DNA of 35,809 nucleotides from Paludibacter jiangxiensis (GTDB lineage: Bacteria > Bacteroidota > Bacteroidia > Bacteroidales > Paludibacteraceae): positions 1 to 35,809 of the forward strand of contig CAMBSB010000036.1 of assembly GCA_945870155.1 (NCBI GenBank), written 5' to 3'. The notes beneath the pieces were generated by a model. The model was not told where the DNA came from and did not search any database. It saw only the letters and a program-made list of their open reading frames with translations. Each line of letters begins with the position of its first letter. The stretch's first letter is position 1. Position numbers and translations under genes: made by a program. Shown piece by piece: positions 1 through 35,809 of the stretch.

Positions 1-87
1 TAAAAAAATACTTTGGTTTCCATTGGCAAGTTTTTTGAACCTCAATTTAATGGGTTCTTTTGCTTTGGGGTTTGATGGCTTTCTCAT
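1..87 (-). CDS. Tyrosine-type site-specific integrase, N-terminal fragment (cut by window edge)
   Basis: Only the first 29 codons are present, reading leftward off the window from an ATG at 87. The peptide begins MRKPSNPKAKEPIKLRFKKL and continues with ANGNQSIFL. This basic start followed by a 'L..G..S.FL' beta strand resembles the arm-type DNA-binding N-terminus of Bacteroidota tyrosine recombinases, which integrate or excise mobile elements. The catalytic domain is not in view, so activity cannot be judged. It is preceded by a -7/-33 promoter embedded in a palindromic operator (118-169). The gene points away from the rest of the window, so any element it serves should extend to the left. 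The family assignment rests on a short stretch and on resemblance only. Confidence 0.65.
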   Translation of the reverse strand, partial: MRKPSNPKAKEPIKLRFKKLANGNQSIFL

Positions 88-117
88 TTGCTAATCAATA
101 ATGTTTGTTACTCACTG

Positions 118-151
118 CAAATATAGTACATTTTTTGCTACTAGTAGCAAA
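118..151 (-). promoter_or_regulatory. Bacteroidota-type promoter of the integrase gene
   Basis: On the minus strand TATATTTG (118-125) fits the TAnnTTTG -7 consensus. A TTTG (148-151) lies 22 bp upstream, slightly wide for a -33 box. The integrase ATG is about 30 nt downstream. The -33 box lies inside the palindrome at 134-151, so a bound protein would compete with RNA polymerase. Confidence 0.55.
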
Positions 152-169
152 CGAGTAGCAAAAATGTAC
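126..169. promoter_or_regulatory. Palindromic operator, three AGTAGCAAA half-sites
   Basis: A perfect 18-bp palindrome (TTTGCTACT/AGTAGCAAA) occupies 134-151. A third copy of AGTAGCAAA starts at 154. A larger inverted repeat, GTACATTTTTTGCTACT at 126-142 against AGTAGCAAAAATGTAC at 154-169, encloses the palindrome. The site covers the integrase promoter, which suggests a repressor or autoregulator binding site. The binding protein is not in the window. Confidence 0.6.
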
Positions 170-293
170 CAATTAAAGACAATCAACAACAAACAAAACT
201 AAAAACTTATGTGTTTTAAATATCAACTAATTTGCTGTATTACAGTGTATTTAATTGCTTTTATTTGTCTTTTGTTTGTTAACGTTTGAGCAC

Positions 294-330
294 AAAAAAG
301 GGGCTGTTAGTGTCAAAACCAAACAGCCCC
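294..330 (-). terminator. Rho-independent terminator of rny
   Basis: Read on the minus strand, GGGGCTGTT (330-322) pairs with AACAGCCCC (308-300) around a 13-nt loop and is followed by TTTTTT. It lies about 100 bp past the rny stop codon. The stretch between (about 360-436) is purine-rich on the minus strand and holds no gene. Confidence 0.85.
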
Positions 331-436
331 GTATTTTAGATAAAAGAACAAAGATGAAAGAAAAAAGACGAAATTGCTGAATTATAAAACAATCCAAAAG
401 TCTTTCCTCTTTGATCTTTACTCTTTCTTCTATTTT

Positions 437-1957
437 TTATTTAGCATAACTTACTGCTCTCGTCTCTCTGATAACAGTAATTTTTACCTGACCCGGATAA
501 GTCATTTCGTCTTGCACTTTTTTAGCTATATCAAACGATAATAATTCAGTTTCTTTATCGTCCAATTTGTCAGCTCCTACTATCACACGCAATTCGCGAC
601 CTGCCTGAATGGCATAAGTTTTTAAAACTCCGGGATACGAAAGTGCCAAAGCTTCCAAATCGTTCAATCGTTTTACATAAGCTTCCACTATCTCTCTACG
701 TGCGCCCGGACGTGCTCCTGATATAGCATCACACACCTGAACTATAGGTGCAATAAGTGTTTCCATCTCTACTTCGTCGTGGTGAGCGCCTATGGCATTG
801 CAAATATCGGGTTTTTCTTTGTATTTCTCTGCAAGACGCATGCCAAGAATTGCATGTGGCAATTCCGGTTCATCATCTGGCACTTTTCCAATATCGTGTA
901 AGAGTCCTGCACGTTTGGCTTTTTTAGGATTTAATCCCAATTCCGAAGCCATAGTGGCGCATAGATTTGCAACTTCGCGTGAGTGTTGTAATAAATTTTG
1001 ACCATAAGATGAACGATATTTCATTTTACCTACCATACGAATAAGTTCGGGATGTAAGCCATGAATTCCTAAATCTATGGTTGTTCTTTTTCCAATTTCA
1101 ATAATTTCTTCTTCCACCTGTTTACGCACTTTTGAAACAACTTCTTCGATGCGTGCAGGATGTATACGACCATCTGTAACCAATTGGTGAAGTGATAAAC
1201 GTGCAATTTCACGACGTACAGGGTCGAATGCAGAAAGCACAATAGCTTCGGGTGTGTCGTCTACAATTATTTCTACCCCGGTGGCTGCTTCCAACGCACG
1301 GATATTTCTTCCTTCGCGACCAATAATGCGACCTTTTATTTCATCAGAATCAATATTAAATACAGTTACTGAGTTTTCTATGGCAGTTTCGGTGGCTACT
1401 CTTTGTATGCTTTGAACTACAATTTTCTTTGCTTCCTTATTGGCTGTCATTTTTGCCTCTTCCATAATATCGTTAATGTACGACATGGCATTGGTTTTGG
1501 CTTCTTCTTTCAAAGCTTCTACTAATCTTTCTTTGGCTTGTTCTGCTGATAAACCCGAAATAGTTTCAAGTTGATTTTGAGCTTCTTTAGTTAAATGATC
1601 AAGTTCCTTTTTCTTGATTTCTATAGCACCTAATTGTTGTTCGTGACCTTCGCGAAGGGCATCTACTTCATTTATTTTGCGTTGTAAATCACCTTGTTTT
1701 TGATTTAGTTGCATTTCTCTTTGTTGAAGTCTCACTTCTACAGTTTGAATCTTAGCATTGCGTTCTTGAACCTGTTGCTCGTGTTCAACTTTTAAAGCAA
1801 TAAATTTTTCTTTTGCTTCAATTAATTTGTTTTTTTTAAGTAATTCGGCTTCAGCCACAGCTTCCTGCATAGCTTTTTTATTGAAAACGCGGAAAAGAAC
1901 ATAAGTCCCACCTACGCCAACTATAAAAGCTATCAGTGTAAATATTATTGTTGTCAT
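437..1957 (-). CDS. rny: Ribonuclease Y (membrane-anchored endoribonuclease)
   Basis: RNase Y starts decay of many mRNAs by endonucleolytic cleavage at the inner membrane. The 506-aa protein is close to the usual length of about 520. It shows an N-terminal membrane anchor (residues about 3-23), a long charged coiled coil (about 28-150), a KH RNA-binding domain with the loop [10 protein letters not shown] (211-220), and an HD metal-dependent phosphohydrolase domain with H354-D355 in GLLHDIGK. A further metal-site-like AHHDE follows at 391-395. All parts are intact. It lies downstream of zapA on the same strand, separated by 281 bp, with a CCCGAT hairpin and a possible -7 box (TAAATTTG, 2200-2207) in between. 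It may therefore have its own promoter and a leader of about 240 nt. A strong terminator follows it. Confidence 0.97.
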
Positions 1958-2168
1958 TTTGTAAAATAGTTCATGTAAATTATTACTCTTGTTATTGTTT
2001 TTATTCTTTATTATTCTTTCGATTATTGTAAAAAAAAACGCACCACGTTAACAATAATACATTACTCAGTTTTGAGATAAATGTAAAAAAGTTAGCGAAA
2101 TGCGGGAAATGTGTTAGAAACGAGCTTAAATAGCTATTTTAAATAAAATGCATATTTATTGCTGGTTT

Positions 2169-2187
2169 TCCCGATAAAAAATCGGGA
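2169..2187. repeat. CCCGAT hairpin between zapA and rny
   Basis: TCCCGAT and ATCGGGA form a perfect 7-bp stem around five A. On the minus strand it is not followed by a T-run, so it is not a standard terminator. A related CCCGAT element occurs at 30009-30025. The rest of 1958-2238 is AT-rich, with no recognisable 6S RNA or other gene. Confidence 0.5.
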
Positions 2188-2238
2188 CAAGCTAGACGAC
2201 AAATTTAAATAAAATTATACGAATGTATGAAATGAAAT

Positions 2239-2535
2239 TTATTTATTTTCTAATAATTGCTCTAATTCAGCATCAAGTATCTTAATTTTCTCAGCCAAAG
2301 GTAACAATTCCTCATCACTCTCTTTTTTTGCATAAGCAACAGCAATTTTAAAAGCAACATAAGTTAGTATTTGGTCATAAGATTTCTGATTATATTTTTT
2401 TTGATAATCTTTCAGAATTCTCATTACTATCTTTTCTGCTTTACGATATACTTCCTCTTCTTTACGTACGATATTCAATGGTAATATTGAACCGTTTATA
2501 TTAATTCGGATTTTAAAAATTTCATTTTCTTTCAT
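2239..2535 (-). CDS. zapA: Cell division protein ZapA
   Basis: ZapA binds FtsZ filaments and cross-links them in the cytokinetic ring. The 98-aa protein has the ZapA layout. A short beta-strand region comes first (IFKIRININGSILPLNIV), resembling the 'V.I.G..Y.L' start of the family. A head helix with the Bacteroidota-typical 'EEEVYRKAEKIV' follows, then a helical segment with 'YVAFKIAVAYAKKE', then a coiled-coil tail (about 78-95). The upstream coiled-coil gene ends 5 bp before its ATG, so the two are almost certainly co-transcribed. Its size and pairing match other Bacteroidota, where a small coiled-coil gene sits directly before zapA. Confidence 0.85.
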   Translation of the reverse strand: MKENEIFKIRININGSILPLNIVRKEEEVYRKAEKIVMRILKDYQKKYNQKSYDQILTYVAFKIAVAYAKKESDEELLPLAEKIKILDAELEQLLENK

Positions 2536-2540
2536 AAGCT

Positions 2541-2834
2541 CTATTCATCTAAAAGAGCTAAACATTTGTCTATTTCCTGCACCATTTGATTTAAGCGTTG
2601 CTTCGATTCGTTCCGATCTTCATCGGTTTGGCCTAAACTTTGAGCAATACGTAAATCTTCTTGACTTTTCCTGAGAGTTAAAATCTCTTGATGTGCTAAC
2701 ATTAAATCTGTTTGTTTTCTTTCAATTTCAGATTTTAGCACAGAGTTTTCATTTTTTAATGACATGTAATCAGAAATCAATTTACGCAGCTTCGTTTCAA
2801 ATGCATTGGAAAGCCCCTCATATATATTTGCCAT
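2541..2834 (-). CDS. Small coiled-coil protein upstream of zapA, possibly ZapB-like
   Basis: This 97-aa soluble protein is almost wholly helical. Charged heptad-like stretches run from about 15 to 75 (for example LISDYMSLKNENSVLKSEIE), and a second short helix runs from about 78 to 95. There are no membrane segments, signal peptide or catalytic motifs. It is the first gene of a two-gene unit with zapA, and a well-spaced promoter precedes it. By position and shape it may be a partner of ZapA in divisome assembly, comparable to ZapB. That is inferred from context, not from any recognised signature. Confidence 0.75.
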   Translation of the reverse strand: MANIYEGLSNAFETKLRKLISDYMSLKNENSVLKSEIERKQTDLMLAHQEILTLRKSQEDLRIAQSLGQTDEDRNESKQRLNQMVQEIDKCLALLDE

Positions 2835-2853
2835 AACTTCGGAAAAATCTACA

Positions 2854-2885
2854 CAAAAATACTATTTTCATTTGAGATAATCAAA
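2854..2885 (-). promoter_or_regulatory. Promoter of the coiled-coil gene / zapA operon
   Basis: Minus-strand TATTTTTG (2854-2861) is a full match to the -7 TAnnTTTG consensus. TTTG (2882-2885) lies exactly 20 bp upstream as the -33 box. Transcription would start near 2847, leaving a leader of about 13 nt before the ATG at 2834. Confidence 0.7.
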
Positions 2886-3104
2886 TTAATTTTAGTTTTT
2901 ATGAAAAAAAGTCATTCCCATTAAAATTTAAAGAAAATTATTGATATAATTAATTCGTATTATTATGTGCTTTAGGTTTTTATTTTGTTACTTAACTGCA
3001 TTATTTCTTTTTAAATCCACACTTTATCCACTCCAATTTAAAATGAAAGTTTATGAATTTTACAAGCTTAAAAATGTATCTGTTATTTGAATAAAAAAAT
3101 TCTA

Positions 3105-3112
3105 TATCTTTG
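3105..3112 (+). promoter_or_regulatory. -7 box upstream of the M3 peptidase gene
   Basis: TATCTTTG matches TAnnTTTG and lies 36 bp before the ATG at 3149. A TTTG at 3086-3089 is only 15 bp upstream, so the -33 element is uncertain. The 2862-3104 stretch between the divergent genes is otherwise AT-rich, and I see no gene in it. Confidence 0.55.
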
Positions 3113-3148
3113 TTGCTAATAAAAATAATTTTTAAAAACATACTACAA

Positions 3149-5242
3149 ATGAAAAAACTTTTATTAATTCTTATGAGTGGAATTCTACTTACAGGATGTG
3201 CCAAAAATGACAATCCTTTTTTCAAAGCTTACGACAATAAATATGGTGCTCCACCATTTGAGCAAATTAAAAACGAGCATTATATGCCTGCTTTTGTAGA
3301 GGGGATTAAACAACACCAAAAAGAAATTGATGCTATTGCTGACAATGCGGCAGAACCTACTTTTGCCAATACAATTGAGGCTTTAGAATTTAGTGGCGAT
3401 TTGTTACAAAAAGTTTCGAGCGTATTTTTTAATCTTTATTCGGCCGAAACAAATGACGAGATGACTAAAATAGCGAATGATGTGTCGCCAATGCTGTCTG
3501 AACACAATGATAATTTATATTTGAATGATAAATTATTTACTAAGATTAAAAAACTGTACGACAACAAGTTAACACTTAACTTAAACCCTGAACAGGTTCA
3601 GGTACTTGAAAAGTATTATAAAAATTTCATACGCAGTGGTGCAGCGCTTAATCCTACTCAAAAAGAGCAACTTAGAGCGATTAACAAAGAATTAGGTTTA
3701 GTTGAATTGGCTTACGGCCAGAATGTATTGGGTGAAACGAATGCCTATAAAAAAGTAATTGAAAATGAAGCTGATTTAGCCGGTTTACCCGAAAGCGTTC
3801 GTCAGGCAGCTGCTGAAACTGCGAAAGAAGACAGCCTACCCGGCAAATGGGTTTTCACTAATCAAAAAGCGAGTTTTATACCTGTTTTGCAATATAGCGA
3901 AAATCGCGAATTGCGTAAAGAACTGTTATTGGCTTACACCAAACGTGCCAACAATGGCAATAAGTTTGATAACAACAAGAATATCAATACAATAATAAAG
4001 TTAAGAGTTAAAAAAGCAAATTTACTAGGATATGCAAGTCCTGCCGACTTTATTTTGGATAATACTATGGCTAAAAATTCAAAAACAGTTTATGATTTTT
4101 TAGCAACAGTTTGGACACCGGCTTTGGCTAAAGCAAAATTAGAAGCTGCCGACCTTCAAAAATTGATGGATGCCGAAGGCAAAGGTGAAAAATTAGAAGC
4201 TTGGGACTGGTGGTTTTATGCCGAAAAACTTAGAAAAGCCAAATATGATTTAGATGAAGAAGCCCTTCGCCCCTATTTTAAACTAGAAAATGTACGTCAG
4301 GGTATATTTGATTTGGCATCTAATTTATTTGGATTGAAGTTTAAAAAACTCGATAATATGCCAAAATATCATGCGGATGTTGAAACATTTGAAGTTACCG
4401 ACGCCGATGGATCCTTAATTGGAATTTTATATACCGATTATTTTCCACGTCCAGGAAAACGTGCCGGTGCATGGATGAACAATATCACCGAGCAATATAA
4501 AAAAGATGGCGTAAATCACCGACCAATTATTTGCAATGTGGGTAATTTTACAAAACCGACATCGGATAAACCATCACTTCTGAATATGGATGAAGTTGAA
4601 ACAATGTTCCATGAGTTTGGACACGCTTTACATGGCTTACTTTCGCAAACTACCTATGTTACAGTAAGCGGCACAAATGTAGCTCGCGACTTTGTGGAAC
4701 TACCTTCTCAAATCATGGAAAACTGGTGTTTCGAAACACAAGTTATGAAAACTTATGCCAAACATTATAAAACAGGCGAAACAATTCCTGATGCATTAAT
4801 TGCTAAAATTCAAAATGCGAAAACATTCAATCAAGGATTTACAATGACTGAATTGTTATCAGCAGCATTATTGGATATGGATTATCATAGCAAAAAAGAT
4901 ACTGCTGATTTTGATGCACAAACATTCGAGAAAAATGCATTAGCTCGCATTGGTATGATACCCGAAATAATTGTTCGTTATAGAAGTACAAATTTCAATC
5001 ATATTTTCGGTGGAGGTTATTCGGCTGGATATTACAGTTATACTTGGGCTGAAGTATTGGATGCAGATGCTTATCAGGCATTTATCGAAACCGGGGATAT
5101 TTATAATAAAAATATTGCAACAGCATTTCGTAAAAATATTTTGGAACGCGGTGGCTCCGAAGAACCTATGAAATTGTATTTTACCTTCAGAGGTGCGCAA
5201 CCTAATCCTGAATCACTTTTAAAAAGAAGAGGTTTAAAGTAA
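3149..5242 (+). CDS. M3-family zinc metallopeptidase, lipoprotein (peptidyl-dipeptidase Dcp-like)
   Basis: This is a zinc oligopeptidase of the thimet/Dcp family, which cleaves short peptides, often releasing C-terminal dipeptides. The ATG at 3149 is chosen over one at 3110 because it gives a clean lipoprotein signal (MKKLLLILMSGILLTGC, lipid-modified Cys17). The upstream start would put 13 extra residues in front and would sit on the -7 box. The mature protein is expected on the periplasmic face of a membrane. The zinc motif HEFGH is at 488-492, with the third ligand Glu at about 517 (VELPSQIMENW). The C-terminal 'FNHIFGGGYSAGYYSYTWAE' region is typical of the family and contains substrate-binding residues. 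At 697 aa it has the usual full length of about 680-710. It appears monocistronic, with a strong terminator after it. Confidence 0.93.
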   Translation: MKKLLLILMSGILLTGCAKNDNPFFKAYDNKYGAPPFEQIKNEHYMPAFVEGIKQHQKEIDAIADNAAEPTFANTIEALEFSGDLLQKVSSVFFNLYSAETNDEMTKIANDVSPMLSEHNDNLYLNDKLFTKIKKLYDNKLTLNLNPEQVQVLEKYYKNFIRSGAALNPTQKEQLRAINKELGLVELAYGQNVLGETNAYKKVIENEADLAGLPESVRQAAAETAKEDSLPGKWVFTNQKASFIPVLQYSENRELRKELLLAYTKRANNGNKFDNNKNINTIIKLRVKKANLLGYASPADFILDNTMAKNSKTVYDFLATVWTPALAKAKLEAADLQKLMDAEGKGEKLEAWDWWFYAEKLRKAKYDLDEEALRPYFKLENVRQGIFDLASNLFGLKFKKLDNMPKYHADVETFEVTDADGSLIGILYTDYFPRPGKRAGAWMNNITEQYKKDGVNHRPIICNVGNFTKPTSDKPSLLNMDEVETMFHEFGHALHGLLSQTTYVTVSGTNVARDFVELPSQIMENWCFETQVMKTYAKHYKTGETIPDALIAKIQNAKTFNQGFTMTELLSAALLDMDYHSKKDTADFDAQTFEKNALARIGMIPEIIVRYRSTNFNHIFGGGYSAGYYSYTWAEVLDADAYQAFIETGDIYNKNIATAFRKNILERGGSEEPMKLYFTFRGAQPNPESLLKRRGLK

Positions 5243-5307
5243 AGACTTTGTTCTATTTATATGTAAATTCTTTTTTGAACTTATAAAGAAATATTTTTCA
5301 CAAAACT

Positions 5308-5357
5308 CCAAAATTACCTGTTGTAAATATATTGCAGCAGGTAATTTTTATTTTTTT
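5308..5357 (+). terminator. Rho-independent terminator after the M3 peptidase
   Basis: AAATTACCTGTTG (5311-5323) pairs with CAGCAGGTAATTT (5335-5347), with one G-T pair, giving a stem of about 13 bp around an AT loop. It is followed by TTATTTTTTTA. It lies about 70 bp after the stop codon. Confidence 0.85.
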
Positions 5358-5413
5358 ATGCTTAGTTTAAAGCAGTTTTTAAGTTGAAAAACAAAAGATT
5401 CCTTTTTTTTGTG

Positions 5414-5421
5414 TAAGTTTG
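5414..5421 (+). promoter_or_regulatory. -7 box of the leader/RNA upstream of the DUF6427 gene
   Basis: TAAGTTTG matches TAnnTTTG. No good -33 TTTG is present at 19-21 bp. A transcript from here would begin near 5428 and carry about 290 untranslated nt before the ATG at 5718. Confidence 0.45.
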
Positions 5422-5427
5422 CAGGAC

Positions 5428-5700
5428 ATAAAATAAATAAACAAATTAGGAACACTTCCCTCATAATAAAGGATTAAGATATAACTTGAAGGTTATATAA
5501 ATAAATTTTACGTTTGAGTATCATGTACAATTTTAAAGATTTAGATAGGAACTAAACGTAATAATTCGAACTTTATTTACAAGGCACTCTCCTACTCTAT
5601 TTCGACTTTAAAGTTTACCAGAAATCATTGAAAAAATAAAGATAAAATTAATAGAGTGTTAACTAACTTAGCATAAATCAACAAAAGATTAATTTTTTAA
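5428..5700 (+). ncRNA. Candidate structured leader or independent small RNA
   Basis: This 290-nt non-coding stretch follows a -7 box and contains several helices read directly from the sequence. A closing stem pairs TTAG/AACACT (5446-5456) with AGTGTT/CTAA (5655-5666). A hairpin TATAAC/GTTATA (5480-5485, 5492-5497) follows. An arm TTACGTTT/AAACGTAA (5508-5515, 5554-5561) continues as TATC/GATA (5519-5522, 5544-5547). A further arm pairs AACTTTA with TAAAGTT (5569-5575, 5609-5615). A long-range closing stem with internal arms and a size near 220 nt is 6S-like, but I cannot match it to any known family. It may also simply be a long 5' leader. AT-richness makes chance pairing likely, so confidence is low. 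Confidence 0.3.
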
Positions 5701-5717
5701 TTTTTAAGCAGCAACAA

Positions 5718-6707
5718 ATGAGACTTACATTAAGAAACCTTATAGTTCCAAGTATTCCTTCGGCAGTTTTACTTATTGCCAGCAGTTTACTTATATGGAT
5801 TTTAGCGTATTTATATTCAACTTATATTTTAATTTCAACGCCATTTATTGACATTACTTTATTTGGTAATGAATATGAATTAGATATACGTGCTGCTCAT
5901 CTTATATCAATTTTGTTGACACTGTTTAATGCCTTTCTAATATCACAATTAAACAATAAATACTCAATAATTAGGATTCGCAGTTTTTTGCCACCCTTTA
6001 TTTATATATTTCTTATTTCGTGTTGGGTAAATACTCACACTAATATATTTGCACATTTGTCCCTTACTTTTTACTTGTTTTCTCTTTTTATGACATATGG
6101 CATGTATAAAAACAGAAAATCTGCGGAACAAGCATTTCTGGGATCTTTGTTTTTAGGCTTAGCATCATTTTTAGTAAAGCCAATTGCTATGTTTCTTCCA
6201 TTAATGTGGCTGGGTTTTATTTTTTTAAAAAGCATATCATTTCGCACATTTCTAGCTTCTATTATTGGTTTTATTACTCCCTGGATAATTTATTTTGCTG
6301 TTAGAATTTATTTTGAGCCCAATTTTTTATGGTTTAATTTCATTATGCAAGGCTTTAATTTTGGTTTTCCCTTGCTGTCACGTCCTATTAGTGAGTTAAT
6401 TTATATTTCTTCATTGGTTATTATTATCACTATTATTTTATTTGGTGTTTATACAAAATTATATAACGAAAATATTGATTCCCGACCAAAGTTAAATTTC
6501 ATGTTGTTACTTTTGTTATTTTCCTTTGTAAATTCTTTAGTTTTTGATAATCAATATATTATATTTATGCCATTTGTTTCGCTAAGTTATTCTATTTTGA
6601 TTTCTCACTCTTTTACTTTGCAAACTTCCAGATTTATTTTTTGGTTATTTATAGCATTTATATTATTAAGTATTCTATTCGTTATTTCAAATTTTATAAT
6701 TATTTAA
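5718..6707 (+). CDS. DUF6427-like polytopic membrane protein, function unknown
   Basis: A 329-aa protein that is hydrophobic along nearly its whole length, with about 8-10 predicted membrane segments (for example near 13-36, 55-75, 88-107, 110-127, 137-160, 175-197, 222-245, 258-277 and 306-328). Charged residues are few and lie in short loops. The pattern resembles the DUF6427 family of Bacteroidota, whose function is not known. The next gene begins at the base right after its stop codon (TAA-ATG), which implies translational coupling. The downstream amidase genes suggest an envelope role, but that is context only. No catalytic motif is visible. Confidence 0.75.
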   Translation: MRLTLRNLIVPSIPSAVLLIASSLLIWILAYLYSTYILISTPFIDITLFGNEYELDIRAAHLISILLTLFNAFLISQLNNKYSIIRIRSFLPPFIYIFLISCWVNTHTNIFAHLSLTFYLFSLFMTYGMYKNRKSAEQAFLGSLFLGLASFLVKPIAMFLPLMWLGFIFLKSISFRTFLASIIGFITPWIIYFAVRIYFEPNFLWFNFIMQGFNFGFPLLSRPISELIYISSLVIIITIILFGVYTKLYNENIDSRPKLNFMLLLLLFSFVNSLVFDNQYIIFMPFVSLSYSILISHSFTLQTSRFIFWLFIAFILLSILFVISNFIII

Positions 6708-7148
6708 ATGACTGGATTTGTAGAATTAGGCTATTTAGGATTATTTATAGCGTCTTTTTTAGCTGCTACAGTAGTTCCATTTAGTTCTGAAGTGGTTTTT
6801 TCGGCTATGGTTTATGGTGGGTTAAATGAATGGACCTGTGTTTTTGTGGCCACTTTGGGAAATTGGTTAGGCGGTATGACCTGCTATTATTTAGGTAGAT
6901 TAGGGAAAATTGAGTGGATAGAAAAATACCTTAGAATTAAAAGGGAAAAAATTGAAAAATTCATGTCTTATATTCATAAATATGGTGATTGGTTTGCTTT
7001 TTTTTCTTTCTTACCCGGAATTGGTGATATTATTGCTGTTGCAGCAGGATATTTTCGCTGTCGATGGTGGATCGTTGCAATATCCATGCTGATAGGTAAA
7101 TTTGTGCGTTATATTGTATGGATGTATTTCAATGGTTTGTTAATGTAA
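6708..7148 (+). CDS. YqaA-family (DedA/SNARE-associated-like) membrane protein
   Basis: This 146-aa inner-membrane protein resembles YqaA, a short branch of the DedA/VTT superfamily. Larger members are linked to lipid flipping and membrane homeostasis. Features seen include 'FLAATVVPFSSEVVF' near 18-32, matching the family's re-entrant 'PSE' type motif, then the glycine-rich 'GNWLGGMTCYYLGRLGK' (about 51-67). A second half follows with 'FFSFLPGIGDIIAVAAGYFR' (about 98-117) and basic 'RCRWW'. The paired re-entrant-loop layout and length match the family. Its start codon directly abuts the upstream stop codon, and the amidase gene follows 11 bp later, so it is an operon member. Confidence 0.85.
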   Translation: MTGFVELGYLGLFIASFLAATVVPFSSEVVFSAMVYGGLNEWTCVFVATLGNWLGGMTCYYLGRLGKIEWIEKYLRIKREKIEKFMSYIHKYGDWFAFFSFLPGIGDIIAVAAGYFRCRWWIVAISMLIGKFVRYIVWMYFNGLLM

Positions 7149-7159
7149 TTTTTTGAAGT

Positions 7160-7711
7160 ATGAAATTGATTATGCCATTTAAATTATTCTTTGCACTTTG
7201 CTTATTTTCAACTATTTATTCTTTTGGTCAATTGAAGATTGAAGATTTAAAAGTAAATTATGGTTATAGAATAACTCAAAACAGAAATGTAGAAGTGATT
7301 ATTGTACACTCAACTTATAATATCCAAAATGACGATAAATATAATATTGATTTAGTTCTTAAACAATTTAAACTTTATAAAGTAAGTTCACATTATATTA
7401 TTGATCGCGAAGGGATTGTGTACAGATTGGTAGATGAAAAAAACATTGCTTTTCATGCAGGAAAAAGCCGGTTGCCTGATGGTAGAACGGGCGTAAATCA
7501 ATTATCAATAGGTATAGAGTTGATAAATTCACACACAGACTCACCTACTGAGCTTCAAATTCAAACACTATTGAAATTAGTAACAGAAATCAAAAACAGA
7601 TATAAAATTAAATACGTTTTAAGACACAGCGACATAGCACCAACCCGCAAAACCGACCCTTGGAATATGAATTGGGAAGACTTTATTACAAAAACATCAA
7701 TTATGAAATAA
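7160..7711 (+). CDS. N-acetylmuramoyl-L-alanine amidase, Amidase_2 / T7-lysozyme type, exported
   Basis: This zinc amidase would cut the bond between MurNAc and the stem-peptide L-Ala in peptidoglycan. An N-terminal signal peptide (about 1-24, ending in SFGQ) sends it to the periplasm. The Amidase_2 residues are present: zinc ligands H50 (VIIVHST), H156 (LRHSDIAP) and D166 (KTDPWN). Tyr79 next to His78 (HYIIDREG) and Lys164 match the catalytic Tyr and Lys of T7 lysozyme. Conserved 'IAFHAGKS' and 'SIGIELIN' are also intact. At 183 aa it is a single catalytic domain without a visible cell-wall-binding domain. It follows the YqaA-like gene by 11 bp. A second amidase of a different fold is next downstream. 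Confidence 0.93.
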   Translation: MKLIMPFKLFFALCLFSTIYSFGQLKIEDLKVNYGYRITQNRNVEVIIVHSTYNIQNDDKYNIDLVLKQFKLYKVSSHYIIDREGIVYRLVDEKNIAFHAGKSRLPDGRTGVNQLSIGIELINSHTDSPTELQIQTLLKLVTEIKNRYKIKYVLRHSDIAPTRKTDPWNMNWEDFITKTSIMK

Positions 7712-7824
7712 ATAATTCAATTTAGAATAAACAACAAAAAGCTAGAAATCACTAAAACATTTACTGAAATAATTTGCTTTAAAACCAGATTATTAGTCTA
7801 TTGAAAAGAATAAAATTTAAAATA

Positions 7825-10800
7825 ATGACATTAAATAAACTTCGAATAATTACAACGCTTGTTTTAATGCTTTGTAACATAACGATATATGCACAAAAGG
7901 ATTTAGAAAAATTAATTAGCGACACTTTAACAATAATTGCTAACAAGCAAGCTTCAGTAGGCAAAGTAAATATTTCATCAATTGCCATCAATATTGAAGA
8001 AAAATCAATTTCTGTATTTGCCAACGAAAGATTATCAGAAATACCTATCCGCTTAACAACTGTTGATAGAATATATAAAATGATATCGAACGTAATGGGC
8101 TCAAAATATGCCGGTTACAAAGTCAATTGCATGACTGCCAATATTGAAATATCGTTTTTAATTCCAAATTTTTTCAGAACTGAATCTTATGATAATCAGC
8201 GATTAAAAAAATCAGATTTTACGATTACTCCCTTAATTACAAATACTTCCCGACCATATATTGCATCCAGTGGATTACAAAATAAGCACATAGCTTTGTG
8301 GCAAAGTCATGGTTGGTATTATAATCAAAAATCAGGCAAATGGATGTGGCAGCGTGCCAGGCTATTTCAAACAGTAGAAGATTTGTTTACGCAATCATTT
8401 GTGTTACCATATTTAGTTCCTATGCTTGAAAACGCCGGTGCAAACGTTCTCTTGCCACGTGAGCGGGACACACAAATTAATGAAATTATTGTTGATAATG
8501 ATATAAATAATGCATTAGGTAGATATTCAGAACATAACGACAGGAAAAGTTGGAAAACTGGAGAGGCAGGATTTGCAAATTTACAAAAAGTGTATAAGCA
8601 AGGCGAAAATCCATTTAAAATGGGCACTTACAGATTTGTTTCATCAATAACCGAAGATGATGAATTAACTTATGCTGAATGGACTCCAAATATTCCTGAC
8701 AATGGATTTTATGCTGTTTATGTTTCTTATAAATCAGAAGAAAAAAGTGTAACCGATGCCCGATATACAGTTTATCATAAGGGTGGAAAAACCGAATTTA
8801 GCGTGAATCAAAAAATTAACGGAGGTACTTGGTTATATTTGGGAACATTTAAATTTGAAAAAGGAAAAAACAGACAATATAAAGTTGTTTTATCAAATTT
8901 AAGCAAAACATCCAATAGAATTATAACAGCAGATGCCGTAAAATTTGGAGGCGGTTTGGGGAATATTGCTCGAAGTCCGAATGAAGCCGGAATTACTCAA
9001 AACGTAAAAAGTTCGGATAGTATTGGTTTGGCAAATGCCGTGATTTTACCAGTTGAAGTTAAGGAGCCAATTACAAGTAATTATCCACGCTACACTGAAA
9101 GTGCTCGATATTGGCTACAATGGGCCGGAATGCCCGACAGTATATATAGTAGAAACGAAGGCAAAAACGACTATACCGATGATTATCAATCACGTGGGTT
9201 GTGGGTAAATTATTTGGCCGGTGGCTCCTCAGTTTTGCCCTCTAAAGTTGGTTTGGGGGTTCCTATAGATTTCTCCTTAGCATTTCATACCGATGCCGGA
9301 ACCACTTTCAACGATTCAATAATTGGTATTTTAGGTATTTGTTCAGTTTCAAATTCAGCAGGTAACACAGTTTTTGCTAATGGCATGTCGCGTTGGGCTT
9401 CGCGCGACTTGACAGATATTATTCAAACTCAAATTACAGAAGATATTCGTAAAGTTTTTGCGCCGGAATTTACCCGTCGTGGCTTATGGAATAAGAGTTA
9501 TAGCGAATCGCGTACGCCAGAAGTGCCTGCCATGTTGCTTGAATTGCTTTCTCACCAAAACTTTGCTGATATGCGTTACGGGCTCGATCCACGTTTTAAG
9601 TTTCTTGTAAGTCGCGCTATTTACAAAGGAATGCTTAAGTTTTCCAGCTCACTTTCAGGCAGTCCTTATATAGTTCAACCTTTACCGGTTCGCGAATTTA
9701 GCTCCCGATTCATAGCTAAAAACAGGGTTGAATTGAGATGGCAACCTACAAACGATAGCATTGAACCAAGTGCTAAAAGCGAACACTATATTGTTTATAC
9801 ACGCATTGATGAGGGTGGATTTAACAATGGTATCGTAACCAATAACAATAAAATTGTTATGGAAATTCAACCTGGAAAAATTTATAGTTTCAAAATATCG
9901 GCTTTAAATGATGGTGGTGAAAGTTTCCCTTCCGAAATTTTATCAGTTTGCCGTATGCAACATGAACGCGGCAATGTATTGATTGTTAATGGATTTGATA
10001 GAATAAGTGCTCCGGGAAGTTTTGTTCAAAATCACACATCGGGTGGATTTAAAAATGATGATGATCCGGGAGTGCCCTATTTGAACGATTATAGTTTTAT
10101 TGGTAAACAATTTGAATTCGATCGATCAAAACCTTGGGTAACGGACGACAATCAAGGTTTTGGTGCAAGTTATTCAAATTATGAGACTCAGGTTATTGCC
10201 GGAAATACTTTCGACTACCCTTATTTACACGGTAAATCTATCAAATTAGCTGGTTTTTCTTTTGTTTCATGTTCGAAAGAATCCGTTTTAAACAAGGCTA
10301 TTTCGTTGAAAGATTATCCTATAGTTGATTTGATTTTGGGCAAACAAAAACAAACTTTTATAGGAAATGCAAAAAAAGATATGGAATTTAAAACTTTTCC
10401 ATTAGCTTTGCAACAAAGTTTACTTACTTATTGTGATCAAGGAGGTAAATTGTTGGTTAGTGGAGCTTATATTGCATCCGATTTTTACAATTCAAATTAT
10501 ATAAAAATTGAAGAAAAACTCTTTTTGGAGAATACTTTAATGATTAAATTGAATTCCGGAATAGAAAATCTTAGTTCTAAAGTTAAAATGGTAAATTCCC
10601 CATTTAGTGAATTTAACAGAGGAGAGTTTTCTTTTTACGATTTGCCCAACAAGTATTCATATTATCTTGAATCGGCTAATGCTATTGAACCATCGGGATT
10701 AGGAGCATTTACAATATGCAGATACAATGGTACAAATTTAAGTGCCGGAGTGGCTTACAAAGGGAAATATAAACTGTGCGCTTTAGGTTTTCCATTTGAA

Positions 10801-10872
10801 GTTATTCAATCTGAAAAAGAACGAAATAAATTGATGGAATCGGTTTTGAGTTTTTTTGGTAGTGAAAGATGA
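7825..10872 (+). CDS. Large exported Amidase_3-like protein with inserted golvesin/xanthan-lyase-type domain
   Basis: A 1015-aa exported protein. The ATG at 7825 gives a clean signal peptide (MTLNKLRIITTLVLMLCNIT, then IYAQ); the frame is open to a TTG at 7801, which would add eight basic residues. Four residues fit the Amidase_3 zinc amidase site: H162 (WQSHGWYY), E213 (PRERD), H488 (AFHTDAG) and the catalytic-type E573 (LLELLSHQN). Between E213 and H488 lies an insertion of about 275 residues. It contains a beta-rich module (about 265-380, 'YAEWTPNIPDNGFYAVYVSY' region) like the golvesin C-terminal/xanthan-lyase carbohydrate-binding domain. A fibronectin-III-like segment follows at about 620-705, then a C-terminal domain of unknown type. 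Such proteins are often labelled xanthan lyase, but the visible catalytic residues argue for peptidoglycan amidase activity. Direct activity is unproven. Confidence 0.8.
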   Translation: MTLNKLRIITTLVLMLCNITIYAQKDLEKLISDTLTIIANKQASVGKVNISSIAINIEEKSISVFANERLSEIPIRLTTVDRIYKMISNVMGSKYAGYKVNCMTANIEISFLIPNFFRTESYDNQRLKKSDFTITPLITNTSRPYIASSGLQNKHIALWQSHGWYYNQKSGKWMWQRARLFQTVEDLFTQSFVLPYLVPMLENAGANVLLPRERDTQINEIIVDNDINNALGRYSEHNDRKSWKTGEAGFANLQKVYKQGENPFKMGTYRFVSSITEDDELTYAEWTPNIPDNGFYAVYVSYKSEEKSVTDARYTVYHKGGKTEFSVNQKINGGTWLYLGTFKFEKGKNRQYKVVLSNLSKTSNRIITADAVKFGGGLGNIARSPNEAGITQNVKSSDSIGLANAVILPVEVKEPITSNYPRYTESARYWLQWAGMPDSIYSRNEGKNDYTDDYQSRGLWVNYLAGGSSVLPSKVGLGVPIDFSLAFHTDAGTTFNDSIIGILGICSVSNSAGNTVFANGMSRWASRDLTDIIQTQITEDIRKVFAPEFTRRGLWNKSYSESRTPEVPAMLLELLSHQNFADMRYGLDPRFKFLVSRAIYKGMLKFSSSLSGSPYIVQPLPVREFSSRFIAKNRVELRWQPTNDSIEPSAKSEHYIVYTRIDEGGFNNGIVTNNNKIVMEIQPGKIYSFKISALNDGGESFPSEILSVCRMQHERGNVLIVNGFDRISAPGSFVQNHTSGGFKNDDDPGVPYLNDYSFIGKQFEFDRSKPWVTDDNQGFGASYSNYETQVIAGNTFDYPYLHGKSIKLAGFSFVSCSKESVLNKAISLKDYPIVDLILGKQKQTFIGNAKKDMEFKTFPLALQQSLLTYCDQGGKLLVSGAYIASDFYNSNYIKIEEKLFLENTLMIKLNSGIENLSSKVKMVNSPFSEFNRGEFSFYDLPNKYSYYLESANAIEPSGLGAFTICRYNGTNLSAGVAYKGKYKLCALGFPFEVIQSEKERNKLMESVLSFFGSER

Positions 10873-10995
10873 TGAAGAACCTTTATATTAGACAAAAGAT
10901 AAAAGACTCAGTGACAAGATTTCGGACAATTACATGAAGATTGAATCCAAACAGATAAAATAGTAGCATATAAAAACTCATAACAAAAATTAACA

Positions 10996-12030
10996 ATGAA
11001 AGCAAAAATCGGAATTTTTTTATTGTCAACAATTATTTTAGCATCCTGTGGAAATGTTGGAAATTCATTGCCATCGGTTGCCGGCAATCCTTTTTCGTTA
11101 CTGGTAGTAATGAATGATTCAGCTTGGAAAGCCCCTGCAGGACGTACAATAGTAGCACTTTTTGATCAGGATATGGACGGTTTACCTCAATCGGAGCCAA
11201 TTATGGATATGAATCAGTGCAATCAAACATTATTCACCGATGCGCTTAAACCTTCACGTAATATTTTATTGACCGAAATTTCTGAAAAATATACTGCCCC
11301 AAAAATTACTTACGCCAAAGATAAATGGGCTTATCCACAGGCTATTGTAAAAATTGTAGCACCAAACGATACATCATTTGTATCAACAATAAATAAATAT
11401 GGCCCAAATATTCAGGAGTATTTTGTGCGTACCGAACGTGAAAGACGTATGAAGTACCTATCTGAAAATGCGAATGAAAACTCTAAAAAGGAAGTTGCTG
11501 ATATGTTTGGTATTCAGATAGATATGCCTCAAGGTTTAAGCAAATCAACCAAGCGTAAAAACTTTTATTGGATCACAAACGACCAAGCAGGCGTACGACA
11601 GGATATAGTTATTTATTCATATCCTTATACCGATAAAAAAACATTTTCGCGCGACTTTATTATTGCCAAACGCGATTCAATACTAAAAAACAATATCCCT
11701 GGCGAAATTAAAGGTTCATACATGAGTACTGAAGTAAAATATGTGATGCCAACATTCAACGAAATTTGGGTTAATGATGGTTATTGCGCAGAATTACGCG
11801 GACTTTGGAGAATGAGAAATGGTGCTGCAATGGGTGGTCCTTTCTATAGTCATACTCGATTGGACGAAATTAATCAACAAGTAATTACAATCGAAGCTTT
11901 TGTTTTTGCCCCAGGAAAAAGCAAACGTAACACGATGCGACAACTTGAAGCAGTTGTTTTTTCAGCCAAATTGCCTCAGGAAATTAATGCTATAAAAGAA
12001 GTGGAAATCGTTGCTGATAAGAAAAAATGA
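10996..12030 (+). CDS. DUF4837-family lipoprotein
   Basis: A 344-aa protein with a lipoprotein signal peptide (MKAKIGIFLLSTIILASCG, lipid-modified Cys18). It is predicted to be anchored at a membrane with a soluble periplasmic domain. The body resembles DUF4837 proteins of Bacteroidota: an early 'GNPFSLLVVM' strand, 'FYWITNDQAGVRQDIVIYSY' in the middle (about 191-210) and 'LRGLWRMRNGAAMGGPFYSH' (about 274-293). Function is unknown. It follows the Amidase_3 gene by 123 bp and precedes pdxA by 148 bp on the same strand. The gaps contain low-complexity repeats rather than a clear promoter. Confidence 0.85.
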   Translation: MKAKIGIFLLSTIILASCGNVGNSLPSVAGNPFSLLVVMNDSAWKAPAGRTIVALFDQDMDGLPQSEPIMDMNQCNQTLFTDALKPSRNILLTEISEKYTAPKITYAKDKWAYPQAIVKIVAPNDTSFVSTINKYGPNIQEYFVRTERERRMKYLSENANENSKKEVADMFGIQIDMPQGLSKSTKRKNFYWITNDQAGVRQDIVIYSYPYTDKKTFSRDFIIAKRDSILKNNIPGEIKGSYMSTEVKYVMPTFNEIWVNDGYCAELRGLWRMRNGAAMGGPFYSHTRLDEINQQVITIEAFVFAPGKSKRNTMRQLEAVVFSAKLPQEINAIKEVEIVADKKK

Positions 12031-12090
12031 TGTGATGATGTGATGATGTGGTGATGTGATGATGTAATGATGTGGTGATGAGATAATGTG
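12028..12090 (+). repeat. GATG-type tandem repeat after the DUF4837 gene
   Basis: An imperfect array of TGATG/TGGTG units (period about 8-9 bp) begins at the DUF4837 stop codon and runs for about 60 bp. The stop TGA is the first unit. There is no coding content. Confidence 0.85.
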
Positions 12091-12096
12091 GCATGC

Positions 12097-12162
12097 AATT
12101 AACTAATCAACGAATTAACTAATCAACGAATTAACAAATCAACAAATTAACCAATTAACTAA
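12097..12162 (+). repeat. AATTAACTAATCAACG-type tandem repeat in the pdxA leader
   Basis: Units resembling AATTAACTAATCAACG (about 16 bp) repeat roughly four times with decay and end 16 bp before the pdxA ATG. The array lacks G on this strand almost entirely, so the leader would be unstructured. A related AATCAACC repeat precedes the PqqD-like gene. Confidence 0.8.
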
Positions 12163-12178
12163 AAAACCCAAAAACAAT

Positions 12179-13249
12179 ATGGAAAAAGATAGAATAGTAA
12201 TAGGAATTACTCAAGGCGATATTAACGGAATAGGTTATGAGGTAATTTTAAAAACTTTAGCCGATGCACGTATGCTTGAGTCATTTGTACCCGTAATATA
12301 TGGTTCAACCAAAGTTGCCGGTTTTTATAGGAAACAACTCGATATTCAAGGACTTAATCTCAATACAATCAACAGTATAGAAGAACTTAATCCTAAACGC
12401 ATAAATATAATAAATTGCACCGACGAAGAAATTAAAGTAGAACTTGGAAAATCAACCAACGAAGCTGGAAAAGCCGCATATGCTGCCCTTGAACGAGCTA
12501 CAGATGATTTGAAAAAGGGTTTTTTAGATGCTATTGTGACAGCTCCTATCAATAAAAAGAATATACAGTCAAAGGATTTTCATTTTCCCGGACATACCGA
12601 ATATCTCGAAGACAAATTTGGCACTGGAACTCCTTCGTTGATGTTATTAATAAACGATGTAATGCGTGTAGCGGTTGTTACAGGTCATATTCCGGTTGAA
12701 AAGGTTTCAGAATCATTGAGCGTTAAACTAATTGCCGAAAAGTTGGTGGTTTTTAATAATTCTTTAAAACAGGATTTTACTATCATTGGTCCACGCATAG
12801 CGGTTTTGGGGCTTAATCCACATGCCGGCGACGATGGGCTAATAGGAAATGAAGAAAATGAAATTATTCTACCTGCTATGAAAGAAGCTGAAAGTAAAGG
12901 TGTTATTTGCACTGGCCCTTACGCTGCTGATGGATTTTTTGGCTCTGGACATTTTAATAAGTTTGACGGAATTTTGGCCATGTATCACGATCAGGGCTTG
13001 ATTCCATTCAAAACAATTTCGATGGAAAGTGGTGTTAATTATACAGCTGGTTTGAGTGTTATTCGTACATCCCCGGCGCATGGAACTGCTTATGATTTGG
13101 CCGGACAAAATGTAGCTTCCGAAGATTCATTCCGTCAGGCAATATATATGGCATGCGATATTTATCAAAACCGCGAAATGAACAAAGAAATATCCAAAAA
13201 TCCATTAAAAATTGAAAACCGCAACGAGCGTGCACCACGTGTAGAGTAA
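12179..13249 (+). CDS. pdxA: 4-hydroxythreonine-4-phosphate dehydrogenase (vitamin B6 synthesis)
   Basis: PdxA oxidises 4-phosphohydroxy-L-threonine with NAD; the product is decarboxylated and condensed by PdxJ toward pyridoxine 5'-phosphate (DXP-dependent route). The 356-aa protein is slightly longer than the E. coli enzyme (329), mainly at the C-terminus. The three metal-binding histidines expected from E. coli (H166, H211, H266) appear as H170 (VVTGH), H215 (NPHAGDDG) and H270 (MYHDQG). Other conserved stretches are ITQGDINGIGYE (10-21), TAPINK (121-126), FPGHTEYL (136-143) and RTSPAHGTAYDLAGQ (296-310). It is complete. It is preceded by a repeat array and followed by a strong inverted repeat. 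pdxJ is not in the window. Confidence 0.97.
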   Translation: MEKDRIVIGITQGDINGIGYEVILKTLADARMLESFVPVIYGSTKVAGFYRKQLDIQGLNLNTINSIEELNPKRINIINCTDEEIKVELGKSTNEAGKAAYAALERATDDLKKGFLDAIVTAPINKKNIQSKDFHFPGHTEYLEDKFGTGTPSLMLLINDVMRVAVVTGHIPVEKVSESLSVKLIAEKLVVFNNSLKQDFTIIGPRIAVLGLNPHAGDDGLIGNEENEIILPAMKEAESKGVICTGPYAADGFFGSGHFNKFDGILAMYHDQGLIPFKTISMESGVNYTAGLSVIRTSPAHGTAYDLAGQNVASEDSFRQAIYMACDIYQNREMNKEISKNPLKIENRNERAPRVE

Positions 13250-13291
13250 ATTTCAGGAACTAAAAATAAACTATTGTTGATGTTGAAATAC

Positions 13292-13327
13292 AAATCCCCC
13301 AATAAGCAAAGCCTAATTGGGGGATTT
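13292..13327. terminator. Inverted repeat between convergent genes, probable bidirectional terminator
   Basis: AAATCCCCCAAT (13292-13303) and ATTGGGGGATTT (13316-13327) are a perfect 12-bp inverted repeat with a 12-nt loop. It lies between the 3' ends of pdxA (+) and the EB_dh-like gene (-). No long T-run follows on either strand, but the stem ends in AAA/TTT on both sides. Confidence 0.75.
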
Positions 13328-13401
13328 ATAGTAAACAAAAACTTCTAATTTCTGAATTATTTAAAAAACTAACGCTGGAAGTTTTTATTTGTCAAACAAA
13401 T

Positions 13402-14613
13402 TTAATTTCTAACTAATTTGTTCACATTTCCTTCCTTGTCTTTTACTAAATAGATACCTTGTTTTAAATTTGAGATATTAACTTGCGAAGAATTTATAAC
13501 CTCTATAAGCTTGTTTCCTGATATATTATAGATTTGAACATCTGTAGCACTATTTAAATTAAGTGTTTCACCATTAGTAGGATTTGGAAAAATTTCTAAA
13601 ATTCCATTTGCTTTAGTATTATTTAATCCACTTAAAGTTTGAACCAATTCAACTACTAAAGCTTCACTCAAGTTAGTGAATGGATTTTTTGTTGCAGTAA
13701 GGGTAATATGAGTTCCATAATTAACATAATCTCTACGGTTTGTTATACCATCAGCATCATTAATCTCAGCTTGTAAAAGAAATTTGTCGCCAATACTAGG
13801 TGCAACCGTTGAACTATATATTTTTTGACCAGCTAGTTTTGTACGAACGCTTGAAAATAAAGTCTTCCAATCATCATCTCTAAATTCAATATAATAAGCA
13901 TTTTCAGTAGAATTATATATACCCGCAACAGTACCCACATGATCTTGAGGAGCACCGCTGGTAGTACTCACCGGATTGTGTTTTGGAGCCCATAATATAG
14001 CTTCAGGATTGGTCGATTCGGTTAATTTTGCAGGGTAAAAAGTGTGAAGCAAGCCGTTGTCTAATCTGGAATACCTCTGGGTACCAGCTTGTAATTCAGG
14101 CGTATGCGGTGTCAACCCAATGTTAATCTGATCCATTCTGTTAGATTGATAAACTGTGCCATCACCAAGTCCTGCATTTGTTGGAATATTTACACCAGTC
14201 ATAAATGAAGGCAAATAACCGGTACGGTAACCATTATGTTTGTCACTATAAATAATCTTATCATCCGTATACCGCATTAACATATAGTAATGGTTGTCAT
14301 CCCAAATAATTTTGTATTTGAAACTAATATCTGACGGACCTGAGAATGCCCCTTCTGGGGAAACAGCTACCGCCGGGGCTACCCAATCTATAACCGGAGA
14401 AATTGCAAATGCTTGTTTCCATACCGCATGTCCCCATGCTGCATCAGTCGGATCACCATCAATATTTGGTGCAACTATTACTTTGGGGGCTTGATATAAA
14501 CGAGCTATATCTGTTATGGGTACACTCGGATGAATTGTATTATTTTGTGCGTGCAATTGTATTACAAATGCTAAAAGCATAACTGCATTGATTAAAGTAA
14601 ATTTATTTTTCAC
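13402..14613 (-). CDS. Secreted ethylbenzene-dehydrogenase-related domain protein with T9SS C-terminal tail
   Basis: A 403-aa protein with a signal peptide (about 1-22, ending LHA). Residues about 40-310 resemble the EB_dh family, the heme b-binding gamma-subunit-like domain of ethylbenzene dehydrogenase and related molybdoenzymes. The early 'IDGDPTDAAWGHAVWKQAF' is characteristic, and 'WDDNHYYMLMRYTDDK' follows. The last 70 or so residues, beginning IFPNPTNGE and ending in a basic 'NKLVRN', form a type IX secretion sorting domain, so the protein should cross the outer membrane. No other respiratory subunits are nearby. It could bind heme or act as a carbohydrate-binding-like module, since this fold is shared. 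It begins 55 bp after the branching-enzyme gene and may be co-transcribed with it. Confidence 0.8.
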   Translation of the reverse strand: MKNKFTLINAVMLLAFVIQLHAQNNTIHPSVPITDIARLYQAPKVIVAPNIDGDPTDAAWGHAVWKQAFAISPVIDWVAPAVAVSPEGAFSGPSDISFKYKIIWDDNHYYMLMRYTDDKIIYSDKHNGYRTGYLPSFMTGVNIPTNAGLGDGTVYQSNRMDQINIGLTPHTPELQAGTQRYSRLDNGLLHTFYPAKLTESTNPEAILWAPKHNPVSTTSGAPQDHVGTVAGIYNSTENAYYIEFRDDDWKTLFSSVRTKLAGQKIYSSTVAPSIGDKFLLQAEINDADGITNRRDYVNYGTHITLTATKNPFTNLSEALVVELVQTLSGLNNTKANGILEIFPNPTNGETLNLNSATDVQIYNISGNKLIEVINSSQVNISNLKQGIYLVKDKEGNVNKLVRN

Positions 14614-14668
14614 GGACTTTAAAATTAAAAATATTTATATTGAGAGAATAATTCCAAATTACCCACTA

Positions 14669-16669
14669 TTATTGCTTTTTTAATACAAAAGCTGTGCGCG
14701 CAGGTATATATAATTTAAGCCATTCTTTTCCCGATACATCTTTAGGTTCCGACTGTGTAACATGTTCAATTTTTTCATCTATCAAATCAAAACCACCAAA
14801 CAATTTATTATCAGAGTTTAATACCATTTTATATTTACCTTTATCTGCCAATATTCCATAATCGGTAAATGATTTTTCGCCATTAAAGTTGTACACAAAT
14901 ACAAATTTACCTCTCTGATAAACAAGTATTTTATCGTCTTCTTTATCCCATAACTTATTAACTTGTAGTTTGTTGAATGATGGGACAGAATTTATTAACT
15001 CTATCATAGCTCTGTCAAATTCACCAAGGGCGTGGTACAAAAACTTCTCATTATCAACTAATTCCCACTGGCGGCGGGCATATTTATGTGACCAGCCATT
15101 GCCTTCACGCGGGAAATCTATCCATTCAGGGTGTCCAAATTCATTGCCCATAAAATTAAGATATCCACCGTTTATAGTGGTTGCAGTTACAAGGCGAATT
15201 ATTTTATGCAAAGCTATTCCCCTATCCACTATTAGTGTATTATCTCCACGTTGCATGTGCCAATACATTTCGGCATCTATTAATCTGAAAATTATAGTTT
15301 TATCTCCAACCAAAGCCTGATCGTGACTTTCAGCGTAGCTGATGGTTTTTTCGTCAGAGCGTCTGTTAGTTAGTTCCCAATAAATGTGACCTACTTTCCA
15401 GTTCTCATCCTTTACTTCTTTTATGTATTTTATCCAAAAATCAGGTATTCCCATCGCCATTCTATAGTCGAATCCTATGCCTCCATTTTCCACTTTAGTA
15501 GCTAAACCAGGCATACCACTCACCTCTTCTGCAACACTAATTGCATAAGGATTCACTTCGTGTATCAATTTATTGGCTAAAGTAAGATAACAAATAGCGT
15601 CTCCATCTTGATTTAAATTGTAATATGATTCATATCCATTAAAATCTTCACCTAAACCATGACTTCTATAGAGCATTGATGTAACTCCATCGAATCGGAA
15701 GCCATCAAACTTATATTCCTCGAGCCAAAATTTACAATTTGAAAGTAAAAAATGAAGTACCGAAGGTTTTGCATAATCAAAACAAAGTGAATCCCAAGCA
15801 GGATGCTCACGACGAGTGCCACCATGAAAATATTGATAAGGTGTGCCATCAAAATGACCCAAACCTTCAACTTCGTTTCTGACAGCGTGTGAATGAACAA
15901 TATCCATTATAACGGCAATGCCTCTACCATGCGCATCATCTATCAAATGTTTTAATTCTTCGGGTGTACCAAAGCGTGATGAAGCAGCAAAAAAACTGGA
16001 AACGTGATATCCAAACGAGCCATAATATGGATGTTCTTGTATGGCCATAATTTGAATGCAATTATATCCTGCATGTGCTATGCGGGGTAAAATTGTTGTT
16101 CTGAACTCTTCATAAGTCGACACTTTTTCCTCTTTGCTCGACATGCCTATGTGACACTCGTAAATTAGAAGCGGATCGGTTTGTGGTTTAAACTTTGTGT
16201 TTTTAAATTTATAGGTTTGTATTGGATTCCATACCTGAGCACTAAAAATTTTAGTTTCATCGTCCTGAACTACTCTTCTCGACCATGCCGGTATGCGTTC
16301 TCCACTGCCTCCATCCCATTCTATCAACAATTTATATAGTTGAGAATGAGTCATGGCATAGTCATGCATTTTAAGTTCCCAAACTCCATTGGGCATTTTT
16401 TTAAGTTGATAATCCGATTGTCTTTGCCAATTATTAAAATCACCTATCAAAAAAATTGCAGTTGCATTAGGTGCCCATTCCCTAAACATCCAACCATCAG
16501 TAAGCCTATGTAAACCAAAATATAAATAACCTGTTGCAAAGTCTGACAAAGTTTGGTTTTCGCCCGTAAGTCGCTTTTCAACAAGATTAAAATAATCAAA
16601 TCTTCCTTGTATTGCATCAGCAAAAGGAACTAAATAAGGATCGGAATTAACTAAAGGTAATTGGTTCAT
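14669..16669 (-). CDS. glgB: 1,4-alpha-glucan branching enzyme (GH13), eukaryote-like type
   Basis: GlgB creates alpha-1,6 branches in glycogen by cutting and transferring alpha-1,4 chains. The 666-aa protein has an N-terminal CBM48-like domain (about 50-135, 'MFREWAPNATAIFLIGDFN'), a GH13 barrel and a C-terminal all-beta domain. Catalytic residues are D327 in GFRFDGVTSMLY (nucleophile), E381 in SVAEEVSGMPG (acid/base) and H449-D450 in YAESHDQAL (transition-state stabiliser). The 'VAEEVSGMPGL' and 'AESHDQALVGDKT' strings resemble eukaryotic branching enzymes more than the E. coli GlgB subgroup, as is usual in Bacteroidota. Glycogen synthase and phosphorylase genes are absent from the window. 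A -7 box lies about 40 bp upstream. Confidence 0.95.
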   Translation of the reverse strand: MNQLPLVNSDPYLVPFADAIQGRFDYFNLVEKRLTGENQTLSDFATGYLYFGLHRLTDGWMFREWAPNATAIFLIGDFNNWQRQSDYQLKKMPNGVWELKMHDYAMTHSQLYKLLIEWDGGSGERIPAWSRRVVQDDETKIFSAQVWNPIQTYKFKNTKFKPQTDPLLIYECHIGMSSKEEKVSTYEEFRTTILPRIAHAGYNCIQIMAIQEHPYYGSFGYHVSSFFAASSRFGTPEELKHLIDDAHGRGIAVIMDIVHSHAVRNEVEGLGHFDGTPYQYFHGGTRREHPAWDSLCFDYAKPSVLHFLLSNCKFWLEEYKFDGFRFDGVTSMLYRSHGLGEDFNGYESYYNLNQDGDAICYLTLANKLIHEVNPYAISVAEEVSGMPGLATKVENGGIGFDYRMAMGIPDFWIKYIKEVKDENWKVGHIYWELTNRRSDEKTISYAESHDQALVGDKTIIFRLIDAEMYWHMQRGDNTLIVDRGIALHKIIRLVTATTINGGYLNFMGNEFGHPEWIDFPREGNGWSHKYARRQWELVDNEKFLYHALGEFDRAMIELINSVPSFNKLQVNKLWDKEDDKILVYQRGKFVFVYNFNGEKSFTDYGILADKGKYKMVLNSDNKLFGGFDLIDEKIEHVTQSEPKDVSGKEWLKLYIPARTAFVLKKQ

Positions 16670-16710
16670 ATACTTATTTTTGTTATTGTAAAAATATCAT
16701 TTTAAATACT

Positions 16711-16718
16711 CAAATCTA
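16711..16718 (-). promoter_or_regulatory. Possible -7 box of glgB
   Basis: Minus-strand TAGATTTG fits TAnnTTTG, 41 bp before the ATG at 16669. No TTTG is found at the expected -33 spacing. The rest of the 293-bp gap (16670-16962) is AT-rich, and I see nothing else in it. Confidence 0.35.
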
Positions 16719-16962
16719 TTTATGTCATTTTCTAATAATTTATTCACAGGAAAATATAATTACCTGGCAATATGCAATTTAACTATTAATCTAAAGACAT
16801 AAATCAATCTTAATTATTAAGTCAAATTCTGATTAGTGATTTTTTTTCTGTTTTATTGTTTTGGTGCGTGTGATGTTAAATAGTTTTGTGCGTTAGTAGA
16901 TTTATATGAAAACAATTTTTTAATTCGAATTAAAGAATGACATTTTAAAAGTTAAAATATCA

Positions 16963-17409
16963 TTAAACCCTTACTTTGACAATTATTTTTTTGTATTCAC
17001 CGGTAAATATCCCTGGCTGATGACCATCTTCAGGAAAGAAAACAGCAAATTGCATGGGTAAGACCTCTATAAAATTTGTGGCTTTATCAGTAAAAAAAGT
17101 AATGTCCTTTTCAGAATTATAAGCATCTAAAGGGTTTTTGAGCATATTTCCTGATATCCATCCCATAGTTTCGGTAGTTTCGAGAGGAACTTGTATGTCG
17201 ATGAATTGATTGTGAGTTTCCATTTTTGCTTCATCTCTTGTTTTACCTTTTGCTAATACAATATTCACAACTAAATTAGTACCATCAAGTTCAATTTTAC
17301 CCAGTGGTAGTTGGTTTAAATCAGTTGATTGCAGAAAATCAAAAGCTTGCTGAAAACGTGGATGCACTTGTGCGTAATTATTGCAATTTTTTAATGAATC
17401 AAGTATCAT
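16963..17409 (-). CDS. YhcH/YjgK/YiaL-family (DUF386) protein
   Basis: A 148-aa cytosolic protein of the YhcH/YiaL cupin-like family, with members linked to sialic-acid or sugar catabolism, sometimes as anomerases. It shows 'GKIELDGTNLVVNIVLAKGK' near 38-57, the family hallmark 'ETHNQFIDIQVPLET' (about 64-78), and a C-terminal 'FAVFFPEDGHQPGIF' (about 122-136) followed by 'KKIIVKVRV'. The conserved His and Glu residues of these motifs are those proposed to hold the metal in the beta-barrel. No sugar-catabolic gene is adjacent, so the substrate is unknown. It lies 166 bp downstream of the DUF2461 gene on the same strand, across a repeat-rich spacer. Confidence 0.88.
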   Translation of the reverse strand: MILDSLKNCNNYAQVHPRFQQAFDFLQSTDLNQLPLGKIELDGTNLVVNIVLAKGKTRDEAKMETHNQFIDIQVPLETTETMGWISGNMLKNPLDAYNSEKDITFFTDKATNFIEVLPMQFAVFFPEDGHQPGIFTGEYKKIIVKVRV

Positions 17410-17446
17410 ATTTTTAAATATTAAATTATTTCAATCCTTTTTTTTT

Positions 17447-17572
17447 GACAGAGTCGGAACTCTGTCATCCCGGAACCCAGGATGTCCCAGTTAATCACGA
17501 AAATGTGAAATTTTCAAACTTCAAATTTTCAAATCCTCAACCCGGAATCCGAAACTCGAAACCCGAAACGCA
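17447..17572. repeat. Composite repeat-rich spacer (hairpins and AACCCGAAAC-like units)
   Basis: A perfect hairpin GACAGAGT/ACTCTGTC (17447-17454, 17459-17466, loop CGGA) is followed by CATCC/GGATG (17466-17470, 17480-17484). Next come two copies of AAATTTTCAAA and a degenerate run of CCCGGAATCCGAAACTCGAA-type units up to 17570. It has no coding content. The hairpin follows an 8-T run on the plus strand, so it is not a terminator for the minus-strand gene. Confidence 0.7.
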
Positions 17573-17575
17573 AAA

Positions 17576-18256
17576 TTACCCATTCACCTCATCAACTGTA
17601 TAATTTAAAAAACAATTAAAAGGATAAGCCTGTTTTAAAATATCAACCACTTTACCCATAAAATCAGGCGATTTAAGTAGCTCATCAGTAAGCTTATACT
17701 CAACCAGATAATGTTTTAATTTCAATAATTCAGCATCTACAAAGTCCTTAGGAAAGCCCGGTGGAACATTTTTCAGTTTATCCTCCTCGAAGAATCCGGA
17801 AAAATATTTTTTAAAATTTTCATTGTTCCTTATCTCGTTCAGCTCGTCAATATTATCGTATACGCTTTGACGTAATGCTTTGAGCAAAGGTGCAGGTGGG
17901 CACCAAACTCCAACACCCACAAAACAACCCGCAGGATCGAGATGAATATAATATCCTCCACGCTGGCTTTTACGACCTCCGGCACTGGCTATAAAAACCC
18001 CAAAGTGAGTTTTATATGGCGTTTTATCATGCGAAAACCTGATGTCTCTGTAAATTCTAAAAACACAATCCTTTGCATCTACATTCTTTATTTCTTCATC
18101 AAATTTTGAAATTTCAATAATAAGTAATTTGCTAAACTCTTCGAACTGTGTTTTCACATCTTCAAACCAAACTTTATTGGCAGCAAACCATTCTCTATTG
18201 TTATTTAGATTTAGCTCTTTTAAAAAATTTAGTATATTTTCTGTATTCATACTCAT
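17576..18256 (-). CDS. DUF2461-family protein
   Basis: A 226-aa soluble protein matching the DUF2461 (TIGR02453) family. The opening 'ILNFLKELNLNNNREWFAAN' (about 8-27) is the typical start of the family. 'FRIYRDIRFSHDKTPYKTHF' (about 66-85) holds its most conserved R-D-R-F-S-x-D-K-x-P-Y-K signature, and 'GGYYIHLDPAG' follows. The function of the family is unknown. Length matches the usual 220-230 aa. A -7-like box TATATTTG lies just upstream (18275-18282 on the minus strand). A start two codons downstream (18250) is equally possible. Confidence 0.93.
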   Translation of the reverse strand: MSMNTENILNFLKELNLNNNREWFAANKVWFEDVKTQFEEFSKLLIIEISKFDEEIKNVDAKDCVFRIYRDIRFSHDKTPYKTHFGVFIASAGGRKSQRGGYYIHLDPAGCFVGVGVWCPPAPLLKALRQSVYDNIDELNEIRNNENFKKYFSGFFEEDKLKNVPPGFPKDFVDAELLKLKHYLVEYKLTDELLKSPDFMGKVVDILKQAYPFNCFLNYTVDEVNG

Positions 18257-18274
18257 TCTGTTTTAACCGAAACA

Positions 18275-18282
18275 CAAATATA
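18275..18282 (-). promoter_or_regulatory. -7 box of the DUF2461 gene
   Basis: Minus-strand TATATTTG matches TAnnTTTG, 18 bp upstream of the ATG at 18256. No TTTG occurs at 19-21 bp, so support is partial. Confidence 0.45.
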
Positions 18283-18355
18283 ATGTAATATTTAGATAAA
18301 ATCGGCATTAAATTAATTTTTTTGAGTGTCGCGCTTATATTTGTTTAAAAATGAT

Positions 18356-18363
18356 TACTTTTG
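18356..18363 (+). promoter_or_regulatory. -7 box of pheS
   Basis: TACTTTTG matches TAnnTTTG and would start a leader of about 85 nt before the ATG at 18454. The nearest TTTG upstream (18340-18343) is only 12 bp away, so the -33 box is unclear. Confidence 0.5.
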
Positions 18364-18453
18364 CAGCTTTGAAAACTCGATATAGCTAAGGTTATAAATT
18401 AATTAGTAGTCTGGTTATTTGCACTTTAGATTAAAATAATACAATTTTTTGGA

Positions 18454-19473
18454 ATGAAGAATAAGATAAATCAATTATTAGAAGAAGTAAAAAACATCAC
18501 TGCATCCAATTTAGATGATTTGGAAGCTTTACGAATAAAATATCTAAGTAAAAAAGGTCAGATTTCGGAGCTTTTTAATGATTTCCGCAATGTAGCTAAT
18601 GAGGAGAAGCGTGAAGTTGGCCAACTGCTAAACGAACTTAAGAATGCTGCTCAGGACAAGCTGAACGATTTAAAGGAATCATTTATCAATAGTGGCGAAA
18701 GTGATCAAAAAAATGACCTTACACGATCTTCTGACCCAATAAAATTGGGCACACGTCATCCCCTATCGTTAGTAAAACACGAAATCATAGAAATTTTCTC
18801 ACGCATAGGTTTTACTATTGCCGAAGGACCTGAAATTGAAGATGATTGGCATGTGTTTGGTGCGTTAAACTTTCCTCCTGAACATCCGGCACGCGACATG
18901 CAGGATACATTTTTCATTGAACAAAATCCGGATGTTTTGCTTCGTACACACACCTCTTCGGTTCAGTCGCGCATTATGGCACATAAAAAACCGCCTATTC
19001 GCATGTTGTTTCCAGGACGTGTTTATCGCAACGAAGCTATTTCGTATCGGGCTCATTGTTTTTTTCATCAAGTAGAAGGGCTTTATATCGATAAAAATGT
19101 TTCGTTTGCTGACTTGAAACAAGCTTTGATGTATTTTGCCAAAGAAATGTTTGGCGAAAACACAGAAATTCGTTTACGTCCGTCTTATTTTCCGTTTACT
19201 GAACCGAGTGCCGAAATGGATATTTCGTGTAATATTTGTGGTGGAAAAGGTTGTCCGTTTTGCAAGCATACCGGTTGGGTCGAGATTTTAGGTTGTGGAA
19301 TGGTTGACCCCAATGTGCTCGAAAACTGTGGAATTGACTCTAAAGTTTATTCGGGATATGCATTTGGAATGGGTGTAGAACGCATTACTAACCTAAAATT
19401 TCAGGTTAAGGATTTGCGCCTGTTTTCGGAAAATGATGTGCGCTTTTTACAACAATTTGAATCAGCACATTGA
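18454..19473 (+). CDS. pheS: Phenylalanine-tRNA ligase alpha subunit
   Basis: PheS is the catalytic subunit of the (alpha-beta)2 synthetase that charges tRNA-Phe in the cytosol. The 339-aa protein has the N-terminal coiled-coil arm (about 1-85) and the class II core: motif 2 'FPGRVYRNEAISYRAHCFFH' (186-205), the Phe pocket region 'RPSYFPFTEPSAEMDI' (242-257) and motif 3 'GMGVERI' (305-311). Between them is a CxxC-x4-CxxC cluster (C259, C262, C267, C270) that looks like a zinc knuckle; E. coli PheS lacks it, but it is familiar in Bacteroidota. pheT is not adjacent, so the two subunits are encoded apart. A strong terminator follows. Confidence 0.98.
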   Translation: MKNKINQLLEEVKNITASNLDDLEALRIKYLSKKGQISELFNDFRNVANEEKREVGQLLNELKNAAQDKLNDLKESFINSGESDQKNDLTRSSDPIKLGTRHPLSLVKHEIIEIFSRIGFTIAEGPEIEDDWHVFGALNFPPEHPARDMQDTFFIEQNPDVLLRTHTSSVQSRIMAHKKPPIRMLFPGRVYRNEAISYRAHCFFHQVEGLYIDKNVSFADLKQALMYFAKEMFGENTEIRLRPSYFPFTEPSAEMDISCNICGGKGCPFCKHTGWVEILGCGMVDPNVLENCGIDSKVYSGYAFGMGVERITNLKFQVKDLRLFSENDVRFLQQFESAH

Positions 19474-19499
19474 TTAAAGGATAATATTAAAATTTTGGA

Positions 19500-19533
19500 A
19501 AATACGAGTTTGAATAAACTCGTATTTTTTTTT
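19500..19533 (+). terminator. Rho-independent terminator of pheS
   Basis: AAATACGAGTTT (19500-19511) and AAACTCGTATTT (19516-19527) form a perfect 12-bp stem with a GAAT loop, followed by a run of T. Confidence 0.93.
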
Positions 19534-19584
19534 AGCTTATTTCAGCATTATTATAAAAAAAACTTTGAAACTGGCATTATTTCC

Positions 19585-19635
19585 ATTACAAAGAATAACT
19601 TAACTTTAAAATTGCATTGAGTTATTCTTTGTAAT
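19585..19635. repeat. Perfect 16-bp inverted repeat between convergent pheS and kinase genes
   Basis: ATTACAAAGAATAACT (19585-19600) and AGTTATTCTTTGTAAT (19620-19635) are exact complements around 19 nt. It lies 28 bp past the stop of the minus-strand kinase gene and could terminate it, although no T-run follows. Confidence 0.75.
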
Positions 19636-19662
19636 GTGCTTAATATTTAACTATTTTATATC

Positions 19663-22600
19663 TTAATTCTCGGCTTCTCTTTTATGGCAATATTGTTGAA
19701 TTAAAGTTTTTATTTCATATTTACTAATCGGTTTTTGAATATAATCATTGCAGCCTGCCTCTATTGATTTTTCTTTATCACCACTTAAACCAAAAGCGGT
19801 TTGAGCAATAATTATTACATCTTTATTAAATTCACGGATTTTTTTTGTTGCTTCGTAGCCATTTAAATCAGGCATTTGAATATCCATCAGAATTAAGTCA
19901 ATATCTGGATTAGTTCTACATATTTCTACGGCATCAGATCCTTTTTTTGCAGTTAATCGTTTTCTACTAAACTCTCTTACTGTTAATGAAATTAAGTATT
20001 CTGAAGATGGGTCATCTTCGGCAATAAGGATATTAAGTTTGTCATTCTGTTTCAAAGCTCCTTCAAAAAGAAGATTATCTTTTTGAACACTCTTTATTTT
20101 ATGATTATAAGGTAAAGTGAAATAAAATGTTGAACCTTTACCAACTTCACTTTCAACCCATATTTCTCCACCCAATTTTTCAACAAATGCTTTTGAAATT
20201 GATAAGCCCAAGCCAGCACCCTGACGTGCCATTTTGTTGCTTATATCAGCCTGGATAAAACGTTCGAAAATTGCTTCGTGTCTGTCTTTGGGGATTCCAA
20301 TACCAGTATCTTTGACATAAAACTCAAGAAATTCATCTTTTTTATTGTACCCAAATTCTATTTCGCCGGTATTACTATATTTTATAGCATTCTTCACCAG
20401 ATTGGTTAAAATTGAGTATACTTTTTCACTATCAGTAAAAATTATGGATTCACTTCTACTAAGCATTTTTTTGAAATACAACTTCATTCCCTTTTCTTCC
20501 ATTTGTGGTTTAAAGAAAAGATAGATAAAATCAATTTTTTCGTTAATATTCGTTTCCTTAATATCAAATTTCATCAAACCGGCTTCAATTTTTGAAATAT
20601 CGATAATATCATTCACGATACTAAGCATACGTTGTCCACTTTTTTCGATTATACTGATATATTCCTGTTGAAGAGTTCCTGATAATTCACGATTTTTCAA
20701 CAATTCGGAAAAACCTAATATGCCATTCATTGGAGTTCTTATTTCATGAGACATATTGGCCAAAAATGCAGATTTTAGTTTATCACTTTGTTCAGCCTTT
20801 TCTTTCGAAATTATTAAATCCTGATTTAAAAATTTTAATTTCTCATTTTGGTCAATCAACTGAAGTTGCATTTTTTTCAAATCACTGATGTCTCTAGAAA
20901 TAACAATAATTCTATAAACTTTACCTTTTGAGTTTTTCAAGGGTATGAGTTGTGTTTGGAATGTTTTGTTTACATCAAGAAATGATATATCTTCTTCATA
21001 TTCAATTAGTTTCTCTTCCGAAATACAAAGATCATAATGCGGTTTGAATGTTGCATATAAATCAGGTGGAATGCATTCATCGATATATTTTCCCTGATAG
21101 TTTTCAAGGCTACCAATTAATTTTTCTTCGGCTGAATTAAATGTTATAACTTTGAAACGATTGTCCTCTGTTACTTCATAGAACGACATGATGTCGAATG
21201 TGTTATCAAATATTTGTTTGTATTTAGTCTCACTCTCTTCAGCTCTAATTTTTTCCCTTATTAATTCTTCATTAATCAACCTTTCAGAGGTAATATCTGA
21301 TTTTATAGCAACAAAATGTGTAATGGCATTTTCATTATTTGTTATAGGTGAAATGATGGCATTTTCCCAATAAAATTCTCCATTCTTTTTCTTATTATAA
21401 AACACACCTTTCCATGTTTTGTCTGAAGTAATTGTATCCCACAAATTCTCATAAAACTCAACAGGGTGAAATCCTGAGCCTAGAACATTTGGATTTTTGC
21501 CTTCATATTCCGATTTAGAATATCCTGTCAGTTCTGAAAAATAAGGATTTGCATATTCTATATTGGCATCACTATCTGTAATCACAATAGATACTTCGGC
21601 CTTTTCTATGGCTGTTTTCAGTTTTTTAAGTTCATCCTCATCACGTTTACGTTTGGTAATATCTACGTGAGTTCCAATAATCCTTATAGCCTTACCTTTA
21701 TCATTAAAAATTGCTTCTGCCCTCGATAATATATCAACCCAATGACCTTTTTTGTGCTTAAGTTTAACTTCGTTCACATATCGGTCAATTTCTTTCGAAA
21801 TAAGTTTTTCGTGAAGTTCCTTTGATCTGGCTAAATCCTCAGGTTTAATCAAGTTTTCCCATACAGAAATAATATGTGGAAGTTCATGATTCTCATATCC
21901 GACCATTCTTTTCCATCCGGGAGAATAATATATTACATCAGTTTCTAAGTTCCAATCAAATAAGCCATCTTCCGAAGCTTTCATTGCCAGTTCAAATCTT
22001 TCTTCACTCTCACTTAAGGCTTTCTCGGCATTACGACGTTCTGTGATGTCTTGAAGTATGCAATGCGTTTGTTTGAAATTCCCTTTAATATCATATCCTA
22101 TTCTGCCATCAAATGCAATAAATAAATGAGCACCATTTTTATGTACCATTTCAAACTCACTATGAATATGACCTTGCGCTTTAAAAATTGGAAATCGTGT
22201 TTTAAAACTATCTACATTATTAGCAGATATAAAATCGCCAAACCATTTTCCATTAACGTCATCATATTGATAACCAAGCAAGTCAAGCCATTGTTGATTC
22301 ACTTCCAGAATATTCCCATTTTCATCAAGAGATTGATAGCCTAAAGGAGCATTGTTAAACAAAAGCTCAAATCTATCTTCACTTTCATTTAATGTTTGTT
22401 TAGCTATTTTTCTTTCATTCAATTCATTCTTTTTTGAAAGCGTGTTTATTTTCTCTAATTTATGAAGTTTATTTGTCTTAAAAACTTTTTCAGCACTGGC
22501 CATTTTAATTTTCACCATAGCACGTATTTGCACTATCAGATCCCATTCTTCAAAAGGTTTGGTCAAAAAAGCATCTGCACCACAGTCAATTGCACGCATT

Positions 22601-22890
22601 CGACTCTTCTTATCATCTTTATCTGATGTAATAAATACTACAGGAATATCATGCAGTTTTTTATCAGATTTAAGCTTTTTACAGAACTCAAAACTATCCA
22701 TTTCGGATAATAATTTATCGAGCAATATCACATCCGGATCTTCAATTCGAGCCAATTCAATACCACTTTCTCCACTTGAAGAATTTAAAATAATTGCATC
22801 TGCGAAAGCATGTTTAATTAGCGCATCAATACTTATCAAACTTTCATGGTTGCTGTCAATTGCAAGAATTTTAATTTGTCGGATCTCCAT
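19663..22890 (-). CDS. Cytosolic hybrid sensor histidine kinase (REC-PASx4-HisKA-HATPase-REC)
   Basis: A 1075-aa signalling protein without membrane segments. Order of domains: N-terminal receiver (about 6-125; phospho-acceptor D58, K111); four PAS/PAC units (about 170-285, 295-412, 425-535, 555-672); HisKA with H715 in ANMSHEIRTPMNGILGF; HATPase_c (about 815-928, with DTGIGIP and GAGLGLSISK); C-terminal receiver (about 953-1070; D1003 in LMDIQMPDLNG, K1053). PAS domains suggest a cytosolic redox, light or ligand signal, but no cofactor-binding residue is evident. There is no output DNA-binding domain, and no response regulator gene is next to it, so its partners lie elsewhere. It is convergent with pheS and divergent from the helicase gene. 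Confidence 0.95.
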   Translation of the reverse strand: MEIRQIKILAIDSNHESLISIDALIKHAFADAIILNSSSGESGIELARIEDPDVILLDKLLSEMDSFEFCKKLKSDKKLHDIPVVFITSDKDDKKSRMRAIDCGADAFLTKPFEEWDLIVQIRAMVKIKMASAEKVFKTNKLHKLEKINTLSKKNELNERKIAKQTLNESEDRFELLFNNAPLGYQSLDENGNILEVNQQWLDLLGYQYDDVNGKWFGDFISANNVDSFKTRFPIFKAQGHIHSEFEMVHKNGAHLFIAFDGRIGYDIKGNFKQTHCILQDITERRNAEKALSESEERFELAMKASEDGLFDWNLETDVIYYSPGWKRMVGYENHELPHIISVWENLIKPEDLARSKELHEKLISKEIDRYVNEVKLKHKKGHWVDILSRAEAIFNDKGKAIRIIGTHVDITKRKRDEDELKKLKTAIEKAEVSIVITDSDANIEYANPYFSELTGYSKSEYEGKNPNVLGSGFHPVEFYENLWDTITSDKTWKGVFYNKKKNGEFYWENAIISPITNNENAITHFVAIKSDITSERLINEELIREKIRAEESETKYKQIFDNTFDIMSFYEVTEDNRFKVITFNSAEEKLIGSLENYQGKYIDECIPPDLYATFKPHYDLCISEEKLIEYEEDISFLDVNKTFQTQLIPLKNSKGKVYRIIVISRDISDLKKMQLQLIDQNEKLKFLNQDLIISKEKAEQSDKLKSAFLANMSHEIRTPMNGILGFSELLKNRELSGTLQQEYISIIEKSGQRMLSIVNDIIDISKIEAGLMKFDIKETNINEKIDFIYLFFKPQMEEKGMKLYFKKMLSRSESIIFTDSEKVYSILTNLVKNAIKYSNTGEIEFGYNKKDEFLEFYVKDTGIGIPKDRHEAIFERFIQADISNKMARQGAGLGLSISKAFVEKLGGEIWVESEVGKGSTFYFTLPYNHKIKSVQKDNLLFEGALKQNDKLNILIAEDDPSSEYLISLTVREFSRKRLTAKKGSDAVEICRTNPDIDLILMDIQMPDLNGYEATKKIREFNKDVIIIAQTAFGLSGDKEKSIEAGCNDYIQKPISKYEIKTLIQQYCHKREAEN

Positions 22891-23062
22891 AAGCTATAGA
22901 TTTTTATAAAGTCTTGTTAATTTTAATAAGTAAAATAAGTCCTCTTTAATTTCTTTGTGCGAGAACAAAGAGTTTATCTCAATTTTTTCAACAAATACGT
23001 TTTGAGACTGATTTGTAGCTCATTTCATGTTTAATTTTAAGTCAAAGATGTAATGAGCTTGC

Positions 23063-23103
23063 TTTTGAATATTAAATTTAAATATAAAATTTAATATTCA
23101 AAA
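23063..23103. repeat. Perfect 17-bp AT-only-core inverted repeat
   Basis: TTTTGAATATTAAATTT (23063-23079) and AAATTTAATATTCAAAA (23087-23103) are exact complements around the 7-nt loop AAATATA. Read on the plus strand it is not followed by a T-run. It could be an operator, an AT-rich bend or an RNA hairpin. Confidence 0.75.
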
Positions 23104-23455
23104 AACAAAAATATTGTTTACAAAACTGAGAAATGGTAATATCAATAAAAGGCTAACTTGTTTAAATTAATTTTTACAAGTTGAATAATTAGCCAAATAG
23201 ATTTGTTAATTTTAGCTGAAAAATGAATCAAAATACTCATAATAATTTTAATTCCAGACAATTACAATTATTGATTGTAAAAAATAACAAAATATATTCT
23301 TTAAAATTATCGATAAATGCAATATAAAATATAATGTATTTAATTTTGTTTTAATTACAACTATCAATTATTTGTCAAAGATATGAATTTTTTTTTTAAT
23401 TGCATTAAATCCATTAAATATGATATATCTTTTTTAGAGGTCGGTTTAATTTGTG

Positions 23456-23463
23456 TATCTTTG
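23456..23463 (+). promoter_or_regulatory. -7 box of the DEAD-box helicase gene
   Basis: TATCTTTG matches TAnnTTTG and lies 21 bp before the ATG at 23485, giving a very short leader. A -33 TTTG at the correct spacing is not seen. Confidence 0.55.
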
Positions 23464-23484
23464 TAGGATAATTATAAATTTCCC

Positions 23485-24711
23485 ATGAGATTTGACGAAC
23501 TCCCTCTTTGTGATGCCGTATTGGACGGATTGCAAGCAATGAATTTTAAAGAAGCTACTCCGGTTCAAGCCGAAACTATCCCCGTAATTTTACAAAAACG
23601 TGATGTAATTGCTTGTGCACAAACCGGAACGGGTAAAACTGCCGCTTTTATACTGCCACTTTTACATAATTTACAAGCCGAAAAACATGCCGAAGATAAG
23701 GTAAATGCAATAATTATGGCTCCTACCCGTGAGCTTGCCCAACAAATTGATCAACAAATGGAGGGCTTCTCCTATTATACTTCATTTTCATCGGTTGCGG
23801 TGTATGGCGGAAACGATTCTGCAGCTTGGGATGTACAGCGGCGTGGTTTGCAAAATGGTGCTGATGTAGTAATTGCTACACCCGGTCGTTTACTTTCGCA
23901 CATCAACCTGTATGATATTGATTTTTCGCATGTTAAGTATTTTATACTCGATGAGGCTGATCGTATGTTGGATATGGGCTTTTTTGATGACATTATGCAG
24001 GTGGTGAATCGATTGCCTAAAGAGCGTCAAACTATCATGTTTTCGGCTACTATGCCACCAAAAATAAGATTGCTGGCTAAAACTATTTTAAACAATCCTG
24101 TAGAAGTAAAGATTGCCGTTTCCAAGCCACCCGAAAGCATAATGCAAACAGCATATATTTGCTACGAAGCCCAAAAACAAGCCATTATCCGACATTTATT
24201 TGTCGATCAGGATGCGACTAAAGTAATTATTTTCTCCGGTTCAAAACTTAAAGTGAAAGAGTTGTTTAAAACTTTTCGTCAGATGGGACTTTCGGTTGGC
24301 GAAATGCATTCCGATCTGGATCAGGCACAACGCGACCACATTATGCACGAGTTTAAAAACAACCGGGTAAGTATTTTAGTGGCTACCGATATTGTGTCCC
24401 GAGGCATTGATATCGATGATATTTCGTTGGTAATCAATTATGATGTGCCACATGATGCCGAGGATTATGTGCATCGTATAGGTCGTACGGCACGTGCAAG
24501 TGCCAAAGGTATGTCAATCACTTTTGTCAGCATCGAGGAGCAATACAAATTCAAACAAATAGAAAATTTCTTAGAAAAAGATATTTACAAAATACCTTTA
24601 CCCTTAGAAATTGGAGAAGCACCCGAATACAGTCCTGAAAAATATAAACATACCAAAAAGACTTTCACAAAAGGTAAAGGGGCTTTCAGTAGAAATAAAT
24701 CAAGGAAATAG
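23485..24711 (+). CDS. DEAD-box ATP-dependent RNA helicase (RhlE-like)
   Basis: An ATP-driven RNA-unwinding enzyme, usually involved in ribosome assembly or RNA turnover, often at low temperature. All core motifs are present in the 408-aa protein: Q-motif region with F3 and 'ATPVQAETIP' (24-33), motif I AQTGTGKT (45-52), Ia PTRELA (80-85), Ib TPGR (132-135), II DEAD (156-159), III SAT (187-189), V SRGID (305-309) and VI HRIGRTAR (330-337). The C-terminal tail (about 380-408) is short and rich in Lys/Arg, as expected for extra RNA binding. The RhlE subgroup is suggested by size and tail but not proven. A purine-rich spacer and a hairpin terminator follow it. Confidence 0.95.
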   Translation: MRFDELPLCDAVLDGLQAMNFKEATPVQAETIPVILQKRDVIACAQTGTGKTAAFILPLLHNLQAEKHAEDKVNAIIMAPTRELAQQIDQQMEGFSYYTSFSSVAVYGGNDSAAWDVQRRGLQNGADVVIATPGRLLSHINLYDIDFSHVKYFILDEADRMLDMGFFDDIMQVVNRLPKERQTIMFSATMPPKIRLLAKTILNNPVEVKIAVSKPPESIMQTAYICYEAQKQAIIRHLFVDQDATKVIIFSGSKLKVKELFKTFRQMGLSVGEMHSDLDQAQRDHIMHEFKNNRVSILVATDIVSRGIDIDDISLVINYDVPHDAEDYVHRIGRTARASAKGMSITFVSIEEQYKFKQIENFLEKDIYKIPLPLEIGEAPEYSPEKYKHTKKTFTKGKGAFSRNKSRK

Positions 24712-24773
24712 ATTTTTAGAACAAAGAGTTAAGAGCAAAGATCAAAGACATAAAACTCCAATACCTTAATAGT

Positions 24774-24803
24774 CAACACTAAAATGAGTGTTGTTGATTT
24801 TTT
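24774..24803 (+). terminator. Terminator after the helicase gene, abutting pabB
   Basis: CAACACT (24774-24780) pairs with AGTGTTG (24787-24793) around a 6-nt loop, followed by TTGATTTTTTAA. The T-run ends two bases before the pabB ATG at 24806. Confidence 0.7.
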
Positions 24804-24805
24804 AA

Positions 24806-25810
24806 ATGACAAAAAACTTTCCATATAAAATTTTAAATAAACATGAAATCTGTCAGCAAATTAATTATTTGTCGACTATACATACACCATTTTTATTTAT
24901 AATTGATTATAAAGCTGAGTACGGTTTTGTGATTCCTCAAAATGAATTGAAATCCGATTTTATTAGTTTTCAGATTGAACACTCCTCGTCAGATAAGATA
25001 AACACCAATAAATCAGATAAATATAATTTTAAATGGGCAATTAAGCCTTTATCATTGCATGCATATCAACCCAAATTTGAATATGTGCAGGCTCAAATTC
25101 ATCAAGGAAATTCATTTCTAACCAATCTTACCCAAGCAAGCGCTATATCAACTGATTTAAGTTTGTCCGAAATTTTTCGACTCAGTAATGCCAAATACAA
25201 ACTTTGGGTTAAAAATCAATTTACCGTTCTTTCTCCCGAAACTTTTGTGCAAATTCGAGATGGAAAAATCTCTTCTTTTCCTATGAAAGGAACAATAGAT
25301 GCTACCATATTTGATGCTGAAAATATAATTCAAAACGACCCAAAAGAAAAAGCCGAACATGCAACCATAGTTGATTTAATTCGCAACGATTTAAGCATAG
25401 TGGCTGAAAATGTTCAAGTTAAGCGTTTCAGGTATATTGAAAAGTTACGTACCAATCAAGGTAAACTGTTGCAGGTAAGCTCTGAAATTTCGGGCGATTT
25501 GCCTCATAATTTCTATGAAAAATTAGGTGACATATTATTTTCATTGTTACCAGCCGGTTCTATTTGCGGTGCACCCAAAGCTAAAACACTCGAAATAATT
25601 GATACAGTCGAAGGATACGAAAGAGGATTTTACACAGGCATTTTCGGTTTTTTTGATGGCCAAAATCTCGATTCAGCCGTGATGATTCGTTTTATTGAAC
25701 AGCAAGGGGAGCAGCTTGTTTTCAAGAGTGGTGGTGGTATTACTTCGAAAAGTGAACTGTACAAAGAGTATAATGAATTAATACAGAAAGTATATGTGCC
25801 GATTTATTGA
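24806..25810 (+). CDS. pabB: Aminodeoxychorismate synthase component I
   Basis: PabB converts chorismate plus ammonia to 4-amino-4-deoxychorismate, on the way to p-aminobenzoate and folate. The 334-aa protein is the short chorismate-binding core without the N-terminal extension of E. coli PabB. Catalytic Lys161 lies in PMKGTID (159-165), matching the K274 nucleophile of E. coli PabB. Also seen are 'EHATIVDLIRNDLS' (184-197), 'SGDL' (229-232), 'AGSICGAPKAKTLEII' (250-265) and 'RGFYTGIFGFFDG' (273-285). The next gene starts inside its last codons (17-bp overlap), and its product finishes the pathway. The glutaminase partner pabA is not in the window. A terminator-like hairpin directly precedes its start, so its own promoter is not evident. 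Confidence 0.95.
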   Translation: MTKNFPYKILNKHEICQQINYLSTIHTPFLFIIDYKAEYGFVIPQNELKSDFISFQIEHSSSDKINTNKSDKYNFKWAIKPLSLHAYQPKFEYVQAQIHQGNSFLTNLTQASAISTDLSLSEIFRLSNAKYKLWVKNQFTVLSPETFVQIRDGKISSFPMKGTIDATIFDAENIIQNDPKEKAEHATIVDLIRNDLSIVAENVQVKRFRYIEKLRTNQGKLLQVSSEISGDLPHNFYEKLGDILFSLLPAGSICGAPKAKTLEIIDTVEGYERGFYTGIFGFFDGQNLDSAVMIRFIEQQGEQLVFKSGGGITSKSELYKEYNELIQKVYVPIY

Positions 25811-26405
25811 GTCAATCAAAGTGTTTGATGGCGTTTTTTATCGACTGGAATATCACCAAACCAGAGTTCGATTAACGTTCAAAAAGTTTTTTCAAGATTC
25901 GGAAATAATTGAACTATCAAAAGCATTTAAGACTTTGGAAATTCCTCAAAAGGGGGTTTTTAAATGTCGGGTATTATATAGTTCAGAGATACAATTAATT
26001 GAATTTGTGCCATATACACGCCGTAATATTAAAACGCTTAAATTAGTTGAAACTGATATTGATTCATTGCCTTACAAGATAGAAGATAGAAGCTTGTACA
26101 ATGCCGCTTTTGCTAAACGCGAACTTTGTGATGATGTTTTGATGGTGAAAAATGGCTTATTAACTGACACATCCTATTGCAATATTGCACTTTTTAATGG
26201 TTCAGAATGGTTTACGCCCCGAGTCCCTTTGCTATATGGTACAAATCGTGCTCATTTATTATCTGAATCAGTTTTAATTGAAAAGGATATGAAAGTTGAT
26301 GAAATATATAATTACCAACAAATTGCATTATTCAATGCCATGATAGAATTTGGCGAATTGGTGTTGGATATAAAGCAAATTGAGACCTGCCCCCCAACCC
26401 CCTAA
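25794..26405 (+). CDS. pabC: Class IV aminotransferase-family protein, probable 4-amino-4-deoxychorismate lyase
   Basis: Probably the PLP enzyme that splits aminodeoxychorismate into p-aminobenzoate and pyruvate. The 203-aa protein is shorter than E. coli PabC (269) but typical of the compact Bacteroidota form. Lys95 in LPYKIEDRS fits the PLP lysine. 'CDDVLMVKNGLLTDTSYCNI' (112-131) and 'TPRVPLLYGTNRAHLL' (141-156) match the class IV fold's cofactor phosphate-binding segments. It overlaps pabB by 17 bp (ATG at 25794), implying coupled translation and a shared pathway. The last residues, CPPTP, and the stop codon come from a CCCCCTAAAG repeat element, so its original C-terminus may have been replaced. 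Confidence 0.88.
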   Translation: MCRFIESIKVFDGVFYRLEYHQTRVRLTFKKFFQDSEIIELSKAFKTLEIPQKGVFKCRVLYSSEIQLIEFVPYTRRNIKTLKLVETDIDSLPYKIEDRSLYNAAFAKRELCDDVLMVKNGLLTDTSYCNIALFNGSEWFTPRVPLLYGTNRAHLLSESVLIEKDMKVDEIYNYQQIALFNAMIEFGELVLDIKQIETCPPTP

Positions 26406-26407
26406 AG
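26388..26407 (+). repeat. CCCCAACCCCCTAAAG repeat element, copy 1 (supplies the pabC stop)
   Basis: TGCCCCCCAACCCCCTAAAG here is the near-complement of 26571-26595. It codes the last residues of pabC and its TAA stop. The 180 bp between this and the ABC gene contain no other gene. Confidence 0.85.
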
Positions 26408-26570
26408 ATAAAGAGTAGGATAAATAAGTATCAGATTTATGTTTTTGAAATACCGTTTCAAATAGTTTTTTTGTATAAAAAAATCAAGTTATCCTCAATT
26501 TTGAGCTTATAATGAGGATGTATTATTATTGAGCGATTAATTTAAATCGCAGGAAACTCCCTTCTAATAT

Positions 26571-26595
26571 TCCCCCTTTAGGGGGTTAGGGGGCA
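26571..26595 (-). repeat. CCCCTAACCCCCTAAAGGGGG repeat element, copy 2 (at the ABC gene 3' end)
   Basis: Read on the minus strand it is TTGCCCCCTAACCCCCTAAA followed by GGGGGA, with the palindromic core CCCCCTAAAGGGGG. It contains the last codons and stop of the ABC-transporter gene. With copy 1 it makes an inverted pair about 165 bp apart between convergent genes, where it may act in termination. Confidence 0.85.
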
Positions 26596-28835
26596 AATGG
26601 CTGGGGAGAGTTATTTTTATTAAACAATTCAAAATACTTCCCTTTCAGTGAAATAAGTTCTTGATGACTACCGGATTCCACCACTTCGCCCTGTTGAAAG
26701 AAAAAGATCAAATCTGCCATTTCCACAGTCGAAAGTCTATGACTAATGATAATAGCCGTTTTATTGTGGGCTAACATTTTCAAGCTATTAATAATTTGTG
26801 ATTCAGCTTCGGCATCCAATGCACTCGATGGTTCATCCATAATAATAAATGGAGAATTGCGATAAAATGCCCTGGCAATGGCAATTTTTTGCCACTGGCC
26901 TATACTTAATTCTTCTCCTGTTTTAAATAAATTTCCAAGTAAGTTAGAATAACCATCCGGCAAGTTTTCAAGTACTGTATCTATTCCTGCAGCTCGTGCT
27001 GCCTTTTTTGCTCTTTCTAAATCAATCGGGGCATCAATATCGCCCAAACCCAGATTTTCGAGTGCAGAAATATTATACAAAGCAAAATCCTGAAAAACAG
27101 CTGTAATATTTTTACAAATTTTATTTTGACCAATAACTCTAGCATCTTTTCCATCGTAAAGAATGTGCCCTTCCACCGGTTGATAAAAACCACATAATAA
27201 CTTGATTAGCGTAGTTTTACCCGATCCATTCGCTCCAACAAATGCGACTGTTTTACCTGCAGGAATGCTGATGTTAATCGATTTTAAAGCATCTCTTTTG
27301 CTGGTTTCGTACTTAAACCGAACATTTTCAATTTTTATTTCCTTTTCAAGTGTAAACGTGGCGCTTTCTTCCGATGAATCGGAAGAAGTTGGCATTTTTA
27401 AAAAAGCCATAAAATCGTTTAGGAATGTATTGTCTTCCAGTATTTTAGTTAATGAGTAGAACAAATCATTCAATACTGAGTAACCTCTCTGAAAAGCAAA
27501 AAAGAACAAAACCACCGTGCCTATTGAAATTGCTCCATTCAGTTTTAAATACGATACATATCCTAATGCAACAAAAATAAGTAATACGGCAAATATTTGT
27601 GCCGAGATATTAACTCTTAACTCTGATTTTCGCAAGGAAATTTTCTCTTCAAATAAATCTGCTTGTTTCTGGTTAAACCTTAGTTTGAAGAACTGAAAAA
27701 ACCCAAATAATTTCATCTCCTTTGCAAAAGGGAAGCCGGTAAGTACACGGTTGAAATAATACATTTCACGTTCTTTGGTACTTTGCGTTTCTTTGAGTTT
27801 GTATAATTTGCGTGAAAACTTCAGGCGAAAAAACACACCCGGGAGAATTGCAATAATTAGTAATGCTATTAAATACCACTTGATTGTAATAAATAAACCT
27901 ATTAAAAAAAACGATGCTGCAATTGACCTAATTGCAGTTAGTAACTCGTTGATAATTTTGATAGGACGGAACGATGCTTCTTGTACAGCACGATGTATTT
28001 TGTCTTGGTCGGTAGGGCTTTCGTAATGCGACAAATCCAGCGATGCATGTTTGCTATGTAGTTTTTCGTATATACGTAGTATAACCGATTGGGAAAGTTT
28101 TTCTGAGAAATAGGAACGAATTTCAGTCAATATTCCACTTATTAAAAATACTGAAGCTGTTGCTATTAATAGTAAGATGAAATTTAACTGAATGTCGGGA
28201 GTTTGAGTAGAAATATTAGTCAGTGAGTCAATAAGTAGTTTGATACAAACTATAAGCACAAAAGGCATAACTCCTTGTAAAATAGCTATAATCGCATTTA
28301 TTATCAAAAACTTTGAAGAACCTTTGGCAACTAAGTTTACATTTTTGATCAGCGATTTTAAAATGGAATTAAAGTTCGATAAATGGCTTTTGATGAGAAT
28401 TTGAAAATTGTACAACGGTATGAAAACATTGTGAAAATTCAATGCAATAAACCTTTGCATTCTCATAAATGGACTGTTTGTGTTTTTTAATTTATCATTT
28501 CTTTTAAACGAAATTATTTTCCCAACCAATTCTTTTTCGGTAAAAGGTGCGTCATTATGATAATTCTTATCACCTTTAGCAATAAATATTTTCGCACCGT
28601 TTATCTCTTTAATGTCTATCAATCTGTGTGCTACCAGCGTGTTGTTGTGCCTAAAAACAACCAAGTCGCCCTTTGTTAAACTTTCCGAACTGCAGCTTTC
28701 AATATAACCATAATCGTCCTCTTTTAAAGTTGGGAACATGCTGAATCCCTGCATTTTCAACCCCAAAGTACGATTATCTCCCAGCAAAGTTGCGGTCATA
28801 CTGAGCAATTCGTTTTTAAGAATTTCAGGCTTCAT
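26586..28835 (-). CDS. S24/S26 signal-peptidase-like domain fused to an ABC exporter
   Basis: A single intact 749-aa frame with two parts. Residues 1-115 are an S26-like serine peptidase domain: Ser32 in MQGFSMFPTL (28-37), 'KGDLVVFRH' (55-63), and His70 in LVAHRL in the position of the Ser-His (SipW/ER type) signal peptidases, then 'AKGDKNYHNDAPF'. Residues about 170-460 hold an ABC exporter membrane domain with roughly six segments. Residues 498-749 are the ATPase: Walker A GANGSGKTT (534-542), signature LSIGQ (643-647), Walker B IIMDEPSSALD (664-674) and switch His699. All ATPase motifs are intact. There is no membrane anchor before the protease. By analogy with C39-peptidase bacteriocin exporters, it may trim and export a peptide. 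It overlaps the HPr-kinase-like gene by 11 bp. Confidence 0.85.
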   Translation of the reverse strand: MKPEILKNELLSMTATLLGDNRTLGLKMQGFSMFPTLKEDDYGYIESCSSESLTKGDLVVFRHNNTLVAHRLIDIKEINGAKIFIAKGDKNYHNDAPFTEKELVGKIISFKRNDKLKNTNSPFMRMQRFIALNFHNVFIPLYNFQILIKSHLSNFNSILKSLIKNVNLVAKGSSKFLIINAIIAILQGVMPFVLIVCIKLLIDSLTNISTQTPDIQLNFILLLIATASVFLISGILTEIRSYFSEKLSQSVILRIYEKLHSKHASLDLSHYESPTDQDKIHRAVQEASFRPIKIINELLTAIRSIAASFFLIGLFITIKWYLIALLIIAILPGVFFRLKFSRKLYKLKETQSTKEREMYYFNRVLTGFPFAKEMKLFGFFQFFKLRFNQKQADLFEEKISLRKSELRVNISAQIFAVLLIFVALGYVSYLKLNGAISIGTVVLFFFAFQRGYSVLNDLFYSLTKILEDNTFLNDFMAFLKMPTSSDSSEESATFTLEKEIKIENVRFKYETSKRDALKSINISIPAGKTVAFVGANGSGKTTLIKLLCGFYQPVEGHILYDGKDARVIGQNKICKNITAVFQDFALYNISALENLGLGDIDAPIDLERAKKAARAAGIDTVLENLPDGYSNLLGNLFKTGEELSIGQWQKIAIARAFYRNSPFIIMDEPSSALDAEAESQIINSLKMLAHNKTAIIISHRLSTVEMADLIFFFQQGEVVESGSHQELISLKGKYFELFNKNNSPQPFAP

Positions 28836-29691
28836 GAGCTTTTATAAAATGAACAACACTCTGATTGGGTACAAAGCCCAGGTCATAAACCGGTACTTGC
28901 ATACTTATTTCGGTGAAAATACCCAGTCGTTTTTGTATAAATTGCTTGTCGAAGTTGTTCTGAATGCAAAAAGCCATTACACGTGTAACAGCCATGGCTC
29001 CAACTAGTTTTTTTATTTTATTTTCCGGCGAATGACTAATTAAATATACCGCACTTAATGGTGCAACTTTAGGCATGTCCTTGTAATACATGGGGGTATT
29101 ATGAACATTAAATCCAGTTTCTGTTTTCCTGATTATCAATCGGTCATCGTTAATTATTTGGCTTCCGGCTTCCGACCATATCATCGACATAGTACTTTTT
29201 CCTGCACCCGAAAAACCTGAAAACATGCGACCTTTTTCGCCATCGAAAGCACAGGAAGCATGCATCATCACGGCATCGCTGGTCAGGGTCATATAATGCA
29301 TAATTATAGGTCCCATAGGATATTTAAGGGGCATAATTATGTTATCGATTGGTTCGGAATAAACTTTCCAGTGGTTGAAATGTTCATTTAATAGAGCAAT
29401 TTGCTGTATTTCATTGGTTTGTTGGTTGTAAATAACAAAACCTAACTCTGAGTTTATGCTGTAAATAGTATAGAACTTTTGTGTTTCGTTTTTAGCTTCA
29501 AAAACCTTTTGTGTTTCATCAAAACTAAATTCAGGCCATCCGGCAATACATTCAATGTCTATATCTGGTTTATTAACTATGTTTTTTAGAAATGGCAAGT
29601 ATCCATCTTCCAATTCAATAAGCGTTTCAGAATGCAGTTGAATTGCAAAATCGGCAATTGACAAGCTAAAAGCTTTTTGTTGATTTTCCAT
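28825..29691 (-). CDS. HPr-kinase-like (HprK-related) P-loop kinase
   Basis: A 288-aa protein resembling the C-terminal catalytic domain of HPr kinase/phosphorylase and the HprK-like kinases of some lasso-peptide clusters. Motifs: H144 in VMMHASCAF, in the position of the HprK catalytic His; P-loop GFSGAGKST (159-167); 'IINDDRLIIR' (179-188), matching the HprK 'DD' segment. The N-terminal 120 residues do not resemble the HprK N-terminal domain. No HPr or other PTS gene is nearby, so the substrate is probably not HPr. It starts 13 bp after the PqqD-like gene and its end overlaps the exporter gene. A role in phosphorylating a peptide or carrier is an inference from this context. Confidence 0.85.
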   Translation of the reverse strand: MENQQKAFSLSIADFAIQLHSETLIELEDGYLPFLKNIVNKPDIDIECIAGWPEFSFDETQKVFEAKNETQKFYTIYSINSELGFVIYNQQTNEIQQIALLNEHFNHWKVYSEPIDNIIMPLKYPMGPIIMHYMTLTSDAVMMHASCAFDGEKGRMFSGFSGAGKSTMSMIWSEAGSQIINDDRLIIRKTETGFNVHNTPMYYKDMPKVAPLSAVYLISHSPENKIKKLVGAMAVTRVMAFCIQNNFDKQFIQKRLGIFTEISMQVPVYDLGFVPNQSVVHFIKAHEA

Positions 29692-29704
29692 TTAATAATC
29701 CAGG

Positions 29705-29983
29705 CTATTTTTTCAGTAATACATCCATATTAGCTAAAAATGCAGAAACATCTTTGCGTGCAGTTTCTGCATCTACCTCAAATTCGTCGGTCAATAATTT
29801 TGCAATATCTTCATCGCTAGCATTTTCGCTAATACTTTCCCAAAGGAACTTAGCTGTTTCGTTTAAAGTAAAAAGTTCACTCATTTGAGCTACATTGCCT
29901 GTGAGTGGCACTATTATCAATTCGCTGCCCACTTCGCGTGCAACAAATTTCGATTTCATTTTGTAAAGTGTTTGTATGTCCAT
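29705..29983 (-). CDS. PqqD-like peptide-recognition protein
   Basis: A 92-aa protein with the PqqD fold, the RiPP recognition element that binds leader peptides and presents them to modifying enzymes. The N-terminal beta wing is seen as 'KSKFVAREVGSELIIVPL' (10-27), followed by the conserved 'FTLNETAKFLWESI' (38-51), the PqqD 'LN.ta..iW..l' motif. A winged-helix part ends with 'DVSAFLANMDVLLKK' (78-92). It is the first gene of the operon with the HprK-like kinase and the protease-exporter. The start at 29983 is preceded within a few bases by an AATCAACC repeat, and no Shine-Dalgarno is seen. Confidence 0.88.
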   Translation of the reverse strand: MDIQTLYKMKSKFVAREVGSELIIVPLTGNVAQMSELFTLNETAKFLWESISENASDEDIAKLLTDEFEVDAETARKDVSAFLANMDVLLKK

Positions 29984-29985
29984 TT

Positions 29986-30025
29986 TTGGTTGATTGGTTG
30001 ATTAGTTTCCCGATAGCTATCCGGG
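29986..30025 (-). repeat. AATCAACC repeat and CCCGAT hairpin in the leader of the PqqD-like gene
   Basis: On the minus strand the leader reads CCCGGATAGCTATCGGG (30025-30009, an inverted repeat with one bulge), then ACTAATCAACCAATCAACC directly before the ATG. The repeat matches the style of the pdxA leader array, and the hairpin shares CCCGAT/ATCGGG with 2169-2187. Confidence 0.65.
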
Positions 30026-30104
30026 TGGTTAACTGGCGAATAGTTAATAATTAAACTCTTTTTACGATAATTTAAACCCTCTTAAATTAGAATTTCCTAC
30101 AGGA

Positions 30105-30112
30105 CAAAAATA
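30105..30112 (-). promoter_or_regulatory. -7 box of the PqqD-HprK-exporter operon
   Basis: Minus-strand TATTTTTG matches TAnnTTTG about 122 bp before the PqqD-like ATG. No TTTG is found at the correct spacing upstream, so support is partial. Confidence 0.4.
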
Positions 30113-30795
30113 TACATAAATTTTCAATTATTCTTTATGCTATTAAAAAAAGATCTATCCACCAACTCCGAGAAGGAGTGTAAATTGGGATAAATAAGTT
30201 ACGGGTCAAGAGAATTGATAACTTTCAAGTTAAATAACACGCAAAATCAACAATATACGAAGTTTCCAACTTTTTAGCACTTTCAGTTCTGTTAATATAA
30301 AATAATAAAATTAAATATGAATAAACAATTTACATTAATAAAAAAACCCAACAAAATCTTGAATTTTAAGTAACAGAAGCAGGATAATTAATATTGGCTT
30401 ACTTAATTTTTGCATTTATAATTTATAAAATATCAATGGCATACAAGGATACAGTGATTTTATACTTACAGTAAACTATTTTCCTCTCCCTCAAGCGGGA
30501 CAAGTGTTGTGGTGAGCCTGCCGCAGACAGGGTAGAACGAAAGTAAATCTCAAAAAAGCAATATATAATAAAGAATTGATAATCAATTAGTATATGTTTA
30601 CGTCAATCAGTTACTCAATAAAATAACATGGTGCGAAAGTTGAATTGATTTATATAAAATAAAAACACACATATACATAAAGAATAACAAGATGATAAGT
30701 AGAACTTAAAAAAATCTAACTGATTATAATTGAAGAAGGCAAACCCAAGGCTTTGCTTAACAATATAAACATCAATAAAAAAAACTCAATTATCA

Positions 30796-33700
30796 CTAAC
30801 CATTATATTCTCCAGGAGTAACTCCAAAATACGATTTGAAACATTTACCAAAATACGAAGAGTCATTGAACCCTACTTGATAGGCTATCTCGTTAACATT
30901 CAGGTCAGTTTTTTTTATTAAATCCGAGGCTGCATTCATACGAATTTCAAGTATCAACGCACTTGGTGTTTTACCCGTTATCGATTTTATTTTTCGGTAA
31001 AATTGTACACGGCTCATGCCTACATCCTGACTGAACGAGTCGATGCGCAAATCGGGATTGTCAATATTCTTTTTAATATAATCAAAAACCTTGGATATGA
31101 ATTTTTCTTCGGTGGATGGCAATTCGGTGTTGATATTGGCATAAACACTGTTTTTATTGAACGAATTTCGAATGCGTCTACGAATGCTAATAAGGTTATT
31201 TACACGTAGTTGCAATAATTCAGGATTAAATGGTTTTACAATATAATCGTCGGCTAGGGAGTTTAGGCCTTCCTTTATTTGCTCCATCCCCGAAAGTGCT
31301 GTGAGTAAAATGATTGGTATATGATCAGTTACTTCGTTATTTTTCAGCTTGTTACAAAGCTCAATGCCGCTCATATTCGGCGTCATTATATCACTTATAA
31401 TTAAATCAGGCACAAATTCCACTGCCATTTTACAGCCAATCAGACAATCTTCGGCCTCAATAATTCGATAATTTTCGATTAAAAGCGATTTTACATAGCT
31501 CCGCACATCTTCATTATCTTCGACCACCAATACCGTGAAATTTTCTTTTTTCTTCAACTCTTCTAACGTTGTTCCTTTTGTAACTACAACCTGATTGTCA
31601 GGCAAATCCACAATGATAGAACGGTCGTGTTCCACTGTTTTCAAATTCGACAATTCTGCTGGAGAAAAATGCTGATTGCCCAACGGAAACAGAATTTTGA
31701 ATGTTGAACCCTTGCCAATTTCACTTTCGGCCCAAATTTTCCCCAAATGCAACTCAACAATGCTTTTGCAAAGATTTAAACCAATTCCTGTACCATAAAT
31801 ATTAGCTCCTTCGTGGTTGTGCGCTTGATAAAATGGCTCAAATATTTTTTCCAGTTCACTGGTTTCAATGCCATTCCCATTGTCCGAAATTTCAATGAGT
31901 AATGCACCTTGAGTTGGAAATATTGCATTTGTATAATCCTTAATATTTGTAGGCAGTATTTCGTTCACCTGAATTTTTACCTCACCGTTTTCGATGGTAT
32001 GTTTAAATGCATTCGATAATAAATTGAAAAATACTTTTTCCACTAAAATTGGGTCAAACCAAGTATCAATATTTTTATTTTTATTTTCGAGCGTTAGATT
32101 TATGTTTTTAGTTGTAGCCAATTCTTTGAACGACAACACAATATCATCAATAAACAGATTAAAATCCACCTGCGATACGTTCGGTTTCATAAAACCGGAT
32201 TCTAGTTTACGGAAATCCATGAGCTGGTTTACTAACCAAAGCAAGCGTTGTGCATTTTTGAAAATCAGTTCTAATTTGGGTCGCAACCACTCGGGTAATT
32301 CCACTTTCGACAGAATTTCATTCAAAGGGCCAATAATCAGCGTGAGCGGAGTGCGTAATTCGTGCGAAAAATTAGTGAAAAGACGTACACGCATTTGGTG
32401 ATTATCCTCCAAATTTCGTTGTTCAATTTGCTTGATGGTAATGTCGGTTTCGAGCTGCTGTTTATTTAGGATATAATAAATAAAACCACCCAAAATAGAT
32501 ATAATCAACAGTATATAAATAAGATATGCCCACCACGTTTTCCAAGGTGGAGGTAAAATGTGAATGTCAAACGAAGCACCTTCCTCGTTCCAAACGCCAT
32601 CGTTGTTGCAGGCTTTTACACGAAATGTGTATGTACCCGGCGGGATGTTAGTGTAAGTAGCTGAACGCTCGTTGATAACCGAATTCCAGTTTTTATCAAA
32701 CCCTTCGAGCATATAGGCATACTGGTTTTTGTTGGGAAAAACGTAATTCAAAGCCGCAAAATAAATGGTAAACGCAGCCTGATAGTACTTTAACTCTACT
32801 TCTTTATCCGGAAAAACCGATTCGGTTGTTGAAGCATTGTCCGACACGTTATCTGCCCACACTTTAAATTTGCTTATAACCACATTGGGAACGATGGGAT
32901 TTTTTACGATCCGATCAGAATTAAACAGCACAAACGAATTGACACCACCAACGATAAACGAATTGTCGCTCAAGCGCATAGAGGCGTGCGTTACAGTTTC
33001 CTGAACCGGATATCCATTGCTGTTTGTGTAATTGTCAAACACTTTTTTTGTTGGATTGAATCGCGAAATTCCTTCGAGGGTTGAAATCCAAAGCGAGCCA
33101 TCTACATCTTCCATTATACCACAAACCGCATCGTTCAGCAATCCGTTTTTATGATTAAAAGTTTTAAAATTTCCTGATTTTTCGTTGTATAAACAGATTC
33201 CACCGCCATAAGTTCCTACCCAAAGTTGCTGTTGTGAGTCTCTGAAAATAGCACTAACATGACTGTTGCTGAGCGAATTGCTATCGGGAGTTGCCTGCAA
33301 ATGTTGCAATTCTTTCGTTTTGAAATTATAGCGATATAAACCGTCTGAACGAGTTCCTACCCATACCGTTTGTTCTTTATCCAGCAATACATCCTGCACA
33401 TTTACAGGCATAAAGAGTTGTTTCGAACCTTTTATAGGAAAACGTTTTTGGAACTGATTTGTAGCAGGATTAAACATCAAAAACGGGTCGTTGGTGCCGG
33501 TGGCTATCCAATAATTCCCAGTAGCATCTTTCGTCATCGCTTTAACATAGCCATAATTGAAGTTAGGGATGCTGCGTTCAATTCGTTTTGTTTGCAGATT
33601 TAAAACGTGAAGTCCGCCTGCATAAATACTAACCCAAAGTTTATCGTTATCGCGGTAAATAAATTTAACTTCGTTAAATGTAGAATTCACACCCGTGTTA

Positions 33701-34845
33701 ATCTCCTGATAACTATTGTTTTTGCGATTATAAGTAATCAATCCATTATCAGTTCCCAACCAGATTATTCCGCCAATTTCGGTAACGGAATTTATACAAC
33801 CAATTTTTTCTTTACCCGAAACAATGGGCGTAATCTGATTAAAATAATTGCTGTATTTACTGTAAAAATCGATGCCGCCATTCCAGCTTCCTACCCAAAT
33901 ACTACCGCTTTTATCTTTGTAAAGCGTAATTACTTTTTCGTCTTTTAATTGTCCGTTCCGGATGTTGAGTTGCTGTGTAACTATCTTATTTTTAATGTCA
34001 TATATCAACAATCCTTTGCGGGTTGCCAGCATCAAAAAGCCCGGTTTGTATTCTACCATGTATCCAATTTGCTCGTGGTCGAACGAAACGCCATTCCGCA
34101 TTTTAAGCGGAATTTGTTCAAATGTTTTGGTATCGGGATTGAATTTCTTTAAACTATTCGACCACATACCAGCCCAAAGCGTGTGTTCTGCGTCTTCGAA
34201 AAGCGTATAAATATAATCGTTGGCAGGAAGTGGATAATTGCTTAATTTACTTGTTTTTACATCAAAAACAAAAAGGCCATCACGCACGGATGCAAAACAA
34301 ATATTTCCATCAGCCCGCTGAATAAGCCAAATAATAGCATCGTTGGTGTAAATGTGTTTGAAATTGTCAGTGTTTTTCTGATAAACATCCAATCCTTTGG
34401 TAGTTCCAATCCAGGTGTTATCCAATTTATCGTTTAATAAATGCTTGATAGCCAAACTCGAAACCGAAGATTTATCTTTTTCATCATGAAAATAACGCTT
34501 GAATTTCTCCGTTTTTGGGTCGAAATAATTCAAACCATGATGTGTGCCAATCCAAAATCCTCCGGATTTGGTTTCAGCTATTGAAGTTACATCGCTGCTG
34601 CTAATGCTGTTTTCGTCGGTTAGCGAGGAGCGATATATTTTGAACGATGTTCCGTCGTACCGATTAAGTCCATCGCGCGTACAGAACCACATGTAGTTTT
34701 TACTATCCTGCAAAATTCTAATAACCGTATTTTGGGAAAGTCCTTCTTTTACAGATAGATTGCTGAACTGAAAATTGTCGTCCTCTGCTGAAAAACAGTG
34801 GATTGTGACAAATAATAAAGTAAGAGTCAGTATTCTCAAACGCAT
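30796..34845 (-). CDS. Hybrid two-component system regulator (HTCS), one-protein sensor and AraC activator
   Basis: A 1349-aa inner-membrane regulator that senses oligosaccharide in the periplasm and activates nearby polysaccharide-utilisation genes. Order: signal peptide (about 1-20, ending CFSA); a double seven-bladed Reg_prop propeller, seen as many 'D..G.lWigT..GL..y' repeats from about 25 to 680; Y_Y_Y domain (about 695-765); one membrane segment (about 772-793); HisKA with H828 in NFSHELRTPLTLIIGPL; HATPase_c (about 935-1060); receiver with D1152 in IISDIMTPNMSG; AraC-type double HTH (about 1245-1349, 'GFNDSSYFGKCFKSYFGVTP'). All parts are intact. It is divergent from the beta-helix gene at 35025, its likely target. 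Confidence 0.97.
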   Translation of the reverse strand: MRLRILTLTLLFVTIHCFSAEDDNFQFSNLSVKEGLSQNTVIRILQDSKNYMWFCTRDGLNRYDGTSFKIYRSSLTDENSISSSDVTSIAETKSGGFWIGTHHGLNYFDPKTEKFKRYFHDEKDKSSVSSLAIKHLLNDKLDNTWIGTTKGLDVYQKNTDNFKHIYTNDAIIWLIQRADGNICFASVRDGLFVFDVKTSKLSNYPLPANDYIYTLFEDAEHTLWAGMWSNSLKKFNPDTKTFEQIPLKMRNGVSFDHEQIGYMVEYKPGFLMLATRKGLLIYDIKNKIVTQQLNIRNGQLKDEKVITLYKDKSGSIWVGSWNGGIDFYSKYSNYFNQITPIVSGKEKIGCINSVTEIGGIIWLGTDNGLITYNRKNNSYQEINTGVNSTFNEVKFIYRDNDKLWVSIYAGGLHVLNLQTKRIERSIPNFNYGYVKAMTKDATGNYWIATGTNDPFLMFNPATNQFQKRFPIKGSKQLFMPVNVQDVLLDKEQTVWVGTRSDGLYRYNFKTKELQHLQATPDSNSLSNSHVSAIFRDSQQQLWVGTYGGGICLYNEKSGNFKTFNHKNGLLNDAVCGIMEDVDGSLWISTLEGISRFNPTKKVFDNYTNSNGYPVQETVTHASMRLSDNSFIVGGVNSFVLFNSDRIVKNPIVPNVVISKFKVWADNVSDNASTTESVFPDKEVELKYYQAAFTIYFAALNYVFPNKNQYAYMLEGFDKNWNSVINERSATYTNIPPGTYTFRVKACNNDGVWNEEGASFDIHILPPPWKTWWAYLIYILLIISILGGFIYYILNKQQLETDITIKQIEQRNLEDNHQMRVRLFTNFSHELRTPLTLIIGPLNEILSKVELPEWLRPKLELIFKNAQRLLWLVNQLMDFRKLESGFMKPNVSQVDFNLFIDDIVLSFKELATTKNINLTLENKNKNIDTWFDPILVEKVFFNLLSNAFKHTIENGEVKIQVNEILPTNIKDYTNAIFPTQGALLIEISDNGNGIETSELEKIFEPFYQAHNHEGANIYGTGIGLNLCKSIVELHLGKIWAESEIGKGSTFKILFPLGNQHFSPAELSNLKTVEHDRSIIVDLPDNQVVVTKGTTLEELKKKENFTVLVVEDNEDVRSYVKSLLIENYRIIEAEDCLIGCKMAVEFVPDLIISDIMTPNMSGIELCNKLKNNEVTDHIPIILLTALSGMEQIKEGLNSLADDYIVKPFNPELLQLRVNNLISIRRRIRNSFNKNSVYANINTELPSTEEKFISKVFDYIKKNIDNPDLRIDSFSQDVGMSRVQFYRKIKSITGKTPSALILEIRMNAASDLIKKTDLNVNEIAYQVGFNDSSYFGKCFKSYFGVTPGEYNG

Positions 34846-34872
34846 GTATCAGATTGTTGTGGGGTTTGAATG

Positions 34873-34880
34873 CAAATATA
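34873..34880 (-). promoter_or_regulatory. -7 box of the HTCS gene
   Basis: Minus-strand TATATTTG matches TAnnTTTG 27 bp before the ATG. An ATTG (34904-34907) lies 23 bp upstream as a weak -33 candidate. Confidence 0.5.
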
Positions 34881-34987
34881 TGCAAACATTTTTGTTTTTG
34901 AGTCAATTTCTGCTTCAGATTAAAACTATTGATACAATTATTCTTTTATTTGAAACAAAAATCGCATTCCATAGTCTGATATAACTC

Positions 34988-34995
34988 TAATTTTG
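34988..34995 (+). promoter_or_regulatory. -7 box of the beta-helix gene
   Basis: TAATTTTG matches TAnnTTTG 29 bp before the ATG at 35025. No -33 TTTG lies at 19-21 bp, as might be expected for a promoter that depends on an activator such as the divergent HTCS. Confidence 0.5.
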
Positions 34996-35024
34996 CAACG
35001 TGATATTTAAAAAAATAAATTACT

Positions 35025-35809
35025 ATGCAAACAAACACATCCAGCTTTTTCAAAGCGCTTATTTTCTTGTTTTTTATTATAACTAATCTAAAAGCAGCAC
35101 AACCTGAACTTGGTTGGGGTCCCGAAATTAAAACAGGATTAGAGCTTTATGTTTCGCCCACTGGAAATGATGATAATGATGGTTCTGTTCAGAAACCATG
35201 GAAAACCATAGCCAAAGCACAATCGTATATTCGTGAGTTGAATAAGGGCAACAACTTACCCGAAAAAGGTATTACAGTATGGTTGCGTGGCGGGAGGTAC
35301 GAACAGGCTATAACGCTAGCTTTTGGCAAAGACGATAATGGAACTGCCGAAAAACCAATCATTTACAGAGCCTTCATTAATGAGCAGGTGTCTGTTTTTA
35401 ATGGTAAAATGATAGACCCCAAAGCATGGAAAACAATTGGAAAAGAAGCTGCTAAACGTGTTCATCCTTCTATTAAACCCGAAAAGCTACGTGAATTGGA
35501 TATTACGGCTTTAGGTGTAAAAAACGCATCCGTTTTTGCCGATAAATTTATCAACTGGACATTATTTGATTTTTTTGCTAACGATATTCGCCAGCCTAAC
35601 GCTCAATGGCCAAACTTGGATGAGAGCATACGGGGAACAAACGAACCGGGTTGGACAACCTGCAACGGTTCGAAAGATATTATTACATTTCATTATGGCA
35701 TGGGTGGCAAACCAACCGACAAAGATGGCACAAACGAATTGGATTTGGATGGAACAAAACGGGCAGAGCGTTGGAAAAAATCGATGGCTGATGGTCATAA
35801 AATTTGGCT
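35025..35809 (+). CDS. Secreted right-handed parallel beta-helix protein, probable polysaccharide-degrading enzyme (cut by window edge)
   Basis: The first 261 codons of an open frame that continues past the window. It starts with a signal peptide (MQTNTSSFFKALIFLFFIIT, then NLKAAQP). Next comes the typical opening of secreted beta-helix carbohydrate enzymes, YVSPTGNDDNDGS..KPWKTI (about 42-62), then 'VWLRGGRYEQAITLAFGKDD' (about 85-104) and 'EKPIIYRAF', matching the first helix rungs. This opening is shared by several glycoside hydrolase and polysaccharide lyase families (GH141-like proteins among them), so the substrate cannot be stated. The catalytic residues would lie further right. Position next to a divergent HTCS supports a role in glycan use. 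Confidence 0.85.
   Translation, partial: MQTNTSSFFKALIFLFFIITNLKAAQPELGWGPEIKTGLELYVSPTGNDDNDGSVQKPWKTIAKAQSYIRELNKGNNLPEKGITVWLRGGRYEQAITLAFGKDDNGTAEKPIIYRAFINEQVSVFNGKMIDPKAWKTIGKEAAKRVHPSIKPEKLRELDITALGVKNASVFADKFINWTLFDFFANDIRQPNAQWPNLDESIRGTNEPGWTTCNGSKDIITFHYGMGGKPTDKDGTNELDLDGTKRAERWKKSMADGHKIW

Follow-up and report, generated by a model that had tools for sequence, protein, structure and literature searches.

A Paludibacter operon resembling the linear polyphosphorylated peptide system, with probable precursors encoded in trans beside genes for type IX-like secreted proteins

In this work, we describe a three-gene operon of Paludibacter jiangxiensis, found on a DNA stretch of 35,809 nucleotides (the window), which is most probably the Bacteroidota relation of the linear polyphosphorylated peptide (LPP) system (Popov et al., Nat Commun 2026, PMC13381572; the source of the LPP data given here). 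By analogy with LPP, one operon would serve as the central maturation and export machine for many scattered precursors, acting through RRE binding, phosphorylation, leader removal and export. On balance we slightly favour the reading that the exported peptide acts jointly with the secreted protein of the adjacent gene, possibly in contact with it. The features of the operon are as follows:

29705..29983, minus strand: PqqD-type discrete RRE gene, 92 aa, putative leader-peptide binder (ORF and Pfam)
28825..29691, minus strand: HprK-like kinase gene, 288 aa (ORF, Pfam, alignment, AF2)
29260-29262, minus strand: kinase His144 (sequence and alignment A2)
29194..29217, minus strand: P-loop GFSGAGKS, kinase aa 159-166 (sequence and alignment A2)
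26586..28835, minus strand: 749-aa fusion of a signal-peptidase-like domain (Sec11/SipW type) with an ABC exporter (MsbA/PCAT-like)
28476..28835, minus strand: peptidase domain, about aa 1-120 (SEC11 as best PDB relatives)
28740-28742, 28626-28628 and 28551-28553, minus strand: peptidase Ser32, His70 and Asp95 (residue conservation)
27501..28310, minus strand: transmembrane domain of the ABC exporter, aa 176-445 (PF00664)
26829..27290, minus strand: ABC nucleotide-binding domain, aa 516-669 (PF00005, E=1.1e-28)
29984..30795, minus strand: intergenic stretch upstream of the operon, without a precursor; many relatives carry one near here

The ORF coordinates agree with the original prediction of three minus-strand genes with a 13-bp gap and an 11-bp overlap, and Pfam scans of 24 larger window ORFs revealed, as had been stated, neither a lasso cyclase nor a radical SAM or LanM domain. 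Neither a six-frame motif scan of the window nor a profile search of its contig returned a precursor. The HTCS-type regulator gene next door (30796-34845) was left out of the system, because only 2 of 32 close loci (L049, L052) have a similar gene directly upstream of PqqD.

The protein called PqqD-like in the original prediction matches PF05402 (Pfam scan, E=9.9e-16). Its N41, D78 and F82 are kept in 49/52, 48/51 and 48/51 homologues, respectively, window included. In LPP RREs an Asn and an Asp hold YxxP (LppB N33/D70/F74), and the D70/F74 spacing of LppB equals the D-x3-F spacing of the window's protein (PMC13381572 excerpts); judged by motif spacing, N41/D78/F82 would be the corresponding residues.

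Pfam matches of the kinase are weak (PEPCK_ATP 2.2e-6, just above cut-off; Hpr_kinase_C 0.04, below it), its NCBIfam match HprK_rel_B (1.3e-8) is far under the cut-off, and a PDB search with the sequence alone gave HPr kinase only at E=0.012. Foldseek with the AlphaFold2 model (pLDDT 91.8) gave PEPCK and HPr kinase as best, modest matches (best E 1.7e-5, query TM about 0.2-0.5). His144, the P-loop GFSGxGKS (159-166) and NDDR (181-184) are, the variable x aside, invariant in 29/29 aligned kinases including that of the window, which bears out the earlier assignment of an HPr-kinase-like protein with His144 and an intact P-loop. Two of 31 kinase-bearing genomes at order level (G516, G575) have a stop inside the kinase frame. 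Distant kinase homologues of 21-37% identity belong mostly to genus g21; in eight stretches around them (L068-L075), left out of the operon counts, no drawn ORF matched the window's exporter. At phylum level a kinase at E<=1e-20 occurs in 2 of 394 other genomes. PqqD lies nearby in both, as does a large protein whose C-terminus looks T9SS-like by eye, and profiles detected no peptidase, exporter or peptide within 11-12 kb of these two kinases.

The third protein had been taken for an S26-like peptidase fused to a complete ABC exporter, and rightly so, the peptidase being of the Ser-His-Asp (SipW/Sec11) kind, as SEC11C/SEC11A are its best solved relatives (E 1.9e-12; profile of 18 domains). Pfam matches are ABC_tran (1.1e-28), ABC_membrane (2.3e-8) and Peptidase_S24 (2e-4, below cut-off). 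S32, H70 and D95 are invariant in 26/26 fused proteins; in a wider set including stand-alone peptidases S32 and H70 are found in 18/18 and D95 in 17/18, and their spacing resembles that of S29/H68/D93 in LppS (PMC13381572 excerpts). Top PDB structure matches of the AF2 model of the 749-aa fusion (pLDDT 78.0, pTM 0.63) include TM287/288, PCAT1 (6v9z) and MsbA. PCAT exporters (C39 peptidase-ABC, e.g. PCAT1) likewise begin with a leader peptidase that is joined to the ABC exporter, whereas the N-terminal peptidase here is a Sec11/SipW-type serine and not a C39 cysteine enzyme.

A small conserved peptide is encoded beside the operon in relatives, and its profile finds copies elsewhere in the window's genome (G000), with 28 matches at E<=0.01 to one kinase: 26 full copies (E<=6.3e-12) and two fragments, one with a stop. 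The profile search placed none of these on the window's own contig. The peptides share the leader YxxPx[IV]xxIx[LI]Dx[ED]ISLx[LM]x[S/T]; among 88 found by profile, one of which is without the YxxP part, the Pro is kept in 87/87, the Tyr in 86/87, the Asp in 87/88 and Ser/Thr at Tyr+20 in 87/87, and a small residue stands at Tyr+15 (S77, A7, N2, T1, C1). No match better than E=0.045 was obtained in Pfam (20 peptides) or better than 0.06 in NCBIfam (5 peptides). High copy numbers are not peculiar to G000, since G156, G176, G190, G192 and G216 have 17-21 matches each. Regarding mis-binning as a cause of the many copies, G000 is 5.8 Mb and its near relative G160, with 2 copies, 3.8 Mb; in GC and tetranucleotide profile the peptide loci of G000 resemble the window, but they resemble relatives too, so these profiles do not discriminate. 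The complete genome G001 has one kinase and one precursor match, which starts 24 bp after a 975-aa gene; no cargo domain was found at this locus within the E<=1e-18 limit.

Kinase and peptide occur together: 27 of 393 genomes of the order Bacteroidales have both, 4 the kinase only, 6 the peptide only and 356 neither (p=8e-32), and for 48 genomes of the genus the counts are 26, 1, 5 and 16 (Fisher p=1.3e-7), p values that overstate the association because genomes are related. At 29 order-level kinase loci we counted PqqD in 24, the peptidase in 27 and the ABC exporter in 21, peptidase and ABC being fused in 5. In 14 of these 29 a conserved YxxP-leader peptide gene precedes the kinase by no more than 400 bp, and at least one peptide gene is present in 18 of 31 stretches fetched around operons of close relatives. 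The consistent lack of a conserved small gene near homologous operons, which would have told against the original proposal, was thus not observed. The system is not local, however, since in this genome the probable substrates are encoded in trans, beside T9SS-type cargo genes. An NTP transferase family (NTP_transf_5; Pfam was run on 4 members) adjoins the operon in 11 of 66 related loci at most, L195 being a doubtful member, and is missing from the window. One full NTP transferase gene lies elsewhere in the genome amid genes resembling, by eye, sugar-nucleotide genes.

Contrary to the earlier view that no standard RiPP class is matched, the gene set matches that of LPP (LppA-K-B-S-D-N), which as excerpted (PMC13381572) shares a discrete RRE, an HprK-like kinase, a SipW-like (archaeal-type) Ser-His-Asp leader peptidase, an MsbA-like exporter, a YxxPx[V/I] leader and no recognised macrolactam cyclase; a probable NTP transferase is nearby in some of the related loci. 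In Bacillota the same kinds of enzymes yield a phosphorylated, SipW-like-processed peptide, the cleavage requiring the RRE, and LPPs are called restricted to that phylum (PMC13381572 excerpts), whereas the present system belongs to Bacteroidota. It differs also in the peptidase-exporter fusion of the Paludibacter-like group, in having, in this genome, 26 full precursor genes scattered away from the operon and coupled to T9SS-like cargo genes, in the absence of a precursor gene from the window's cluster, as opposed to 14/29 order-level loci, and in the NTP transferase, an LPP core gene, being mostly non-adjacent. The second half of the leader is different, without the VLxHQxIxFET of the LPP consensus YxxPxVLxHQxIxFETxxS, where the phosphosite is core Ser3 (PMC13381572 excerpts). 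The enzymes have a counterpart in the literature, and the novelty lies in the precursors, which are scattered and paired with cargo genes.

The originally suggested order of events, i.e. recognition, phosphorylation, trimming and export, appears largely right, all four being predicted steps. The precursors would be the peptides described above, about 50-63 aa long, whose genes lie away from the operon and, with few exceptions, directly behind that of a large T9SS-like secreted protein. The PqqD protein would bind the YxxPx[IV] leader and pass the precursor to the HprK-like kinase, which would phosphorylate it on Ser/Thr, and the leader would then be cut off in the cytosol by the exporter's Ser-His-Asp peptidase domain. 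Cleavage most probably follows the invariant Ser/Thr at Tyr+20, [L/M]-x-[S/T]|, resembling F-E-T|, after which LPP is cleaved (PMC13381572 excerpts); this register is provisionally preferred over cleavage after the small residue at Tyr+15, because of the hydrophobic -5/-3 and Thr -1 positions in LPP. The fused MsbA/PCAT-like exporter would carry the remaining Pro/Asn-rich peptide, some 27 aa long, into the periplasm, where it would act together with the secreted protein of the neighbouring gene.

In Paludibacter-like genomes the gene in front of nearly every peptide gene codes for a large secreted protein that bears one T9SS-like domain at its C-terminus. Upstream domain matches at 59 of 61 peptides are circular evidence, the profile having been built from those same proteins; G156, G144 and G202 serve as the independent test. 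In these three, picked for many peptides and not at random, a cargo domain above 80 bits (a limit chosen after seeing the gap in scores) is followed by a peptide gene in 33/34 cases (17/17, 8/9 and 8/8, respectively), with a peptide profile, A1, that includes their operon-side peptides; in G000, which trained the domain profile, the count is 26/28. High-scoring domains without a peptide are C13:40948 and C190:1302 (G000) and C10:28916 (G144), and three low-scoring ones (46-55 bits) likewise have none. Eight of ten cargo proteins, chosen by size, match the type IX secretion domain Por_Secre_tail (PF18962) at E<=0.01, only one of the ten being above cut-off. C-termini linked to peptides constitute a subclass of their own, in which some 127 positions make up a conserved stretch.

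This pairing may stem from the two genes being duplicated together and not from a shared function. It is possible, at distinctly lower odds than our preferred reading, that the pathway is of the RiPP kind but its peptide simply an antimicrobial or signal that is secreted, and that cargo adjacency comes from the spread of a two-gene duplication unit. Copy numbers vary widely among related genomes (28 in G000, 2 in G160), as for a duplicating cassette, and cores diverge more than leaders (mean distance 0.68 vs 0.41). Core and domain distances correlate weakly (r=0.28, permutation p=0.001, 56 pairs; within G000 r=0.18, p=0.135, 24 pairs), less than leader and domain distances do (0.42). Against this alternative speaks the recurrence of the pairing in several genomes and in other families, where T9SS-type matches precede the peptide at 9 of 11 stand-alone loci; many cores also keep PPxGPxE...NDPFK, unlike diversified bacteriocins.

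Phosphorylation could take place within the leader or at Tyr+20, because LPP Ser3 (PMC13381572 excerpts) is without a positional equivalent, no conserved core Ser being found three residues past the preferred cleavage site in the aligned peptides, and 3/56 cores in that register are without any Ser/Thr. It is improbable that the kinase instead activates a carboxylate, e.g. that of the common GPxE Glu, towards a lactam or a bond to the cargo, leaving no phosphate on Ser/Thr, although its closest folds include PEPCK as well as HPr kinase and Glu is the 8th residue past the preferred cleavage site in 48/82 peptides (alignment column 78). Glu at the 8th residue is a lasso-like ring spacing. Paeninodin-like lasso peptides, described in part in PMC13381572, share with the present system an RRE, an HprK-like kinase and a [Y/W]xxP leader, and also have an NTP transferase. 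Against carboxylate activation, the characterised pathway nearest to the present one has an HprK-like kinase that phosphorylates Ser (PMC13381572). Moreover, the Glu is not invariant, and unlike in lasso systems neither an Asn-synthetase-like macrolactam cyclase nor a B2 cysteine peptidase was recognised among 24 larger window ORFs (Pfam) and the nine gene families recurring in at least 4 of 66 loci (one, in 4 loci, without identification).

That the operon handles an unrelated substrate, e.g. in lipid A or polysaccharide export, with the peptide associated incidentally, is highly improbable: the exporter's best NCBIfam match is MsbA (E=5.6e-82, under cut-off) and the sole full NTP transferase gene has sugar-nucleotide-like neighbours, but the strong co-occurrence of kinase and peptide in genomes, the peptide gene just upstream of the kinase, and the RRE with its leader motif argue against it.

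Similar machinery here appears in another phylum, and its likely precursors are matched, one gene to another, with a single class of secreted protein, so that their role is directly testable; G001, with one kinase and one precursor, is an uncrowded test system. A RiPP pathway with genome-scattered substrates (26 full copies) is suggested, which cluster-based mining would miss. T9SS surface proteins are known to mature by A-LPS attachment. More tentatively, each member of the cargo domain class may have its own RRE-guided peptide, phosphorylated, trimmed and exported by the one trans-acting operon to bind, anchor or decorate that cargo as a dedicated phosphopeptide partner. If true, T9SS surface proteins would have, beside A-LPS attachment, another route of maturation based on peptides. 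LPP-type peptides would also be given a role, those of LPPs and paeninodins being stated as unknown in PMC13381572.

The compact operon of the original prediction is present on the minus strand, with the 13-bp gap and the 11-bp overlap ascribed to its three genes.

26586-29983, minus strand: genes for a PqqD-type RRE protein (92 aa), an HprK-like kinase (288 aa) and a Sec11/SipW-type peptidase-ABC exporter fusion (749 aa)

In Pfam searches PqqD (9.9e-16), ABC_tran and ABC_membrane were matched, and the kinase and the peptidase gave weak matches only. His144 and the P-loop, proposed earlier as intact in the kinase, were indeed found, with His144, GFSGxGKS and NDDR kept in all 29 aligned proteins (that of the window included), and the AlphaFold2 model of this enzyme (pLDDT 91.8) gave modest structural matches to PEPCK and HPr kinase. 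The S26-like character claimed for the peptidase agrees with SEC11 being the nearest solved structure to this domain, in which Ser32, His70 and Asp95 are kept in 26/26 fused proteins; the exporter model (pLDDT 78.0) matched TM287/288, PCAT1 and MsbA. Each functional step of the operon and peptide system is one that we infer. Upstream of the operon, positions 30796-34845 encode a hybrid two-component regulator of 1349 aa (Reg_prop, Y_Y_Y, HisKA, HATPase, receiver, AraC), and a similar gene lies directly upstream in 2/32 close loci (L049, L052).

Many relatives carry near the operon a short ORF whose product contains a YxxP motif, the candidate precursor (at least one in 18 of the 31 stretches L037-L067), and 20 such operon-side peptides of 50-63 aa were aligned (alignment A1). 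Pfam gave nothing better than E=0.045 for these 20 and NCBIfam nothing better than 0.06 for five peptides. Searching the window's genome with the A1 profile gave 29 hits at E≤1. Of these, 28 reach E≤0.01: 26 are full (E≤6.3e-12) and two are fragments, one of which contains a stop. This copy number may include binning error; the same search gave no match on the window's own contig. Among 88 profile-found peptides the leader residues Tyr (86/87), Pro (87/87), Asp (87/88) and Ile (84/88) are conserved, and Ser or Thr stands at Tyr+20 in 87/87 (81 S, 6 T). In 56 peptides the core, counted from this residue, has a median length of 27 aa, and Pro makes up 17% and Asn 13% of its residues.

The peptide ORF directly follows a same-strand gene in 60 of 63 cases examined (median gap 30.5 bp), and most of these upstream genes encode large cargo proteins whose C-terminus resembles a type IX sorting domain. 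When ten full-length cargo proteins were compared with PF18962, 8/10 matched at E≤0.01, 1/10 was over the cut-off and 2/10 were unmatched; PF18962 matches number at least 150 in the window's genome, where 150 of 293 candidates were scored. A profile of the aligned C-termini of 26 cargo proteins from that genome (A3) split its scores there into 28 matches above 80 bits, a limit chosen after the fact, and all others at or below 58. A peptide follows 26 of these 28 domains, the same proteins having trained the profile. In independent genomes a domain above 80 bits was followed by a peptide in 17/17 (G156), 8/9 (G144) and 8/8 (G202) cases. No peptide follows three domains that score lower. Within the genus, the number of peptides in a genome correlates with its number of domains (Spearman 0.94 for 48 genomes, 0.95 for the 32 with any). 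The two numbers diverge in G216 (27 domains against 18 peptides), in G001 (a single peptide, no domain above the threshold), in G174 (two domains, no peptide) and in G166, G178 and G196 (peptides, no domain). In other families a domain profile trained on the genus matched the adjacent upstream gene at 9 of 11 stand-alone peptide loci, the exceptions being L201 and L206.

In G202 (L218:2033-2800) and G156 (L219:3228-4000) a related, lower-scoring T9SS-like domain protein precedes a gene for a protein of ~200 aa with an N-terminal hydrophobic stretch and, by eye, a C-terminus like PSLPIGxGxxFLxxLAxVF...K, which is perhaps another cargo/partner pair. In the window, positions 13402-16669 encode a Por_Secre_tail protein with a weak CBM9-like match, adjoining an alpha-amylase-family enzyme; its domain (30.5 bits, A3) falls outside the peptide-linked subclass. 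Positions 7801-10872 encode a protein of 1023 aa that matches golvesin-like and fibronectin III domains and, weakly, amidase_3.

Kinase and peptide occur together in 26 of the 48 genus genomes, with the kinase alone in one (G174), the peptide alone in five (G166, G172, G178, G196, G220) and neither in 16; domain and kinase coincide in 26 genomes, the kinase stands without the domain in one, the domain without the kinase in two, and 19 have neither. Across the order (393 genomes per search; kinase E≤1e-20, peptide E≤1e-3) both were found in 27 genomes, the kinase only in four (G337, G410, G530, G611), the peptide only in six (G421, G460, G533, G552, G587, G596) and neither in 356. These counts ignore kinship, the kinase being present in 26 and the peptide in 27 of 207 genera, and the assemblies compared are of uneven quality.

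Of 300 family genomes, 33 carry a close kinase (E≤1.5e-77, at least 44% identity), the window's own, with its single kinase, included; 110 further ones have distant matches only (E 8.8e-16 or weaker, 21-37% identity). Within the genus the close kinase occurs in 27/48 genomes, G226 being taken as lacking it. PqqD, kinase and exporter were all present at 26 of the 32 close loci (L032, L037-L067), and in the other six (L038, L041, L052, L059, L061, L067) at least one gene was missed by ORF picking, broken or cut at a contig end. In 29 order-level loci, from 29 of the 30 kinase-bearing genomes besides the window's (G459 left out), PqqD lies upstream in 24, the peptidase is present in 27 and the exporter in 21, the two being fused in 5, and in 14 a peptide is encoded no more than 400 bp upstream of the kinase, 13 of these loci having it between the PqqD and kinase genes. 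These counts therefore suggest PqqD - peptide - kinase - peptidase - exporter as the ancestral-looking order, fusion and precursor dispersal probably being the state of the Paludibacter-like group, the close relatives of the window's genome. Elsewhere in the phylum (L227:5749-9703 in G798, L228:910-4850 in G708) kinase and PqqD homologues adjoin a gene encoding a large protein whose C-terminus looks T9SS-like by eye; no peptidase, exporter or small peptide was within reach of our profiles there.

The nearest described system is that of the linear polyphosphorylated peptides (LPPs) of Bacillota (Popov et al. 2026, PMC13381572). According to that paper, LPPs use an RRE, an HprK-like kinase, a SipW-like peptidase, an MsbA-like exporter and an NTP transferase; the leader YxxPxVLxHQxIxFETxxS is cleaved after T-1, in vitro only with the RRE; the catalytic residues are S29, H68 and D93, and phosphates are placed on core S3. 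It describes LPPs as Bacillota-restricted, with peptidase homologues mostly, not all, from Bacillota, and a text search of the paper for 'Bacteroid' gave no occurrence. In the part available of a survey of Bacteroidales RiPP clusters (PMC10352776) HPr, S24, S26 and type IX do not occur; 'type IX secretion' and 'PqqD' were not found together in the literature searched, most subscription papers lying outside its scope, and the titles and abstract openings of the matches listed contained no description of a peptide-T9SS cargo pairing.

Genes of an NTP_transf_5-type family lie next to the operon at no more than 11 of 66 loci; this set counts at least one locus twice (L007 and L044) and takes in some loci of distant kinases. 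In the complete genome G001 such a gene (L054:11392-12618, Pfam E=4.7e-63) is convergent with and directly adjoins the exporter gene. The only full NTP_transf_5 gene of the window's genome (L226:5560-6750, contig C48; a second copy at L226:9233-9529 is a short fragment) lies among genes resembling, by eye, those for dTDP-rhamnose and other surface sugars, which recalls the association between LPP clusters and capsule loci.

The Paludibacter-like system has four matching enzymes in common with LPP, as well as the part of the leader that binds the RRE. It departs from LPP in the remainder of the leader, in the putative phosphosite, in the peptidase-exporter fusion, in precursor dispersal and in the pairing with cargo, and we therefore file it as LPP-like and not as LPP.
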